Assembly: GCA_017307505.1 (NCBI GenBank)
Contig: JAFKEE010000057.1
Coordinates: 1 to 64,000 of the forward strand
Source: Acidobacteriota bacterium
GTDB lineage: Bacteria > Acidobacteriota > Terriglobia > Bryobacterales > Bryobacteraceae
DNA: 64,000 nt
Direction: 5' to 3'
Within the stretch, counting starts at the first letter, position 1; every line of letters starts with the position of its first letter. A model generated the notes under the pieces. It was not told where the DNA came from. It made no database searches and worked only from the letters and a program-made list of their open reading frames with translations. The translations under genes were made by a program, and so were the position numbers. This document shows positions 1-64,000 of this stretch, in pieces.

Positions 1-277
1 GGATCCGTCGACGGCACATCGGATGCTCAACGGAGTCCCGCATGGCGACGACAGCCCGCGAAAGCCGATAAAGCCTTTTCGCCTCCAATTGGTAAGGCGG
101 ACCCCCAGGTCCGCGGTCGACCCCCTGGTCGACCACGCGGATCCGTCGCCGGCACATCGGATGCCCAACGGAGTCCCGCATGGCGACGACAGCCCGCGAA
201 AGCCGATAAAGCCTTTTCGCCTCCAATTGGTAAGGCGGACCCCCAGGTCCGCAGTCGACCCCCCTGGTCGACCACGC
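1..277. repeat. Tandem direct repeat, about 138 bp, two copies plus partial third
   Basis: Two near-identical units, 1-138 and 139-277, each begin with GGATCCGTCG and end with GTCGACCACGC. They differ by a few substitutions and one extra C near 260. A third unit starts at 278 but diverges after about 20 bases, keeping only a weak match to the CCCGCGAAAGCC segment. Translations in both directions mirror the repeat and resemble no protein family, so I treat it as non-coding. The left edge coincides with the window edge, so more copies may lie outside. The following 380-475 is extremely C-rich on the plus strand and shows no gene. Confidence 0.85.
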
Positions 278-473
278 GGATCCGCCTCGTCGTCCCATCG
301 TCCAGTGGCCCGCGAAAGCCCACAAAAGCGCCCACCCAGGCCCAGTCCCGGAGCGCCAGCGACGGGCTAGCCAGGCCATCCTCACCGGAGCGGCCCACCC
401 GCCTGCCCGCCCCAGCCCGCCAGTCGCCCAGCCCCGTACGAAGCCCCGTCCGCCCCCCGTCTCCGCCCCCTCC

Positions 474-830
474 CTACGCCATGGCGTGCGCCATCCGCTC
501 ACAGGAAGCAGCGCAGCGCTGGCAAATCTCCGCGCACCGCTTCATCAACTCGTCGGACTTGCCGATGCGCAGGCACGTCTCCGCGCAGGCCCGGCAGATC
601 CTGGCGCACACTCCGCACGTCTCCGCATGCCGTTCCGACGCGCGCAGCAGGAAGTTCGCGCTCGTCTGGCACATCTCGGCGCAATCCTGGATCAGGGTCT
701 GGTAGCCGGCCGAGGCGTGTTCGCCCCCCAGGGTCAGACAATGCGCGGCGGTTTCCACACAGATCGCGTGGCAGTCGATGCAGTTCGAACTGCACTCTCT
801 AATCTCGGCGGTCATCTTCTTCTCGTGCAT
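474..830 (-). CDS. Four-helix-bundle copper-binding protein (DUF326, Csp-like)
   Basis: The 118-residue product has 16 cysteines in repeated CxxxC and CxxC spacings (for example ECSSNC, CVETAAHC, CGVCARIC, CRACAETC, CQRCAASC), the hallmark of the DUF326/Csp copper-storage family. These cytosolic or exported four-helix bundles line their core with Cys thiolates and bind many Cu(I) ions. No signal peptide is visible, so a cytosolic Csp3-like role is most likely. The longest open frame reaches 1028, but the family start is the ATG at 828-830, preceded by AGAGGG on the minus strand. It is divergent from the phosphorylase gene, with about 200 bp of shared upstream DNA. Confidence 0.88.
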   Translation of the reverse strand: MHEKKMTAEIRECSSNCIDCHAICVETAAHCLTLGGEHASAGYQTLIQDCAEMCQTSANFLLRASERHAETCGVCARICRACAETCLRIGKSDELMKRCAEICQRCAASCERMAHAMA

Positions 831-1038
831 GGGTCCCTCTTCTGGATGGAATTTTGGGAATGCCCGGAGAAAACTCTTCACCCGGCGCATCCGGAGAGCC
901 GCAATACCGGCGCTCATCCGGTAGACCCTCCGGACCGCCCGCATGTTTCGCAGCCCGTCTTCTTTCTCGAAGCACGGCGCCGTTCCACACTGCGCGGCAC
1001 CGCCCTTCCGCAAGACTTTCGCTAGCATGGAAGCAGGG

Positions 1039-1866
1039 ATGTCAGCTCAGCAACAGCCGCCGCTTCTCCGGCACGACACAGAAGCGCCTCCGGCCTTGAC
1101 TGCCAGTGGTTTGATGGATTCTGTCAGGGAACTTCGTGGTTCCGGACCCTTCCGGCCGCCGGAAATCTGCGTGCTGGAGTTCGATGGCGATCTGACAGAC
1201 TGGCTGGTCGCGCAGGGGCGGGCCGTCCAACTCTCCGGCTGGCCGTGCTTCCACACGAAGATGTATGTCGTGGACTGCGAAGGCGTGCCCGTAGGAATCG
1301 TCGACCGCACCATCGGCGGCCCCTATGCGGTCCTGGTGGCCGAGCAGCTCCAGGCCGCCGGCGCCAGGCTGATCGTCGGACTCACCTCGGCCGGCCGGGT
1401 TTCGTCCGAGCTGCCGCTGCCGTGCCTCGTGGTCGCCACCTCAGCCATCCGCGACGAAGGCACCTCCTTCCACTACCTGCCCCCAGGCGAATCGGTGGAC
1501 GCCCCCGCGCAGATCGCCGGCCACTTCGCCGAAGCCTTGCGCGCCACGCGCTGGCCGGTGCGCACCGGCTGTGTCTGGACCACCGATGCCCCCTACCGCG
1601 AAACCGAAGGCGCCATTCTCTTCTGGCGCTCACGCGGCGTTCTGGCGGTGGAGATGCAAGCCGCCTCGCTATTCGCCTTCGGAGCCGCGCGGCAGGCCGC
1701 GGTTGCGGTGGTGGCCCGCGTCAGCAACGCCATCGACCACACGGGCGAACAGTTCGACACCGGCACGGAAGAGGACGGCTGGCAGGCACTGCTGGCGATT
1801 GCCAGGGCCGGCGCCGCTTATCTGGACGCCGGAGCGGCTTTACCGGGAAGGGAACTCCATGATTGA
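1039..1866 (+). CDS. Nucleoside phosphorylase family protein
   Basis: A 275-residue protein of the purine/uridine phosphorylase (PNP_UDP_1) superfamily, which cleaves nucleosides with phosphate to a base and ribose-1-phosphate. Visible features are the central VGLTSAG segment, a PYRET stretch, and AVEMQAASLFAF, matching the conserved E-M-E/Q-A nucleoside-binding element. A substrate cannot be assigned. The frame is open from 943, but the ATG at 1039 has GGAAG five bases upstream; ATG 1027 is the alternative. Its last 8 bp overlap the start of the methyltransferase gene, so the two are probably translationally coupled. A role in recycling SAH or thio-nucleosides from that methyltransferase is only inference. 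Confidence 0.75.
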   Translation: MSAQQQPPLLRHDTEAPPALTASGLMDSVRELRGSGPFRPPEICVLEFDGDLTDWLVAQGRAVQLSGWPCFHTKMYVVDCEGVPVGIVDRTIGGPYAVLVAEQLQAAGARLIVGLTSAGRVSSELPLPCLVVATSAIRDEGTSFHYLPPGESVDAPAQIAGHFAEALRATRWPVRTGCVWTTDAPYRETEGAILFWRSRGVLAVEMQAASLFAFGAARQAAVAVVARVSNAIDHTGEQFDTGTEEDGWQALLAIARAGAAYLDAGAALPGRELHD

Positions 1867-2593
1867 AGGCCCCGCTACCTTGCGCGCCAGCGTGCACGGT
1901 GCCTATTCCGCGGCAGCCTTGGATCCCGCCGCGAAACATCCGTTCCCCGTGGGCCGCGACTTTGCCGAAAGTGTCGGCTATCCCACCGAACTGCTCAGCC
2001 GGCTCCCGAACTCCGCGGCCGCCGCATTTGCCGGAGTATCCAACGTGGCGGTCACCGCGCCCGTCGAGGAGGGGATGACGATTCTGGACATCGGCTGCGG
2101 TGCCGGTCTGGACAGCCTCATTGCGGGCCGCCGCGTCGGGGCCGGCCGGGTCATCGGCATCGACTTCAGCGCGGCCATGCTGGCCCGCGCGCTGGAGGCA
2201 GCCAGGGACCACGGCGCCGCGAACGTCCACTTCGTGCAAGCTTCCGCGGAATCGCTGCCATGCCCCGACGCCTCGGTGGATCTGGCGCTCGTCAATGGCA
2301 TCTTCAATCTCAACCCCTTCCGGGCCGCGATCTTTCACGAACTGGCGCGGGTCGTGAAGCCCGGAGGCCGCGTAGCCGGCGCGGAGTTGATCGTCGGCGA
2401 CAACCTGCCTGAGGTTCTGCGGCAAGGCAGCGCGAACTGGTTCTCGTGAGTTGCGGGCGCGAAGGATGCAGTTGCATTCCTGGACGAATTCCGGCACGCC
2501 GGATTCCGGACGCCCCGCGTCCTCCGCACGTTGCGCAACGCCCGGACCAGGCATCCGGCCGTCTTGGCAGCGGAGTTTCTGGCGCAACGCTGA
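1859..2593 (+). CDS. ArsM-like SAM-dependent methyltransferase, candidate selenoprotein (TGA = Sec at residue 197)
   Basis: Class I methyltransferase with the SAM-binding motif LDIGCGAGLDS (about residues 77-87), a GRVIGIDFS acidic strand and a late VVKPGGRV motif. The N-terminal PVGRDFAESVGYP and FAGVSN segments belong to the short ArsM-like family. Conventional calling stops at TGA 2447-2449 after NWFS. The same frame then continues VAGAKD...AFLDEFRHAGF...RNARTRHPAVLAAEFLAQR to TGA 2591-2593, which is exactly the expected C-terminal part. The TGA falls where relatives have the Cys of the (W)F-x-C-[IV]-x-G-A motif, equivalent as I recall to an arsenic-binding Cys of ArsM. A hairpin follows at 2463-2481. 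The full product would be 244 residues. Selenocysteine insertion is inferred; a nonsense mutation or sequencing error is the alternative. Confidence 0.72.
2463..2481 (+). promoter_or_regulatory. Candidate bacterial SECIS element for the methyltransferase TGA
   Basis: AGGATGC (2463-2469) pairs with GCATTCCT (2474-2481) in a 7-bp stem with one bulged T. The tetraloop AGTT carries G as its second base. Counting the T of TGA as 1, the loop G and U are 25 and 26; in E. coli fdhF the SelB-contacting G and U are 23 and 24. Placement, bulge and loop G match the bacterial SECIS pattern. It lies inside the coding sequence, as bacterial elements do. Confidence 0.6.
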
Positions 2594-3201
2594 ACCCGGG
2601 CCCAAGGCCGCTCGAAGCTCGATCCCATCCTGCGCACCCAGGCCGAACTCCGGACTTGCGCCATAGGGCGCGAGTCCAAGGCGAACGCGAACACCGCCCT
2701 CAGCCCTCCGCTCCCGGCAGAGGGTCTCGATCCCGGGCAGACAGCAGGGCCAATCCGCCAGAAGCGTGCGGCCATTCGCCGGTGAATCACCCTGCCCCTG
2801 AATGGGCATTTCATCGTGGCCGGCATCCACCCAACGGGGCCGCACTTAGGGTGTGAGGCCGCATCCCACCCAGGAGACCGCAGTCAAATTGTGGGGTAGG
2901 ATTCATCCTGCGCGGAGCTTCAGCTCCGCCTGCTAGCTTCGTCGCAAGGACAGCCTGGGGCCCATAGCCATCGCCCCACTCATCACCCTGTGCCGCAGCC
3001 CGGCCACCGCATCCTCGGTGCCCATTGGCCGCCGGTTATCTCATCTTCCTCGACTGATTCAGGGGACAGTCGCATGCGATGAAACAGGGTGAGTCTGCCT
3101 GTTCAAATATCCTCAGTTTTAGGATCGCAAGAAATTGCAACGGATGGCTGAAAGACCACACAGTGTAACGGCTAGGCGGAGTAGAATGTCTGAACTGGGC
3201 T
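2594..3201. other. Intergenic stretch with one hairpin, no supported gene
   Basis: Open frames here are short and arginine/proline-rich and look like composition artefacts. A perfect 7-bp hairpin with a TTCA loop (GCGGAGC/GCTCCGC) sits at 2912-2929; without a T-run it could be a weak terminator or an extragenic palindrome. GC content falls visibly towards 3,100, entering the AT-richer island with the next gene. Confidence 0.5.
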
Positions 3202-4974
3202 ATGCCTTCTCGAATCACAGGCTATAGAGTGTTCATCGCAAGTCCCGGCGGGCTAATGCAGGAGAGGAATGCCTTTCGAAGGGTCATCCTTGAGGCAAAT
3301 GACGATGCTGTTTTTCGGCGGGCCTTATTCATCCCCGTAGGCTGGGAGGACACGCTAGGGGGTGTGGGACGCCCGCAGGGGCTCATCAATCAAGATCTTC
3401 GGGAATGTGATTACTTTGTTCTGTTGCTCTGGGATAGATGGGGGACTCCTTCCGGTCGCGAAGGTGAGTCCGGATATACTTCCGGCACTGAGGAAGAATT
3501 CCGGATGGCATTGCAATGTTTCAACGACTCGACACATCCACTGCGACAGTTAGTAGTATTCTTTAAGGCTGTTTCTCCGGACAAACTAAGCGATCCTGGT
3601 CCGCAATTGCAACGAGTTTTGGAGTTCAAACGCGAATTGGAAGCAAGCAAGGGGCTCCTCTTTCATACTTTTGACGAGATTGATGCATTCGAGGCGTTGT
3701 TGAGGAGGCATATTGCGAAGTGGCTGCGTGACCATGACCACGAGGAATGTGGCCAGACTGAGCTTCCTCCGTCCACGACCCGGACCCTGCTGGCTAGCAT
3801 TGATGGGGTGGCCACACCGAAGGCAAGCAATTCAAAAGCATCGGGAGAACTACAGGAATTTCTTGATGATGCCGAACGATTGGCCGACCAGGGGTTCCTC
3901 ACCGACGCTGAAGCAATTTATGCACGGTGTATTACAAAGTACCGTGACCCCGATGCCTTCAATAGATACGGAGTATTTCTACTTCGAAGCCATAGACTCC
4001 AACAGGCTGAGGTTATGTTTCAGCAGGTGGAGGCCCTGGCCGAAACCAGTGGGGAAAAGTGGTTGTCGACGGCTCTGATAAATCGAGGTTTACTGGCGAG
4101 AATTAAGCTAGACCTCGCATCTGCTGAATCCTTCTACTTTCGCGCGCTCGAGATCGATCGCAAGCTGGGACGAGAGAGAGGGATTGCGGCAGCACTCTGG
4201 AATCTTGGGGCTGTTGCGCAGTCTCGAGGCGACCTTAAACTAGCCAAAGACTACCATCTCGAGGCATTGGAAGTTGCAGAACGTGCACAATGGCTCAAAG
4301 GTGTGGCAACACAACACTGCCATCTCGGACTCCTCTACCTCAAGGAAGGTGATCTTGTCAGAGCTGAATCGACACTCAGTAAAGCACTCGATTGTGAACA
4401 GCGGCTTGGGCGTCTTGAAGGGGTGGCCGACGCGTGCAGCGGGCTCGGGCTGGTCTTTCAGTCCTTAGGCGAGTTGGAAAAGTCCGAGGCGATGCATAAG
4501 AGGGCACTGATGCTCAACGAGCAACTCGGACGACTAGCTGCGGTTGGAGATCAGTACGCTGATCTCGGTATTGTCTATCTCAAACGAGGTGCTCTGGCGG
4601 AGGCTGAACTTGCGCTGAGAAAAGCAATGGAGGTCAGCGAGAGATCAGGTCGTGATAGTGCAATTGCCAATGTTCATAACTGTCTGGGCTTGGTTCTAAA
4701 GGAGAAGGGTGACTTGGCTGCCGCTGAAAAGATGCATTTCACGGCACTCCGCATATATGAGCGGCTCGGCTTGCGTGACTACCAAGCAGACCAGCACAGT
4801 CATTTGGGGAGCATCCTGGAGGCCAAAGGCCGGATCAGCGACGCCCTGGATTCTTGGCGAACCGCGGCAAAATTGTATAAAGATGTTCACCAGAACAGCA
4901 AGGCTGAACTTCTTGACTGTTGGGCGATCGCGCTAACCGGGCACGGACTTACTTCGACGGAAGCGGCGAGTTGA
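3202..4974 (+). CDS. DUF4062-like N-terminal domain fused to TPR repeats
   Basis: 590 residues. Residues 1-180 (YRVFIASPGGLMQERNAF, an acidic DLRECDYFVLLLWDRWGTP segment and a GTEEEF turn) resemble DUF4062 and related Rossmann-like effector domains, which are commonly fused to NTPase or repeat modules. From about residue 215 to the end there are at least seven 40-residue tetratricopeptide repeats (for example ALWNLGAVAQSRGDLKLAKDY), as in the sensor ends of NB-ARC/TPR proteins. No NTPase domain or signal peptide is seen. Base composition is clearly lower in GC than the neighbours and the flanks are gene-poor, which suggests acquisition by transfer. A defence or signalling role is possible but unproven. 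The start ATG has only a weak Shine-Dalgarno sequence. Confidence 0.8.
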   Translation: MPSRITGYRVFIASPGGLMQERNAFRRVILEANDDAVFRRALFIPVGWEDTLGGVGRPQGLINQDLRECDYFVLLLWDRWGTPSGREGESGYTSGTEEEFRMALQCFNDSTHPLRQLVVFFKAVSPDKLSDPGPQLQRVLEFKRELEASKGLLFHTFDEIDAFEALLRRHIAKWLRDHDHEECGQTELPPSTTRTLLASIDGVATPKASNSKASGELQEFLDDAERLADQGFLTDAEAIYARCITKYRDPDAFNRYGVFLLRSHRLQQAEVMFQQVEALAETSGEKWLSTALINRGLLARIKLDLASAESFYFRALEIDRKLGRERGIAAALWNLGAVAQSRGDLKLAKDYHLEALEVAERAQWLKGVATQHCHLGLLYLKEGDLVRAESTLSKALDCEQRLGRLEGVADACSGLGLVFQSLGELEKSEAMHKRALMLNEQLGRLAAVGDQYADLGIVYLKRGALAEAELALRKAMEVSERSGRDSAIANVHNCLGLVLKEKGDLAAAEKMHFTALRIYERLGLRDYQADQHSHLGSILEAKGRISDALDSWRTAAKLYKDVHQNSKAELLDCWAIALTGHGLTSTEAAS

Positions 4975-5546
4975 GCGGCAATTCCTACCAAGCGAAATGA
5001 TTGAAGAGGTTTTACGCCCCAGGTGTTGCAGAGAATCGCGGACGCTTGTGAAACTCCTGGTTGAGTTGGGCGCGGCTTGCGATAGGTACCAGGACGAGGC
5101 GATGGGGAACTTGCAACTAAAGCGGGTTCCTTCCTATTCAGCAACGTCCGAAACTGCAATGACGTACGTCGCCTCAACTGTCTCCTCCTTCACCGGAGCC
5201 ATGCTTCGGAGTACGCGTTCATTTGACCGACAGGGCCACTCGGAAGGGGCGCCAGCCATCTTATACCTCCTAATCCCACACGGGCTCATTGGCCAGCTCC
5301 GGGTGGGATCCAGATACGGACCCCGAATCGCGGCATCGAACGTCCCTCACTCTCGGCATCTGAATGCCTCGCCCATGATGAAACATCGGTCAGTCAAAGC
5401 GCGCATCCCAGGCGAAACCTCGTTTGTGTATTCCGGTAATCACCTTCACGCACACCGGGGCCACACACGCTGCAAGACCCGTATCAACGCCCCTATAGGC
5501 AACAGATCTTGTGACGCCCAACCGCGCGTCCCTACGTCAAAAGGCA
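4975..5546. other. Intergenic stretch without a supported gene
   Basis: Several overlapping frames exist on both strands, but none has a family-like translation or a good ribosome binding site. I see no tRNA, inverted repeat or transposase remnant. Confidence 0.5.
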
Positions 5547-5816
5547 ATGCAGTACCGGACGGTTACCATCCTGGCCGGGATCTCGCTCCTCGACGTGTGC
5601 GCGGCGCTGGACCAATTGGAGACGCACGCGGCGGACACGCCGGCCCGGAAACTGGCGGGCTGGATGCACTCTTCTCAAACTCCGGACGAGGCAATCGCCG
5701 CGTTCCATCCCGCCTCACCGTCAAGAAAGATGGTTCTCCTCGACGATGGCCGCACCCGCGACACAATCCTGAAGGCAGCGCAGGACGCTGACTTGGGCCG
5801 ATTCGTGGAGAACTGA
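5547..5816 (+). CDS. Small hypothetical protein
   Basis: Possible 89-residue protein beginning MQYRTVTILAGISLLDV. The frame is open from GTG 5511, but ATG 5547 has AAAAGG just upstream. Composition is balanced and more protein-like than the surrounding frames (hydrophobic start, then charged helical segments, ending DADLGRFVEN). I do not recognise a family. It lies in a gene-poor accessory stretch with no operon partner, so it may be spurious or a remnant. Confidence 0.35.
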   Translation: MQYRTVTILAGISLLDVCAALDQLETHAADTPARKLAGWMHSSQTPDEAIAAFHPASPSRKMVLLDDGRTRDTILKAAQDADLGRFVEN

Positions 5817-6140
5817 TCAGCCCGCCCCAAAAACCACCCACTGTGAACCGTTGAGCGCGAATGGCTGGATGCCCCTGCCCGGATCAGCCTCGTCGCGAGA
5901 TCGGCCCGCGCGGGATGGTCCAGGCCGCCGAAGCCGCTGTCCGCCCCCGCCCGTGAACCAGAGCACGCCTCTGATGCGTTCCAGGAACCCTGCTCCACCC
6001 GCACCCAAAGACTTGTCTCCGGATGAGGGGAAGTTCGTCAGGAATTTACTCTATTCCTCGCCGTAATTCTTTCTACATTCAGCGTGGAAAAGCGGCAACA
6101 TTCTGCGCCAACACTGAGACCGCATCGCGCCCGCACGGCC
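5817..6140. other. Intergenic stretch without a supported gene
   Basis: No convincing coding frame, RNA gene or repeat is seen. The short frames on both strands are dominated by arginine, proline and serine, as expected for random reading of GC-rich DNA. Confidence 0.45.
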
Positions 6141-6506
6141 TCACCGGAAAGGGGAGGCAGCTTTACGGTTGGAATGGCCCGCCCGCTCGAAAATAAACCC
6201 ATCCCAGCAGGCCCCTCCCGCGACCGTCCCAATCGCCTTGAACCGCCCGGAGAAGAAGAAGGCGTCATCGTCCGCAGCCAGCCCGGAGTAAGTCGGACCG
6301 TCCGGTTTCGCCAGTTGAATCATCCCTCCGTTCCACATGCGCACCAAGGCCGCCAGAAGATCGCGGCGGTAAACACTGCCTGCCACCAATGTCCGGATCG
6401 CCCTCTCCCATTCGTTCCATGGCGCTTCATACTCCTCGTCGATCGTGCGAAAGACGAGCGCCAGAATCGCGTAATCGATCTTGTCGGACAGAGCAGTGCC
6501 AGGCAC
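6141..6506 (-). CDS. Hypothetical protein, small accessory gene
   Basis: 121 residues starting at GTG 6506. The first 70 residues (DKIDYAILALVFRTIDEEYE, WNEWERAIRTLVAG, RRDLLAALVRMWNGGMI) read as a plausible soluble helical protein with balanced composition, unlike the shadow frames around it. The end, after residue 105, is less protein-like, so the reading frame may have been disturbed there. I do not recognise a family. The position beside the low-GC island fits an accessory gene. Confidence 0.45.
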   Translation of the reverse strand: MPGTALSDKIDYAILALVFRTIDEEYEAPWNEWERAIRTLVAGSVYRRDLLAALVRMWNGGMIQLAKPDGPTYSGLAADDDAFFFSGRFKAIGTVAGGACWDGFIFERAGHSNRKAASPFR

Positions 6507-7026
6507 GCGGAGTTACCAGTCCTATCTAAAGATTGCCTCACCTCGGCGGCGTTGTCAATTACCGTAATGCGGATGTCAGACGCAATATAAGCGTATCTAG
6601 TTAGGTTTAATGCTGAATGCTAGGGAGATCCTGGAACTTCGCGCCGCGCAGAGTAGGAGGATGTCAAACGTCGCGCCCCATCTCGGCGCAAGCTGGAAAT
6701 GTTGCACCTTCCCTGCTGGATGACGCCGGAGACTGTGCTGCTTGAAATTGCCAATAGGGCATCCCGCCTGTTTGGCTCAGATAAGTTACTGAGATCTGTA
6801 ATTTGATCTGGCGAACCCTGGCTGGCTGAGGCATTGGTGATTTGCAGCCAATGAATCCCCCGGCCCCATCCACCCCCGTCGACTTCTCCCCCGTTTCCGC
6901 GCATTAAGCTTCTTTGATCACACGACTTCAAAAAAATTCTCACTCCTTAAAATCAATTAGTTACAGATTGTCATACCCGAAACCCTTGGTCTTCCCTCCC
7001 GACAATGGGTACAGAGGAAATTTCAT
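6507..7026. other. Intergenic stretch, AT-richer, no supported gene
   Basis: The stretch is visibly lower in GC, with several A/T runs near 6,900-7,000, and holds no convincing frame. The last 30 bases contain the GAGGAAA ribosome binding site of the next gene. A promoter is likely here but I cannot fix its boxes with confidence. Confidence 0.45.
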
Positions 7027-7506
7027 ATGCTCACCACCGAACCAGTCGATTGCGCCTTCCCCGAAATCGACCTCCTCACCCGCCACGCCCGGGTCGAAGA
7101 GGACAACATCATCACCGGACCCAAAGCCTCCGAAGTCACCACCTTCTGTGAGCGCAACGCCTACTACCTGAAAGTTCGTGCCGCCGTCCACGAACAGTTC
7201 CAGCCAGCCAACGTCTACCAGCACCTCCTCGCCGACCGCATCGCCGAATGCATCTGGCGCGCCGAACGCTACGCCTCCTTTGAAACCATCGCCCTCAACC
7301 TCCAGATCCAACGCGAGTGGGATCACACCAACCAGCTCGTCGCCAAACCCACCCCCGGTCTCCACGGCTGGCAGGGCTTCCACACCATGGACCCCGCCCA
7401 ACGCAAATCCCTCATGGAAGCCCTCAAGCTCGAGGAACGCTACTGGCGCCGCCATCGCGCCCTCGCCGCCGAACTCCGGCTCACCCAACGCACTTGCCCC
7501 AACTGA
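7027..7506 (+). CDS. Hypothetical protein paired with the STGPRT-motif gene
   Basis: 159 residues, soluble, without signal peptide or membrane segment. The ATG follows GAGGAAATTTCAT, a good ribosome binding site. The middle (YQHLLADRIAECIWRAERYASFE) and the end (ALKLEERYWRRHRALAAELRL) are helical and charged. No domain or catalytic motif is recognised. The next gene starts 40 bp downstream on the same strand with similarly C-rich third codon positions, so they probably form an operon. The pairing with a STGPRT-type protein suggests a shared role, but no function is known to me. Confidence 0.7.
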   Translation: MLTTEPVDCAFPEIDLLTRHARVEEDNIITGPKASEVTTFCERNAYYLKVRAAVHEQFQPANVYQHLLADRIAECIWRAERYASFETIALNLQIQREWDHTNQLVAKPTPGLHGWQGFHTMDPAQRKSLMEALKLEERYWRRHRALAAELRLTQRTCPN

Positions 7507-7546
7507 GCACCGAACCGGACCCGCGACACCCAAAAAGGACTCCCTT

Positions 7547-8257
7547 ATGCCCGCCACCCCAATCTCAGAAAAGCGCCTCGCCGCCAACCGGGCCAATGCC
7601 CGCAAATCCACCGGCCCTCGCACCGCCGCCGGCAAAGCGGCCTCCTGCGCCAACGCCCGCCGCACCGGAGCCTATGACGCCGGCCACCGCCTGCCCCCAC
7701 GCCTCGAAGCCCACTTCCGCGCCCTCGCCGAAGCGGCCACCCACTCGATCCTCGACCCCCAACGCCGCGCCCTCGCCTTCGAACTCCACATGCTCACCGG
7801 CCACGCCCGCCTCCACGAAAGCCGCGAACGCGCCCTCTTCAACGCCGGCTTCGAATACGGCCAGGGTGACGAAGGCCGCGCCACCCAATGGGTCCTCCGC
7901 CAGGTCGGCTTCATCCAGGCCCTCAACCGCTACGCCGGCTGGATCGAAGCCAACACCCGCCGCCTCCAACGCGCCCTGGACGTCCTGCCCGCCGAAACCA
8001 CTGATTCCACGGCACCAATCCCCCCACCCCAACCCCCGGCCACCACCCAGGCCACGGAACCCACGCCACTTTTTGAGGGAACGATCCCACCTCCAACCCC
8101 GCTCGAATCCGCCGCCCACCAGGAACCCAGGCCCGGTTTTGAGGGAACGAACCCACCGGCCGCCCCCTCGCCGGACCCGCCCGCACCGCCCAACCCGGAC
8201 CGCAACTCCGCCATTTCCTTGAGGTCCGCCGCCCCCCCTTGCTACCGTGAAGGAAGC
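7547..8257 (+). CDS. STGPRT-motif protein with no stop codon before folD
   Basis: Starts at an ATG after AAAAAGGAC. The N-terminus KRLAANRANARKSTGPRTA matches a basic motif widespread in acidobacterial and planctomycete hypothetical proteins; the following helical region (residues 45-145) is typical of that family. After residue 150 comes a proline-rich tail with two copies of an FEGT[IN]PP motif. No stop codon occurs: the frame continues unbroken into FolD, so translation from this start would give a 541-residue fusion ending at 9172. I end the entry where folD begins because folD has its own ribosome binding site. The function is unknown. Confidence 0.55.
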
Positions 8258-9172
8258 ATGGCGCGCATCCTCGACGGCAAAGTAATCAACCAGCAGATCC
8301 TCGATGAGCTCAAACCCCGCATCGCGCACCTCACCGCCGCGCGCCGGGCTCCCGGACTCGTCGTCATCCTCGTTGGCAACGACCCCGCCAGCGAGATCTA
8401 CGTCCGCAATAAGGTCAAAACCTGCATCGAGTTAGGCGTCCATAGCGAAGAGATCCGCCTGCCCGACACCACCACCACCGCGGAACTCCTCGCCCATATC
8501 GAGACCCTCAACCAGCGCCCCGACATCGACGGCATCCTCGTCCAGATGCCCCTGCCCAAACAGGTCGACTCCCGCGCCGTCCTCCTCGCCATCCGCCCCG
8601 ATAAGGACGTCGACGGCTTCCATCCTTTTAATGTCGGCCAGCTCGTCGCCAATGCCCCCGCGCCCCGCTCCTGCACGCCTGCCGGTGTCATGGAGATCCT
8701 CCGCCGCTCCGGCATTGACCCCGCCGGCAAGGACGCCGTCGTCGTCGGCCGCTCCGACATCGTCGGTAAGCCCATGGCCATGCTGCTCCTCCACGCGCAC
8801 GCCACCGTCACCATCTGCCACTCCAAGACTCAGAACCTGCCCGAAGTCTGCAAACGCGCGCAGATCCTCGTCGCCGCCATCGGCCGCCCCGCCATGCTCA
8901 CCGCCGACTACATCCGCCCCGGAGCCGTCGTCATCGACGTCGGCATGAACCGCGTCTCCAGCCGCGCCGAAGCCGAACGCATCACCCGCGGCGACGCCGA
9001 GAAACTCGCCCGCTTCGAGAAGCGCGGTAGCCTCCTCGTCGGCGATGTCCACCCCCTCGATATGGCCGAACTCTCTGAGGCCTATACCCCCGTCCCCGGA
9101 GGTGTCGGCTTGCTCACAATCGCCATGCTCATGTCGAATACCGTGCAAAGCGCCGAACACCGCCTAAAATAG
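8258..9172 (+). CDS. folD: Bifunctional methylenetetrahydrofolate dehydrogenase/cyclohydrolase FolD
   Basis: 304 residues, normal length. FolD interconverts 5,10-methylene- and 10-formyl-tetrahydrofolate with NADP in the cytosol. Visible signatures are the catalytic Y48-x3-K52 (in SEIYVRNKVK), GILVQMPLPK, KDVDGFHP, the NADP-binding VVVGRSDIVGKPMA and the C-terminal PGGVGLLT. Start ATG 8258 has GAAGGAAGC directly upstream and matches the family N-terminus (MARILDGK). It lies 5 bp before coaE, forming a folate/CoA housekeeping operon with the protease downstream. The absence of any stop between it and the upstream STGPRT frame is unusual. Confidence 0.95.
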   Translation: MARILDGKVINQQILDELKPRIAHLTAARRAPGLVVILVGNDPASEIYVRNKVKTCIELGVHSEEIRLPDTTTTAELLAHIETLNQRPDIDGILVQMPLPKQVDSRAVLLAIRPDKDVDGFHPFNVGQLVANAPAPRSCTPAGVMEILRRSGIDPAGKDAVVVGRSDIVGKPMAMLLLHAHATVTICHSKTQNLPEVCKRAQILVAAIGRPAMLTADYIRPGAVVIDVGMNRVSSRAEAERITRGDAEKLARFEKRGSLLVGDVHPLDMAELSEAYTPVPGGVGLLTIAMLMSNTVQSAEHRLK

Positions 9173-9177
9173 GATCC

Positions 9178-9783
9178 ATGCTACGCGTCGGCCTCACGGG
9201 CGGGCTTGCCACCGGGAAGACTTTTGTCGGCAGGGCTTTGGCCGACCTCGGCTGCCGTCTGCTCTCGGCCGACGAACTCGGCCACCAGGCGCTCCTGCCC
9301 GGCGCCCCCGCTTACCTCCAGGCCGTCGAGGCCTTCGGCGAAGAGATTCTCGACAGCGACAGCCGCATCGATCGCCGCAAACTCGGCGCCGTCGTCTTCG
9401 GCGATCCGCGGAAGCTCGAACGGCTCAACTCATTCGTTCATCCGGCCGTCATCGCGGCCGAAGAGCAATGGATACTTGCCGTTCAGACGGAAGACCCCCA
9501 CTCGATCGCGGTAGTCGAAGCCGCTATCCTGATAGAGACTGGGAGTTATAGGCGGTTCGACAAATTGGTCCTCACGGTTTGCACCGACGAACAGCAGATC
9601 GCCCGCGCCATCAAGCGCGATGGCCTCACCCGGCAGGAGATTGTCGATCGTCTCAACCGGCAGATGCCGCTGGAAGAAAAACGAAAGTACGCTGACTACG
9701 TCATCGATACTTCAGGGGAGAAGGATGGAACCCTTGCACAGGTCCAACGTCTCTACAAGGACCTGCGGAGTCTCACAGTATGA
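9178..9783 (+). CDS. coaE: Dephospho-CoA kinase
   Basis: 201 residues. CoaE phosphorylates the 3'-hydroxyl of dephospho-CoA, the last step of coenzyme A synthesis. The P-loop GGLATGKT is at residues 8-15, followed by SADELGHQ (the D-x-x-x-H-Q substrate element) and a C-terminal lid containing RQMPLEEKRKYADYVIDTSG, typical of the family. The start lies 5 bp after the folD stop, and the stop overlaps the next start by 4 bp (ATGA), so translation is probably coupled with the protease gene. Confidence 0.95.
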   Translation: MLRVGLTGGLATGKTFVGRALADLGCRLLSADELGHQALLPGAPAYLQAVEAFGEEILDSDSRIDRRKLGAVVFGDPRKLERLNSFVHPAVIAAEEQWILAVQTEDPHSIAVVEAAILIETGSYRRFDKLVLTVCTDEQQIARAIKRDGLTRQEIVDRLNRQMPLEEKRKYADYVIDTSGEKDGTLAQVQRLYKDLRSLTV

Positions 9784-10925
9784 AAGCACGGATTTGGATC
9801 ATCGCCGCCCTGCTCGTGGGCGGTTTCGTGGCTGGAACGACGTATAAGCGCTGGAGTCCCGCCGCGCGCCTCGCCTCCGGAATCGACTCGCCCATCTGGT
9901 CCGGACCCGCCGTCGCCCGCGGGGCCGGCCTCAGCGTCGACGAGAACAACAACATCGAGGTCTATAAACAGGCTCATGAAGCCACGGTAAACATCACGTC
10001 CACTGTTTACCGTCAGAACTGGTTCCTGGAAATCTACCCGTCCAAGGAATCCGGCTCCGGCTTCTTCATCGACAAGACTGGCCGCATCCTCACCAACAAC
10101 CACGTGGTCAGCGGCCGCGCCCCCGAGGTCCAGGTCACCCTCTCCAATGGCGAGAAATACAAGGCCACCGTCGTCTATAAGGATCCGGTGAACGACCTCG
10201 CCCTGCTCAAGGTGCAGCCCCGCCGCGAGGCCAAATATCTGCCCCTGGGCGATTCCGAACGCCTCCAGGTCGGGCAGAAAGTGCTCGCCATCGGCAACCC
10301 CTTCGGACTCGATGGCACCTTGACCACCGGCATCGTCTCCTCCCTCGGCCGCGACATCGCCGACGAAAGCGGCCGCAAGCTGGAAGGCATGATCCAGACC
10401 GATGCCGCCATCAATCCCGGCAATTCCGGCGGCCCGCTGCTCGACTCCAACGGCAACGTTATCGGCATCAATACCGCCATCTACGGCCCAGGCGGCAACA
10501 TCGGCATCGGCTTCGCCATGCCCATCAACCGCGCCAAGACGATGATCGAGTCCTACCAGTCGAACAAGCCCTATGGACGCCCCCGCCTGGGCGTGGATGT
10601 CATCTACGTCTACGGCGACCTCGCCACCGAACTCGGCCTGCCGGAAGAAGGCGGCCTGCTGGTCCAGCAGGTGGCTCAGGGCTCGGCTGCGGCCCAGGTC
10701 GGCTTGCGCGGAGCGCGCGACGTCGTCGTCATCGGCAACTACCAGATCGGCGTCGGCGGCGACCTCATCATGGCCCTCGACGGTGTCAAGGTCGACCGCA
10801 TCGATTCTCTGTCCCGTGCTCTGTCCCGCAAGCACCCGGGCGATAAAGTGGAACTCACCCTCTTCCGGGGCGGGCGTAAAGTAAAGATGACCGTGACCCT
10901 TGGAGAGGCTTCGCAGGATCTATGA
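9780..10925 (+). CDS. HtrA/DegP-type serine protease with PDZ domain
   Basis: 381 residues: a hydrophobic N-terminal anchor or signal (IWIIAALLVGGFVAGT), a trypsin-like domain (about 55-255) and one PDZ domain (about 270-375). The catalytic triad is visible as H108 (TNNHVV), D139 (DPVNDLALL) and S216 (NPGNSGGPL). Proteins of this class act in the periplasm as quality-control proteases or chaperones, often switched by the PDZ domain. Having only one PDZ makes it DegS-like in architecture. It overlaps coaE by 4 bp and the DUF1080 gene by 4 bp, so it belongs to the same unit. Confidence 0.92.
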   Translation: MKARIWIIAALLVGGFVAGTTYKRWSPAARLASGIDSPIWSGPAVARGAGLSVDENNNIEVYKQAHEATVNITSTVYRQNWFLEIYPSKESGSGFFIDKTGRILTNNHVVSGRAPEVQVTLSNGEKYKATVVYKDPVNDLALLKVQPRREAKYLPLGDSERLQVGQKVLAIGNPFGLDGTLTTGIVSSLGRDIADESGRKLEGMIQTDAAINPGNSGGPLLDSNGNVIGINTAIYGPGGNIGIGFAMPINRAKTMIESYQSNKPYGRPRLGVDVIYVYGDLATELGLPEEGGLLVQQVAQGSAAAQVGLRGARDVVVIGNYQIGVGGDLIMALDGVKVDRIDSLSRALSRKHPGDKVELTLFRGGRKVKMTVTLGEASQDL

Positions 10926-11548
10926 AACTACTACTTCTCACCGTGCTGTCCGCCGCGGCCCTGTTGCCCGCCGCTGAGTTCAAACCGCTCTACAACGGCA
11001 AGGATCTCACCGGCTGGAAGATGACCGGCCCCGGGCAGTTCGTCATCGAAGACGGACTCATGAAGACGGAAGGCGGCATGGGCCTGCTCTACTTCACGAA
11101 GGAGAAGTTCGGCAACTGCGTCGTTCGCGTCGTCTTCAAGACCGTCGGCGAACACGCCAATTCCGGCGTCATCATCCGCCTGCCGGAGCCGCCGCCTGAC
11201 CCCTGGTACGGCGTCCACAACGGCTACGAAGTCCAGATCGACGCAGCCGGCGACGACTGGCACTCCACCGGCGCCATCTACTCCCTCTCCAAGGTCACCT
11301 CCCGCCAGCAGAAGCCCGCCGGCGAGTGGAACACCATGGACATCGAGATCAAGGGCCAGGTCACCAAGATCTCCCTCAACGGTGTCGTCGTCAACGAGTT
11401 CAAGGGCGACCAGCCGGTGCCCGAACGCAAGATGTGGTACGAGCCCGTCCGCGGCCCCCGGCCCGACTCCGGCTATATCGGCGTGCAGAATCACGACAAG
11501 GCCTCCACCGTCTTCTTCAAGGAGATTAGCGTCAAGTCGCTGAAATAG
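10922..11548 (+). CDS. DUF1080 (3-keto-disaccharide hydrolase-like) secreted protein
   Basis: 208 residues with a Sec signal peptide (MKLLLLTVLSAAALLPAA). The mature part is a single DUF1080 domain, recognisable by FKPLYNGKDLTGWK at the start, NSGVIIRLPE in the middle, GEWNTMDIEIKG and the C-terminal GYIGVQNH with FKEISVK. DUF1080 proteins form a concanavalin-like beta sandwich, and some relatives hydrolyse 3-keto-glycosides; the substrate is not predictable here. The start overlaps the protease stop by 4 bp (ATGA). Likely exported to the periplasm. Confidence 0.9.
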   Translation: MKLLLLTVLSAAALLPAAEFKPLYNGKDLTGWKMTGPGQFVIEDGLMKTEGGMGLLYFTKEKFGNCVVRVVFKTVGEHANSGVIIRLPEPPPDPWYGVHNGYEVQIDAAGDDWHSTGAIYSLSKVTSRQQKPAGEWNTMDIEIKGQVTKISLNGVVVNEFKGDQPVPERKMWYEPVRGPRPDSGYIGVQNHDKASTVFFKEISVKSLK

Positions 11549-11584
11549 ATCCATGACGAGCCCCGTCTTACAGTTGGGGAGCAT

Positions 11585-12517
11585 ATGGATCTGAAGAAAA
11601 CCGCCACTGTTGTCTTGGCCGCCGTCTTCGCCGCGGGCTGCGGAGCCGGGTCGAAAAACGCGCGCATCGACGCCGCCATCGCCCCGCTGATCCCCTCCGA
11701 TACCGTTGTCCTTGCCGGATTGCGGTTGGACAAACTGAAAGACACACCTTTCTTCAAGACCTACGTTGCAGGTCACAAGATCAAGGTGCTCGACGACTTT
11801 CAGGCGAAGACCGGGCTCGATCCCACGCGGGATATCTGGGAACTTGTCTACGCCGGCAATAACAAGCGGAGCATGGTCTTCATCCGCGGCAAGTTCGGCG
11901 GCCAGTTCGGCCAGGAACCGGATTTTCGCGTGCCCGGCGTCGAACGCCAGAGCTACAAGACCTACTACATCCTCTCGCAGGGCGAGGCCGGGGTCCTCTT
12001 CATCACCAGCGGCGTCGCCGTCGCCGGCGCGGTGAAGGACCTGAAGCAGATCGTCGACAACCGCGACAAGCCCGGCGAAAACCCGCCGCAGGATCTCATC
12101 GAGATGGTCACGGAACTGCCGCTCGACCACGCCTGGCTCGTTTCCCAGCGCGGCGGTGCCATGGTGCCCGATATTCCTCTCCACGGGAATATGGCCAACT
12201 TTGCCCGCCTCGCCACGTCGCTGGGCGAAGTGAAGGTACACGCCGATCTCAGCAGCGGAGTGAATCTCCAGGCCGAAGGCGATTACCCCAACGCCGAACT
12301 GGCGAAACAGGTACAGGAGACCATCCGCGCCGCGGTTGGGATTCTGAGATTGAGGACGCCCGACACCGAGAAGGAACTGATGCGGATCTACGACGGCATC
12401 CAGGTGAATGCCAAGGATAAGCAGATCAACATCAGCGTGATTGCCCCGTTCGAAGTGATCGATCAGGCAGTCAAGGCCTTTCCCGCGAAAAGCCCTGCAG
12501 GAATGAAGGCGGACTGA
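11585..12517 (+). CDS. Hypothetical lipoprotein
   Basis: 310 residues with a lipoprotein signal: MDLKKTATVVLAAVFAAGCG, with the lipobox Cys at residue 20. The mature part carries segments such as LIPSDTVVLAGLRLDKLKDTP and DIWELVYAGNNKRSMVFIRG, typical of a family of acidobacterial lipoproteins of unknown role. No catalytic motif is seen. ATG 11585 follows GGGGAGCAT. It stands 36 bp after the DUF1080 gene and ends 3 bp from the convergent ferredoxin gene. Confidence 0.8.
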   Translation: MDLKKTATVVLAAVFAAGCGAGSKNARIDAAIAPLIPSDTVVLAGLRLDKLKDTPFFKTYVAGHKIKVLDDFQAKTGLDPTRDIWELVYAGNNKRSMVFIRGKFGGQFGQEPDFRVPGVERQSYKTYYILSQGEAGVLFITSGVAVAGAVKDLKQIVDNRDKPGENPPQDLIEMVTELPLDHAWLVSQRGGAMVPDIPLHGNMANFARLATSLGEVKVHADLSSGVNLQAEGDYPNAELAKQVQETIRAAVGILRLRTPDTEKELMRIYDGIQVNAKDKQINISVIAPFEVIDQAVKAFPAKSPAGMKAD

Positions 12518-12520
12518 CGA

Positions 12521-12916
12521 TTACTTCTTGGCGGCGGGAATCGCGTCGCCCAGGTTGATGGAGCCGCCGCCTTCGCTGACGTAATTGCGGTTCCACGATG
12601 GAATTTCGATCACGGCTTCACCGTCGCGTTCGAAAAAAACCTGGCAGCCCAGCCGCGAACCCAGCTGGAGATCGGCGGCCATGTCGAGCTTGTCGGCTTC
12701 GTCGTCGTCCATCTCGCTGAGAAATTCAGCGCCTTGCTTCACCACCACGTGGCAGGTAGTGCAGGCGCAATTTCCACCGCAGGCGTGTTCCAGCTGCATG
12801 CCGAAATTCATAGCGATGTCGAGAAACGACTTCGGCTTGCCATGTTCATGATAAGGCAGGTTTTCCAGGTCAAACTCGAAGGTCTGGTTGGCCGGGAGGA
12901 AGGTTACTTTCGCCAC
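12521..12916 (-). CDS. fdx: 2Fe-2S ferredoxin, adrenodoxin/ISC type
   Basis: 131 residues. The cluster ligands follow the adrenodoxin pattern C-x5-C-x2-C (HACGGNCACTTC) plus a distal Cys in SRLGCQV. It is a cytosolic electron carrier, in many bacteria serving Fe-S cluster assembly or monooxygenases; no partner gene is adjacent. The frame is open from a TTG at 12934, but the GTG at 12916 gives the usual VAKVTFLP start. A TATACT box at 12923-12928 ends six bases before that GTG, so the mRNA may be leaderless. It is divergent from argS. Confidence 0.88.
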   Translation of the reverse strand: MAKVTFLPANQTFEFDLENLPYHEHGKPKSFLDIAMNFGMQLEHACGGNCACTTCHVVVKQGAEFLSEMDDDEADKLDMAADLQLGSRLGCQVFFERDGEAVIEIPSWNRNYVSEGGGSINLGDAIPAAKK

Positions 12917-13005
12917 AGCCTTAGTATAGCGCAATCTAGGACCAAAGTGGTCTCATATAGCCCTCTGAGGTCGTTGCTACACTGGAATCTGAGGTCCCAC
13001 CCGTC

Positions 13006-14973
13006 GTGTTTCACTTGGCCGAACAACGTCTGCGCGAAGCCCTTACCACTCTCCTGAAAGAGCGCTACGGCGTTGATATTCCTGTAGTTATTGAACAGCC
13101 GAAACAGAGCGATCTGGGCGAACTTGCCGCTCCGGTCGCCTTCGCCCTGGCGCGCCAGTTGAAGAAGGCGCCCAAGGTCATCGCCGCGGAAATCGTCGCA
13201 GCGCTGCCTCCGGTACCCGGCATCGCCAGCCTTGAAGTCGCCGGCAACGGCTTTCTGAATGCACGGCTCGACCGCGGCGCTTATGGCGCCCTGCTGCTCG
13301 CCGCCGCCAGCCAGGCGCCTGCCACTCTGCCGGGCAAGACCATCGTCGAACACACGAACATCAACCCCAACAAGGCCGCCCACATCGGCCACCTGCGGAA
13401 CTCCGTCCTTGGCGACACCTTCGTGCGCATGCTCCGCGCCTCCGGCCGGACCGTCGAAGTCCAGAACTACATCGACAACACGGGGGTTCAGGTCGCCGAC
13501 GTGGTTGTCGGCTTCCACCACCTGGAAAAGAAGTCGGTCGACGAGGTAAGGGCCCTCCTCGCCGCGCCCAGGTTCGACTACTACTGCTGGGATCTCTACG
13601 CACGCACCTCGGCCTATTACGCCGACCATCCCGAGGCGATCCAGTGGCGGCGCGACGCTCTCCATGCCATCGAGCATGGCGAAGGCGTCATCGCCGAACT
13701 CGGCCATCTGATCGCCGACGCCATTGTCGAGTGCCACCTCACCACCATGTGGCGGCTCGGCATCAGCTACGACGTCCTCCCGCGCGAGAGCGAGATCCTG
13801 CACCTGCAGTTCTGGGCGACCGCCTTCGAGCAACTCAAGCAGCGCAAGGCCATCTACTTCGTCGAGGAAGGGAAGAACAAAGGCTGCTGGGTCATGGCAG
13901 CCACGCACTTCCGCGATTCGGCGGGAGAGGACTCGGGCGACGACGACGCCAAGGTGATCGTTCGCTCCAACGGCACCGTCACTTACGTCGGCAAGGACAT
14001 CGCCTACCAGATGTGGAAGTTCGGCATTCTCGGCAAGGACTTCCATTACACGCCGCTGCGCACCTATCCTGACGGTCACGTCGCCTGGGTCGCGACCGCC
14101 GACGAATCCGAAGCCGTGACGAACCGTCCCGCATTCGGCGGCGGCACGGAGGTCTACAACGTCATCGACTCGCGGCAGTCCTATTTGCAGGACGTCGTGG
14201 TCGCCGGCCTTCGCGCGCTCGGCTACGAACAGCAGGCCGACCACTCCATCCACTTCTCCTATGAGATGGTGGCCCTCTCGCCGCGCACCTGCGTGGAACT
14301 GGACATCCCGCTCTCCGAGGAAGACAAGAAGAAGTCGTACGTCGAAGTCTCCGGCCGCAAAGGCCTGGGCGTGAAGGCCGACGACCTGATCGACAAGCTG
14401 ATCGAAAAAGCCCAGGTTGAAGTCGACGCCCGCCACGCCGAAAAGCCCGAAGCCGAACGCAAACGCGTAGCCACCCAGATCGCCATCGGCGCGCTTCGTT
14501 ACTTCCTGCTGAAGTTCACCCGGAATACAGTCATCGCCTTCGACCTCCAGGAAGCCTTGAGCTTCGAAGGCGAGACCGGACCTTACATTCAATACGCCGC
14601 CGTCCGCGCCGGAAAGATCCTGGCGAAACTGGTGGAGCGCGGTGAACAGATCCCTGAGTTCACCGAAGTCCTCGACGCGGAGAAGATGGCCCGGCAACTC
14701 AGCTCCGAACCGTTCTGGCAACTTCTCCTGGCCGCATCAAAATCAGGTTCCGCCCTGAACGCGGCCCTGAGTTCCGGCGAACCGGCGGCCATGGCGCGCT
14801 ACGCCTTCCAACTCGCACAGGCATTCAACACCTTCTACCAGGACTATCCGATTCTGCCCGAGAAGGATCCGGAAAAACGGACCGTGCTTCTCTGGCTGGC
14901 AGTATTCTTCCAGAAGCAACTGCACCACACGCTGCAAAACGTGTTGGGCATTCCCGTTCCCGAATATATGTAA
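13006..14973 (+). CDS. argS: Arginyl-tRNA synthetase
   Basis: 655 residues, class I synthetase charging tRNA-Arg. The N-terminal Add-1 domain (residues 1-110) is followed by EHTNINPNKAAHIGHLRN with the HIGH motif at 126-129. In place of a canonical KMSKS, the C-terminal half has SGRKGLGVKADD, as in several ArgS lineages. The DALR anticodon-binding domain closes the protein (RAGKILAKL to HHTLQNVLGIPVPEYM). The start is GTG 13006 (FHLAEQRLREAL). A terminator-like hairpin follows at 14980. Single-gene unit. Confidence 0.95.
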   Translation: MFHLAEQRLREALTTLLKERYGVDIPVVIEQPKQSDLGELAAPVAFALARQLKKAPKVIAAEIVAALPPVPGIASLEVAGNGFLNARLDRGAYGALLLAAASQAPATLPGKTIVEHTNINPNKAAHIGHLRNSVLGDTFVRMLRASGRTVEVQNYIDNTGVQVADVVVGFHHLEKKSVDEVRALLAAPRFDYYCWDLYARTSAYYADHPEAIQWRRDALHAIEHGEGVIAELGHLIADAIVECHLTTMWRLGISYDVLPRESEILHLQFWATAFEQLKQRKAIYFVEEGKNKGCWVMAATHFRDSAGEDSGDDDAKVIVRSNGTVTYVGKDIAYQMWKFGILGKDFHYTPLRTYPDGHVAWVATADESEAVTNRPAFGGGTEVYNVIDSRQSYLQDVVVAGLRALGYEQQADHSIHFSYEMVALSPRTCVELDIPLSEEDKKKSYVEVSGRKGLGVKADDLIDKLIEKAQVEVDARHAEKPEAERKRVATQIAIGALRYFLLKFTRNTVIAFDLQEALSFEGETGPYIQYAAVRAGKILAKLVERGEQIPEFTEVLDAEKMARQLSSEPFWQLLLAASKSGSALNAALSSGEPAAMARYAFQLAQAFNTFYQDYPILPEKDPEKRTVLLWLAVFFQKQLHHTLQNVLGIPVPEYM

Positions 14974-14979
14974 TTCGAT

Positions 14980-15009
14980 AAGGAGCCGCGCCCCGAGGCA
15001 CGGCTCCTT
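14980..15009 (+). terminator. Hairpin downstream of argS
   Basis: AAGGAGCCG (14980-14988) and CGGCTCCTT (15001-15009) form a perfect 9-bp stem with a 12-base loop, 6 bp after the argS stop. It is followed by C/T-rich sequence rather than a long T-run, so termination may be partial. Confidence 0.65.
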
Positions 15010-15118
15010 CCCCCTGCTATCGCCCGCCATCCCCCTTCCGCACTAATAGAAACAGCATATTGCCGCTTCTGGGCCTTCCCGTGTAGTATCAGACCCATTG
15101 CTTCGCTGGGTTCCATCA

Positions 15119-18100
15119 ATGACATCCTTCTGGTCCAGGTCTGCCCTATTCCTCTCCCTCTCTGTGTTCGCGGTTGCGTGGGGTCAAGATCCCACCGGAG
15201 TTGTGGAGGGCCGGGTGATGGACCGCTCGGCCAGCATGATCAGCAACGCGCACGTCGCGGTGAGGAACCTGACGACCGGGCTCGTCCAGGAGACCATTTC
15301 TTCTCAGGGCGGACTCTTCCGATTTCCTCCTCTGCCGGTCGGTACCTACACGCTCACGGCGGAGGCGCCGCAGTTCTCTAAGTATGTCCAGACACCCGTG
15401 CAGGTGAACGTCAGCAGCACCCTGCGCGTGGACATCGAACTGGATCTGGCCAGTGTGCACGAAACGGTGACCGTGACCGGCGAGGCGCAGGTTGTGGACA
15501 CGACAACGAACACGCTCGGCAAGGTGGTCAGCGGACGCGAGGTGCTGGATCTTCCGCTAAATGGCCGCAACTTCACGCAGTTGGGTCTGCTGCAGACGGG
15601 CGTGGCTCCGCTCACCGCCGGTGTGGCGACAGCGGGCGGCTCACTCCGGCAAGGGCAGGCGTACGCCGTGAACGGCATGCGGCCGGAATCGAACCTCTAT
15701 CTCTTGGATGGCGCGCAGAACATCAACCGCATGGACGGCGGCTACGCCTTGAAGATCCCGGTGGATGCGATCGCCGAGTTCCGGATCCTGACGCAAAGCG
15801 CCCCGCCGGAATACGGCGGCACCAGCGGAGCGACCACCAGCGTGGTCACGCGCTCCGGTGGGAATCAGTTCCATGGGGGTGTCTACGAGTTTCTGCGCAA
15901 CGACAAACTGGATGCCCGCAACTTCTTCTCCCAGGATGTCGAACCGCTGAAACAGAACCAGTTCGGCGGCACCGTGGGCGGACCGTTGAAGAAGGACAAG
16001 CTGTTCTTCTTCGGCTACTACGAGGGATTCCGCAACAAGCAGGGCTTTACGAATTCGGCCACAGTGCCCACGGCGCAACAACACAACGGCGACTTCTCGG
16101 ATCTCGGCGTCCAGTTGATCAACTTCGCGGCGGGCGGCGTGCCAATCCCCGGCAACAAAATTCCGGTGCAAGCGCTGAATCCCGTCGCGCTGAATGTCGT
16201 CAATCTTTATCCCATCGGAAATATCTCGCCTTCGATCTACCGCGCGACGGTGGTGGCGACGAACTTCTTCGACCAGGCGGGCGGGCGCGTCGACCTGGTG
16301 GCTACGGCGAAGGATCAGGTTTCGGTCCGGTATTCGTTCTCGGGCGGGTATGACATCAATCCGATCTCTGTGCGCGGGTCCGAGGTGCCGGGCTTCCCGA
16401 CGCGCAACGACATCACTACGCACTCGGCGGCGCTGGCCAGCACGCACATCTTCACTCCGGCCTTGAGCAATTCGCTGCGGTTGACCTTCTTCCGGTACAG
16501 CTTCGATTTCGACACGCGTCTGAACCGGACGCCGCCCAGCGCATTGGGGTTCAAGTATAACTCCGCATCGGACCTGGGCCAGGGACCGCCGTTCTTCAAC
16601 ATCAGCGGCTACTCGCCCATCGGCGGCGCGATCACGGGGCCGCGGGATTCCGTGCAGAACAGCTATGAGGTGCAGGAAGGCCTTTCCTGGTTCCGCGGAG
16701 CTCATTCGCTGAAGTTCGGCGGCGGCTTCGTCCGGACCCAGTTGAACATGTTCCAGGCGATTGCCCCGAACGCCTTCTACGTCTTCGCCTCGACCTTCCC
16801 GACGAACAATGCCATCGCGAACCTGCTGCTGGGCGGGCCAGTTACGTTCTACCAGGGTCTGGGCGACTTTCACCGAGGGCTGCGGATGTGGGGTACGAAT
16901 CTCTATGCACAGGACGAATGGCGGATCTCGCGGCACCTCACGTTGAACTATGGAGTGCGGTACGAGCGGCTCAACCCGATCAGGGAGTTGCGGCAGCGGC
17001 TGAACGCCTTTGTGCCGGGGGTGCAGTCGATAGTACGGCCTGATGCTCCGAAGGGGATGCTGTTCCCGGGTGATCCTGGCATTGCGGAAGGCATTGCGCA
17101 AAGCTACAACGGCTGGATGCCGCGTGTAGGCTTTGCCTGGGATCCGACGGGGCAGGGCGTCTGGTCGGTTCGTTCCAGCTACGGCTTGTTCTACGACCAG
17201 TTCCAGAACGGCTCGGGCACGGCGTCGCAGGGGCCGGTGAGCTCGCTGCCCTGGGCGCAGTTCAACCAGTACAGCGGAGCGGGACTGAACTTTGCGGATC
17301 CCTACGCCGGACGCGTCTATCCTCCGGCTGATACTTTCGTGAGGCCCTCCACCGTGTTTGCCATCGACCCGACGGCGCGGCCGCCCTACGCGCAGAACTG
17401 GAACTTCAGCATCCAGCGGTCGCTGTGGTCGCAGTACCTGGTCGAGGTGCGCTATGTCGGTTCGAAGGGAACAGGCCTGCCGCGCAATGTCGAGGCGAAC
17501 CCGGCGGTCTACGGACCCGGAGCCACGGCGCAAAATGCCGACCGGCGCCGGCTGTATGCGAACTGTCCGGCCGATGGCAGCCCGTGCGACTTCTCGACCA
17601 TTGCGATGCTGTCAAATATCACGAACTCGACCTACCACGCGGCGCAGGCCAGCCTCTCGCGGCGCTATAACTCGGGCTTCGGATTCAACGTCTCCTACTG
17701 GTATTCGAAGTCGCTGGACTATCTGTCCGCGATGAACCTGTCGGGCGCGGCGGCCAAGCCTCTTTCGGGCGAGAACGACCTGGCACAGAATCCGTTCAAC
17801 CTGGCGGCGGAGCATGGCCCTTCGCTGTTCGACGCCCGGCAGCGCTTCGTGGCCAGCGGTAGTTGGGAGCCGAAGGTCCGCAAGAGCGCTCCGGCGGCTC
17901 TGCGGCATTCCGTGAACGGCTGGCAGCTGAACGTGATCGCGATTCACAATTCACCGACGCCGTTCACCATCTCCGACTCGACCAACGTGTCCCTGCAGGC
18001 GAACAGCCCGCCGATCTCCGGCTTTGCCGCGAGCCGGCCGGATGCGGTGAGCGATCCGAATGCGGGTCCGCGGACGGTGGACCAATGGATGAGCCGGTCG

Positions 18101-18382
18101 GCGTTTGCGCGGCTGGATCCAGTGACCCGGGCGGGCCAGTTCGGGAATGCAGGCCGCAACACGGGCCGCGGTCCGGCGGTGACGAACTTCGACGTTTCGC
18201 TGGTGCGGAACTTCCGGCTGACGGAATCGATGCGGCTGCAATTTCGGGCCGAGTCGTTCAACGTGGCGAATCACGCCAACTTCGGCCTGCCGGTGTCGGA
18301 TCTGAATTCGACGAATTTCGGGCGCATCTTCAGCGCGGCTCCGCCGAGGCTGATGCAGTTTGCGCTGAAGCTGAACTTCTAG
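15119..18382 (+). CDS. TonB-dependent receptor with carboxypeptidase-like regulatory domain (Oar-like)
   Basis: About 1,087 residues with a Sec signal (SALFLSLSVFAVAWGQ). Residues 25-110 form a carboxypeptidase-regulatory-like domain (GVVEGRVMD, NAHVAVRNLTTG, GTYTLTAEAPQF). A plug follows (LDLPLNGRNFTQLG, AYAVNGMRPESNLYLLDGA, SGATTSVVTRSGGNQFHG), then a long outer-membrane barrel ending ...RLMQFALKLNF with a C-terminal Phe. This architecture is expanded to many copies in Solibacteres and is thought to import complex polymers across the outer membrane; the ligand is unknown. The frame opens at 15098, but ATG 15119 gives the cleaner signal peptide. The selenoprotein-like gene starts 15 bp after its stop. 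Confidence 0.93.
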   Translation: MTSFWSRSALFLSLSVFAVAWGQDPTGVVEGRVMDRSASMISNAHVAVRNLTTGLVQETISSQGGLFRFPPLPVGTYTLTAEAPQFSKYVQTPVQVNVSSTLRVDIELDLASVHETVTVTGEAQVVDTTTNTLGKVVSGREVLDLPLNGRNFTQLGLLQTGVAPLTAGVATAGGSLRQGQAYAVNGMRPESNLYLLDGAQNINRMDGGYALKIPVDAIAEFRILTQSAPPEYGGTSGATTSVVTRSGGNQFHGGVYEFLRNDKLDARNFFSQDVEPLKQNQFGGTVGGPLKKDKLFFFGYYEGFRNKQGFTNSATVPTAQQHNGDFSDLGVQLINFAAGGVPIPGNKIPVQALNPVALNVVNLYPIGNISPSIYRATVVATNFFDQAGGRVDLVATAKDQVSVRYSFSGGYDINPISVRGSEVPGFPTRNDITTHSAALASTHIFTPALSNSLRLTFFRYSFDFDTRLNRTPPSALGFKYNSASDLGQGPPFFNISGYSPIGGAITGPRDSVQNSYEVQEGLSWFRGAHSLKFGGGFVRTQLNMFQAIAPNAFYVFASTFPTNNAIANLLLGGPVTFYQGLGDFHRGLRMWGTNLYAQDEWRISRHLTLNYGVRYERLNPIRELRQRLNAFVPGVQSIVRPDAPKGMLFPGDPGIAEGIAQSYNGWMPRVGFAWDPTGQGVWSVRSSYGLFYDQFQNGSGTASQGPVSSLPWAQFNQYSGAGLNFADPYAGRVYPPADTFVRPSTVFAIDPTARPPYAQNWNFSIQRSLWSQYLVEVRYVGSKGTGLPRNVEANPAVYGPGATAQNADRRRLYANCPADGSPCDFSTIAMLSNITNSTYHAAQASLSRRYNSGFGFNVSYWYSKSLDYLSAMNLSGAAAKPLSGENDLAQNPFNLAAEHGPSLFDARQRFVASGSWEPKVRKSAPAALRHSVNGWQLNVIAIHNSPTPFTISDSTNVSLQANSPPISGFAASRPDAVSDPNAGPRTVDQWMSRSAFARLDPVTRAGQFGNAGRNTGRGPAVTNFDVSLVRNFRLTESMRLQFRAESFNVANHANFGLPVSDLNSTNFGRIFSAAPPRLMQFALKLNF

Positions 18383-18397
18383 TGTGAGGAGCGCGCA

Positions 18398-19045
18398 ATG
18401 AGCGATTCCGAGAAGCCAAAATCTCCCATGGAACCGATGTTTCTGCCGGGGGTCGAGAACAATCCCCAGCCGAGCCCCTACCTCGACAGCATCCGCATGA
18501 TGCAGGCGTCGGGGGCGGAGTATCCGCAGATCTGGCACATGTTTGCCTTCAAGCCGGAGGCGACGACACACCTGGCCCGGTTCACGCAGGAGATGCTGCG
18601 CGAGCCGGGTCCGTTGAGTCCCGGTGTGCGGGAACTGATTGCGGCCTATACTTCGGCGCGCAATCACTGCCCGTTTTGACTGAAGTCGCACGCCGCGGTC
18701 GCGGCGGTTTTGCTGGAGCAGGAGCGTCCGGGCCTGCAGGGCGAGGCGTTCGTCGAGAGTCTCATTCGGGACCTCGAGACGTCGCAACTGGATGCGAAGG
18801 AGAAGGAGTTGTTCCGTTTCGTCGATAAGGTGAACCATCAGTCGCCGCAAATTACCGCGGCGGACATGGCGCCGCTGCATGCGGTGGGCTACGACGACGA
18901 AGCGATCTACTACGCCATCACGGTGTGCGCGTTGTTCAACTTCTACAACCGCTGGATCGATGCCAGCGGAGTGCATGCGTTGTCGGACGAGGCGCACCGC
19001 ATGGGCGGCAAGAGGTCGGCTGGAATGGGCTATGTCAGAAAGTAA
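18398..19045 (+). CDS. AhpD-like/peroxidase-related protein, candidate selenoprotein (CPFU, TGA = Sec at residue 94)
   Basis: Carboxymuconolactone decarboxylase/AhpD superfamily. The family's redox motif is E-x-C-x-x-C-x-x-x-H. Here the first frame ends ELIAAYTSARNHCPF at TGA 18677-18679, and the same frame resumes LKSHAAVAAVLLEQE and runs to TAA 19045. The TGA therefore replaces the second Cys of CPFC, giving C91-P-F-U94 with the His in place. The C-terminal half (DKVNHQSPQITAADM, YYAITVCALFNFYNRW) is a normal peroxidase-related tail. A GGTC-loop hairpin follows the TGA. The full product is 215 residues, with GAGGAG upstream of the ATG. AhpD-like selenoproteins are, to my knowledge, already described. 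A nonsense mutation is the alternative. It overlaps the MFS gene by 14 bp. Confidence 0.8.
18691..18706 (+). promoter_or_regulatory. Candidate bacterial SECIS element for the AhpD-like TGA
   Basis: CGCCGC (18691-18696) pairs perfectly with GCGGCG (18701-18706) around a GGTC tetraloop. Seventeen bases separate the TGA from the loop. With T of TGA as 1, the loop is 21-24, almost the position of the GGUC segment in the E. coli fdhF SECIS (22-25). A weaker lower extension (GCA with TGC) is possible. The bulged U of fdhF is not evident. Confidence 0.62.
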
Positions 19046-20318
19046 TGTCAGCGGCGAAGGCTCAGCCGGGTATCCTGGCTGGCGGGTTGTGTTTGCGTCG
19101 TCCGTCGGAGTGCTGACGGGCTTCGCGTCGCTGCTGGTGTATACGTTTGGGATTTTTCTGAAGCCGCTGAGCGCGGAGTTCGGCTGGACGCGGGAAGCAG
19201 TGTCGATGGCCTTCGGCTTCGCGGCGATGACCGTGGCCGTGTGCTCTCCGGTGTTGGGCAGGTTGCTGGACCGGTACGGGCCGCGGCGGGTGATCGTGCC
19301 GTGTGTGATTGTCTTCGGAGTAGCCTTTGGGGCCTTGTCGCAGATGACGCCGCATCTGTGGCACCTCTATGCGATGTTTGTGCTGATTGGCGCCGTTGGC
19401 AACGGCACGGCCATGCTGGCTTACGCGCGGGCGATCAGCAGCTGGTTCGACCAGCGGCGCGGCCTGGCCCTGGCGCTGATGCTGACCGGCGGGACGGTGG
19501 GGGCCGTGGCCTGGCCTCCGGCGGCGCAGGCCCTGATCCTGAATCTGGGCTGGCGCGGAGCGTTCGCTGTTCTGGGCGGGCTGGTGCTGCTGGTGGGTTT
19601 GCCGACGGTGACGACCATGGTGCGCGAGAACCCGGCTTCGAGGAAGCCAGCCGGGGACGCTCAGACCGGGGTGGAATGGACTGAAGGTTTGAAGTCGCGG
19701 GCGTTCTGGATCCTCGCGGTAGTCCTGTTCCTGGCTTCGATCAGCCAGAACGGAACGATTACGCATCTGTCGGCGCTGCTGACGGATCGCGGTGTGGATT
19801 CGGGACGGGCGGCGCTGGCGGTGTCGGCGATGGGCGTGGCTGCTTTCGCGGGCCGCATGATCACGGGGTGGTTGCTGGACCGTTTTGCGGCACCGAGAGT
19901 GGCATTCGTGCTGCTGGCACTCGCCGCCGGCGGCGTGTTTGTGCTGGCCAGCGCGCGGACTCTGGAGACCGGGATCGCGGCCGCGGTCCTGATCGGGTTC
20001 GGAATGGGCGGGGAAGCGGACGTGACTCCGTTTCTGCTCTCCCGGTATTTCGGGCTGCGCTCGTTCTCGACCCTCTACGGTCTCACCTGGACCTCGTATG
20101 CGATCGCGGGCGCCATCGGGCCGATCCTCATGGGACGCGCTTTCGATTCATCCTCTTCCTACGGGGCCATGATCCTGAAACTAGCGATCCTGACCGTGGG
20201 TGCGGCGGCGCTGATGCTGTTCCTGCCGCCACTGCCGGCGAGTTTGGAGAGGCAAGGGGAGACTGTGATGCCCGGGCCCCTGCTCACAACCGAAGAGCCT
20301 GTGCCGCCGTTTGGTTGA
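19032..20318 (+). CDS. MFS transporter
   Basis: 428 residues with 12 predicted membrane helices and the MFS signature GRLLDRYGPRRV between helices 2 and 3; a related GWLLDRFAAPRV occurs after helix 8. The size and the organisation with a short central loop (RENPASRKPAGDAQ) fit the monocarboxylate/oxalate-formate-antiporter-like group of MFS proteins; the substrate is unknown. The start ATG 19032 lies inside the end of the AhpD-like gene (14-bp overlap, different frame), suggesting coupled translation. The frame itself is open from 18879. Confidence 0.88.
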   Translation: MSESNVSGEGSAGYPGWRVVFASSVGVLTGFASLLVYTFGIFLKPLSAEFGWTREAVSMAFGFAAMTVAVCSPVLGRLLDRYGPRRVIVPCVIVFGVAFGALSQMTPHLWHLYAMFVLIGAVGNGTAMLAYARAISSWFDQRRGLALALMLTGGTVGAVAWPPAAQALILNLGWRGAFAVLGGLVLLVGLPTVTTMVRENPASRKPAGDAQTGVEWTEGLKSRAFWILAVVLFLASISQNGTITHLSALLTDRGVDSGRAALAVSAMGVAAFAGRMITGWLLDRFAAPRVAFVLLALAAGGVFVLASARTLETGIAAAVLIGFGMGGEADVTPFLLSRYFGLRSFSTLYGLTWTSYAIAGAIGPILMGRAFDSSSSYGAMILKLAILTVGAAALMLFLPPLPASLERQGETVMPGPLLTTEEPVPPFG

Positions 20319-20327
20319 GAGGGCCGG

Positions 20328-21242
20328 TTAAGGAAGCCAGCCGATCTTCTTCAGGCCCGCGACGGGGTCCTTGTCATCGAAGAAGGGGTAGGCTCCCACC
20401 TGCCGGCCGCGTTCGAGGGCGACTCCGTAGGGTGGGTCGGTGCTGAAAGCGAAGGTCTGACGCAGGAGTTTGACGTCAGGAGAGATTCCGGCCTTGAGGC
20501 CGGTATCCTTCAGGAAGCTCTCCGACCACTGCGGATGCACGGTGGGCACGACGACGACTTTCACGTCCTTCCAGGTGTATTTGGACATCTGCTGGGCCGC
20601 GGCGAAACAGTGCATGCACTCCGGATCGAAGAAGAACAGGAACACGCGGCCTTCCGTGGTGGAGAACGCCTTGCCGTCGACCGTGATCTGAGCCGGAGCC
20701 CGGGTGCCCGTCTGGCGGGCGGCGGTGATGCCGTAGACCGCGCCGGCAAAGACGACGATCGCGGCCAGCACCATGGAGGCCTGCTTCAGGCTGTGGGCGG
20801 TGCCGGACCAGCGGGCGGCGGCGACGGCCAGCAGCAGCATGGCGGCATCGCTGATGAAGAAGCCGGGTCCTACTACGCGTTTCAGCCAGGGAAAGCAGCT
20901 GCAATCGGCGCCCTGGAGTTGCTGGTAGAAGACGGCGAAGTAGACCAGGAATGCGACCAGCATCGCGCCGCTGAGCCAGGCGCCCCATCTGCGCCAGCGG
21001 GGCACCAGGAGCATGATGCCGCTCCACACCTCTGCAATGCCGGCGGCCAGGGCGGTGGCCATCGCGAGTTGAGTGGGGATGAGCGCCTGCACCATGCGGG
21101 TTTCGGTAGCGAACGGATCGCTGAGTTTCCAGACGCCGGCGACGAGGAACAACAGGGCCAGCAGGAAGGCGCTAACGGTTCCAACCCAGAACTGCCAAAC
21201 CGAGGTCTGCAACGCGGGGGCAGTCAGATCCCCGTGTGCCAT
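20328..21242 (-). CDS. MauE/DoxX-like membrane protein fused to a thioredoxin-like domain
   Basis: About 304 residues. The N-terminal half has four to five membrane helices of the MauE/DoxX type, including the paired Cys of GADCSCFPWL and a conserved GIAEVWSGIMLL helix. From residue about 180 a periplasmic thioredoxin-like domain follows, with a CMHC redox site in FFFDPECMHCFAAA. The fusion suggests membrane-linked thiol transfer. ATG 21242 (MAHGDLTAP) or ATG 21254 could start it; the latter overlaps the ATG of the divergent amidohydrolase base for base. Convergent with the MFS gene, 9 bp apart. Confidence 0.82.
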   Translation of the reverse strand: MAHGDLTAPALQTSVWQFWVGTVSAFLLALLFLVAGVWKLSDPFATETRMVQALIPTQLAMATALAAGIAEVWSGIMLLVPRWRRWGAWLSGAMLVAFLVYFAVFYQQLQGADCSCFPWLKRVVGPGFFISDAAMLLLAVAAARWSGTAHSLKQASMVLAAIVVFAGAVYGITAARQTGTRAPAQITVDGKAFSTTEGRVFLFFFDPECMHCFAAAQQMSKYTWKDVKVVVVPTVHPQWSESFLKDTGLKAGISPDVKLLRQTFAFSTDPPYGVALERGRQVGAYPFFDDKDPVAGLKKIGWLP

Positions 21243-21252
21243 ACTGTCATCC

Positions 21253-22884
21253 ATGCTGCCTATTGTAGCCCTGTTGGGGCTTGTGCTGGTTGTCCCGGCC
21301 GTCGCGCAGAAGGCGGACCTCATCGTTGAAAACGCGCGAATTTACACGGTGAACCCTGCCATGCCTTCGGCGAAAGCGATCGCCGTGGCCGGGGAGAAGA
21401 TCCTGGCGGTGGGCGCGGACATGAGCTCCTATGCCGGGCCGAACACACGGCGAATCGATGCGCATGGCTCGGCGTTGATTCCGGGCCTGATCGACTCCCA
21501 CGGGCACATGCGCGGGCTGGGGGGGCTGCTGGAGTCGCGCGACCTGCGGCATGTGAAGACGGTGGCGGAGATTGCCGCGTATGTGAAGCAGCAGGCGGCG
21601 GGCCGGCCGGCCGGCGAATGGGTGGTGGGCCGCAACTGGGATCAGACGAACTGGGGTGGGGTGTTTCCGAGCGCGAAGGATCTGGATGCGGTGGCCGCGG
21701 ACCGTCCGGTGTTCCTGACACGGGTAGACGGCCATGCGGGTTGGGCGAACTCGAAGGCGCTGGCGTTAGCGGGCATCGATGACAAGACTCCGGATCCGGC
21801 GGGCGGCAAGATTCTGAGGGACGCCCAGGGCAAGGCGACGGGCATCCTGGTGGACCGGGCTCAGAGTCTGGTGCGGTCAAAGATCCCCCCACCGACGTTC
21901 GCGCAGATTAAGAAACAGTTGGAACTGGCGGCGGCGGAGTGCGCGCGGCTGGGCCTGACGGGTGTTCACGACGCGGGCGTCACCGAGGCGGATCTGCGTG
22001 CCTATAAGGAACTGATCGCCGAAGGCAAGATGCCGATGCGGGTGTGGGCGATGATCGGCGGCGAGGGTGCGCTGTGGAAGCAGTACCTGGAGAAAGGCCC
22101 TGAGACCGGCAGTTACCTGACGGTGCGGGCTATCAAACTGTATGCGGACGGCGCGCTGGGGTCGCGCGGCGCTGCCTTGTGGCAGCCGTATACCGATGAC
22201 AAAACGAACTCCGGCCTGATGATGACGACGAAGGAAGACATCGAGCGGGTGGCGAAGCAGGCAGCGGCGCGCGGATTCCAGGTGTGTACGCACGCCATCG
22301 GTGACCGGGCGAACCGGACCGTTCTGGATGCGTATGCGGCGGCGCTGAAGGGCAAGAACGACAAGCGGTTCCGGGTGGAACACGCACAGGTGATCTCGCT
22401 GCCGGACTTCAAGCTGTTCGCCGACAACTCGGTGATTGCGTCGGTGCAGGCGACCCATGCGACCTCGGACATGCGCTGGATCGACAAGCGCGTGGGACCC
22501 GATCGTGTCGCGGGCGCCTATGCCTGGCAGCGGTTTTTGAAGGCCGGCGTGCCGGTGGCGAACGGCAGCGACTTCCCGGTGGAGGAACCGAATCCCATGC
22601 TGGGGCTGTATGCGGCGATGACGCGGCAGGACGTGACGGGGCAGCCGCCGGGCGGTTGGACGCCCGACCAGAAGATGAGCCGCGCACAGGCTTTGGAGAG
22701 CTGGACGCTGACCGGCGCTTATGCGGCGTTTGAAGAAAAGATCAAGGGTTCGCTGGAGGCGGGCAAGCTGGCCGACTTCGTGATTCTCGATCACGACATC
22801 ATGACTGCTCCGGTTTTAGATATTGTGAAGACGAAGGTGCGCCTGACCGTGGTTGGGGGCAAGGTGGTGTACGAGCAGAAATGA
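21253..22884 (+). CDS. Secreted amidohydrolase, YtcJ-like
   Basis: 543 residues with a signal peptide (MLPIVALLGLVLVVPAVAQ). The composite beta-domain start (ADLIVENARIYTVNP) leads into metal-binding SHGHMRGLGG, where an H-x-H pair sits at the first barrel strand. Later ligand motifs include the THAIGDRA segment, FRVEHAQ and GSDFPVEEPNP. The pattern matches the YtcJ/AepA amidohydrolase family, whose substrates are mostly unknown N-acyl compounds or amides. It ends with the family FVILDHDIM segment. It overlaps the next gene by 4 bp and starts back to back with the DoxX/thioredoxin gene. Confidence 0.9.
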   Translation: MLPIVALLGLVLVVPAVAQKADLIVENARIYTVNPAMPSAKAIAVAGEKILAVGADMSSYAGPNTRRIDAHGSALIPGLIDSHGHMRGLGGLLESRDLRHVKTVAEIAAYVKQQAAGRPAGEWVVGRNWDQTNWGGVFPSAKDLDAVAADRPVFLTRVDGHAGWANSKALALAGIDDKTPDPAGGKILRDAQGKATGILVDRAQSLVRSKIPPPTFAQIKKQLELAAAECARLGLTGVHDAGVTEADLRAYKELIAEGKMPMRVWAMIGGEGALWKQYLEKGPETGSYLTVRAIKLYADGALGSRGAALWQPYTDDKTNSGLMMTTKEDIERVAKQAAARGFQVCTHAIGDRANRTVLDAYAAALKGKNDKRFRVEHAQVISLPDFKLFADNSVIASVQATHATSDMRWIDKRVGPDRVAGAYAWQRFLKAGVPVANGSDFPVEEPNPMLGLYAAMTRQDVTGQPPGGWTPDQKMSRAQALESWTLTGAYAAFEEKIKGSLEAGKLADFVILDHDIMTAPVLDIVKTKVRLTVVGGKVVYEQK

Positions 22885-23408
22885 CGAGCCTGTGGCTGGC
22901 ATTGTTGTTGGCGTCGAAGGGCGCGGCTCCCGTCCCGCACAGCGTGACGCTGATCGACGATGCCGTGAAGGTGGGCGCGTCGAAGATCCGCACTCTGGAC
23001 ATCGATCTGCCGGTGGAGCCGGCGCGGATCGTGTGTACCTATGAGGTGCTGGAGGGCGGGTCGGGTGTACGCGTGGTGCTGCTGAAGCAGGAGGATGCGC
23101 AGCGGTGGCTTCGTGGAGAGGCGCACGAGGTGGAGGCGTCCACTCCGTTTGCTCGCGGCGGCGCGTTCTCGCACAAGCCGGCCGAGCCGGACCACTACCA
23201 GATCGTTTTGGACAACCGGATGGAGGGCCGCACGGCGGCGGAGGTCCATCTGCTGGTGCGCGTGGTGTATGGCGAAGCGGGCAGCGGTCCGGTGCGCGCG
23301 GCCGAACCGCACAAGGGCCAGGTGCTGGTGTGGGCCAGCATGTTGTTATTTGCAGCGATTGCCGCAACTTTCACATTTCGGTTTAAACAGAATCTCGACC
23401 GCGAATAG
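22881..23408 (+). CDS. Hypothetical secreted protein with C-terminal membrane anchor
   Basis: 175 residues. A short N-terminal hydrophobic signal (SLWLALLLASKG) is followed by a beta-rich domain (RIVCTYEVLEGGSGVRVVLLK), and the protein ends in one membrane helix (VLVWASMLLFAAIAATFTF) plus a basic tail. That arrangement resembles GOLD/p24-like or membrane-anchored beta-sandwich proteins, but I do not recognise a family with certainty. ATGA overlap with the amidohydrolase gene implies an operon. Confidence 0.72.
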   Translation: MTSLWLALLLASKGAAPVPHSVTLIDDAVKVGASKIRTLDIDLPVEPARIVCTYEVLEGGSGVRVVLLKQEDAQRWLRGEAHEVEASTPFARGGAFSHKPAEPDHYQIVLDNRMEGRTAAEVHLLVRVVYGEAGSGPVRAAEPHKGQVLVWASMLLFAAIAATFTFRFKQNLDRE

Positions 23409-23455
23409 CATCCCGGCCGTCGCTATACTATCCCCATAGCCGAGGAGGTCTTTCG

Positions 23456-25081
23456 ATGATGCTGCGACTCGCCGTGTTCGGATTGGCGGTTTTATCCCTG
23501 CAGGCACAGGACCGGGTGGACCTGACTGTGGTCCAACAGATCAAGGCCGAAGCCTTTGAACGATCGAAGGTGATGGAGACGCTGGCGGGGTTGACGGACC
23601 GCTACGGGCCTCGGCTGACCGGATCGCCCGAAGCGCGCGAGGCGGCGGACTGGGCGTCGAAGCGCCTGACCTCGTGGGGCGTACAGAACGTGCACACGGA
23701 GAAGTGGGGGCCGTTCGGCCGGGCGTGGTCCGTGGAGCAGTATGCGGTGGAGATCGTGGAACCGCGCTATGCGGTGTTGACGGCGATGCCGCTGGCGTGG
23801 AGCGGGGGCACAAACGGGGCAGTGACGGGCGAAGTGATCCATGCCGTGTTCCGCGATTCCTACAGCCCGAAGAAGATGACCGAGGAGCTGGCGAAGTTCA
23901 AGGAGAAGTACAAGGGCAAGCTGCGCGGCAAGGTGGTGTTGTTGAGTCCGGTGCAGGATGTGAGTCCTTCGACGCAGGGCCTGGTGAAGCGCTACACCGA
24001 TGCTGAACTGGCCGATATGGCCAAGGCGGTGGGGCCCAGTGCCAAGGTCGGCTATGATCCGGCGAAGAACGAAGTGCCGGAGGAGCCGGAGAAGCTGGGG
24101 CCATTCTTCAATAGCCTGACGGTGAAGGGGATTGAGACCTTCGTGGCCCAGCTCTATGGTCTACGCGGCGAGCGGGCCAAGTTCCTGAAGGACGAGGGCG
24201 CCGTGGCCGTGTTTACGGCCGATAGCCGGGCGCGGGACGGGCGGACGGCAGCCGAGCAGGCCGGGCGGCAGGAGGCGGAGTTCGCCCTGGGTCCGCCTTC
24301 GTTTGTGGTGACGGCGGAGCACTACAACCGGCTGGTGCGGCTGGCGGAGAGTGGAGGGGCGCCGAAGGTGCGGGTGCTGTTGAAGGTGAAAACCGAAGAG
24401 AAGGTAGACAGCTTCAACCTGGTGGGCGAGCTGCCGGGCGGCGCGAAGAAGGATGAGCTGGTGATGGTGGGCGCACACTTCGATTCGTGGCATGCCGGCA
24501 CCGGCGCGACCGACAACGGCGCGGGTAGCGCGGTAATGATGGAAGTGGTGAGGATCCTGAAGGCACTCAACCTGAAGCTGGACCGCACGGTGCGGCTGGT
24601 GCTGTGGACAGGCGAGGAGCAGGGCCTGCTGGGGTCGATGGCGTATGTGAAGGAACACTTCGCGGATCCGAAGACGATGCAGCTGACCTCGGAGCACGGG
24701 CGGATGAGCGGTTACTTCAACCTGGACAACGGGGCAGGGAAGATTCGCGGGGTTTATGTCGAGAACAACGACGCGATGAAGCCCGTGTTCGAGCAATGGC
24801 TGGCTCCCTTCCGCGATATGGGTGTCAGCACGGTGACACTCCGGACGACGGGCGGCACCGATCATCTGTCGTTTGACGCGGTGGGGTTGCCGGGCTTCCA
24901 GTTCATTCAGGATCCACTGGACTACGGGTCGGTGACGCATCACGGCAACATGGACGTCTACGACCACGTGCCGGCGGACGATCTGAAGCAGGCCAGCGCG
25001 GTGATTGCGTCGGTGGTCTACCACGCCGCCAACCGCGCTGAGATGCTGCCTCGCAAGGCGTTGCCGAAGCCGGCGGAATAA
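23456..25081 (+). CDS. M28-family zinc aminopeptidase, secreted
   Basis: 541 residues with a signal peptide (RLAVFGLAVLSLQAQ). A PA-like insert lies between residues about 120 and 290. The M28 co-catalytic zinc site is visible: H341 and D353 (GAHFDSWHAGTGATDNGAG), the Glu pair in WTGEEQGLLGS, and His in GGTDHLSFDA. It should release N-terminal residues from peptides in the periplasm or outside the cell. GAGGAGGTC lies 8-16 bp before the ATG, an almost ideal ribosome binding site; a second ATG follows immediately. Confidence 0.92.
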   Translation: MMLRLAVFGLAVLSLQAQDRVDLTVVQQIKAEAFERSKVMETLAGLTDRYGPRLTGSPEAREAADWASKRLTSWGVQNVHTEKWGPFGRAWSVEQYAVEIVEPRYAVLTAMPLAWSGGTNGAVTGEVIHAVFRDSYSPKKMTEELAKFKEKYKGKLRGKVVLLSPVQDVSPSTQGLVKRYTDAELADMAKAVGPSAKVGYDPAKNEVPEEPEKLGPFFNSLTVKGIETFVAQLYGLRGERAKFLKDEGAVAVFTADSRARDGRTAAEQAGRQEAEFALGPPSFVVTAEHYNRLVRLAESGGAPKVRVLLKVKTEEKVDSFNLVGELPGGAKKDELVMVGAHFDSWHAGTGATDNGAGSAVMMEVVRILKALNLKLDRTVRLVLWTGEEQGLLGSMAYVKEHFADPKTMQLTSEHGRMSGYFNLDNGAGKIRGVYVENNDAMKPVFEQWLAPFRDMGVSTVTLRTTGGTDHLSFDAVGLPGFQFIQDPLDYGSVTHHGNMDVYDHVPADDLKQASAVIASVVYHAANRAEMLPRKALPKPAE

Positions 25082-25084
25082 GCG

Positions 25085-26578
25085 TTACTGATGCCGGGCC
25101 GGGCCCTTGGGCCTCCCAATGAACTGCGGCGGGAAATCGGCCGGCCTGGCCTTGTCCGGGTTGCGCAGGCTCTGCTGGCTGCCGCCGTCGGGCTGCAGCG
25201 GGATGCTCATGCCGCCGGTCTGTTCGAGCACCTCGAAGAGGCGTTTGCGCATTTCCGCGGCGATGGCTTTGTGGTTCTCGCTGTTGATGAGATTGCGGCT
25301 CTCCAGCGGGTCTTCCTGCAAGTCGTAGAGTTCATCGATGTCCCAGACGCCCTGGCAGCGGATGAACTTGTAGCGGTCGCCGCGCAGGGCGTGGACGGTG
25401 GGCGTCTGCGGGAAGTTGCGTTCCCAATAGTATTCGTAGAGCAGTTCCTTGCGCCAGCCGACGGATTCGCCGCGGGCCAGCGGCAGCCAGCTCATGCCGT
25501 CGAGGCCGGCGGGCGCAGGCACGCCGCAGGTGTCGAGCACGGTAGGCATGATGTCGAGCCCGGCGACCACCTGGTTGACGGTCTTGCCGCCCCGGAAAAG
25601 TTCCGGGCAGCGGGCCAGCAGCGGCACGCGCATGGATTCCTCATAGGCGGTGCGCTTGTCGATGAGGCCGTGCTCGCCGAAGGCAAAGCCGTTGTCGCCC
25701 ATGTAGACGACGAGGGTGGAGTCGAGTTCGCCGCGGGCCTTGAGGGCGTCAAAAACGCGGCCGACACTGTCGTCGACGGCCATCAGGGTTTCGGCGTAGC
25801 GCTTATAGTAATCGGCGATGTCGAGTTGGGAGTGGTAAGGGTAGTCGACACCGTGCCAGGAGTTGCGCTGGTTGCGGACCCACATGGGCCGGTTCTGGGC
25901 CATCTCGCCCGATTCCTGCATGGTGGGCGGGTAGACGAACTTGGCGTCCTTGTAGCGGCCTTTGTGGCGGGGCGCGGGTTCGAATTCGGCGTGGACGGCC
26001 TTGTGCGAAAGGTACATGAAATAGGGCTGGCTCTTTGGCAGGGAGTTCAGCCAGTTCAGGGAGTAGTCGGTGAGCTCATCGGTGATGTAGCCCTTTTGCG
26101 GCACTTTGCGGCCATTGACATTCAGACCGTTCGGGTTGGGCAGGTAGGTGCCCTGGCCGAGAAAACTGACCCACTCGTCGAAGCCGGGTTGAGGCGCGTC
26201 GCCTGAGTTCCCCATGTGCCATTTGCCGAAGAAGCCGGTTTTGTAGCCGGCCTTCTGCAGATAGGAGGGGAAGAAGGTGGTTCCTTTGGGAATGGCGGTG
26301 TTGTTGTCGACGATCCTGTGGCGATGGGCGTAGACTCCGGTGAGGATGGAGGCCCGGCTGGGCGAGCAGAGCGCGGTGGTGACGAAGGCATTCCGGAAGT
26401 GGGCGCCTTCGGCGGCGATGCGGTCGAGTTGTGGCGTCTCCAGCCAGGGCTGGGCTTTCAGGAAGCCCAGCGCATCGTAGCGGTGGTCGTCGCTGAGGAT
26501 GAAGATCACGTTGCGCGGCTTGGCCGCGTTGTTCAGGCTCAGGGCGGCCGCGCCGGCCAGGATTTCTCTGCGGGTCAT
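25085..26578 (-). CDS. Tat-type sulfatase (type I, formylglycine-dependent)
   Basis: 497 residues. The N-terminus MTRREILAGAAALSL is a short twin-arginine-like signal. The metal site begins with D30-D31 in FILSDDHRYDA, and C71 of the CSPSR motif is the residue converted to formylglycine by a sulfatase-maturing enzyme. GKWHMG and the C-terminal DIDELYDLQEDPLE are also family features. It hydrolyses sulfate esters of carbohydrates or similar polymers. It stands 9 bp after hemL on the same strand and converges with the M28 peptidase gene, 3 bp apart. The substrate is not predictable. Confidence 0.93.
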   Translation of the reverse strand: MTRREILAGAAALSLNNAAKPRNVIFILSDDHRYDALGFLKAQPWLETPQLDRIAAEGAHFRNAFVTTALCSPSRASILTGVYAHRHRIVDNNTAIPKGTTFFPSYLQKAGYKTGFFGKWHMGNSGDAPQPGFDEWVSFLGQGTYLPNPNGLNVNGRKVPQKGYITDELTDYSLNWLNSLPKSQPYFMYLSHKAVHAEFEPAPRHKGRYKDAKFVYPPTMQESGEMAQNRPMWVRNQRNSWHGVDYPYHSQLDIADYYKRYAETLMAVDDSVGRVFDALKARGELDSTLVVYMGDNGFAFGEHGLIDKRTAYEESMRVPLLARCPELFRGGKTVNQVVAGLDIMPTVLDTCGVPAPAGLDGMSWLPLARGESVGWRKELLYEYYWERNFPQTPTVHALRGDRYKFIRCQGVWDIDELYDLQEDPLESRNLINSENHKAIAAEMRKRLFEVLEQTGGMSIPLQPDGGSQQSLRNPDKARPADFPPQFIGRPKGPARHQ

Positions 26579-26587
26579 GCCGCTACA

Positions 26588-27844
26588 TTAGCGGAAAGAG
26601 CGGATGGCCTGCACGGTGGTGTCGACGGCCGCTTCGTCGTGAGCGGCGCTGACGAAGCCGGCCTCGAACTGGGAGGGCGGCAGGTAGACGCCGTTTTCCA
26701 GCAAGTGGTGGAAGAAGGCGTTGAAGCGGGCGGTGTCGGCGGACTTGGCGGTGTCCCAGCCGGTGACGGGTCCGGTGCCGAAGAAGAAAGTGAACATGGA
26801 GCCGACGCGGTTGACGGTGACGCCTTCCGGAGCGGCTTCGGTGATGCGGGCGGCGGCGCGGTCGATCTGCTGGTAGACCTCTTTGTGGGTCTTGAGGTAG
26901 CGGAGCATGGCGAGGCCGGAGGCGACGGCCAGCGGGTTTCCGGAGAGCGTGCCGGCCTGGTAGATGTTGCCGGAGGGGGCGACGCGGCTCATGATGTCGG
27001 CGCGTCCGCCATAGGCAGCGATGGGGAGTCCGCCGCCGATGACTTTGCCGAAGGTAGAGAGGTCCGGTCGGATGCCGTAGAGCTCCTGGGCTCCGCCGAA
27101 GCTGACGCGGAAGCCGGTCATGACTTCGTCGAAGATGAGCAGGGCGCCGTGCTTGTTGCAGAGGGCCTGCATCGCCTGGAGGTAGCCGGGCAGCGGCGGG
27201 ACGCAGCCCATGTTGCCGACGACGGGCTCTACGATGACGGCGGCGATTTCGTTGCCGTGGGCGGTGAAGGCGGCTTCGAGGGCTTCGACGCTGTTGTAGG
27301 GCAGGGCGAGGGTGGTTTCCGCGAAAGCGCGGGGGACGCCGGCGGTATCGGCGATGCCGAGAGTCGCCATGCCGCTGCCGGCCTTGACCAGCAGGGAGTC
27401 GACGTGGCCGTGGTAGCAGCCTTCGAACTTGATGGTGAGATCGCGGCCGGTGAAGCCGCGGGCCACGCGCAGGGCGCTCATGGTGGCCTCAGTGCCGGAG
27501 TTCACCAGACGCACCATCTCCATGGAGGGGACGGCGGAGGTAATCTCTTCGGCGAGCTCGATCTCCCGTTCCGTGGGGGCGCCGAAGCTGGTGCCGGTTT
27601 CGACGACCGAGCGGATGGCATCCATCACAGGCGGAAAGCAGTGGCCGAGGATGAGCGGGCCCCAGGAGCAGACGTAGTCGATGTAGGAGTTGCCGTCCAC
27701 ATCGAACAGGCGGCAGCCGGAGCCGCGCTCTATAAAGCGGGGCGAACCGCCGACGCCGCGAAAGGCGCGGACGGGCGAGTTGACGCCACCAGGGATCAGT
27801 TTCCGGGCACGCTCCATTAACTGGGCGCTACGTTCAGTGTTCAC
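26588..27844 (-). CDS. hemL: Glutamate-1-semialdehyde 2,1-aminomutase
   Basis: 418 residues. HemL converts glutamate-1-semialdehyde to 5-aminolevulinate in the C5 route to heme and other tetrapyrroles, using PLP. The start [20 protein letters not shown] with PVRAF is typical, as are [16 protein letters not shown] and the catalytic Lys in [10 protein letters not shown]. The start codon is GTG 27844. It lies 3 bp after the reductase-like gene and 9 bp before the sulfatase gene, all on the minus strand. The neighbouring reductase of chlorophyll/isoprenoid type makes co-location with hemL notable. Confidence 0.95.
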
Positions 27845-27847
27845 GTT

Positions 27848-29026
27848 TCAGCGTCCTTCCTTGACGACCCGATGACCCAGCATCGAGCCCATGCAGACTT
27901 CCAGAAATGTTCCGTTCAGATTGGCCAGCAGGCGGGCCTTGAGATCGAGATAGCCCTGCGTGCCGGAGAAGAGGTCCTGCACGATCTCCATCATGCGCGG
28001 GCTGCGGCGCATCAACTCAATCATCCGCGCGGGCACGCTGGAGAACAGGATCCGCTGGATGAAGAAGCGTTTGGCGAGGCCGGCTCCGAGGGTGAGATCC
28101 TCCATGAACTCGCGGTGAATGAGCGAGCGGTAGAACGCCGGGCGCTGGGCGGGATCGAGTTCCTCGTTCAGGATCGATTGGGCGGCGAGATCGCCGGAGC
28201 GGAACGCGTAGTAGAGGCCTTCGCCGGTGACGGGATCGACCAGGCCGGCGGCGTCGCCCACGGCCATCCAGCCCTCTCCGCTGACGCGATTGCTGCGCCA
28301 GGAGGGGCGTTCGAGGGCAGGGATCATGTGTCCGTAAAACTTGGCGTCCTTAAATGGGATGCCGTTTTCGCGCATGTACTGCTCCAGCCGGGCGCGCATT
28401 TTGGCGGCTGGTTCGCCCTTGCCGCAGATGCCGACGGAGAGGTGGCCGCAGCGCGGGAAGACCCAGATATAGCCCTCGAAGTTGGGGAAGAACTGGATGT
28501 CGATGCGGCTGCGTTCGTCGGCGACCCAGTAGCCGAGGGCGTACATGGTGTCGGCGGCGGACCACTCCGTGCCGACGTTGCGGAGGGAGTTGCGGGCTCC
28601 GGTGGCGACGACGACGAAATCGGCGTCCAGGGCGCCTTTGCGGGTTTTGATGGACCAGCGGCTGCCTTTGCGGGCCAGGCCGGTGACGCGGTCCTGCTCG
28701 ATCTGGACGCCCGAATGTTCGGCGCGCTGCAGCAGCATGCTGTTCAGGTCGTAGCGCGAGAAGATGACCAGAGGCTGGGTGAGGCGCATCTGGACGGAGC
28801 CGCCGCGCGGTTCGGCGAGCACGGCGTCGCTGACGACTTTTTTCGGGCGGTCGTTCTCGAGCAGGAACGGGTAGCGAGTATAGGCCTTAAAGGTAATGCC
28901 GCCGCCACAGGGCTTTTCCCAGGCGAGCTTTTCGTCGAGCAGGATGGTGTCGAGGCCGGCTGCCGCGATGCCCGCGGCGGCCATGGAGCCTGCCGGTCCT
29001 CCGCCCAGGACGGCGACGCGCTTCAC
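27848..29026 (-). CDS. Geranylgeranyl-reductase-family FAD oxidoreductase
   Basis: 392 residues. The FAD-binding motif GGGPAGSMAAAGIAAAG lies at the start; ATGARNSLR and the second flavin motif GWMAVGDAAGLVDPVTGEG follow. PCGGGIT near residue 40 is characteristic of the geranylgeranyl-reductase (ChlP/Bch P-like) family, which saturates prenyl chains of lipids or quinones with NAD(P)H. The frame extends to 29191, but GTG 29026 has GGAG nine bases upstream and overlaps the upstream gene's stop by 4 bp (GTGA). Substrate unknown; menaquinone or membrane lipid chains are possible. Confidence 0.85.
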   Translation of the reverse strand: MKRVAVLGGGPAGSMAAAGIAAAGLDTILLDEKLAWEKPCGGGITFKAYTRYPFLLENDRPKKVVSDAVLAEPRGGSVQMRLTQPLVIFSRYDLNSMLLQRAEHSGVQIEQDRVTGLARKGSRWSIKTRKGALDADFVVVATGARNSLRNVGTEWSAADTMYALGYWVADERSRIDIQFFPNFEGYIWVFPRCGHLSVGICGKGEPAAKMRARLEQYMRENGIPFKDAKFYGHMIPALERPSWRSNRVSGEGWMAVGDAAGLVDPVTGEGLYYAFRSGDLAAQSILNEELDPAQRPAFYRSLIHREFMEDLTLGAGLAKRFFIQRILFSSVPARMIELMRRSPRMMEIVQDLFSGTQGYLDLKARLLANLNGTFLEVCMGSMLGHRVVKEGR

Positions 29027-29460
29027 TTCTTCTCCGGCATCTTTCCGGAACCCATCGGCGGGTGGTTGGGCGGCATCTCGCCCATGGCCGGCGGGGTGGT
29101 GGCGCCGTGCGGTGAGGCCGGCATAGCGCCGGGGTTCATCCCAGGCATGGCCGCGCCGTGGCCGCTGTCGGCCTTCTTCTTCACAACCCACTCGGAGCCC
29201 TGGCGTTCCAGGGAGTAGCGCATCTGCATGCCGGTGGACGGGTCGGCGCCCTTGGGCTTGAAGGAGACTGACGCTTCGGCTGTGTTGTCTTTGAACGTCA
29301 CGCCGCTGACCGTGATGTCCATGCTGGCCAACTGGAGGCCGCTGTTCTGGCTCAAGTGCTTGATGATGCCCTGCTTGACAGCTTCATCCGTCTGAATGTT
29401 CTTGGAACAGGCAGACAGCAGGAGCGCGGCCAGGGGGACGATCAGTTTCAGGTGTTTCAC
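29023..29460 (-). CDS. Hypothetical lipoprotein, Met/Pro-rich C-terminus
   Basis: 145 residues starting at GTG 29460 (VKHLKLIVPLAALLLSACS), with the lipobox Cys at residue 18. The central domain (QTDEAVKQGIIKHLSQNSGL, MDITVSGVTFKDN) is a small alpha/beta fold; the last 40 residues are rich in Met, Pro and Gly (AAMPGMNPGAMPASPHG), a composition seen in metal- or surface-binding tails. The longer open frame to 29622 has no signal-like start. It is coupled by a 4-bp overlap to the reductase-like gene. Confidence 0.75.
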   Translation of the reverse strand: MKHLKLIVPLAALLLSACSKNIQTDEAVKQGIIKHLSQNSGLQLASMDITVSGVTFKDNTAEASVSFKPKGADPSTGMQMRYSLERQGSEWVVKKKADSGHGAAMPGMNPGAMPASPHGATTPPAMGEMPPNHPPMGSGKMPEKK

Positions 29461-29533
29461 CCTTTGATTATATATTCCTCCCCTCGCGGGGCCAGGACTG
29501 AATTGAGGTCGAGGCCCGCGAGGAGGGAGTACA

Positions 29534-32500
29534 TTAACGAACTGCAATCGTAACGGTTTGCGTGCTGTCCTTGCCGCCGATGCGGAGGACGACGGGGACG
29601 GCGGGGCCGGGCGTGACTTCATCCGGAACCTTGAGGTTCAAGTAGAGATAGCCGGCGAAGCGGCCGGGCGCGGCGCCCGCGTAGTAGACGTCGCAGGGCA
29701 GGCCGCCGATGAGGACCTCGACTTTGGCATCGGGGTGATGATCGGCGTCGTTGATCAACTGGCCATCGGCGGCGGCGGGCGTCAGGATGCCGGCTCCGGC
29801 GGCGTGGAGGATGATGGGGCGGCCATGGACCGCCGGATTGTCGGTGGTGTTGGTGGCGCCGTCTTCGTTCTCCGCCAGGGCCTGGCCCTGACCTGATCCG
29901 TCGGCGGTGTAGAGACCGGGGGCGGTGGGTGTGAGGGCGACGTCGATGGGTGCGCTGGCCAGGCCGTCCCGGGTGACGACGATGGTGGCGCGGTCGCCGG
30001 TGAGTCCGAAGGGGGCGATTGCGGCGATGGAGGTGCTGTCCACCGACTCGAGCGGGGCGGGTGTGCCGTTGATGGTGACGGAGATGCGGCCCAGGGTGGT
30101 GGGCAGCGCTTCGGCCGCGGGGTCGGGCGTCAACTTGTCGCCGCTAAAGAGGAAGCCCTCACCCTGTAGCAGGATGGGCAGTCCGGGCGCGATCGCCTGG
30201 GCCGTGCGTTCCGCCTGATGCAGGACGGTGGTGATGACGGGCGGCGTGGAGTTCTTCACCCGCAGAGTGACCGCTACGGGCATGGCCCCAACGCCGGCCA
30301 GCGGGGAGGAGACCTCGATGCTGGATTTGTATTCCCCAGCTGTGAGGCCCGTGGCGTCCACCTGGACCAGCAGTTCCCCGGCTTTCTGAGGATTCGGAAC
30401 GGCCTTCAGCCAGGTGGCGTCGGTGGGGACCTTGCCCACCAGGGGCAGCGCGCCGGCCGGGCTGGAGACGGCGATGGTCTTCTCCTGCGTGAGGGGGCCC
30501 CCGTCGAGGAGGATGTCGAAGGTGAGGCTTTCCTGCTGCGTCGACGCCTGGGTGGCCATGCCGGAGACGCGGACCAGGAGTCCGTCGGAGGTGCCTCCGA
30601 GGTAGGCGGCGCCGGCGCCGGCGAGCGTGCCGGTAAGGTCCCGCGATGTCGTGAAGCCGCCGACCCAGGTGCCGCTGTCGGTGGCCAGGACGGAGGTGGC
30701 GGAATCCAGGCCGCCGCCGCCCAGCAGGGTGGTGAGGGCGAAGCCCGGGGCGGTTGGGCCCACGCGGGCCAGGAAGATGTCGGTGGAGCCGCCCAACGGT
30801 TCATCCCCAAGTCCGCCTGTCGCCGGGAACTGCAGGGAATTGGTCCAGCCGGCGGCGGCCAGCAGACCACCGGGCTCAATTGCCAGCGACATGGAAATAT
30901 CTATCCCGTCGCCGCCGAGCAGGGTAGAGAAGGGCAGGGTGCTGAGGGTTTTGTCGAACGTCGAAACGAAGGCGTCGATGGCGCCTTCGATCACCGCCTG
31001 CGGCGCGCCGGGCGTGGTGGGGAAGTCGGGCGACTCGCTGCCGCCCGTCACGTGAACCGAGCCGTCGGCGCCGATGGCCATGGCGAAGATCTCGTCGTCG
31101 CCGTCGCCACCCAGGTAAGTGGACTGCAGAATAGCCTGGCCATCCTTATCCAGGTGCATGACGAAGCCATCCGGAGCGATCTGCCCGCAGGAATAGAGGA
31201 CATTCTTGTCCAGAGGGTTCAACGCCAGGCTGACGATGATGTGATTCGAGAGGTCCGCGGAGGGTTGGCTCCAGGTTTGGCCGTAGTTGAGAGACCTGTA
31301 GATGCCGGTGCCGGTCGCGGCGTAGACGACGCCAGGCGCGGCGGTGCTGCTGCGGAACTCATAGGCCCTCGTATAGGGCGAGAGCCCGCCCCGCATGGGC
31401 TGCCACGAGGCGCCGCCGTCGGTGCTGCGGTAGGAACCGCTGAAGACTGACGAGGCGTAGATGATGCTGGGATTGTTCTCGTCAACGTGGATGGAGTTGT
31501 AGATCTCATCGAAGGGGCCCGCATTCAGCGGTGTCCACGTCAAACCGGAGTCGCGGCTGCGATAGACATACAGGTATCCGGCGGCATAGAGGGTCGAGGG
31601 CGTCTGTGGATCGACCGCAATCTGGATGACATACGGATAGTAGTCGTCGATCCCGGCATTGGCGGTATTCCAGGTGTCGCCGCCGTCGGTGCTCTTCATG
31701 ATGCCGCTCGAATTGGTGGTCGCGTAGATCGTTTTGGGGTTCTGAGGGTCGATGGCGAGATGCCAGACGCTTTTCGCCAGCCCAGAATTGGCGGCGGACC
31801 AACTGGCGCCGCCATTGGTCGTTTTGAAAACGCCAACCGTGGATGTGGCGACATAGACATTGGTGGGCGTTTTCGGATCGATGGCCAGATACTGGGTGGC
31901 CGCCGAGGTGAGGCCCGAGTTGGAGGGCGTCCAGGTGAAGCCGCCGTCGGAGGACTTGAAGACCCCGCGCGACGTGGCGACGTAGAGGATCTGGGGGTTC
32001 GAGGGGTCGAGAACCATCGACACGCCCTGGATGCCGCGCATCCCATCGGCGCCGGGGATCCAGGTGCGCCCGGAGTTGCCGGAGTGCCAGACGCCCGCGC
32101 TCTGGTGGGTCTTCTGGAATGCCTTGATCATGGGCAGGTCGCTGGCTGTGGTGGCCCCGGCGACCTGGAACGTGCCGTCCGGAAGGCTGGCGATGGCGAA
32201 GCCCTCCACCCATCCGTTGCCGGTGAGGACCGTGCTGGAGACCAGCGCGGAGCCGGCGGCATTGAGGTGCACAATGATTGCGCCCGGTCCGGAGGAGAAA
32301 GCTCCGCGTGAACCTGCCGACTGGGTGGGAAAGTCCGTCGAATCGGTGTGGCCGGTGATGGCCACGGCACCTGCTGTATCGACACTGATGGCGTCGGGGA
32401 AATCGTCTTTCGTGCCGCCGAGCAGGGTGCAATAAACCAGGCTGCCGTCCTTGCCCAGCAATTTAGCGACAAAGGCATCGTCGCCGCCCTGGCCAAATCG

Positions 32501-33031
32501 CTGAAACGCGGTGGCGGAAGTGGGGAAATCGGACGAAGCGGTCCAGCCGGTGACATAAACGTCGCCTTTGGCGTCCACGGCGACCGCGGTCGCGCTTTCG
32601 GCTTGCGTGCCGCCCAGGCGGGCGGTCCAGATAACCGCCGAACCGTCGGCTTTGAGTTTCTGGACAAATACGTCGCCGCGTTCATGGGCAACGGCGCCGG
32701 TGGTTGCCTGGAATTCGGTGGAAGTGGAGTCGCCGACGACGATCAGATTGCCCTGGGCGTCTTTCGCCAGGCCGTAGATGTCATCCATGGCTTTGCCTCC
32801 CAGATAGCCGGCAGACAGGGCCACACCCGTGCCGGAAGCCAGAGGTGTACGGGTGCTGCCAGCGGCGGCGCGGTTTTTCAGGCGGCCGCGTTGAGGGGAA
32901 TCAGAGGAGCGCAACGCCTGAAGGGTGGCGCGAATATCCGCGGAACGAGCGGATTCCGCGAGACGGGGACGATCAATGGGAGGGCCAGCGAGGAGAAAAG
33001 CCGGCAGGAGAAACGCAAAAATCGTTTTCAT
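29534..33031 (-). CDS. Large secreted propeller protein: SBBP repeats, sortilin/BNR-type repeats, TIGR03437-type C-terminus
   Basis: 1,165 residues with a Sec signal (MKTIFAFLLPAFLLAGPP). Residues 60-270 and 610-790 carry SBBP-type repeats (YVTGWTASSDFPT, VHVTGGSESPDFPT). Between them lie BNR/VPS10-like repeats such as SSDGGFTWTPSNSGL, TTNGGASWSAANSGL and STDGGDTWNTANAG. The last 230 residues match the Solibacter C-terminal domain (TIGR03437), with APGLYTADGSG, GRPIILHAAGAG and VEVLIGG. Such proteins are surface-exposed or secreted, of unknown ligand. M1 of the longest frame (GTG 33049) has no ribosome binding site; ATG 33031 gives the signal peptide. Confidence 0.9.
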   Translation of the reverse strand: MKTIFAFLLPAFLLAGPPIDRPRLAESARSADIRATLQALRSSDSPQRGRLKNRAAAGSTRTPLASGTGVALSAGYLGGKAMDDIYGLAKDAQGNLIVVGDSTSTEFQATTGAVAHERGDVFVQKLKADGSAVIWTARLGGTQAESATAVAVDAKGDVYVTGWTASSDFPTSATAFQRFGQGGDDAFVAKLLGKDGSLVYCTLLGGTKDDFPDAISVDTAGAVAITGHTDSTDFPTQSAGSRGAFSSGPGAIIVHLNAAGSALVSSTVLTGNGWVEGFAIASLPDGTFQVAGATTASDLPMIKAFQKTHQSAGVWHSGNSGRTWIPGADGMRGIQGVSMVLDPSNPQILYVATSRGVFKSSDGGFTWTPSNSGLTSAATQYLAIDPKTPTNVYVATSTVGVFKTTNGGASWSAANSGLAKSVWHLAIDPQNPKTIYATTNSSGIMKSTDGGDTWNTANAGIDDYYPYVIQIAVDPQTPSTLYAAGYLYVYRSRDSGLTWTPLNAGPFDEIYNSIHVDENNPSIIYASSVFSGSYRSTDGGASWQPMRGGLSPYTRAYEFRSSTAAPGVVYAATGTGIYRSLNYGQTWSQPSADLSNHIIVSLALNPLDKNVLYSCGQIAPDGFVMHLDKDGQAILQSTYLGGDGDDEIFAMAIGADGSVHVTGGSESPDFPTTPGAPQAVIEGAIDAFVSTFDKTLSTLPFSTLLGGDGIDISMSLAIEPGGLLAAAGWTNSLQFPATGGLGDEPLGGSTDIFLARVGPTAPGFALTTLLGGGGLDSATSVLATDSGTWVGGFTTSRDLTGTLAGAGAAYLGGTSDGLLVRVSGMATQASTQQESLTFDILLDGGPLTQEKTIAVSSPAGALPLVGKVPTDATWLKAVPNPQKAGELLVQVDATGLTAGEYKSSIEVSSPLAGVGAMPVAVTLRVKNSTPPVITTVLHQAERTAQAIAPGLPILLQGEGFLFSGDKLTPDPAAEALPTTLGRISVTINGTPAPLESVDSTSIAAIAPFGLTGDRATIVVTRDGLASAPIDVALTPTAPGLYTADGSGQGQALAENEDGATNTTDNPAVHGRPIILHAAGAGILTPAAADGQLINDADHHPDAKVEVLIGGLPCDVYYAGAAPGRFAGYLYLNLKVPDEVTPGPAVPVVLRIGGKDSTQTVTIAVR

Positions 33032-33120
33032 TGGAGCTGCGAGGCACACAAAGACCGTAAGCAGATCTATTATGCTGCATCGTCAGCCAAATTTGTAACG
33101 AAGAGTTAAAAAAATGCGAT

Positions 33121-33939
33121 TTACGGGATGCGGGCCGCTAATTGTCCTGCCCGTTGTGCCGCGTCGCCCGAGGCGGCGTTGGTATAGCCGGCCACGCGCA
33201 TTCCTTTCCGGAATAGGCACATTTTGCCGAGATAGCGGTCTTCGGTGACGTAGCCTTCGTCGCCCACCTGCGCCGCGGTTCCGCCAGGAAAGCGTTCTTT
33301 CAATTTCGAGAAGAGCGCGGTGGCGGCGGCGGGTGATTCCTCTGTGACGACAAATGACTTGCCTTCCTCATACTGGGCGAGGTAGCCCCGTTTGAGAATG
33401 CGTAGGCCTAGTACGCTCTGTGGTACCAGGCGGGGCGAGCCGGCCTGCAGCCGCTCTTTGGGGAACCATCCCAACTCGACGGGGATTTCGGTCGTCCCGG
33501 TGATCTTCTTTTCCAGTTCCTGCGCCGCGGCGCGCAACAGGGCGGTATATTCCGCTTCGGGTTCGGCTGCGATCTCACCCAAATACTGCCCTTTCACGAA
33601 CAGGACTTTGCGGCCCGTCACCTGTCCGCCGGCGCCGATCTTCTCCGTGGGCAGCCGGGGGTCGAGATTCCCTGTGAACATTCCGTACGCCAATTCGGGT
33701 GAAGGAAATGTACTGATATCCACAATCAGGGTGACGCCGCCTTTCTTGCAGGTGACGCCCGTCATGCTTTTGAAACCGTACAGGAAATACCCTTCCGAAT
33801 TCCCATTCATGTATTCGTACAGGGTCTCGGTGTCAAATTGACGCACCTTTCCGTCCTGGACGAAACCCGGCGCGATGGAGCAGTCCGGAGACTGCCCCAT
33901 TGCCGCCAATCCGATCAGAGACAGCAGTAAAACCCTCAC
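33121..33939 (-). CDS. DUF6599-like secreted protein
   Basis: 272 residues starting at GTG 33939, with a signal peptide (RVLLLSLIGLAAMGQ). The mature start (FVQDGKVRQFDTETLYEYMNG) and segments such as SEGYFLYGF and LVIDISTFPSPELAYGMF (read from the translation) resemble DUF6599, a family often placed near ferredoxin-type oxidoreductases in acidobacteria. The start overlaps the stop of the aldo/keto reductase by 4 bp (GTGA), with GGAG nine bases upstream inside that gene, so they are co-translated. The longer frame to 34161 is a shadow of that reductase. Confidence 0.78.
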   Translation of the reverse strand: MRVLLLSLIGLAAMGQSPDCSIAPGFVQDGKVRQFDTETLYEYMNGNSEGYFLYGFKSMTGVTCKKGGVTLIVDISTFPSPELAYGMFTGNLDPRLPTEKIGAGGQVTGRKVLFVKGQYLGEIAAEPEAEYTALLRAAAQELEKKITGTTEIPVELGWFPKERLQAGSPRLVPQSVLGLRILKRGYLAQYEEGKSFVVTEESPAAATALFSKLKERFPGGTAAQVGDEGYVTEDRYLGKMCLFRKGMRVAGYTNAASGDAAQRAGQLAARIP

Positions 33940-35060
33940 GCAAACATCTCCTGCGCGCGGGCTACCCGTTCCGCCACCCGGACGCCGTTCGGGCAACTGA
34001 TGCTGCAGTTCGTGCAATCGCCACACTTCACCTGCTGCAGGTTCTCGGGCAGGGTCTGGTAGTTTTCCCGTCCGAGCGCGAATTCCCCATAGCCTTCGGC
34101 GTAGCTGACATAGCGAATGATGTCGCTGACCGGCAGGCCCTGGGCGCACTTGCCCGAGCACGATCCGCAGAAGCGGCAGTACAGGGGGCTGATGAACTTC
34201 AATTGGGCGGCCAGCAGCTTGTCGTCGACTTCCTTCTTATACCCGGCGGCGACGGCCTTGAAGTTTTCATCCAGCTGATCGGCATCCATGATGCCCGGGA
34301 TGGAGGTATGGATCGCGGGCCGGCGCACGGCCCACTTCAAGGCGGCGGCCATGGTGCCGGTCTTCGACAGTTTTTCGAACATCGGCGAACCCTGTTTGTT
34401 CTGGCGGAAACCGCCGGCCATCACCTTCATGGCCACGATGCCCAGGCCGGCCGCGTTGGCTTTGTCGATGAGGGTGTCGAGCTCGGGATCCATCGTGAAG
34501 TTGTAGCTCATGAGAAGGACGTCGGTGCGCTTCTTCTCGATGAGGAACGGGATCATCTCTTTGTGGCCGCTGTGGAAGCTGACGCCCTTGAAGCGGACTT
34601 TGCCGGCCTTGACCGCTTCGTCCTGCGCGTCGAAGAGCTCGTCGGGTGTGGCCGAGGGCGTGGAGCGAGAGTGCAGGTACCACACGTCGATGTGATCGGT
34701 CTGCAACTCCTTGAGGGTGGTATCCAGATTCGCCAGCACCTCGGCTTTGGTCTTGCCGGGCGTCTTGCTGGTGATGTGGAGTTTGTCGCGGCGGCTCTTC
34801 AGGGCCGCACCGACCATTCTCTCGTTGTTTCCGTTCTGGTAGCCGCGGGCCGTGTCGAACCAGTTGATGCCGGCGTCGGCAGCCTGTTCGATGACGGTCG
34901 GGTCGGAGGTGGTCATGCAGCCGAAGCCGAGCACGGTCACCTTAATGCCGGTCTTGCCCAGGGTTCTCTTGGGCATCTCGAGGGCGGAAGGCGCCGCCTC
35001 CAGGCCTACTGTTCCAGCCAGGCCGATGCCGGCCAGGAATCCGCGTCGGGTCGCGCTCAT
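33936..35060 (-). CDS. Tat-exported aldo/keto reductase with C-terminal 2x[4Fe-4S] ferredoxin domain
   Basis: 374 residues. The Tat signal TRRGFLAGIGLAG is followed by an AKR barrel with the catalytic tetrad visible: D in FDTARGY, Y of the same motif, K in ITSKTPG and H in WYLHS. The last 90 residues carry two C-x2-C-x2-C-x3-C clusters (CRFCGSCSGKC and CGDCTNCSISC). It shares its plan with the gene at 36203, so this is a paralogous pair. A membrane or periplasmic redox role is likely; the substrate is unknown. The divergent DUF362 gene starts 62 bp away. Confidence 0.9.
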   Translation of the reverse strand: MSATRRGFLAGIGLAGTVGLEAAPSALEMPKRTLGKTGIKVTVLGFGCMTTSDPTVIEQAADAGINWFDTARGYQNGNNERMVGAALKSRRDKLHITSKTPGKTKAEVLANLDTTLKELQTDHIDVWYLHSRSTPSATPDELFDAQDEAVKAGKVRFKGVSFHSGHKEMIPFLIEKKRTDVLLMSYNFTMDPELDTLIDKANAAGLGIVAMKVMAGGFRQNKQGSPMFEKLSKTGTMAAALKWAVRRPAIHTSIPGIMDADQLDENFKAVAAGYKKEVDDKLLAAQLKFISPLYCRFCGSCSGKCAQGLPVSDIIRYVSYAEGYGEFALGRENYQTLPENLQQVKCGDCTNCSISCPNGVRVAERVARAQEMFA

Positions 35061-35122
35061 GTCGAAATCCTCCTTTACAGAGTTTCAGCTCTTTACATAC
35101 TATATTGACAGAGGTGTTCGCA

Positions 35123-36157
35123 ATGGCCACTACTCTCACCCGCCGGGGTTTGTTTGGCGCATCCGCCGGACTGCTGCTTGCTTCCCGTACCGCGCGTGCG
35201 GCCACACAGGTCCCCGCCGGCCTCTTCAAAGGCGAGGATCGCCGCAAGAATGTGACGGCTGCCATGCGCCTGATCGACAAGGAGATCACGGCCAAATTGC
35301 GCGGGCGCAAGTCCGTCGTGATCAAGCCGAATATGGTCTCGACGGAGCGCCAGCTGGCGGCCACGCACGCCGACGCGCTGAACGGCATCCTCGATTACCT
35401 GGCCGACCGCTACAAGGGGCCCGTCTTCATCGCCGAATCCTCTGCCGGCTTCACGACCGCCGGGTTTGACAACTTCAAGTACCAGGCAGCCATTGATGAT
35501 CACAAGAAGATGAACATCAAGCTGGTGGACCTGAATGAGGAAGCCGAGTACGAGACGCTGCAGATTCTCGACGGCAATCTCCAGATCCAGCCGGTGCGAC
35601 TGGCCAAGCGGTTGCTCGACCCGGACGCCTTTGTGATCTCCGCCGGATTGTTGAAGACCCACAACGTCGTCATTGCCACACTGAACATCAAGAACATGGC
35701 GCTGGGCGCTCCGCTGCACTATAAACGCGGCGAGGCAAAGCGCTGGAACGACAAGCGGGTCTATCACGGCGGCGTTCGGCAGACCCACTACGACATTATG
35801 CGGACGGCTGAACGGCTGAAGCCCAACTGGGGCGTGGCCGTTATCGACGGCTTTGAGGGGATGGAAGGCAACGGTCCCGGTTCCGGCACACCGGTTGCGT
35901 CGCGCGTCGCCATCGCGTCCACCGATTTCGTGGCCGCCGACCGGATCGGCGTCGAGTGCATGGGTGTGAACCCGGAGTGGATGGGGTATCTGCAGTATTG
36001 CGAGAAGGTGGGCATCGGCACGTTTGACCGGGCCGGCATTGAATTGCGCGGCGAGAAGACGGAAGCCGTGCAGAAGAAGTACCGCCTGCACACCGATATC
36101 GACCGCATGATGCAGTGGATGGGCCCGCTTACCGAGTTGCCGCCCAAGTTGGGCTGA
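35123..36157 (+). CDS. Tat-exported DUF362 protein
   Basis: 344 residues. Twin-arginine signal LTRRGLFGASAGLLLAS, then a DUF362 domain (KSVVIKPNMVSTERQLAATHADALNG, FIAESSAGFTTAGFDNF, LKTHNVVIATLNIKNMALG, and EGMEGNGPGSGTP near the end). DUF362 proteins are iron-sulfur-associated proteins of unknown function; no ferredoxin Cys clusters are present here. ATG 35123 follows GAGGTG at a spacing of six. It lies between two paralogous ferredoxin-type aldo/keto reductases, the second 45 bp downstream on the same strand. Confidence 0.88.
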   Translation: MATTLTRRGLFGASAGLLLASRTARAATQVPAGLFKGEDRRKNVTAAMRLIDKEITAKLRGRKSVVIKPNMVSTERQLAATHADALNGILDYLADRYKGPVFIAESSAGFTTAGFDNFKYQAAIDDHKKMNIKLVDLNEEAEYETLQILDGNLQIQPVRLAKRLLDPDAFVISAGLLKTHNVVIATLNIKNMALGAPLHYKRGEAKRWNDKRVYHGGVRQTHYDIMRTAERLKPNWGVAVIDGFEGMEGNGPGSGTPVASRVAIASTDFVAADRIGVECMGVNPEWMGYLQYCEKVGIGTFDRAGIELRGEKTEAVQKKYRLHTDIDRMMQWMGPLTELPPKLG

Positions 36158-36202
36158 TCGCCGTGCCGGTTGCTGAAGGTCAAATTCCGGAGGTAGTATC
36201 CC

Positions 36203-37333
36203 GTGAGTTCGAATTTCTCCCGCCGCGGCTTCCTGGCTGCCGGCGCTATTTCACCTGCGTTGCTGGCCGCGCCTGGCGCTGCTGCGCCCGCCGCCGTCAG
36301 AACCCTGGGCAAGACAGGACTGAAGGTCACCAGTGTCGGCTTTGGCTGCATGGTGACGTCCGATCCCACCGTGATCGAGCGGGCTGTTGACCTGGGGATC
36401 ACCTACTTCGACACGGCTCGTGTCTATTCGGGTGGGAACAACGAGCGCATGGTGGGCGCCGCGGTCAAGGCGAACCGGCAGAAGTTGATTCTGTCTTCGA
36501 AGACCCAGGCGCGCGACAAGGAAACTGCGCTCCGCGACATTGACACGACGCTGAAGGAACTGGGCACGGACCACATCGATATCTGGTACCTGCACGCGAA
36601 GGATCGCGCGGACCAGATCACTCCGGAGTTGATCGAGGCGCAGCAGATCGCCAAGAAGCAGGGGAAGATCCGTTTCGCCGGGCTCAGCCTGCACAACGGC
36701 CACGCCGAAGTGATCCCCGCGGCGATCAAGACCGGCGCCATCGAGGTGATCCTTACCACCTACAACTTCGCGATGGCGGCAACGATGGAGCCGCTGGTGA
36801 AGTCGATCGCCGATGCGGGCATCGGCGTGGTGGCGATGAAGGTGATGGCCGGCAGCATGCGGTTGGACCGCAGCTACGATTTCGACCGGGCCAAGGCCGC
36901 CATGGCCAAACCGGGTGCCGCGCTCTCTGCTCTCAAGTGGGCCCTGCGGATGCCTTACGTGCATACGGCCATCCCGAGCATCAAGGACAACGAGCAGCTG
37001 GACGAGAACCTGAAGGCGATGCGTGAGCCCTACCAGCCCACGGACGCCAAGCTGCTGGCCGCGCATCTGGACCGGATCACCCCGCTGTATTGCCGGATGT
37101 GCGGGACCTGCTCCGGCACCTGCCCGCAAGGGCTGCCGGTGAGCGACATGCTGCGGTATCTGACCTACGCCGACGGATACGGCGAGTTTGCCCTGGCTCG
37201 GGACAACTTCCGGACCATGCCGGCCGAACTGCAGCAGGTCCGGTGTGAGTCCTGTGATCGCTGCACGATCCAGTGCCCGAACGGGGTGCGCGTGCAGGAG
37301 CGGCTCATCCGGACGCAGGAACTGCTCGCGTAG
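36203..37333 (+). CDS. Tat-exported aldo/keto reductase with C-terminal 2x[4Fe-4S] ferredoxin domain (paralog)
   Basis: 376 residues, GTG start preceded by GGAGG. Tat signal SRRGFLAAGAISPALLA, AKR barrel with FDTARVY, LSSKTQ and WYLHAKD carrying the D-Y-K-H tetrad, then two C-x2-C-x2-C-x3-C clusters (CRMCGTCSGTC and CESCDRCTIQC). It aligns end to end with the product of 33936-35060, and the two flank the DUF362 gene. Whether the enzyme uses NADPH in the periplasm is doubtful; electrons may come through the iron-sulfur domain instead. Confidence 0.9.
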   Translation: MSSNFSRRGFLAAGAISPALLAAPGAAAPAAVRTLGKTGLKVTSVGFGCMVTSDPTVIERAVDLGITYFDTARVYSGGNNERMVGAAVKANRQKLILSSKTQARDKETALRDIDTTLKELGTDHIDIWYLHAKDRADQITPELIEAQQIAKKQGKIRFAGLSLHNGHAEVIPAAIKTGAIEVILTTYNFAMAATMEPLVKSIADAGIGVVAMKVMAGSMRLDRSYDFDRAKAAMAKPGAALSALKWALRMPYVHTAIPSIKDNEQLDENLKAMREPYQPTDAKLLAAHLDRITPLYCRMCGTCSGTCPQGLPVSDMLRYLTYADGYGEFALARDNFRTMPAELQQVRCESCDRCTIQCPNGVRVQERLIRTQELLA

Positions 37334-37345
37334 CTTGTTGTACCG

Positions 37346-38374
37346 TTAACGGCGCCGAGCTTCCCTCGTGAAGTCGGCCACGTCCACGCTATGGCGGCCC
37401 GGTTGCTGCACAAGGGTGCTTTCGTAAATCGACTGGGCCTCCCTGCGGGCGGCCTTCGACTCCTCGCCGCGCCTGGCGCGTTTGAGTAAGTCGGCATAGT
37501 TGGACCACAGTTTGGCGAGGAAGATATGATCGGCGCCGATCGTGAGGCGGACTACGTCGATGGCGCGGCGCAGCATGTCCAAAGCACCGGTTGGGTCCTT
37601 CTCCCCGGCCGTCATCAAAGCCAGGGTGCTCAGGGCCGCCGCATACTCGACGATCTGGATACGGCCATTTGCCTCCAGGATACCGATGGCCGCCCGCACC
37701 TCCTGGCGCGCCTCGTCCTTGCGCCCCTGTTTCCAGAGGATGAGACCGAGTTCATTGTGAACCTGCGACTCTTCTTCCGGCAGCGTGTCGGGGTTGGATT
37801 GTTGATTCCTGATCCCTCTGCGCGAAAGCGTCTCGGCCAGTCGCAGATCCTGGTTCAAGTAAGCGGAAGCGGCGAGCGCGCGATAGATGCGGCCGGCGGA
37901 TGGGGAGGTCTCGTCGAGACGCCCCTCACATTCAGCGGTGAGACCTTTCGCGAGGCGCGCGGCGGGCCCCGGCCGTGCGGTTTCCACATACAAGTTGATG
38001 AGATCCGCCTCGGTCTGCAGCCGGCCGACGAAGCCCCTCTGGCCGACGCCCTCCCAGAGCCGGATGGCGGTCTTCAGGTTGGTTTCCGCCTCGATGGGCC
38101 GGCCGAGCAATAGCGCGAGGCTGCCGAGATACTCGTAGGTGCGCGCTTTCAGTTGCGGTGCTTCGGGCGTTCGCTGGCTCAGCATGCGTGCCTGTTGCAG
38201 CGTTTGATAGGCCGCCTGGTAGGCTCCTGCCTGCCGCTGTTGCCGGGCCGATTCCACCAGGCTGATCCAATGCTGTACCGGGTCTGACACCAACGCTCCG
38301 GACTGTCCGCTGGCTGCGATATTGACGATGACCGCGCTCCAGCGGACAAGGCGACACACGAATCCTGTTCCCAT
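37346..38374 (-). CDS. Exported TPR-repeat protein, cassette copy A
   Basis: 342 residues. N-terminal hydrophobic segment (VCRLVRWSAVIVNIAAS) then TPR-like helical hairpins (AGAYQAAYQTLQQARMLSQ, ARTYEYLGSLALLLGRPIEAE, VHNELGLILWKQGRKDEARQ). It aligns along its full length with the gene at 39043-40071, including YEYLGS-A--LGRPIEAE, RAID/EVVR and the C-terminal QPGRHSVDVADFTRE. The start is ATG 38374 with AAGGAAAG upstream. It lies 123 bp downstream of a 69-residue gene that is also duplicated, so it is half of a repeated two-gene cassette. The function is unknown. Confidence 0.78.
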   Translation of the reverse strand: MGTGFVCRLVRWSAVIVNIAASGQSGALVSDPVQHWISLVESARQQRQAGAYQAAYQTLQQARMLSQRTPEAPQLKARTYEYLGSLALLLGRPIEAETNLKTAIRLWEGVGQRGFVGRLQTEADLINLYVETARPGPAARLAKGLTAECEGRLDETSPSAGRIYRALAASAYLNQDLRLAETLSRRGIRNQQSNPDTLPEEESQVHNELGLILWKQGRKDEARQEVRAAIGILEANGRIQIVEYAAALSTLALMTAGEKDPTGALDMLRRAIDVVRLTIGADHIFLAKLWSNYADLLKRARRGEESKAARREAQSIYESTLVQQPGRHSVDVADFTREARRR

Positions 38375-38497
38375 GGCCTTCTTTCCTTGGGCAGCCGATT
38401 CCGGGCGACGTTGCATCGGATGTAGCCGACATAGGCACAACAAGACCCTACGCCGTTGGGTCCGGTAGCACCGGAGCGCCGGAACGGGATGTTCTCG

Positions 38498-38707
38498 CTA
38501 GTTGGTGAACTTCACTCTGCGCAGCACTACCTGTGCCAGCGCGGGCAAACCAGGATGGGCGGGCCATCCCATAATCACGCCGGGTTTCGATGTCCGGCTA
38601 TGCCGGATGAAATCGATCCGGGCTGCGGGAGACGGTCCGGATGGCCTGGCTGCGGAGACCCGGCGTTTGCGGGTCTGCGTTGGCCCTGCTCCCAGGTCAT
38701 CGTTCAC
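38498..38707 (-). CDS. Small DUF2292-like protein, cassette copy A
   Basis: 69 residues, GTG start with AGGAG eight bases upstream. The start VNDDLGAGPTQTRKRR and the end (ARIDFIRHSRTSKPG... VVLRRVKFTN) align without gaps with the 69-residue product of 40197-40406 (MNDDPAKGPPQPRNRQ ... TTRQKVKFTS). The C-terminal third resembles the small DUF2292-type family (short, R-x-G-x-I-E ... Q-D-G pattern), though this copy has lost the IQDG part. It precedes the TPR gene, and copy B has the same order and length. Role unknown. Confidence 0.68.
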   Translation of the reverse strand: MNDDLGAGPTQTRKRRVSAARPSGPSPAARIDFIRHSRTSKPGVIMGWPAHPGLPALAQVVLRRVKFTN

Positions 38708-39042
38708 TGGAACGTCTCCTTTGTGCTCGATGTGTGCCGCCTGGCTTCCACCGCCGGGCGGGCTGGCCGCGTTCGACTGTGTTTGGGACGAGTAATACTT
38801 ACCAATACGAGACAAAACCGGAAGGGGCTGTAACAAGCGCAGAGAATTGACATATGGAACAGGAAACTCTCGCAGAGTGAGAAGTATTGCCTGCTCTGAC
38901 GCCGCAGTGATCGTGGGTTACTAATGCGCGAGGGAAGGGGGGATCCGCCCCAGGGGGACCGCGGAACCAGGGGGTAGTGGACTTTCCGTGGTCCCCCGCG
39001 ACTGCAATAGACTGACGGGCCTTCCCGATGGCGGCTGAGGTG
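38708..39042. other. Intergenic region between cassette copies, strong hairpin
   Basis: No gene is seen. GGGGGACCG-CGGAA (38953-38966) pairs with TTCCG-TGGTCCCCC (38984-38997): a 14-bp stem with one G-T wobble and a 17-base loop. It lies after the copy-B TPR gene on the minus strand and before the copy-A small gene, so it may end or attenuate copy-B transcription. No T-run follows. Confidence 0.6.
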
Positions 39043-40071
39043 CTAGCGGTGCTTGTTCGCGCGCATCAGATCCGCCACGTCGACGGTGTGGTGGCCCGGC
39101 TGCTGCACCAGGGTCTGCTGGAAGATCTGTTGCGCCTCGCGCTGCGCGGCCTTCGATTCATCGCCTCGCCTGGACTGCTTTAGCATGCCGGCATAGTTCA
39201 CCAGCAACTCAGCCAGGAAGACGTGGCCCGTGCCGACGCTGGTGCGGACGACTTCGATGGCTCGCCTCATCAGTTCAGGGGCCCGGCGGTCGCCGTTCTC
39301 TATGGACGACATCATGGCCTGATTGCCGAGCGCGGCGGCGTACTCGATGGAGTGGGTGCGGTCGTTCTTCTCCAGAATCTCGACGGCGGTCCGGGCCTGT
39401 TGGAGCCCGGCGGCGCGCCGGTTCCGCTGCCAGAGGATGAGGCCGAGTTGATTGTAAGCCTGCGAGCGCTCCTCCGGAGTAATCGTTGGATCCAGTTCCT
39501 TGGCTTTGATTGCCTGCCGGCAGAGCGATTCGGCGCGATCGAGATCGCCGTTCAGATAGGCGGCCGCGGCCAGGGCAATCTGGACACGGCCCGCCGCGGT
39601 GGCATCGGCGCCGAGTTTGCCTTCGCTGTCGGCGGCCAGCCTCTTCGCCAGGCGTTCCGCCTTGCCGGTTTGGCCCGTTTCAACGTAGAGGCTCAGCAGG
39701 TCCGCGTTGGCCTGGAGTTGCGAGAGAGTGCCAATCTCGCCCATGGCTTCCCACAGCCGGATGGCGGACTGATAGTGGGCCTCGGCTTCGATGGGCCGGC
39801 CCAGGGTCGCCGCTATGCTGCCGAGGTACTCATAGCTGCGGGCCCGCAGGACGGGCCGGCCGGGCATCTCGCGAGTGAAAGTGCTGGCTTCTTCGAAGCC
39901 CCGGTAAGCCGCCTCATAGTGGCCCTGTTGCCGCAGTTTCTGGGCGGCCTCCATCATGCCGACCCAACGTTGCAGTGACTCCTCACTGGGGCCCTCCTGC
40001 TGCGATTGGAAGGGCCGCCCGCTCACCACCAGTGACAACTGAACGACCAGACACACGAATCCTGTTCGCAT
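39043..40071 (-). CDS. Exported TPR-repeat protein, cassette copy B
   Basis: 342 residues, the same length as copy A. Signal-like N-terminus (RTGFVCLVVQLSLVVSG) then TPR hairpins (QGHYEAAYRGFEEAS, ARSYEYLGSIAATLGRPIEAE, AYNQLGLILWQRNRRAAGLQQ) and the C-terminal QPGHHTVDVADLMR. The start ATG 40071 has GAGAGGAG upstream; the frame continues to 40110. The paralogous pair differ throughout but keep length and landmarks, indicating an old tandem duplication. A terminator-like hairpin lies between this gene and its small partner. Confidence 0.8.
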   Translation of the reverse strand: MRTGFVCLVVQLSLVVSGRPFQSQQEGPSEESLQRWVGMMEAAQKLRQQGHYEAAYRGFEEASTFTREMPGRPVLRARSYEYLGSIAATLGRPIEAEAHYQSAIRLWEAMGEIGTLSQLQANADLLSLYVETGQTGKAERLAKRLAADSEGKLGADATAAGRVQIALAAAAYLNGDLDRAESLCRQAIKAKELDPTITPEERSQAYNQLGLILWQRNRRAAGLQQARTAVEILEKNDRTHSIEYAAALGNQAMMSSIENGDRRAPELMRRAIEVVRTSVGTGHVFLAELLVNYAGMLKQSRRGDESKAAQREAQQIFQQTLVQQPGHHTVDVADLMRANKHR

Positions 40072-40119
40072 TGGCTCCTCTCTTTCTTTGGCCGTTGTCC
40101 CGCCGGCCAAAAACAGAAA

Positions 40120-40161
40120 GAGGCCGCCGCCGGGAACCGGGTGTTCCCTGGCGGCGGCCTC
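40120..40161 (-). terminator. Rho-independent terminator inside cassette copy B
   Basis: GAGGCCGCCGCC (40120-40131) pairs with GGCGGCGGCCTC (40150-40161), extended by GGGAAC with GTTCCC around a CGGGT loop and one bulged T. On the minus strand it is followed by TTTCTGTTTTT. It lies between the small gene and the TPR gene, so most transcripts from the small gene should stop here. Confidence 0.75.
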
Positions 40162-40196
40162 CGAGTGCTTCGGTCAGCCGGAAACAGATGTATGGA

Positions 40197-40406
40197 CTAA
40201 CTGGTGAACTTTACCTTCTGGCGTGTTGTTTCCGCCAGCACAGGAAGCCCATCCTGAATACACAACCGCTCGATTTCGCCGTACCGCATTTCCTGGCAGT
40301 AGCGGATGAAATCAATCCAAGCCGACGGCAGCTTCCCATACGCCGTGGTAGCCGAAGTCTGCCGGTTCCGAGGTTGCGGCGGCCCTTTTGCTGGGTCATC
40401 GTTCAT
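40197..40406 (-). CDS. Small DUF2292-like protein, cassette copy B
   Basis: 69 residues, ATG preceded by GAGGAGACG. The N-terminus is Pro/Gln-rich (MNDDPAKGPPQPRNRQ). The C-terminal half (WIDFIRYCQEMRYGEIE-RLCIQDGLPVLAE) resembles the DUF2292-type small proteins, in which R-Y-G-x-I and I-Q-D-G are conserved. It is the better preserved member of the pair with 38498-38707. The order small gene then TPR gene on the minus strand is the same in both copies. The short length and unusual composition make it easy to miss; the function is unknown. Confidence 0.72.
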   Translation of the reverse strand: MNDDPAKGPPQPRNRQTSATTAYGKLPSAWIDFIRYCQEMRYGEIERLCIQDGLPVLAETTRQKVKFTS

Positions 40407-40705
40407 CGGGTCGTCTCCTCAGTTAAAAATGAACAGCACCTGGAGTCCGGCTCCAGGCAGAATGACTGCGATTAAATGCTCTCCCACCAGACTCTACTGT
40501 GCAATACGACTCATGTTTGCTGGTTGGTGTAACAAAACCAGAAAATTGACTTCGCATTCCGAGAATCGGGACTGGATGTCAATCTTTGACACGAGCGAGA
40601 CTTCGGCAGTTCCCGAATCCGCACACATCTTGTCTGATCCTTCGCCTGCCGCACCCGCCGGCCGCCGGGAACAATCGTCTCCCGTTTGCTGTCTAATGGG
40701 ACCGA

Positions 40706-41386
40706 ATGAAGCGGTGGCAGAGTTGGCTGCAACTCGGAAACCTTCTGCTGCTGATCGTGACGGCCTGGCTTCTGATCGACGGCATGCCGAACCTGCTGCG
40801 CTGGCGGGCCGCGCGCAATGCGGCTCCGGTGAAAAGGCCCGAGGCATTCGACTGGGTCGACCCGGCCAAGGGACTGGGTATTATCAATTTCTATGCGTAT
40901 CCTGGCGCTATTGCTGAGGGCGAGACCACCTCGGTCTGCTACGGCGTGATGAACGCCAAGGCAGTGAAAGTTGATCCTCCCGTCACCGAGCTCTCGCCCT
41001 CGTTCAACCGGTGCTTTGAGGTCAGCCCGGAGCGCACCACGCGCTACACGCTGACGGCGGAGGATGCGAAAGGCCGGACGCTCAGCCGGTCGTTCGACCT
41101 GATTGTGGCGCCGGAGCCTGCGCTGGCTCCGCGTATCCGGTATTTCCGGGTGCGTGAATCGAAAGTGGATCGTGGTGATACCGTCCACCTGCTCTGTTTT
41201 GCCACTTCCAACGCGACCCTGGTGGAGGTGGATCCGCCGGCGTTCCAGGCTTCGCAGATCCTGCAGGGCTGCTTCTATGCGGTGCCGAAGCAGCCGGTGA
41301 CGTATACGCTGACCGCCAGCGGAACGTTCGGCCGGAAGGTGACACGGCACTTGACCGTGGCCCCGGCGGCTCCGGTTGAGAAATAA
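40706..41386 (+). CDS. Hypothetical membrane-anchored protein with two Ig-like repeats
   Basis: 226 residues. An N-terminal membrane helix (LGNLLLLIVTAWLLIDG) is followed by two homologous beta-sandwich repeats of about 85 residues: SVCYGVMNAKAVKVDPPVTE...CFEVSPERTTRYTLTAEDAKGR and HLLCFATSNATLVEVDPPAFQ...CFYAVPKQPVTYTLTASGTFGR. Each repeat has one internal Cys pair, which could form a disulfide outside the cytoplasm. No family name is certain. It ends 10 bp before the DUF2264 gene on the same strand, so co-transcription is likely. Confidence 0.7.
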   Translation: MKRWQSWLQLGNLLLLIVTAWLLIDGMPNLLRWRAARNAAPVKRPEAFDWVDPAKGLGIINFYAYPGAIAEGETTSVCYGVMNAKAVKVDPPVTELSPSFNRCFEVSPERTTRYTLTAEDAKGRTLSRSFDLIVAPEPALAPRIRYFRVRESKVDRGDTVHLLCFATSNATLVEVDPPAFQASQILQGCFYAVPKQPVTYTLTASGTFGRKVTRHLTVAPAAPVEK

Positions 41387-41396
41387 TGCTCTCAGC

Positions 41397-43283
41397 ATGT
41401 ACCGGCGAGAATTTCTGAGTCTGGTGCCCGCGGCCGCCGCGGCTGCGCAAAGCAAGAAAGAGAAGAAGTCCGGTGGGAAGAAGGGCGCGCCGCCTCCACC
41501 GCCCCCTCCGCCCGAGGCGCAGGTGAAAAGCCTCTTCCTCGACATCACGCGCGGCTACCTGAAGAACGCGGCCAAGACCTCGGCCAGCATGGCCGTCGTC
41601 GAGTATCCCAACGCCACCATTACGAAGAACTTCCTGGCGAAGTCGGGTCTGAGCGTGACGGGTGTCACGCGCATGATGCCGGCGATGGCTGCCTGGATTG
41701 CCGGCGGGCGTGAGCCTGGCCTGGAACTCACCGCCGCGATGACGAATGCGTTTCGAAACGGTTGCAACCCAGAGCATCCCGATTACTGGCAGGCCGCCAA
41801 GACTGGCGGCAGCGATCAGCGGCAGGTGGAGTCGTCCATTGTGGCGTGGAGCTTGTGGCTGTTGCGCGACAAGGTGCTGCCGGCTCTTTCGGAGGGCGAG
41901 CGCCGCAATGTGGCGGCCTGGCTGGACTCGTGTACGAAGCAACCCGTGCGAGGCAACAACTGGGCCCTGTTTACGGCGGTGAACCACGCCGCGCGGATGC
42001 GCCTGTCGGAGAAGTGGCCCGAGTTTCAGGCCGACGAGCAGTTCATGCTCGCGGACATGAAAGTGATCGAGTCCATGCAGACGGGCGATAGCGGGTGGTA
42101 CAACGACGGGCTGAGCGGCGCCGCGTACGATTATTACAATTCGTGGGTATTCGCCAGCCATTTCCTGTACTGGAACGAGCTGGTGGGCTCGCGCTATCCG
42201 GAGATCAGCAAGCGTTTCAGCGAGCGGCTGGCGCGCTATCTGGAGACGGCTCCGATGTTCTTTGCGGGCCACGGCGGCCACGTGCTGTTCGGGCGATCGC
42301 TCATCTACCGCTGGGGCGTGCTGACTCCGCTCGTGCTGGCCTATCAGCAAAAGATGTGGCCACACTCTCCGGGATTGCTGCGGCGGATTGTGCAGCAGAA
42401 CATCCTGTATCACGCCTCCATCGGCGGCTTCGATGCCGAGGCTGGGAAGCTCCGCGAGACCTACACGCCGGAAGGCTCACCGGCTATCAAGGAGAGCTAC
42501 ATCGACGGTGGGCATCCCTATTGGGGGATGCAGGCTTTTTCCTTCTGGCGGACACCCGATGACGATCCGTTCTGGACGGCGCCCGAGGAACCACTCCCCG
42601 TGGAGAAGAGCGACTACGGTATTGCCCTGCCGGAGCCGGGCCTGCTGATCGCGGGGCGGCGGTCTTCGGGGCAGGTTCGCGTCTTCAACGCCAAGTCGAC
42701 CAAGCCGGACGCGCACTATCGCGACAAATACAACAAGTTGGAGTACTCGTCGCACTTCTGCTTCGCCGCGACGCACGATCCGGCGCACGCCACCATCGAC
42801 AATGTACTGGCGCTGCGGAACAAGAGTACGGGCGAGACGGCGGTCCGCGGTGAGATCACATCGTCGGAGATGGACACCGAGAAGTTTGAGATCGAGTATT
42901 CCATTCAACTGGGCGGAGTGACAGCGCAGGTTCACACGCGGGTCCAGCATCTGGGCGAGTTCGAAGCGCGCATTCACAGTGTTCAGTGCTCTGGTGCTTC
43001 GTTGGAGGGACTGGAACTGGTGGAAGGCGGCTCGCCATTCTCACCGGGTCCTGTTTATCCGGATGCGCATTTGAAGACATGGAGCCTGAAGGGTTGGGCC
43101 AAATCCGGAATGGAAGAGGCGACCGGGAGTGTGTTGTTCGCCAGGCACCAGGTTCAGACGCTGACGGTGCCGGCGCAGCCAAAGTTGTACCTCGCCTCGC
43201 TGCGCTATCAGAGTCCCAAGGGCATGCCCAAGGAGAAGGTGGACGAAGAAGCAGCACAACTGCTGGCGAGACTGAGGGTCTGA
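41397..43283 (+). CDS. DUF2264 domain protein, exported
   Basis: 628 residues. RREFL in the first 10 residues plus an alanine-rich stretch (SLVPAAAAAA) suggests a Tat-type signal, followed by a Lys/Pro-rich linker (PPPPPPPP). From residue 45 the protein is a DUF2264 alpha-toroid (GRNNWALF-like NNWALFTAVNHAA, QTGDSGWYNDGLSGAAYDYYNSW, FGRSLIYRWGVLTPL, GYIDGGHPYWGMQ). DUF2264 proteins resemble glycan-processing (alpha/alpha)6 barrels, some in polysaccharide-lyase-like contexts; the substrate is unknown. ATG 41397 is preferred over 41376. Its 3' end overlaps the convergent gene by 76 bp. Confidence 0.85.
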   Translation: MYRREFLSLVPAAAAAAQSKKEKKSGGKKGAPPPPPPPPEAQVKSLFLDITRGYLKNAAKTSASMAVVEYPNATITKNFLAKSGLSVTGVTRMMPAMAAWIAGGREPGLELTAAMTNAFRNGCNPEHPDYWQAAKTGGSDQRQVESSIVAWSLWLLRDKVLPALSEGERRNVAAWLDSCTKQPVRGNNWALFTAVNHAARMRLSEKWPEFQADEQFMLADMKVIESMQTGDSGWYNDGLSGAAYDYYNSWVFASHFLYWNELVGSRYPEISKRFSERLARYLETAPMFFAGHGGHVLFGRSLIYRWGVLTPLVLAYQQKMWPHSPGLLRRIVQQNILYHASIGGFDAEAGKLRETYTPEGSPAIKESYIDGGHPYWGMQAFSFWRTPDDDPFWTAPEEPLPVEKSDYGIALPEPGLLIAGRRSSGQVRVFNAKSTKPDAHYRDKYNKLEYSSHFCFAATHDPAHATIDNVLALRNKSTGETAVRGEITSSEMDTEKFEIEYSIQLGGVTAQVHTRVQHLGEFEARIHSVQCSGASLEGLELVEGGSPFSPGPVYPDAHLKTWSLKGWAKSGMEEATGSVLFARHQVQTLTVPAQPKLYLASLRYQSPKGMPKEKVDEEAAQLLARLRV

Positions 43284-44035
43284 TCCTCATAGTGCGCGAC
43301 CGCCTGCTGGCCGGTTTCGAGATTGGTGACGACCACATCCACGCTCTCGCCGGGGCCGCCGCCCACCAGTTCGGCCTTGATGGTGTCGGGCAAGGTGGGG
43401 AATTCGGCGACGACGCGGCAATCCTGGACGCTCAGGCGGGCGCCGATGGCGGGCAGGGAGGTCTCTTCGCCGTAGGCATTCACGATGACGGTGGTGCGAA
43501 GGCGATTGCCGCCGGCGTCGGTGACTTCGAGGGGGACCTCGTAAGATCCGGGGACGAGGACCGTCCCGCGCAGCAGGCCGTCAGGGGTAAGTACTAAGCC
43601 CAGAGGAAGGTAGCCATGGGGCGCGAGACGGTACTCGAACGGCGCCGCTCCCTCGGAAACCGCGGCTTGCCACTCCAGCGCTTGACCGACCGGCGCGGCA
43701 ACATACGCCTGGGCCAACCGGAGTGGCGAAACCGTCAGATCCAACCACTGCTCCGCGGTGAGCCCCTCAGCATCAGTGACCTGAACCCTGACAAACCACT
43801 GCCCTGCTTCAGCCGGTGCACCAAAGAGTCCCGGAGTGGACGCCGATCCAAACACAACCGTCGCCAGATCCACCAGATGCACACCGGGCGGGAGTTGCCC
43901 GCCCGTGACTTCCCACTGGTAAGGGGCCGTACCGCCTTCCGCTTTCAGCGGCATCGACCATGGCCGGCCCACCGTGGGCTGGTTCCAGTCCGGAGAGGCG
44001 CTGGTCAGCGCCAGCGCGAGCAAAAGGAAGTGCAT
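43208..44035 (-). CDS. Hypothetical secreted protein with putative Ig-like domains
   Basis: 275 residues with a signal peptide (MHFLLLALALTSASP). The body has repeated beta-sandwich segments of the cadherin/putative-Ig type (GTAPYQWEVTGGQLPPGVHL, GAAPFEYRLAPHGYLPLGLVL), in which a G-x-x-P-Y/F-x-W/Y start and a LPPGL-like turn recur. Such modules are common in secreted acidobacterial proteins. It lies 10 bp downstream of the NDH-2 gene on the same strand and overlaps the DUF2264 gene 3' end by 76 bp. No catalytic motif is recognised. Confidence 0.72.
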   Translation of the reverse strand: MHFLLLALALTSASPDWNQPTVGRPWSMPLKAEGGTAPYQWEVTGGQLPPGVHLVDLATVVFGSASTPGLFGAPAEAGQWFVRVQVTDAEGLTAEQWLDLTVSPLRLAQAYVAAPVGQALEWQAAVSEGAAPFEYRLAPHGYLPLGLVLTPDGLLRGTVLVPGSYEVPLEVTDAGGNRLRTTVIVNAYGEETSLPAIGARLSVQDCRVVAEFPTLPDTIKAELVGGGPGESVDVVVTNLETGQQAVAHYEDQTLSLASSCAASSSTFSLGMPLGL

Positions 44036-44045
44036 TAGATCTGCC

Positions 44046-45356
44046 TCAAGAGGCAGATCGGACAGTCTCCGCGGGGCTTGAGGAATTTTCCGGTTCGACG
44101 ATCAGCCGCGAGCCGCGCTGCTCTGTGAAGTAGGACCAGACCCACTGGAGGAAGACACTCACCCGCAGGTTGGGCAGAGCCAGGAAGAGGATGTGGATCG
44201 TCGACCAGGCCAGCCAGGCGAGATAGCCGGACAGCTTGATGTTGCCGCGCTCGAGGATCGCGTAATTCCGGCCCACCACGGCCATGTTGCCTTTGTTCAC
44301 ATAGTGGAACGGCGGAGGCGGGGCATCGTTCATCAACCTGGCCTCCATCACGCGCGCCACGTGCGCGCCCATCTGCATGGCCACCTGCGCCACTCCGGGC
44401 AGCGGCTTGCCGTCCTGCTCGTAGTAGGCGACATCTCCGATGACGAAGATCTCGGGGGCGCCCGGGACACTGAGGTCGAAGCGGACCCTCACCCGGCCTG
44501 CCCGGTCGGAGGGGCAGCCCAGCCAGCGCGCGACTGGAGACGGCGTGACGCCGGCGGTCCAGATGACGGTTCTGCTGGCGATGTGCTCGTTGCCGACCGT
44601 AACGCCGGTATCATCGATCTGTTCCACCGGATGCCCGGTGATCACCTGCACGCCCATGTGCGTAAGCCGCTGCGTCACTTTCGCGGACAGCTCCGGAGCG
44701 AAGCCGCCCAGGACGCGCGGTGACGCCTCCACCAGCAGGATCTTCGTGTCCTGAGGATTGATGCGCCGGAAGTCGGACTTCATGCTCATGCGCGCCAGTT
44801 CGGCGATGGCGCCCGCCATCTCGACGCCGGTGGGGCCGCCGCCCACCAGGACGAAGGTGAGCAGGGCGGAGCGCGCGGCCGGGTCGGTTTCATGTTCCGC
44901 CGCCTCGAAGGCGGAAAGGACCTTGTTCCTCACCTTCGTGGCGTCGGCCATGGTTTTCATGCCAGGCGCGTACTGTTCAAATTCGTCGTGACCGAAGTAG
45001 CTGTGCTGGACCCCGGTGGCCAGGACGAGGAAGTCGTAGTGAAGCTGGACCGGTTCGCGCTCCGGCGTCTCCACGGTCAGAGTGCGCGTTCCGGCATCGA
45101 CGCCGGTTACATCCCCCAGGAGCACGGTGGTGTGCCGGTCGTTCTTGAGCACCTGACGGATCGGAGCGGCGATCTGGCCCGGCATAAGCATGGCCGTTGC
45201 CACCTGATAGAGCAGGGGCTGGAATAAATGGTGATTCTTTCTGTCGACGAGCGTGATGCGGACGTTTAGATGACGCAAGGCGCGGGCTGCGGCCAGGCCG
45301 CCGAAACCGCCGCCAACAATCACGATGTGAGGTAAACTGCCATCCCCGGTACCCAT
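44046..45356 (-). CDS. ndh: Type II NADH dehydrogenase (NDH-2)
   Basis: 436 residues. A single-subunit flavoenzyme passing electrons from NADH to quinone without proton pumping. FAD-binding GGGFGGLAAARAL lies at residues 15-27, the NADH-binding GGGPTGVEMAGA near 170 and VIGDVAYYEQDGKPLPGVAQVAMQMG near 300 are typical. The C-terminal region contains a hydrophobic helix (WLAWSTIHILFLALP), the usual membrane anchor. Upstream is a gap to the M48 terminator. Confidence 0.92.
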   Translation of the reverse strand: MGTGDGSLPHIVIVGGGFGGLAAARALRHLNVRITLVDRKNHHLFQPLLYQVATAMLMPGQIAAPIRQVLKNDRHTTVLLGDVTGVDAGTRTLTVETPEREPVQLHYDFLVLATGVQHSYFGHDEFEQYAPGMKTMADATKVRNKVLSAFEAAEHETDPAARSALLTFVLVGGGPTGVEMAGAIAELARMSMKSDFRRINPQDTKILLVEASPRVLGGFAPELSAKVTQRLTHMGVQVITGHPVEQIDDTGVTVGNEHIASRTVIWTAGVTPSPVARWLGCPSDRAGRVRVRFDLSVPGAPEIFVIGDVAYYEQDGKPLPGVAQVAMQMGAHVARVMEARLMNDAPPPPFHYVNKGNMAVVGRNYAILERGNIKLSGYLAWLAWSTIHILFLALPNLRVSVFLQWVWSYFTEQRGSRLIVEPENSSSPAETVRSAS

Positions 45357-45444
45357 ATACTACTATTGATGCGCGAAACGGCCCCCGCGCGCCATTCGGG
45401 TTTGTCTATCTCAAACTGGGGATGAAGGCCGGCCCAAATGAAAA

Positions 45445-45472
45445 AACGCCACACCCGGGTGGGCATGGCGTT
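45445..45472 (-). terminator. Rho-independent terminator of the M48 peptidase gene
   Basis: AACGCCA (45445-45451) pairs with TGGCGTT (45466-45472), with an inner CACCC/GGGTG pairing. On the minus strand the hairpin is followed by TTTTTTC. It lies 29 bp after the M48 stop and so ends that transcript before the NDH-2 gene. Confidence 0.85.
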
Positions 45473-45500
45473 CTTCGCGGGAGCTGGCAGATGGCGTGGT

Positions 45501-46568
45501 TTAGTTGCGGCGCTTGAGGGTCGGCCGCTCGTCGGACTCTTCCTTGGTCGGTTTCTTGTCGCTGCCGTCGCCGTCGATCGGGTCGGTGCCGCTGCCGGGC
45601 GCCTTGCGGAGAGTCGGCCGGTTGGCGTCCTCAGGAGTGGAGCCAACCCGGCGCCGGTTGTTCATGGACAGCAGGCGGGTTTTCACGTCCTCAAACTCGG
45701 AAGTGGTGACGACGTATTCCGGCTTCTCCTTCAGCAGGTCGGAGATGTTCTTCTGGGCAGTGGTGATGCGATCGCCCGTCGGCGGGTGGGAGCTGAAGAT
45801 CTTGGAAACCGCTCCGGGTTTGCGCTTGTTCAGCGACTCCAGCCGTTCGAAGAAGTCCACAAAGCCGTTGGGATCGTAGCCGGCCTTGTACATGTACTGC
45901 AGGCCCAGCAGGTCGGCTTCGGATTCGAAGGCGCGGGAGAACTGAAGAAAGCCCAGGGGGATGGCCAGCGAAACGGCCTGGCGGATGCCGTAACCGGTCC
46001 AGCCGCCCATGAAGATGAGCGGGATGGTGGCCAGGTTCACCAGGTTGCCGCGGGTGGCCTGTTTCGTGCCGTGGCGGGCAGCGATGTGCGCGATTTCGTG
46101 GCCCATGACGCCGGCGATCTCGCTCTCATTCTCCGCCAGCGTGATCAGGCCGGTGTTGACGAAGAAGAAGCCGCCGGGCAGCGCCATGGCATTGGGTTCG
46201 TCCGTATCGATCACCTTGATGGTGACCGGCACCTTGCAGTCGGAGTTGCGGACGAGGTTCTGACCGACGCGGTTCACATACTCGGCGATCACGGGGTCGT
46301 CGACGATCTTGGCCTGGCGCTCGATTTCCATGGCGTACTGCTTGCCCATGGCGATCTCTTTTTCGATGGAGTACCAGTTCATGCCCTTGCCGACATCACG
46401 GTCACCAATGGCGTCAGGGTCCTTCTTTTTGTTCTTGTTACTGGTTTTCTTGGTATCGGACTGGGTGCTGTCCGTCTTGGTGTCGTCGGTCTTGGGCGGG
46501 CCAGCCCAGACCGTGGGCACGAGGAGGCCCAACAGTACGGGCAAAGTGAACGGAAGGCGCCTGATCAT
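45501..46568 (-). CDS. M48-family metallopeptidase, secreted
   Basis: 355 residues with a signal peptide (RLPFTLPVLLGLLVPTVWA), then a Thr/Lys-rich linker (residues 25-55) and the peptidase domain. The zinc motif HEIAH lies at 157-161 (GHEIAHIAARHG) and the third ligand Glu is in RAFESEADLLG. It belongs to the BepA/LoiP-like periplasmic M48 proteins that act on outer-membrane assembly. ATG 46568 has AGGGGA seven bases upstream, preferred to ATG 46583. A terminator follows 28 bp downstream. Confidence 0.92.
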   Translation of the reverse strand: MIRRLPFTLPVLLGLLVPTVWAGPPKTDDTKTDSTQSDTKKTSNKNKKKDPDAIGDRDVGKGMNWYSIEKEIAMGKQYAMEIERQAKIVDDPVIAEYVNRVGQNLVRNSDCKVPVTIKVIDTDEPNAMALPGGFFFVNTGLITLAENESEIAGVMGHEIAHIAARHGTKQATRGNLVNLATIPLIFMGGWTGYGIRQAVSLAIPLGFLQFSRAFESEADLLGLQYMYKAGYDPNGFVDFFERLESLNKRKPGAVSKIFSSHPPTGDRITTAQKNISDLLKEKPEYVVTTSEFEDVKTRLLSMNNRRRVGSTPEDANRPTLRKAPGSGTDPIDGDGSDKKPTKEESDERPTLKRRN

Positions 46569-46607
46569 AGTCGATCCCCTCATCCAGACTAACGTACAGT
46601 AGAGTTG

Positions 46608-47750
46608 ATGGGTTACATAGATTTAGGGTCGCAGGAAATCTGGGCCCAATACCGGTCGGAATTCCCGGTTACGGACAACTTAGTGTACCTGAACCACGCC
46701 GCGGTGGCGCCCCTGGCCCGCCGGGCTTCGGAGGCCATGAAGTGGCTGGCCGACGACGGATTGAACTACGGTTCGTTGCACTACGATAAGTGGCTGGCCT
46801 CCTATGACGGGTTGCGGGCCGTCACGGCGCAGCTGATCAACGCCGAACCGGGCGAGATTGCGATCGTCAAGAACACCAGCGAAGGGATTGCGACCGTCGC
46901 CCTGGGACTGGACTGGAAACCCGGCGACAAGATTGTCGCCTTTCAGGAAGAGTTCCCGGCCAACCTATACATCTGGAAGAAGTTGGAGCAATGGCGCGGC
47001 GTTCACGTGCAGTGGCTCTCCTACCTCGATCCGCTGGAGAAGATCGAGGCGGCCGCGCGCGGCGCGAAGCTGCTGGCCATCAGCTTCGTGCAGTATCTGA
47101 GCGGCTACCGGGCCGACCTGGAAGCCATCGGGCAGATCTGCCGCCGCCACGGGGTGTTTTTCTTTGTCGACGCTATCCAGGGATTGGGTGCCTTTCCGCT
47201 GGACGTCCGGAAGATGAACATCCAGGCACTGGCGGCCGATGGGCACAAGTGGCTGCTGGGCCCGGAAGGCAACGGCGTTCTCTATGTGCAGCAGGACTGG
47301 CAGGACCGGATCGAGCCGGTGGAGTTCGGCTGGACCACGGTGGCGGGCTTCGCCGACTACTCTTCGCGCGATATGACGGTCCGGAAGGATGCCGGCCGCT
47401 ATGAGTGCGGGACGCTGAACACGGTCGGCTGTTTCGGACTGTGGAAGTCCACGGAACTCATCCTGGAGGTTGGCGTTGAGCGCATCGCTCCGCACGTCCA
47501 GGCGTTGGGCGACCAGCTGGCCGAAGGAGCACGCCAACGGGGGTACGAGGTTCTGGGCGACCGGACCCCGCAGACCGGCGCCGGGATCGTCTGCATCCGG
47601 AAGCCGGGCGTCGACGCCCGGACGACGCACGCCCACCTGAAGGCCAACGGGGTGATCACGGCTCCGCGGCAGGGTTGGGTTCGAATGTCTCCGCACTTCT
47701 ACATCTCGCCGGCCGACATTGACCGAGTTTTGGGCCTGCTGCCTGCCTAG
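46608..47750 (+). CDS. Class V aminotransferase (cysteine-desulfurase-like fold)
   Basis: 380 residues. PLP enzyme: LNHAAVAPLARRA near the start, KNTSEGIATVA, VDAIQGLGAFPLDV with the Asp/Gln contacts to PLP, and the lysine in ADGHKWLLGPEG. The motif order fits the class V group (NifS/CsdA-like, isopenicillin-epimerase-like). There is no conserved active-site Cys loop of a true desulfurase in the expected region, so transaminase, epimerase or lyase activity is possible. It is divergent from the M48 gene with 39 bp between the starts. TTG 46605 immediately upstream is the only alternative. Confidence 0.85.
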   Translation: MGYIDLGSQEIWAQYRSEFPVTDNLVYLNHAAVAPLARRASEAMKWLADDGLNYGSLHYDKWLASYDGLRAVTAQLINAEPGEIAIVKNTSEGIATVALGLDWKPGDKIVAFQEEFPANLYIWKKLEQWRGVHVQWLSYLDPLEKIEAAARGAKLLAISFVQYLSGYRADLEAIGQICRRHGVFFFVDAIQGLGAFPLDVRKMNIQALAADGHKWLLGPEGNGVLYVQQDWQDRIEPVEFGWTTVAGFADYSSRDMTVRKDAGRYECGTLNTVGCFGLWKSTELILEVGVERIAPHVQALGDQLAEGARQRGYEVLGDRTPQTGAGIVCIRKPGVDARTTHAHLKANGVITAPRQGWVRMSPHFYISPADIDRVLGLLPA

Positions 47751-47794
47751 CACAACCAAACGAACCCACGCCCGGGCCGTCCAACCGGGGCAGT

Positions 47795-48412
47795 ATGCCT
47801 GAATGCTTCCTGCTTGCCCGCCGCCGGGCTGCGCTCACCGCGCTTGCCCTGGCCGTAACCTTTCCAACAGTTTCCGCGGCGGGGCCGATGGCTCCGCTGG
47901 ACCGGGAGCGGCTGACCGCCCACTTCGAGATGACCAATCGCTGGCTGGCCCAGGAGGTGAACGGGCTCACGGCCGCGCAGCTGGCGTTCAAGCCCACTCC
48001 GGACAAGTGGAGCATCCTGGACGTGGTGGAACACCTGACCATTGCGGAACCGCAGTACTGGCAGTGGGTCCAGGATTGTCTCAAGCAGCCCGCCGGCCCG
48101 TTCGCCCGCCCGAAGCATCCGGATGAGGAGACGCTTTGGTACGGAATTGACCGCACGGAGCGCAACAAGACCGCCGCGGCGCGGGAATCCAAGGGCGAAC
48201 TGAAAGACGCGCGGAAGGGGCTGGACCAGTTCCTCAAATTGCGTGCGGAGATGCTGGCGTTGGTGAAGTCGACCCAGGAGGACCTGCGCGGGCGGGAGAT
48301 CCAGAAGAGCGGCACCGACCTCTACCAGTGGATCCTCATGATCTCGGTGCATTCGCAGCGGCACCTTCTGCAAATCCAGGAGATCAAGGCAAGTCCGGGA
48401 TACCCGCGCTAA
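47795..48412 (+). CDS. DinB-superfamily protein, exported
   Basis: 205 residues. RRRAALTALALAVTFPTVSA is an N-terminal signal-like segment. The rest is a DinB four-helix bundle: MTNRWLAQEVNGLTAAQLAFKPTPDKWSILDVVEHLTIAE gives the family W-S-x-x-x-x-x-x-H element with a metal His, and a late His pair appears in SVHSQRHLLQ. DinB/YfiT-type proteins include metal-dependent thiol transferases and damage-induced proteins. Its final 4 bp overlap the convergent glycosyltransferase gene. Confidence 0.85.
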   Translation: MPECFLLARRRAALTALALAVTFPTVSAAGPMAPLDRERLTAHFEMTNRWLAQEVNGLTAAQLAFKPTPDKWSILDVVEHLTIAEPQYWQWVQDCLKQPAGPFARPKHPDEETLWYGIDRTERNKTAAARESKGELKDARKGLDQFLKLRAEMLALVKSTQEDLRGREIQKSGTDLYQWILMISVHSQRHLLQIQEIKASPGYPR

Positions 48413-51114
48413 GCGGGACCGATGAGTGACCGGTAGAGCGAGGCTTGGGCGGCCGAGACGACATCCCAGCCATAGTGCGCCTCGACGGTGCGCCGGGCGG
48501 CGGCCTCAATCTCGCGGCGGCGGGCCGGGTCGAGCAGCAGCATCCTGACGGCTTCGGCCATCGCGGCGCCGTTCTCGACGACCAGGACGTCCTCGCCCGG
48601 ATGCAGGTCGAGACCGTTGATGCCGGATGGGGTGGAGACCACCGCCTTGCCCATCGCCATGGCCTCCATGATCTTGATATTCGTCCCGGCGCTGGCCAGC
48701 AGGGGTGCGATGACGACGGAGGCCCGGTTGTAGGCATCCCGCACGTCGCTGACGAAGCCTTCCACCTCGATGCCCGGCCGGTTCAGTTCGAGTTTGACGC
48801 GGTCCTGGTGCAGCTCGCGATAGTGCTCGGCGCGGGCTCCGCTGATCACGTGAAGCGTCGCTCCGAGGGCTTCCAGGGCCGGCCAGGATTCCCGCAGGAA
48901 GAACTCCAGCGCCATCAGGTTGGGCAGATGGGCAAAGGAGCCGATGAACAGAATCCGGCCCGGCTCCGGTTCCTTGCCCGAAGGCTGGAACCGCTCGAGA
49001 TCGACGCCGTTGGGGAGCACCAGCACCTGGCGGGCGCCTTCCACGACCGAACGGTCCTTTTCCGACATGGTGACCACGCAGGATACGTCGCGCCAGGCCT
49101 GCCGCTCAAACCGATGCCAGCGCTCCAGTTGCTGGGCCATCTCCCAATCGGCATGTTCGCGCAGCAACTGCGCGTAGAGGTCGACGGTCACGTCGTGCTC
49201 CACCAGGATGGTCGGCACAGCGCCGCACTCGCGTGCGTAGAGCCCCATCTGCGTGAACTCCAACTGGACCACGGCCGGCCGGTGTTTGCGGATCATTTCG
49301 CGCAAGGCAGCCCGGAACGCCGGGGTGTCGTGCTCCTCCACCACGTCCGGCCGCTCCGTCATGGGCTTCAGGTGCGAGCCTTCCCGGCGGACCAGGATGA
49401 CTTCATGGCACAGGGCCAGGATCTCCGGCGCCGGAGACTCATGCTTGTCGCAGAAGGCAATCAGCACATGGTCGAACTCTGGGGCGACGCCTTTCATCAG
49501 GTTGTAGATGCGCACCGCGCCGCCGTGCGAAAGCGGGAAGGGGATGTAGGAACTGGCCACGATCACCAGCGGTTTGCGCGGGTCGCGCACCTTGCCGGGA
49601 AAACTCACGGCATCGCCGGTGCCTAAGGCCTGGGCCAGCCGTTCGTCGGCGGGCTGTGGCGGAGCCGGCTCCACCCAATCGCAGACCGACCGGGCGGCTT
49701 TCAGGGTAGGGAAGACCCAGGGCTGCCTGGGCTCCTGCGCGGCGTAAATGTTCAGGCGCTCGATCGCCTTCCGCCACATGGTGCGGAAGAGCTCCACGTC
49801 GGCGACGCTGCGCGCCAGAAATCGCAGGTAGTTTACTTCCACCACGGCCTGGATCTGATCCTGGGTGAAATAGCGTTTGGTGGTGCTGCGATGGTGGTGC
49901 ACCAGTCGGGCGCCGGCCACGAAGACCGTGGGCCAGCCGCGCACCCAGCCGCGGTAGCCGAGGTCGAGGTCCTCGACATAAGCCGGCTGGAAGACTTCGC
50001 CCATGCAGCCGGCCTGCAGCAGTTTGGCGGTGTCGTAGAGGGAACAGCCGCCGCTACCATAGAGCACGTAGCTCAGATTCTCGCCGGGCAGCGGCTCGTC
50101 GCACCAGATGGGAAAGTCCACCGCGCTGCCGCGATTCCAGAGCAGCGCCTTGCCGGTTTCCTCGCGGCGTACACCTTCCGGGAAGAAGATCTGCGCGGTG
50201 GCGCAGAACAGGTCCGGTACCTGCTGGAAGGCCTCGCGGAGAGGGGCGAAGAAGCCTGGCTCCAGCACCATGTCGTTGTTCAGCAGGCAGGTGTGTGAGT
50301 AGCGGGCACGGCGGATGCCGCGGTTGACTGCCGCGGCAAAGCTGAGCGGTGTCGCGCTGATTTCCACCGCGACGGAGGGATGGGTGGAGGCGAGCCACCG
50401 CGCGGTGCCATCGTCGCTCCCGTTATCGGAGACGATCACCTCGTGCGGGAAAGCCTGCAATTCGTGCAGCAGGCCCGGCAGCAGCCGTTCCAGCAGTTCG
50501 CGCCCGTTGCGGGACGGGACGACGACGGTGATTCCTTCCGGCCTGGCGGGTCCCGGTTGCGGATCCGGCTTCGGCGCCAGGGTGCGTTTCTTCCAGGCCG
50601 CCCTCGCGCCGGCGGCCAGAGCCAGTTTGCAGAGGATTTGCCGCTGGTAGGCCCAGGGATGGAAGATCCTCCAGACCTGCGTGTAGAGCCAGCCTCCGGG
50701 CCGCGTCTCCCAGCGCACGTAGTTTTTCGTGCGCCACAGCATGTGCCGCAGGATCGCCATGGCGGCCCGGGGATGGACCGCGAAGTGATCGAGATTCTCG
50801 TTAAAGCACAGCAGGCGCGTGGGCGACAGCAGGGTGGCCGCGACGCGCATGGGCCAGTAGGGCATGCGGGGCTGCAGGATCATCGCCGTGTAGGCGATCT
50901 GCCTGCCGCCGACCGCGTCGCGCACGCGGGCCAGATTCTGCTGGAAGGTACGGCCGATGAACCAGGGGATCCACTTTCCCCGGGGGGGCGGGAATTCCGC
51001 CACCACATAGAGTGGGAGTTCGGGCTCGATGCATTCGAACTGGTCGATCAGGGTCGGGATCAGGTCTTCCGATCCGGACGCGAATGCCACGAGGATGCGT
51101 TCGGGCTGGGTCAC
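48409..51114 (-). CDS. Two-domain glycosyltransferase, GT2 fused to GT4
   Basis: 901 residues. An N-terminal 190-residue region (ERILVAFASGSEDLIPTLIDQ) precedes a GT2 domain at about 194-430, with VVVPSRNGRELLERLLPG, VSDNGSDDGTARW and the LLNNDMVLEPGF motif carrying the D-x-D-like element. The C-terminal half, from about 530, is a GT4 domain: SYIPFPLSHGGAVRIYNLMKG at the start, LPNGVDLERFQP, GSFAHLPNLMALEFF and the late E-A-M-A-M-G-K-AVVSTPSGINGL donor-binding stretch. It probably adds sugars to a surface polysaccharide. It follows the helical-barrel gene by 19 bp on the same strand. Confidence 0.9.
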   Translation of the reverse strand: MTQPERILVAFASGSEDLIPTLIDQFECIEPELPLYVVAEFPPPRGKWIPWFIGRTFQQNLARVRDAVGGRQIAYTAMILQPRMPYWPMRVAATLLSPTRLLCFNENLDHFAVHPRAAMAILRHMLWRTKNYVRWETRPGGWLYTQVWRIFHPWAYQRQILCKLALAAGARAAWKKRTLAPKPDPQPGPARPEGITVVVPSRNGRELLERLLPGLLHELQAFPHEVIVSDNGSDDGTARWLASTHPSVAVEISATPLSFAAAVNRGIRRARYSHTCLLNNDMVLEPGFFAPLREAFQQVPDLFCATAQIFFPEGVRREETGKALLWNRGSAVDFPIWCDEPLPGENLSYVLYGSGGCSLYDTAKLLQAGCMGEVFQPAYVEDLDLGYRGWVRGWPTVFVAGARLVHHHRSTTKRYFTQDQIQAVVEVNYLRFLARSVADVELFRTMWRKAIERLNIYAAQEPRQPWVFPTLKAARSVCDWVEPAPPQPADERLAQALGTGDAVSFPGKVRDPRKPLVIVASSYIPFPLSHGGAVRIYNLMKGVAPEFDHVLIAFCDKHESPAPEILALCHEVILVRREGSHLKPMTERPDVVEEHDTPAFRAALREMIRKHRPAVVQLEFTQMGLYARECGAVPTILVEHDVTVDLYAQLLREHADWEMAQQLERWHRFERQAWRDVSCVVTMSEKDRSVVEGARQVLVLPNGVDLERFQPSGKEPEPGRILFIGSFAHLPNLMALEFFLRESWPALEALGATLHVISGARAEHYRELHQDRVKLELNRPGIEVEGFVSDVRDAYNRASVVIAPLLASAGTNIKIMEAMAMGKAVVSTPSGINGLDLHPGEDVLVVENGAAMAEAVRMLLLDPARRREIEAAARRTVEAHYGWDVVSAAQASLYRSLIGPA

Positions 51115-51133
51115 AACACGCGCAATTCGTGGC

Positions 51134-52243
51134 CTAGATCAGTGTGCGCCGGTCCGCCAGAGTTATCCCGTTTTTGTAGTCGTGCCAAAGTGCCAGGGCC
51201 TGTAAGCAAAATGCAGCCGAAACCGGGTTCGAGTAATTAGAGAGTACTCCTTCCCGCCGGCCGAAGTTGAACCCGCCGTCGAGCCGTGGGTCGTCGCTTT
51301 CCATCTGGTAGGCGGCGGCCCAGCGTGCTTCCTGGGCAGCGGCTTTTTCGTCCAACGGCACGGCACCCTGGGCATTGGCCCACAGGCGGACCCGCAGCAG
51401 TTGGGCGTTCACGTCGGAGCGTTCGAACTCGTCCCGCACGGCGCGCAGATGGCGCGCCTCGCGCTCGATGCCTTCCGCCAGCGCCTGCCGGACTTCCGGC
51501 CGTTCCGCCACCGCAAGGATGGCTTCCAGGAAGTAGCCGTAGGCGTGCAGACGGTCCATGATGCGCTGGTTCTGGGGCTCATGGTCGAAGAATCCGGCGT
51601 GGCTCTGCAGGGCGCGCTCCAGCGTCCATTCGAACTCCGCCCGGAATGATTCGTTGCCGGTTACTTCGTACAGATCGAGCCAGGCCAGGGCCGATTTCAG
51701 CTGGTAGCAGTCCGAAGACCGGGACCAGCGCGAGTCCCGGGCGACGGGCACCTTGCCCGGCAGCGCCAGAATGGGATGGATGTCGTGGCGGTTTACGAAG
51801 TCGCGGCTCATCGATTCGCCGCAGCAGACGGCCACATCCAGGTAGCGCTGATCGCCTGTGGTCCGCCAAAGGCGCAACAGAGCGCGGGTGATGATGCCGT
51901 TGTCGAAGAAATAACTGTGATGCTCCGGCAACACCCCGCTGTCCGACCACTCGAAGGGCATGGCGGAGCAGTTGCTATCCCAGGCACGCACCAGCAGGTC
52001 GCCGCCGCGCGCAGCGGCTTCCAGGTAGCTCTCTTCACCGGAGCGGTCGAAGAGTTCCAACAGTGCCGAAACCGTATACCCCGTGATTTCGGTGGAGACC
52101 CGCGCATTGCGGTTCTCTGCGATGAAATGATAGCGGGCGACGCCCCCGTTCGGTTCCTGGATCCCCGATAGGAGATGCCATTGACCGGAACGAGACAGGA
52201 ACGCTGGCAAAGATCGAACAGTGACCGGAGTAGACAAGCTCAA
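51134..52243 (-). CDS. Putative (alpha/alpha)-barrel glycan-active protein
   Basis: 369 residues, no signal peptide. Repeated helical hairpins (TEITGYTVSALLELFDRSGEESYLE, NGIITRALLRLWRTTGDQRYLD, LKSALAWLDLYEVTGNESFRAEFE) make an alpha-toroid likely, as in glycoside hydrolase or epimerase families. The family is not identified. It is 19 bp upstream of the GT2-GT4 gene in the same orientation, which suggests a joint role in surface glycan synthesis or trimming. A promoter candidate lies at 52272-52300. Confidence 0.72.
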   Translation of the reverse strand: MSLSTPVTVRSLPAFLSRSGQWHLLSGIQEPNGGVARYHFIAENRNARVSTEITGYTVSALLELFDRSGEESYLEAAARGGDLLVRAWDSNCSAMPFEWSDSGVLPEHHSYFFDNGIITRALLRLWRTTGDQRYLDVAVCCGESMSRDFVNRHDIHPILALPGKVPVARDSRWSRSSDCYQLKSALAWLDLYEVTGNESFRAEFEWTLERALQSHAGFFDHEPQNQRIMDRLHAYGYFLEAILAVAERPEVRQALAEGIEREARHLRAVRDEFERSDVNAQLLRVRLWANAQGAVPLDEKAAAQEARWAAAYQMESDDPRLDGGFNFGRREGVLSNYSNPVSAAFCLQALALWHDYKNGITLADRRTLI

Positions 52244-52271
52244 GACGGAAACTCCCCCAAAACCCTACGCC

Positions 52272-52300
52272 AGCATACATTGTACCAGCAGATATCGCAA
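52272..52300 (-). promoter_or_regulatory. Candidate sigma-70 promoter for the glycan gene pair
   Basis: On the minus strand TTGCGA (52300-52295) and TATGCT (52277-52272) are 17 bp apart, a consensus spacing. The start of the gene at 52243 lies about 30 bases further, so a short leader is expected. The sequence is AT-rich compared with its surroundings. Confidence 0.4.
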
Positions 52301-52345
52301 GGTAGGTTGTGTGGCGCTCTTGACACGGTAGATTAACAAAAGCAA

Positions 52346-52864
52346 CTACTTTCGTGGCTCGCTCGAGGGCGGCACAATGCCCTTCAGGCGCATATAAACG
52401 CTGAGGTAGCCGTACTCCTCGTTGGAATGTGAGACGAGGCCGGCCAGTGCACCCAGGCGCGACCGCTCCCCTCGGCCCAGTTTCACCATTTCCGCCGCCT
52501 TGGCATCGGTCATCCCGTCCACGACGGCGTCGCACATCGTGAAGGACTCCTGCAAAGCCGCCACCAGATCGGCCTTCGAGGTCTTCGAAGCGGCGCCCAG
52601 TTGCCGGGCCTCGCCCGCCAGGGCGGAGCATGTGCGGGCCTGCGAATCGGCGATATGCGCAATGAGCTGGCCGAACGAACGAATGTCGGGGGTGGCTTTG
52701 AAGTCGTAGTTCTCAGCGGGCATCTTTTCCGCCATCCGCGTGAGGTTGGTCTTCACACCGGTGTACATCTGCCTGAGTTCCGTGCTGAGCGGATTCGCGG
52801 TCTGGGCGGGCAAGGCCGAGGCGCCGAGCAGCACCGCGGACAGAGTGAGGGCCACACGATTCAT
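52346..52864 (-). CDS. DinB-superfamily protein, exported
   Basis: 172 residues with a signal peptide (NRVALTLSAVLLGASALPAQ). The DinB four-helix bundle is recognised by ENYDFKATPDIRSFGQLIAHIADSQ, with a metal His in the second helix, and by LVSHSNEEYGYLSVYMRLKGIVPP at the end. The protein belongs to the same superfamily as the product of 47795-48412 but is not a recent copy of it. AGGAG lies eight bases upstream of ATG 52864. Confidence 0.88.
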   Translation of the reverse strand: MNRVALTLSAVLLGASALPAQTANPLSTELRQMYTGVKTNLTRMAEKMPAENYDFKATPDIRSFGQLIAHIADSQARTCSALAGEARQLGAASKTSKADLVAALQESFTMCDAVVDGMTDAKAAEMVKLGRGERSRLGALAGLVSHSNEEYGYLSVYMRLKGIVPPSSEPRK

Positions 52865-53095
52865 GGAAGACTCCTGGTGTCCAGACTTCAGAATCCGGCC
52901 GGTGTTGCCGCCGGACTTCGGCAGGTTAGCACACGTCCCGCTACAGGGAAAGAGAAACATGTACCTGGCTCCTACTTGCCGGGTACCAGTTGCTTAGAGA
53001 GGGCCGCACAGCCCTGCGGATCAATTAATTATTCGACATCTTCGCGCCGAAGCCAGGCGGACGCGTGCCCTTGACTCCCCCTGCCTCGCTGCCGT

Positions 53096-54727
53096 TCAAC
53101 AGGGCCTGAGAATGATGAGGAACCGTGGCGGAGCCATCATGTTTTTGCCGGTGAACTCGAACACGGAGTGCAGGGTGAGGTGCGCGATGTCCCGCGCCCG
53201 CTGCGATTCCCAGCTCTGCACGGTGTCGATGTAGCGGGGTTCACCCCAGACTTCGCATTCCGGTCCGGGTGCCTGCGCCATGCCGGCGGAGCCGATTGCC
53301 ACCAGGTCGCCCGGGCGGATCTCGACTTCGCCCACCTGCCGTGGGCCTTCGGGTCCGACGCCGATCGGCGGGCCGCCGCAGGACATCCTGATAATTTCCG
53401 CGCCCTCACTGGTCCTGCGGATCAGCAGGGGCGGATAGACACCCGCGTTCACGTATTGGAGCTTGCCCGACCCGGAAACGTAGCGCGCGCAAAACAGGCC
53501 GATGGGTGGGTGGTCGGCCGCGCCGGTTCCCAGTGCGCGGTGCGTCGATTCCAGCAGTTCCGCCAGATCCTCGGTGTAGGCCCGGGCCCTGGTCCGCAGC
53601 AGCGCCTGCAGTTGGACGAGCCGCACGGCGGCCTGCTCGTCCGGACCCGGCACTTCGGCCAGGAAGAAGGCGGCTGCCCGGTTCGGCACTGAAACGATGT
53701 CATAAAATGTGCCGCCCGGCTGGTCGCCCATCCAGTGCTCAGCCGCAAAGTCGAGGTCGGGCAACTCGAAGCTATCGGGCGGGGCCAGGTGGGCGCGGGT
53801 GGCCAGCGCGGCGCGGCGCGAAACCTGCGCTACCGTCACATCCTTGGATTGCGCGAGGACGTTGCGGGAGAGTTCGCAGACGGCCAGGGTGTTCACCAGC
53901 TGGCTGGCGATCGCCTCGGCGAAGCGCAGATGTTCACACGAGTAGCCTTCCCCGAGCCCGCGGGGACCGAGCACGATGAGGCCCGGCAGCGCTGCTCCGT
54001 CCTGCAGCGGCACCACGACATGGGCGTCCACGGAGGAGAGCAGCGACTGTTCGGCTTCCAGCCGCGCGGGCATGCCCTTGGACCAGAGACGCCGGCTCCG
54101 GCCGTTGGATTCCATGACGCGCAGGCAGCGGTAGGTGTGGCCGCTGGTCAGTTCATGGCGCAGCAGCGAAGCTCCGGAAAACGAGACGTCGCTTTCCGGT
54201 GGTGACGGAGCGGAGGCGCTCAAGGTGAAGGAGTCGCCGGAGCGCATATACAGGTATGCATGGTCGGCGCCCAGAATGTCATGCAACAGCCGGCAGGCCG
54301 TCTGGCGCGCGGCCCCGGCATCAAATTGGCGCCGCAGGTCGGCCAGGGCGGAACGCGTGCGGTCGCGCCAGGCGAGGTTCTCCGCGGCCTGGTGCTTCAT
54401 CCATGCCGATGTCTGTTTCCAACTCCAGTCGAAGGCAACCCAGGTGACACCGGCGCCCACCAGGACCAGCGCCAGGCGCATGGTGGGTGTCTCCAGGGGG
54501 CTGATCTGCACCAGCAGCGCGCTGACGATGGTCACTGCCACGGTGAGCAGCAGCGGGCGTAGCGTCGTGCGGCCCAGAGGTCTGCGGCGGTACCAGCTGA
54601 CGGTGACGTCCAGCCGCACGCGCCGTGAGGCGAAGAACAACGCGGTCAGGGAAGAGAGAAACAGGAGCAGGACTGCAAGCCAGAGCAGCAGCGCCAATCG
54701 CTGGAGGAAGTCGAGTCCTGCATTCAT
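53096..54727 (-). CDS. Membrane GAF / SpoIIE-like PP2C protein with degenerate active site
   Basis: 543 residues: two or three membrane helices (about 11-33 and 58-100), a GAF-like domain (125-285) and a PP2C/SpoIIE-like domain (about 310-540). The intact family has GGDFYD, a D-V-x-G-H/K-G turn and Y-T-D-G near the end to hold metal. Here these read GGTFYD (T340), AEVPGPD (357-363) and GSAGM (A481 in place of Asp). All three aspartates are missing, so catalysis is unlikely; it may be a scaffold or sensor. It ends close to the DinB gene. Confidence 0.75.
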   Translation of the reverse strand: MNAGLDFLQRLALLLWLAVLLLFLSSLTALFFASRRVRLDVTVSWYRRRPLGRTTLRPLLLTVAVTIVSALLVQISPLETPTMRLALVLVGAGVTWVAFDWSWKQTSAWMKHQAAENLAWRDRTRSALADLRRQFDAGAARQTACRLLHDILGADHAYLYMRSGDSFTLSASAPSPPESDVSFSGASLLRHELTSGHTYRCLRVMESNGRSRRLWSKGMPARLEAEQSLLSSVDAHVVVPLQDGAALPGLIVLGPRGLGEGYSCEHLRFAEAIASQLVNTLAVCELSRNVLAQSKDVTVAQVSRRAALATRAHLAPPDSFELPDLDFAAEHWMGDQPGGTFYDIVSVPNRAAAFFLAEVPGPDEQAAVRLVQLQALLRTRARAYTEDLAELLESTHRALGTGAADHPPIGLFCARYVSGSGKLQYVNAGVYPPLLIRRTSEGAEIIRMSCGGPPIGVGPEGPRQVGEVEIRPGDLVAIGSAGMAQAPGPECEVWGEPRYIDTVQSWESQRARDIAHLTLHSVFEFTGKNMMAPPRFLIILRPC

Positions 54728-54733
54728 GACGGT

Positions 54734-55402
54734 TCAGCGCGCCTGGAAGACCAGGAAATACTGATGAGGCAGGAAGCCGTGGCTCTTCGCCAGCCGGAAG
54801 CCCGCAGCGGCGAACTCCTGCTTCACTTCGTCCTCGGAAAGCTTCATCGCGGGCGGCGGTCCTACCGGCAGTTCCTTCTTATAAAAGTCAACAATCACAA
54901 TGCGGCCTCCGGGCTTCAGTGCGCCTCGAAGCTTCCCATAATACGCCGCCCGGTTGGAGATGTGGTGCAGGACATCGCAGATGAAAATGGTGTCGACCGC
55001 GCCCTGCGGCAGCTTGGGATCATCGGGTTCCGCCAGGATGGTCGACAGGTTTGCCGGAGCGTTCTTTGCCGCCAGCGCCAGCAGGTCTTTGTCGATGTCG
55101 ACTGCATAGACCTTACCGGCGTGATTGGCGAAGCGCCGCGAGAAGTAGCCGGAGCCGGCGCCGATGTCAGCCACCGTCTCCGCCGCTTTCAATTCCAGGG
55201 CCATGACCACTTCGTGCGGCTTCTGCCAGGCGTCGCGGGAGGGGTCCTCCAGAACCTTGGCATACTCACTGCTGCTCTGCGGCGGATGGTGTTGGTGTTG
55301 AACCTGTGCGGTGAGGCCGGCTGCGGACAGCAATGAGACTGCCACGGCCGACCGGAGAAGGGAGGTACTACGAGTTGGCAAGGGTGCTGTTCTTCTTTCC
55401 AA
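54734..55402 (-). CDS. Exported class I SAM methyltransferase
   Basis: 222 residues. A signal-like segment (LLRSAVAVSLLSAAG) precedes a His-rich linker (QHQHHPPQ). The methyltransferase domain has VADIGAGSGYFSRRFA, YAVDIDKDLL and LKPGGRIVIVDF. Periplasmic SAM methyltransferases of this form are common in acidobacteria; how SAM would be supplied is unclear, and the target is unknown. The start is a TTG at 55402 lying inside the permease gene (35-bp overlap); a later TTG or GTG is possible. It is 6 bp from the next gene on the same strand. Confidence 0.75.
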   Translation of the reverse strand: MERRTAPLPTRSTSLLRSAVAVSLLSAAGLTAQVQHQHHPPQSSSEYAKVLEDPSRDAWQKPHEVVMALELKAAETVADIGAGSGYFSRRFANHAGKVYAVDIDKDLLALAAKNAPANLSTILAEPDDPKLPQGAVDTIFICDVLHHISNRAAYYGKLRGALKPGGRIVIVDFYKKELPVGPPPAMKLSEDEVKQEFAAAGFRLAKSHGFLPHQYFLVFQAR

Positions 55403-56864
55403 ACACGAAATAGATCGCGATGCCGATGGCCGACCAGAAGAAGAAGCGTACCCAGGTTTCCAGCGGCAGCGCCATCATGAGGATCAGGCAGCTGGCGATG
55501 GAGAGCACGGGAAACAGCGGACCAAAGGGAACGCGGAAGCTCCGCGGCCGGTCCGGCTGCGTTTTGCGCAACACCAGCACGCCGCCGGACACCACGGTGA
55601 ACGCGAACAGCGTGCCGATGTTCGAGAGATCGGCGAAGGTGCCGATGTCCCAGACGCCGGACGGGATGCCTACGGCAAAGCCCGCGATCCATGTGGAGAT
55701 ATGCGGCGTGTGATGTTTGGGATGGATCCTGGAAAAGAACCGCGGCAGCAGACCGTCGCGCGACATGGCGAACCAGACGCGGGCCTGCCCGTACTGGAAC
55801 ACCAGCAGCGACGACAGCATGCCCACAATGGCGCCGACGCCCACCCACTCGCGCACGGTATTCATGTTCAGGTTCTTGAGCGCTTCGGCCACGGGTGCGG
55901 CGCTGTTCAGGCTTTGCCAGGGAGCGATGCCGGTGAGCACCAGGGCAACTGCGATATAGAGCGCCGAGCAGACCAGCAGTGTGCCGATGATGCCGATGGG
56001 AAGATCGCGCTGCGGATTGCGGCACTCCTCGGCAGCCGTTGAGACGGAATCGAAGCCGATGTAGGTGAAGAAGACGATGGCCGCGCCTGTAAGGACGCCG
56101 GACATGCCGTTGGGCAGGAACGGGTGCCAGTTGTGCGTGCTCACGGCGCGTCCGGCGCCGATGACGAAGATCGCAATGGCGCCCAGCTTCACCAGCACCA
56201 TGATGTTGTTCGTGCGGGCGCTCTCCCGGATGCCATAAGTGAGCACCCACGTCAGCAGCATGAGAATGAGAAACGCCGGCAGGTTGAACCAGCTGCCTGT
56301 GAACTGGCCGCCCACAATCATCGGTTCAGATAATTGTTTCGGCAGGTGCCATCCGAATATCGAGTCCAGGATGTCGTTGAAGTAGGCGGAGAACCCCACC
56401 GCCACCGCCATGTTTGAGACGGCATACTCCAGGATCAGATTCCAGCCGATGAGCCAGGCGATGAATTCGCCCATCGTGGCATAGGCGTAGGTATAAGCAG
56501 AACCCGCCACCGGGATGCAGCAGGCCATCTCCGCATAGCACAGCGCCGCGAAGCCGCAGGCGATGGCCGTGAGCAGAAAAGACAAAGCGACGCCCGGCCC
56601 GGCGCCGGGCCGTCCGATGGTAAACGAGGAGTTTGCTCCGTTCAGGATCAGGTCCAGAATCGGGACGTGGAGCAGGGAATGGAAGCTGCGTACCTCGCCG
56701 GCGGCCGCCGTGCCGGTCAGGATGAAGATGCCGCTGCCAATGACAGCGCCGATGCCCAGGGCCATCAGGCTCCAGGCGCCCAGGGTCCTGTCCAGCCGCT
56801 TGCCTTCCTCGTTCGAGGCGGCCACCAGAGCCTCGATGCTCTTGGTGCGGAAGAGTTGTTTCAT
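55368..56864 (-). CDS. APC-family amino acid permease
   Basis: 498 residues with about 12 membrane helices. LGIGAVIGSGIFILTG in the first helix is the APC substrate-site motif; IVFFTYIGFDSVSTAAEECRNPQRDLPIG is the conserved helix-6 region. It resembles cationic-amino-acid transporters (YfnA/CAT-like) that exchange or import amino acids. ATG 56864 has GAGGAGG nine bases upstream and is preferred over GTG 56882. It overlaps the methyltransferase gene by 35 bp, suggesting a single transcript. Confidence 0.9.
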   Translation of the reverse strand: MKQLFRTKSIEALVAASNEEGKRLDRTLGAWSLMALGIGAVIGSGIFILTGTAAAGEVRSFHSLLHVPILDLILNGANSSFTIGRPGAGPGVALSFLLTAIACGFAALCYAEMACCIPVAGSAYTYAYATMGEFIAWLIGWNLILEYAVSNMAVAVGFSAYFNDILDSIFGWHLPKQLSEPMIVGGQFTGSWFNLPAFLILMLLTWVLTYGIRESARTNNIMVLVKLGAIAIFVIGAGRAVSTHNWHPFLPNGMSGVLTGAAIVFFTYIGFDSVSTAAEECRNPQRDLPIGIIGTLLVCSALYIAVALVLTGIAPWQSLNSAAPVAEALKNLNMNTVREWVGVGAIVGMLSSLLVFQYGQARVWFAMSRDGLLPRFFSRIHPKHHTPHISTWIAGFAVGIPSGVWDIGTFADLSNIGTLFAFTVVSGGVLVLRKTQPDRPRSFRVPFGPLFPVLSIASCLILMMALPLETWVRFFFWSAIGIAIYFVFGKKNSTLANS

Positions 56865-56898
56865 CGGCGGGTGCCTCCTCACAGCCGGGGTATTTGGG

Positions 56899-57110
56899 AG
56901 CTATCAGCGATCCACAGCCAGCCTTCAGCTATCCGTAATTGGACCTCGGGCAACTACCACGCGGGAGCGGCAGGATTGCCAATGAAGATTTGAAAGCATA
57001 CCACCGGTGGCGATGGGCGGCCAAGGGGTGGGGCGTCCGTCCACGGCAACCGAGGGACGTGCCGGACGCCCGGAAAGAGCTGAAAGCTGATAGCTGACCG
57101 CTGAAAGCTT
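56899..57110. repeat. Short inverted repeats with AGCTATCAGC/GCTGATAGCT core
   Basis: AGCTATCAGC at 56899-56908 is repeated in inverted orientation as GCTGATAGCT at 57086-57095; the surrounding CTTCAGCT (56923-56930) and AGCTGAAAG / GCTGAAAGC copies near 57079 and 57100 extend the resemblance. The 150-bp interior has no gene. It may be a small mobile or extragenic palindromic element, but the copies are imperfect. Confidence 0.45.
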
Positions 57111-57114
57111 CCTG

Positions 57115-57282
57115 TTACCGCTTGCGCTGGCCGCGGGCCATCGTCTTGACTTTGCGCTTCCGCGAACCGCGGTCGACACCGGCGGGGCGGGGCTGCAGGG
57201 GATTCTTCTCGTCTGCCGCCTTGCGGGCCGCGCGCTTCTTCTCTTTGCGTTCTGCCTTGTCGGCGATGCTCTTCGTATTCAT
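57115..57282 (-). CDS. Small basic protein, Lys/Arg-rich
   Basis: 55 residues beginning MNTKSIADKAERKEKKRAAR and ending KRKVKTMARGQRKR. About 40 percent of residues are Lys or Arg. AAGGAT lies ten bases upstream of ATG 57282. Short basic proteins with the same plan are common in Acidobacteria and may bind nucleic acid or ribosomes, but none I know is characterised. The gene is between the permease and the helicase genes on the same strand. Confidence 0.7.
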   Translation of the reverse strand: MNTKSIADKAERKEKKRAARKAADEKNPLQPRPAGVDRGSRKRKVKTMARGQRKR

Positions 57283-57376
57283 GCTTCAGTTCAATCCTTC
57301 ATGCCGGCTTGCCGGTCTCTGCGTTTAAAACCCAAGAGTGCGCCCCACGCCTGCGCGGGACACACCGGATGCCGCC

Positions 57377-59770
57377 TCAATCATCGGCCGACAGGCCGGC
57401 GAACTTGGCGATCAATTTCTTCAAGCCATGCCCCGGGAAGCTGACGGTGAGCTTTGCGTCCTCACCCTCGCCTTCCTTCCGCAGCACGGTGCCGCGCCCA
57501 TATTTAGGGTGCACGATGGCCATTCCGGCCCGCAGCCCGCCCTTCTTGGGAACGGACCTGGGCGGCGCGGCTGGTAAGGGCCGCATCGTGGTTTGCCCCT
57601 GTGCCGGCTGCGGCTGCGGCGTTACCGCCGCGCTCGGAACCGGCCCTCCCGCGGGCCTCGGCGGCGCGGGTGGCGGCACCATTGCTGGCGGGCGCACACC
57701 TCTCTCCGCGAAGAACTGCGAGATATGGTCGAGCGAATTATATGTCTTTCCAGTATACGTATTTCGGCGCGCGACTTCGCGCACCGACGCCCGCTCGCCG
57801 TAGAGATCGATGGAACCGGCGGGTTGGCGCTGCTGGCTGAGGTCCTCCATCAGCGAGGCAGGGACCTCGTCGAGGAACCTGGAGGGCTGGCACGGCTCTG
57901 GCGGAGAACCGCCGAACTTGCGCCGCATCCGGGCGCTGGTCAGGTAGAGCCGTTTCATCGCGCGGGTCATGCCGACATAGCAGAGACGGCGTTCTTCCTC
58001 GAGTTGCTCTTCGTTTTCGCGCGACCGGGAGTGCGGGAACAAACCCTCTTCCATGCCGGCGATGAAGACGTAGGGAAACTCGAGGCCCTTGGCGTTGTGC
58101 ATCGTCAGCAGCGAGACCTGGGCCTCTTCCTCGATGTCGTCGGAATCGGCCACCAGGGCCGCTGCGTCCAGGAAGTCCTGCAGAGTTTCGCCGCGTTCGG
58201 CCGCGTCCGCGGCTGCCGATACGAGTTCGTCCAGATTGCCGAGCTTCGACTCGGATTCGGGGGTGGAATCTGTTTCCAGCATCCGGCGGTAACCGGTACG
58301 GTCCAGGATCTGCTTGATCGTTTCGTCCGGGCCCTGCCGCGTCATGGCGTCGCGGAGCTCTTCAATCAGCCGGTGGAAGGCGGCCAGCGCTGCCTCGGCG
58401 CGTCCGCCGAGCAGGTGCTCTTTTTCCGCCGTGTCGATGGCTTCCCAGAGCGTCTCGCCGCGGTCGGCGGCAATCTTTTCCAGTTGCTCCGAGGTCGTTT
58501 TGCCGATGCCGCGAGCCGGGACATTGAGAATCCTCAACATCGCGATGTTGTCGCGCGGATTCATCAGAAACTTGACGTAGGAAAGCGTGTCCTTCACTTC
58601 CGCGCGCTGATAAAAGCTGAAGCCGCCGACCACCACATACTTGCGCATGTAGCGGCGCAGCGCCTCTTCGATCTGGCGCGACTGGGAGTTGGTGCGGTAG
58701 AGGATCGCCACCCGGGTCTGGGGTTCCTTGCGGAAGATCTTCTCGATGGTGTCGGCAATGAACAGGGCTTCCTGCTCGCCGTCGGCCGCCTGCAGGTAAC
58801 AGATGGGGTCGCCGTCGGCGCCGTCGGTCCACAACATCTTGCCTTTGCGGGCTTTGTTGCGTTCCACTACGCGCGAGGCGGCTTCCAGGATGGCCTTGGT
58901 GGAGCGGTAGTTCTGCTCCAGCCGGATCACCTTGGCACCGGGGTAATCCTTCTCGAAATCGAGGATGTTGCGGATGTCGGCGCCGCGCCAGCCGTAGATC
59001 GACTGGTCTTCGTCGCCGACGACAGCGACGTTGGAATGGGCCTCCGAAAGCAGCCGCATCAGCTCGTACTGGGAGCGGTTTGTGTCCTGATACTCGTCGA
59101 TCATCAGGAACTGCAGGCGCCGGTTCCACAGCTGCCGGACTTCGGTATCGTACTGAAGCAGGCGCACGGCCTCCAGCAGTAAGTCGTCGAAATCCAATGC
59201 GTTAGCGGCTTCCAGACCCTGCTGGTAGTGCTCGAAGACCACGGCCAGTTTGGCTGCCTTGGGGTCGGCCGACATCTTATAGAAGTCCGCCGGACTCTGC
59301 TTCTGGTTTTTGGCGTGGCTGATGCGCGACAGGGCCGCGCGGTGCTGCATGAACTTATCGTCCAGCCCCAGTTTCTTGTAGATCTGCTTCAGCAGGGAAA
59401 GCTGATCGTCGTCGTCGTAGATATGGAAGCCGGTGGTGAAGTTGCGGCGCAGGTCGGCTAGGGTTGCCCCGTCGCGCCGCAGCAGACGGACGCAGAACGA
59501 GTGAAAGGTGGCGACCATCGGGCCGGCCTCGGAAGGCAGGTGGTTCAGGAGCCTCAGGACCCGTTCCCGCATCTCTCCGGAGGCCTTATTTGTGAAGGTG
59601 ACCGCCAGGATGGAGGGTCCGTAAACCTTTTGGCTGTCGATGAGATGGGCGATCCGGTGGGTGATGACCCTGGTCTTTCCGCTGCCCGCCCCGGCAAGGA
59701 TCAAAAGCGGACCCTCGACATGGGCTACGGCTTCGCGTTGCTGGGGATTCAGACCGGAGAGAAAATCCAT
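57377..59770 (-). CDS. pcrA: UvrD/PcrA-type superfamily 1 DNA helicase
   Basis: 797 residues. The family start MDFLSGLNPQQREAV precedes the Walker A motif AGAGSGKT (26-33). Other SF1 motifs seen: FTNKASGEMRERV, VVGDEDQSIYGWRGAD, LEQNYRSTKAILEAA and LLTMHNAKGLEFPYVF. The C-terminal tail (LRAGMAIVHPKYGRGTVL) is a Tudor-like domain typical of PcrA. This 3'-5' helicase acts in nucleotide-excision and replication repair. The frame extends to 59908 but ATG 59770 is the family start. It is divergent from the sigma factor gene. Confidence 0.95.
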   Translation of the reverse strand: MDFLSGLNPQQREAVAHVEGPLLILAGAGSGKTRVITHRIAHLIDSQKVYGPSILAVTFTNKASGEMRERVLRLLNHLPSEAGPMVATFHSFCVRLLRRDGATLADLRRNFTTGFHIYDDDDQLSLLKQIYKKLGLDDKFMQHRAALSRISHAKNQKQSPADFYKMSADPKAAKLAVVFEHYQQGLEAANALDFDDLLLEAVRLLQYDTEVRQLWNRRLQFLMIDEYQDTNRSQYELMRLLSEAHSNVAVVGDEDQSIYGWRGADIRNILDFEKDYPGAKVIRLEQNYRSTKAILEAASRVVERNKARKGKMLWTDGADGDPICYLQAADGEQEALFIADTIEKIFRKEPQTRVAILYRTNSQSRQIEEALRRYMRKYVVVGGFSFYQRAEVKDTLSYVKFLMNPRDNIAMLRILNVPARGIGKTTSEQLEKIAADRGETLWEAIDTAEKEHLLGGRAEAALAAFHRLIEELRDAMTRQGPDETIKQILDRTGYRRMLETDSTPESESKLGNLDELVSAAADAAERGETLQDFLDAAALVADSDDIEEEAQVSLLTMHNAKGLEFPYVFIAGMEEGLFPHSRSRENEEQLEEERRLCYVGMTRAMKRLYLTSARMRRKFGGSPPEPCQPSRFLDEVPASLMEDLSQQRQPAGSIDLYGERASVREVARRNTYTGKTYNSLDHISQFFAERGVRPPAMVPPPAPPRPAGGPVPSAAVTPQPQPAQGQTTMRPLPAAPPRSVPKKGGLRAGMAIVHPKYGRGTVLRKEGEGEDAKLTVSFPGHGLKKLIAKFAGLSADD

Positions 59771-59910
59771 TGGGGAAGGGCTAAGTTCCAATTTTAACAT
59801 GCATCTAGGGGTACAAACGGCCTTGTGGGGAATTGTTGTAACCTGAGTGCAGGGTGGGCGCGCCTTATTGTTAGCAAAATTAAGGAGTCGCGCCAGCTCC
59901 CTAGCCATCC

Positions 59911-60522
59911 ATGCTGGTCGACTTCGAAGTTGTGGAACGGGCGCGGGCGGGTGATCCCGCTGCGTTCAACGAGGTCGTCACGGCGTATCGCCGGCGGATC
60001 TTCGGGACGGTTTCCCGGCTGATCGGGCGGCCTGAGGATGTGGAAGATGTGGCGCAGGAAGTGTTCCTGCGCTTGTATTACTCGCTGGATCAGTTGCGGA
60101 GTCCTGAGGTTTTCGAGCCGTGGCTGTACCGGCTGACGGTCAACGCGGCGCTGGACTATCTGCGCAAGAGGCGGAAACGGCGGCTGGAGTCGCGGGTGTC
60201 CGATCTCAGCGAGCAGGCGGTCATGCTGGCCGACGCTTCGGCCGGAACGAAAGTGCAGGTAGACGATCTGCACCGCGCGAAGGTACGGGAGTTTGTCGAC
60301 TCGCTGCTGAGCGAGGTCTCGGAAGAGGATCGCGCTTTGCTGACGTTGAAGGAAGTGGAAGGGTTGTCGCTGAAGGATCTGGAAAAGGTCTATCATGTCA
60401 ACGAGAACGCCCTGAAAGTGCGGCTCTTTCGGGCGCGTCAGCGCGTCTTAAAAGCGTACGAGTCTTCGCGAGGCGCTAAGAATATGGAGCGGAAGGACAA
60501 ATCCGCCGAAGAAGGTGGCTGA
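59911..60522 (+). CDS. ECF-type RNA polymerase sigma factor
   Basis: 203 residues. Region 2 is seen in AAFNEVVTAYRRRIFGTVSRLIGRPEDVEDVAQEVFLRLY and region 4 in EEDRALLTLKEVEGLSLKDLEKVYHVNENALKVRLFRARQRV, both in ECF/sigma-70 order. The following two genes, a membrane protein and a small periplasmic protein, form the usual regulator arrangement. The promoter it recognises is not determined. Confidence 0.92.
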   Translation: MLVDFEVVERARAGDPAAFNEVVTAYRRRIFGTVSRLIGRPEDVEDVAQEVFLRLYYSLDQLRSPEVFEPWLYRLTVNAALDYLRKRRKRRLESRVSDLSEQAVMLADASAGTKVQVDDLHRAKVREFVDSLLSEVSEEDRALLTLKEVEGLSLKDLEKVYHVNENALKVRLFRARQRVLKAYESSRGAKNMERKDKSAEEGG

Positions 60523-60606
60523 TAGACGGAAAGTTGGCAGGCCCGGGCGAGTGCACCTCGGCGGGCCGGGTGTTTGAGTAAGGGAAAGCGAAAGGATGCT
60601 GGAGTC

Positions 60607-60972
60607 ATGAGCGAATCGCAAAATCGGACGGAACAGGACTTCGACCGGCTGCTGGCGGCCTATAGAGACGCCTGTGGGGAGCCGGACATTCCGGCGGATT
60701 TTATGCCGAGGCTCTGGAACCGCATCGAAAGTGGCCAGCACTGGACCAAACAGCTCTGGAAATGGTCCAACGGATTGGTCGCGGCGGCCGCAGCCGCCAG
60801 CCTGTTTTTTGTCATGTTACAAATGTTGCCGAAGCGTCCCGCCGTGGTCTACACTGCTACCTACCTGGAAGCACTGGCCGATGCCCACGATAACGCCCAG
60901 ATGTTGAGTGGCGTGGCCGTTGTCCCGGTCGGAGCTGAATCAGGGCGGTCGCAGGAGCCTCCTGTGAAATGA
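60607..60972 (+). CDS. Putative anti-sigma factor (single membrane helix)
   Basis: 121 residues. Cytosolic N-terminal domain (QDFDRLLAAYRDACGEPDIPADFMPRLWNRIE) and one membrane helix at about 58-75 (GLVAAAAAASLFFVML), then a short outside tail. No zinc H-x3-C-x2-C motif is seen, so it is not a typical zinc anti-sigma. Its place just after the ECF sigma gene suggests that it binds or restrains the sigma factor; this is inference. GGAG lies upstream of ATG 60607; TTG 60574 is possible. Confidence 0.72.
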   Translation: MSESQNRTEQDFDRLLAAYRDACGEPDIPADFMPRLWNRIESGQHWTKQLWKWSNGLVAAAAAASLFFVMLQMLPKRPAVVYTATYLEALADAHDNAQMLSGVAVVPVGAESGRSQEPPVK

Positions 60973-61400
60973 TGCGTTCGAACTCAACTCTCGCTCTTTC
61001 TCTCATCCTGGTTTTTGCCAGCGGCACGGTGGTGGGTGCTTTGGGCTATCGCTCGTATTCCCTGAATACGGTCAGCGCCAAGAATCCTCCCCCCAAGAGC
61101 CCCGAGGACTATCGCCGCGAGTACATCGCTGAGATGCAACGCCGCCTGAGCCTCCAGACGCAACAGGTTCAGAAACTGGAAACGATCCTGGACGAGACCC
61201 GGGTGAAATACCGCGAACTGCGGGAGCGCAGCAAGCCGGAGATGAAGGCGATTCAGGACGCGCAGACTGCGGAGATCAATGCCATGCTCACGCCGCCGCA
61301 GCAGGCGGAGTATGAGAAGTTCCGGAAGGAGCGGGAAGAGAAGCGCAAGGCGGAGCAGCGGGAAAAAGAACAGAAGGACAAGGAAAAGTCCGCCAAGTAG
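60969..61400 (+). CDS. Spy/CpxP-like periplasmic protein
   Basis: 143 residues with an N-terminal membrane or signal segment (STLALSLILVFASGTVVGA). The helical body (EDYRREYIAEMQRRLSLQTQQVQKLETILDETRVKYRELRER) includes the L-T/S-x-x-Q pattern (LTPPQQAEYEKF) of Spy/CpxP-type stress proteins, and ends in a Lys/Glu-rich tail. ATGA overlap with the anti-sigma-like gene. The three genes, sigma, putative anti-sigma and periplasmic sensor or chaperone, should form one envelope-stress unit. A terminator follows at 61431. Confidence 0.8.
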   Translation: MMRSNSTLALSLILVFASGTVVGALGYRSYSLNTVSAKNPPPKSPEDYRREYIAEMQRRLSLQTQQVQKLETILDETRVKYRELRERSKPEMKAIQDAQTAEINAMLTPPQQAEYEKFRKEREEKRKAEQREKEQKDKEKSAK

Positions 61401-61430
61401 ACTCTCCCGAACTACCAGATTCCAAACGAG

Positions 61431-61459
61431 AAAAGCCCGGCTTCGCAGCCGGGCTTTTT
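61431..61459. terminator. Bidirectional Rho-independent terminator
   Basis: AAAAGCCCGGCT (61431-61442) and AGCCGGGCTTTT (61447-61458) form a perfect 12-bp stem around TCGC, flanked by A and T runs. It can end both the plus-strand sigma operon and the minus-strand rpmE transcript. Confidence 0.95.
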
Positions 61460-61492
61460 CAGTCCTGTAAGGAAGATGTGGGCAGCGGTCGT

Positions 61493-61741
61493 TTAGCCGA
61501 CCGGCTGTTTGGCGTCTGCCCGCTTGGCCTTCAGATTGGCCGAGCGCGCCAACATCTTCTGGAAACGATCCACTCGCCCCTCGGTGTCGATCAGTTTCTG
61601 ACGGCCCGTGAAGAATGGATGGCAACTTGAGCAGATTTCCACTCGGATGTCACCTTTGTTGGTCGAGCGGGTCTTGAACGAGTGACCGCACGCGCAGATC
61701 ACATTCGTTTCATTGTAGGCGGGATGGATGCCAGCTTTCAT
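61493..61741 (-). CDS. rpmE: 50S ribosomal protein L31
   Basis: 82 residues. The start [22 protein letters not shown] has a zinc-type Cys pair (C-x-C), and the second pair is EICSSCHPF; the C+ form of L31 binds zinc. [15 protein letters not shown] ends the conserved part. The frame is open to 61780, but ATG 61741 has AAGGA seven bases upstream and gives the family start. A promoter with TTGGCA and TATACT lies immediately upstream. Confidence 0.95.
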
Positions 61742-61762
61742 CGTTAATCCTTTAACCTCCCC

Positions 61763-61790
61763 AGTATAGCAGACACGCATCCTGTGCCAA
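61763..61790 (-). promoter_or_regulatory. Promoter of rpmE
   Basis: On the minus strand TTGGCA (61790-61785) and TATACT (61768-61763) are separated by 16 bp. Transcription would start near 61756 and give a 15-base leader ahead of the rpmE ATG at 61741. Confidence 0.7.
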
Positions 61791-61808
61791 AAGATGCAGC
61801 TAAACAGA

Positions 61809-61843
61809 AAGAACCCGCAGCCGGACTCCGGCGGCGGGTTCTT
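61809..61843 (-). terminator. Terminator of the small-RNA unit
   Basis: AAGAACCCGC (61809-61818) pairs with GCGGGTTCTT (61834-61843), with an inner CCGG/CCGG pairing. On the minus strand it runs out into TTTCTGTTTA. Confidence 0.8.
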
Positions 61844-61952
61844 CGGTAGCCTGGATTCTATAGCCTACGGCTGCAGAATCGCGCTCAGTGGCCGGTGCGC
61901 ACGATCTTAGCCCTGCACTGAAGGTCGGGCCAAGGCGTGACCAGTTTTGAGC

Positions 61953-61997
61953 TCAGCAGTCGACCACCTCACGCGTGTGACAACTACCAGTACTCAT
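61953..61997 (-). CDS. 14-residue ORF behind an extended Shine-Dalgarno sequence
   Basis: ATG 61997 to TGA 61953 encodes MSTGSCHTREVVDC. It is preceded by AAAGGAGGTGATCC (62018-62005), so ribosome binding should be very strong, although the AGGAGG core is 13 bases from the ATG. Two Cys, one of them the last residue, and one His are notable in so short a peptide. It is either a product in its own right or a translated leader of the small RNA. Confidence 0.55.
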   Translation of the reverse strand: MSTGSCHTREVVDC

Positions 61998-62034
61998 GTT
62001 TTCTGGATCACCTCCTTTCTTCAGTGATGGCCTT

Positions 62035-62063
62035 ATCCTAAGCGACCTCCAGAAATCCGTCAA
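62035..62063 (-). promoter_or_regulatory. Promoter of the small-RNA unit
   Basis: On the minus strand TTGACG (62063-62058) and TAGGAT (62040-62035) stand 17 bp apart, close to the housekeeping consensus in sequence and spacing. Confidence 0.75.
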
Positions 62064-62220
62064 GAGAAAATAAGACGGGCACCACAAGATTTTGTAGTGC
62101 GATTCCAAAAGCTGGAATATGCGGTGGTGTGGGAGTGAAAAACTGAGGGCAGCGAGAGGGTCGCCTGGATTCCTCACACGGGACGCCCGGACCGCCGATC
62201 CATCGCTGTAAGTGGCTGAT

Positions 62221-62263
62221 AAAAAGAAAACGCCCCGGGGGATCGGAGGATACCACCGGGGCG
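62221..62263 (-). terminator. Rho-independent terminator of a second short transcript
   Basis: CGCCCCGG (62231-62238) pairs with CCGGGGCG (62256-62263); on the minus strand the hairpin is followed by TTTTCTTTTT. About 15 bases upstream on that strand ends an 8-codon ORF (MLCGWLPL, stop TAA). The source of the transcript may lie near 62,320, where a TATAAG box is seen. Confidence 0.75.
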
Positions 62264-62540
62264 GGATGGTTAGAGAGGCAACCACCCACAAAGCATCTAA
62301 CTAACGTGACCCACGGCTTATAGTGCAGTTTGTCTGCCAAACGTAAGTCATTGTATTTGCGTGTGGAGGAGTCGCAGGAATATGAGAATTGGGAGATTTC
62401 GCTTCTGTCACTCCGGTCTTTGGTAGACCAGCACCTTGGGTGCCCGTTTCACCACTTTTCGGAGCTACAATAGGCTCGTGCCGGCCGCCTCCCAAACGCC
62501 TCCGGGGCTCGAAACCACGCAGGGCTCCCTGCAGGGATCG

Positions 62541-63704
62541 ATGGCCCGACGGGGGATTTCGGGGCTGTTCCTCTCCGGCATCCTGATGGCGTTTCTGGGT
62601 TCGATCCTGCTCGCCTGGCGCCACCACATTGAACCCAACTACCTGCTGATCGGGACCTACTTCCTGCTGCAGAACCTGGGCATGCTGCTCGCCCCGGCGC
62701 TGGCGGCTCCGCTGCTGCGGCGCAGGGGGATCCGGTTTGTAATGGCCCTGGGCTGCGCCCTGGCTTTCGTGGCGATGCTGCTGCTGGCCGCGTTCTCCCC
62801 GCCGTCGCCATTCGTCTGGCGTATGGGCGGCCTGTTTCTGGTCGGCCTGAGCGCCGGCATGCTCAACACGAGCGTCTTCCATGCCATCACGCCGGTGTAC
62901 AACCTGAATCCGGCCGCCACCCTCAGCCTCGCCGGTGCCCTCTACGGGTTGGGCAGCATGACCTGTGCCCTGTTTATCGCTGGAACCTTCTTCGCGTATA
63001 CCGTACCGGTGGTCTTACTGATCCTGGCCGTCGTGCCTGCCGTAGCGGCCGTGATCTACTACCGGGCCAAACTGCCGGAGGAACCGCTGGTCAAAGAGGT
63101 CACCTGGGAGCGGGCGATGCAGGACTTCAAGAGCCCGGCCGCCATTCTCTTTGCGCTGCTGCTCTTCTTTCAGTCCGGCAATGAGGGCGCGCTGGCCGGC
63201 TGGTTGCCTCTGTTCCTGACTCAGCGGCTGGGTGCGAGCCCTGCTACCTCGCTGTTCCTGCTGGCTTTGTACTGGTTTGCCCTCTTAATCGGCCGGGTGG
63301 CCGCCCAGTGGCTGCTGCCTCGGGTCCCCCATGCGCGGCTGCTGGCCGGTGCGACTTTGGCCCCCATGTTCGCCTGCCTGGTGCTGCTGTCCACCAACAA
63401 CCTGTTTGGAGCCACGGTCGGCGTCCTGCTGGCCGGCGGCGGATTCAGCGTGATCCTGCCCCTGGTGGTGGAGAAGATCGGCGACCGGTTCCCCTACTTC
63501 CATCCCGGCTTCTTCAACGGCATCTTCTCGATCGCCATTACGGGCAGCCTGCTGGCCCCGGCGTCCCTGGGCTACCTGGCTCACTTCTACGGAGTAGGCG
63601 TGGTCATGGGGCTGCCGCTGGCCGGTTCCATCATGGTTGTCTTCCTGATCATCCTGATTCTGCTGGAAGCACGCCTGTCGAGCGCCCCTAAGCCAGTGAA
63701 TTAG
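62541..63704 (+). CDS. MFS transporter
   Basis: 387 residues with 11-12 membrane helices (ISGLFLSGILMAFLGSILLAW, NYLLIGTYFLLQNLGMLL, GLFLVGLSAGMLNTS). The short AAPLLRRRGIRFVM loop corresponds to the MFS loop 2-3. The fold is closest to FucP/Fsr-type sugar or drug carriers; the substrate is unknown. The frame is open from 62436. ATG 62541 is chosen as start, with GTG 62478 as an alternative that would be nearly leaderless after a TACAAT box at 62466-62471. It converges with the ICMT-like gene, overlapping by 4 bp. Confidence 0.85.
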   Translation: MARRGISGLFLSGILMAFLGSILLAWRHHIEPNYLLIGTYFLLQNLGMLLAPALAAPLLRRRGIRFVMALGCALAFVAMLLLAAFSPPSPFVWRMGGLFLVGLSAGMLNTSVFHAITPVYNLNPAATLSLAGALYGLGSMTCALFIAGTFFAYTVPVVLLILAVVPAVAAVIYYRAKLPEEPLVKEVTWERAMQDFKSPAAILFALLLFFQSGNEGALAGWLPLFLTQRLGASPATSLFLLALYWFALLIGRVAAQWLLPRVPHARLLAGATLAPMFACLVLLSTNNLFGATVGVLLAGGGFSVILPLVVEKIGDRFPYFHPGFFNGIFSIAITGSLLAPASLGYLAHFYGVGVVMGLPLAGSIMVVFLIILILLEARLSSAPKPVN

Positions 63705-64000
63705 AGAGACTTGAAGATCAGGAAGGCGTACACGAGCAGGAAGCCGTAGAGGGCCTTGTACTCCCGGTTGCGCAGGTAGACCTCAAACGAGAAGCGCTGC
63801 GGCGGGTAGACCTTGGGCCATCGCGGAAACAACTGCGGAACCCGCTTGGCGTACTCCTCAAACTCCGGAAAGATCTTGGCCAGGTGCTGTTCTTCCTGCT
63901 CCATGACGGGCAGGTAGACGAAGATGAATACCACTCCGACAAAGGTGGCCAGGCTGGGGCGGGCGGCGGCCACGGTGCAGCCCAGGGCCGTCAGCAAGGT
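63701..64000 (-). CDS. Isoprenylcysteine carboxyl methyltransferase (ICMT)-like membrane protein, partial
   Basis: The C-terminal 100 residues of a membrane methyltransferase-like protein, with the upstream part beyond the window edge. A membrane helix (ATFVGVVFIFVYLPVM) precedes EQEEQHLAKIFPEFEEYAKRVPQLFPRW, the conserved E-E-x-x-L-x-x-x-F-x-x-Y-x-x-Y/R-V-P-x-x-F-P signature of the ICMT/PEMT family. Substrate cannot be assigned. Confidence 0.85.
   Translation of the reverse strand, partial: TLLTALGCTVAAARPSLATFVGVVFIFVYLPVMEQEEQHLAKIFPEFEEYAKRVPQLFPRWPKVYPPQRFSFEVYLRNREYKALYGFLLVYAFLIFKSL

Follow-up and report, generated by a model that had tools for sequence, protein, structure and literature searches.

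The gene at positions 1859–2593 of the window, a 64,000-nucleotide stretch of contig JAFKEE010000057.1 from an acidobacterial soil bacterium, almost certainly encodes a selenoprotein, judging from comparison of its sequence with those of its relatives, and the product is probably a little-known selenium-dependent methyltransferase. Our preferred reading, to which we give a probability of roughly three in four, is an enzyme with the ArsM fold in which an in-frame UGA would be decoded as selenocysteine (Sec) and the resulting single selenolate would hold a soft substrate while SAM donates the methyl group. As aligned, Sec 197 appears to be the only ligand position of the ArsM arsenic site that has been retained. 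The relevant features of the window are as follows.

943–1866, + strand: upstream gene (PF01048, nucleoside phosphorylase superfamily), sharing 8 nt with the start of the methyltransferase gene
1859–2593, + strand: ArsM-like Sec methyltransferase gene, ATG at 1859, 244 residues plus stop
2447–2449, + strand: in-frame UGA, predicted Sec at residue 197, from the TGA in public loci and the Sec machinery of the genome
2464–2480, + strand: SECIS-like hairpin, loop 2470–2473 with G at 2471, assigned on comparative support
2591–2593, + strand: terminal stop, also TGA, from reading of the frame

An earlier note, made from the letters of the DNA, had described one complete ArsM-like protein split by a single in-frame TGA, with its second half intact. 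Both points were confirmed, as the frame contains no stop besides TGA 2447–2449 and the terminal TGA and yields 244 residues. With the TGA taken as Sec, the product matched the Pfam methyltransferase families PF13847, PF13649 and PF08241, and its four top NCBIfam matches were all arsenite methyltransferase-like, three of them being selenoprotein fusions. The window protein exceeded the cut-off of no NCBIfam family among the best 25 of 66 matching families, and for three further members (L083, L117 and L131) no cut-off was reached among the families listed. Since TGA reads as a stop, and since these four tested members fall under the listed cut-offs, copies of this gene are probably annotated as truncated genes. 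General reassignment of TGA was considered and rejected: the terminal stop of the window gene, being TGA as well, argues against it, and in 18 of 66 rows the first stop met past the Sec codon is likewise TGA.

The stand-alone subfamily that includes the window gene is referred to here as group A. A protein search of 151 genomes, including that of the window, returned 19 full-length group A genes, each with one TGA that falls on the same residue in the aligned genes, together with two extra matches: G027, a fragment that has the TGA, and G037, a decayed copy in which two TAG codons accompany a single TGA. A scan of named genomes yielded 63 public group A loci, which come partly from the same genomes, so that the two counts are not additive. 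The codon at the Sec position is TGA in 62 of the 63 loci, the remaining one (L142) being too frame-broken to read, and with a scan pattern that permitted Cys at this position none of the 62 readable loci had it. A sequencing error at TGA 2447 is excluded by the 62 other loci with the same codon. By phylum label the 63 loci comprise 33 Acidobacteriota, 8 Chloroflexota, 5 Myxococcota, 4 Nitrospirota, 3 Planctomycetota, 2 Methylomirabilota, 2 Thermodesulfobacteriota, 2 unplaced, and one each of Rokuibacteriota, Pseudomonadota, Actinomycetota and Gemmatimonadota (11 labels in all), any single one of which may be wrong because most of the records are metagenome-assembled. In one Chloroflexi record (L117:2995–4536) a group A gene and a group B gene (see below) for Sec methyltransferases stand in tandem, and both have a TGA of their own.

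Identity to the window protein, averaged over 33 relatives, is 0.57 before Sec and 0.59 after it. Differences per codon position 1, 2 and 3 amount to 0.29, 0.23 and 0.63 after the UGA versus 0.74, 0.75 and 0.71 past the terminal stop, with L124, L133 and L138 left out of the downstream and post-stop counts and L143 out of the upstream count. Codon-wise conservation runs beyond the TGA and stops at the terminal stop. The homologs, to which the earlier note had looked for a decision, have thus kept the TGA and an intact C-terminus, save for a few broken copies; frame damage other than the TGA was seen in L124, L133, L142 and L143. Scattered broken copies of this kind, and the failure of the window hairpin by itself to fold better than shuffled sequences, count in favor of a genuine stop at the TGA, with the gene being either a pseudogene or the source of a truncated protein. 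We consider this highly improbable in view of the same TGA with conserved coding sequence past it in dozens of loci, the Sec machinery present in the genome, and a segment beyond the TGA that would complete the modeled fold.

The hairpin reported in the earlier note as lying 20 bases after the TGA, with a loop G and a bulged T, was upheld as to its existence and its loop G, and the extra T lies on the 3' side, but the stem begins after 14 bases past the TGA, the loop G sits at base 22 by the same count, and the hairpin is weak when taken alone. Folded singly against dinucleotide shuffles, the window hairpin gave z-scores of 0.32, 0.07 and 0.26 in segments of 54, 41 and 81 nt and −1.02 in a segment of 94 nt, which is no better than shuffles. 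Single-sequence folding was dropped as SECIS evidence for lack of significance, and comparative tests were used in its place. Against synonymous-codon shuffles, uncorrected for relatedness of the sequences, the hairpin segment gave z = −3.07 for 20 group A sequences (1 of 400 shuffles as low) and z = −7.19 for 7 group B sequences (0 of 400), and control segments gave −1.13 to +1.28 (−1.11 to +1.28 for the six group A controls, with 200 shuffles each). All 66 unique sequences have G at base 25, counted from the U of UGA; as this base opens a codon, protein constraint may contribute.

Stem pairs were counted in gapless rows, with L143 excluded, L142 never included and one row that fits neither stem type set aside. 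Where the stem contains a Gly codon (48 sequences), any one of the seven pairs is formed in 37 to 48 sequences, and where it contains an Ala codon (17 sequences), any one pair is formed in 14 to 17. In this Ala type, pairing between bases 21 and 30 is seen in 15 of the 17 sequences, as GC, AT, TA, GT or CG, a count reached in 0 of 20,000 permutations; with Watson-Crick pairs only, the count is 14 of 17 and is reached in 1 of 20,000, both figures being uncorrected for relatedness. The covariance check proposed earlier accordingly came out in favor of the hairpin, in that stem positions covary and the element folds better than synonymous-codon shuffles across group A. As far as aligned sequences can tell, the hairpin is conserved with compensatory changes in its stem, and the two features of a SECIS element, a hairpin soon after the UGA and a G in the apical loop, are established by comparison and not by the window alone.

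All four of the genes for Sec synthesis and insertion whose presence the earlier note had proposed as a check were found in the genome of the window (9.39 Mb, 75 contigs).

selB: contig C56, position 329306 (357 bits)
tRNA-Sec (selC), anticodon UCA: contig C67, position 250427 (70.9 bits; also called by ARAGORN)
selA: contig C67, position 270650 (494 bits)
selD: contig C3, position 161903 (carries one in-frame TGA, motif G-U-ASKL)

The TGA of selD is itself followed by a hairpin with a GGU loop, the first G of which lies 21 nt on, compared with 22 nt in the window gene. A SelB-like match near the window (C47:82843) was judged, by context only, to be an ordinary elongation factor, as it lies beside tRNA-Tyr and tRNA-Thr. 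Within the class selB occurs in 129 of 151 genomes, and being so common its presence was rejected as evidence there; among 17 genomes of relatives that carry the gene in this set, no selB was detected in 3, all three being in 500 to 610 contigs. A second search covered 50 of the 63 loci, 12 being left out as their genomes were already in the 151-genome selB count and L138 as it shares a genome with L129; L084 and L085 repeat genomes of the 151-genome set. Of these 50 gene-bearing genomes, 45 contain a selB scoring above the cut-off (19 of 21 from Acidobacteriota, 26 of 29 from elsewhere) and 5 lack one, compared with selB in 2 of 14 control genomes.

As a separate observation, a probable acidobacterium carries a 94-nt tRNA with a GCA (Cys) anticodon (L011/L189; G000:C49, about 269440–269533, minus strand), which scores 46.2 bits against a tRNA-Sec cut-off of 47; an ordinary 75-nt tRNA-Cys (L190) lies elsewhere on the same contig. 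In the available part of PMC7609411, tRNA-Sec-like tRNA-Cys species are described from Firmicutes, Thermodesulfobacteria, Nitrospirae and Proteobacteria.

In a profile alignment with algal ArsM structures, Sec 197 lines up with Cys 224, Gly 147 with Cys 174 and Val 60 with Cys 72 (numbers counted off the printed profile alignment), three cysteines that we take to be the arsenic ligands of ArsM. The window protein therefore has Val, Gly and Sec in place of the three-cysteine site. This Val/Gly/Sec pattern is found in 63 of 66 group A rows, the remaining three being gapped there, and Cys rows are Cys/Cys/Cys in 27 of 27 cases. Group B, which is about 40% identical to the window protein, has Val, Ile or Met, then Gly or Ser, then Sec in 6 of 6 rows, and eight further Sec rows divide into five with Val/Gly/Sec and three with Thr/Gly/Sec, L167, L171 and L175 among them repeating group A genes. 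Three rows missed by the automatic count were read by eye, L153 as Thr/Gly/Sec, L177 as Cys/Cys/Cys and L152 (Chloroflexi) as Thr/Gly/Cys; relatives from Chelatococcus (L179) and Haloarcula (L180), likewise read by eye, are Val/Gly/Cys. The rows of group B, L152, Chelatococcus and Haloarcula indicate that loss of the Cys 72 and Cys 174 equivalents is a property of the wider branch, in which Sec is usual and not universal. The conserved Cys that the earlier note had assigned to relatives at the TGA residue is thus borne out by the alignment with Cys 224 of the more distant three-cysteine ArsM proteins, and in the wider family also by L152 beside group B, but not among the close relatives of group A, which have TGA.

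An AlphaFold model computed from 34 sequences, with Sec entered as Cys, had a mean pLDDT of 92.4 and a pTM of 0.90. In this model the part after Sec forms a helix (residues 204–214) and two strands (220–225 and 235–243), so that the segment past Sec completes the fold as predicted. The ten best Foldseek matches among solved structures were ArsM entries, with human AS3MT at ranks 13 and 14, and Pfam, profile, predicted model and Foldseek agree in placing the window protein among ArsM-fold SAM-dependent methyltransferases. A quick maximum-likelihood tree of 86 rows was built with six short or broken rows left out and group A thinned to 42 rows, L167, L171 and L175 being kept as repeats of the L124, L089 and L128 genes. 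Group A lies on one side of a branch with support 100 and length 0.98, and three-cysteine ArsM and group B separate with support 97 and 89, respectively. The Cys copy L152 is nested within group B and, like L179 and L180, falls outside group A; the root is a midpoint, and the branch order is for this reason not settled.

The preferred reading would work as follows. The UGA would be read through as Sec by means of selA, selB, selC and selD and the SECIS-like hairpin just past it, SAM would occupy the usual Rossmann pocket, and Sec 197 would hold a soft substrate beside the SAM methyl group for transfer, this substrate perhaps being a chalcogen, or a metalloid already bearing thiol or methyl groups. 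Sec very probably sits in the active site; that the substrate is a soft element we regard as an even chance, and arsenite binding of the classical three-thiolate kind as very unlikely. The neighboring nucleosidase might conceivably help to clear S-adenosylhomocysteine. The true start of this upstream gene may be further downstream than 943, and ORFs resembling it are found close to the methyltransferase in 13 of 66 regions, every one from Acidobacteriota. No neighbor is common enough across the 66 regions to fix the substrate.

It is doubtful that the protein is a true arsenite methyltransferase in which Sec would strengthen one ligand and the other two would come from small thiols, glutathione for example. 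The equivalents of Cys 72 and Cys 174 are gone in group B and in each of the 63 group A rows that can be read at the two columns, the genome of the window already holds two Cys/Cys/Cys ArsM genes (L051 and L052), and the window protein scores 153.9 bits, under the curated cut-off of 263 for the arsenite methyltransferase family NF008823; on the other side stand the top profile and fold matches, which are ArsM, the ArsR-type regulators close to L083 and L131 (by appearance also L058 and L137), and the listing of a Sec arsenite methyltransferase as a known family in the available portions of surveys. A methyltransferase for selenium or another chalcogen, whose Sec would bind selenide or a relative such as perselenide and whose methylated product would be volatile or less toxic, is suggested by PhnD-type ABC transporter genes near L102, L124 and L140, the binding proteins of L140 and L124 passing the TIGR04553 'putative selenate' cut-off, by selB 2 kb from the group A gene in one genome (L072, the same as L123), and by the location of a group B Sec methyltransferase gene in L075 (G115:C197), next to selA, selB and tRNA-Sec. 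We judge it unlikely, as such links are few (3 of 66 regions, with the scanned L102 protein under the cut-off) and linkage to selB is expected for many selenoproteins.

Several other neighbors were noted. An OsmC-like gene adjoins single-Cys relatives, annotated as OsmC in Haloarcula (L180) and by appearance present in Chloroflexi L152, where a Pfam scan of one piece gave no match. Look-alike Cys-rich small proteins, for which Pfam scans gave no family, are encoded upstream of the methyltransferase in the window (474–1028, minus strand) and in L061 (about 4713–5126), of the same genus. The gene downstream in the window (3202–4974) has a DUF4062 domain and tetratricopeptide repeats and is apparently unrelated.

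Returning to an ArsM-fold enzyme with a single selenolate, the earlier proposal of a selenoprotein with changed metalloid chemistry is supported in its first half by the sel genes, the conserved TGA and the hairpin; the changed chemistry is something that we infer, and it gains in plausibility from the fact that two of the three arsenic ligands are gone. That this is a new, obligately Sec-dependent class, in which the three-cysteine site would have been given up and the selenolate would methylate another soft substrate, possibly selenium, we put forward as a tentative suggestion. Most characterized selenoproteins are redox enzymes. The occurrence of Sec at every readable group A copy, under 11 phylum labels and with no Cys form, suggests a chemistry that a thiol does less well, and from the disappearance of the other two arsenic ligands follows a prediction on the substrate that can be tested.

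ArsM-like proteins that contain Sec are not new: surveys include arsenite methyltransferase as a selenoprotein family. The earlier note knew of no characterized example; the available part of a 2026 review (PMC13188914) has, under 'Experimentally verified' and with reference to Fomenko 2007, an arsenite methyltransferase whose motif is UxxG, and lists three ArsM-type fusions, citing Haft and Tolstoy 2025. In the portions available, PMC9312934 places arsenite methyltransferase above its 'Predicted' heading, PMC2398784 reports 8 Sec arsenite methyltransferase sequences from ocean data, PMC12013277 lacks the word methyltransferase and PMC8318568 has no word beginning with arsen-. A search by title and abstract, with most subscription literature and the key 2025 literature outside its scope, found no description of an ArsM-like stand-alone branch without the two cysteines, a silence that is weak evidence of novelty.

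Compared with known systems, the window protein resembles the Sec arsenite methyltransferase (NF008823/PRK11873; listed protein WP_011987699.1) in being ArsM-like with one Sec in UxxG, here U-V-A-G, and is set apart from it by its score under the NF008823 cut-off. The fusions ArsM_AhpD_UU (NF041537), ArsM_DUF2284_UU (NF041536) and MTase_UXPK_star (NF047649) rank first or near the top among the matches to the methyltransferase part, at 179.8, 152.6 and 161.1 bits against cut-offs of 510, 575 and 460, respectively, but carry a second domain with a further Sec, whereas the window protein is stand-alone with one Sec. Classical ArsM and AS3MT (4fr0, 4kw7, 6cx6, 5evj and 8xt7) share the fold and the SAM site, and their Cys 224 aligns with Sec, but they keep Cys 72 and Cys 174 where the window protein has Val and Gly. 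The single-Cys relatives from Chelatococcus (L179), Haloarcula (L180) and Chloroflexi (L152) have equally lost Cys 72 and Cys 174, and differ in having Cys where the window protein has Sec and in their position outside group A.
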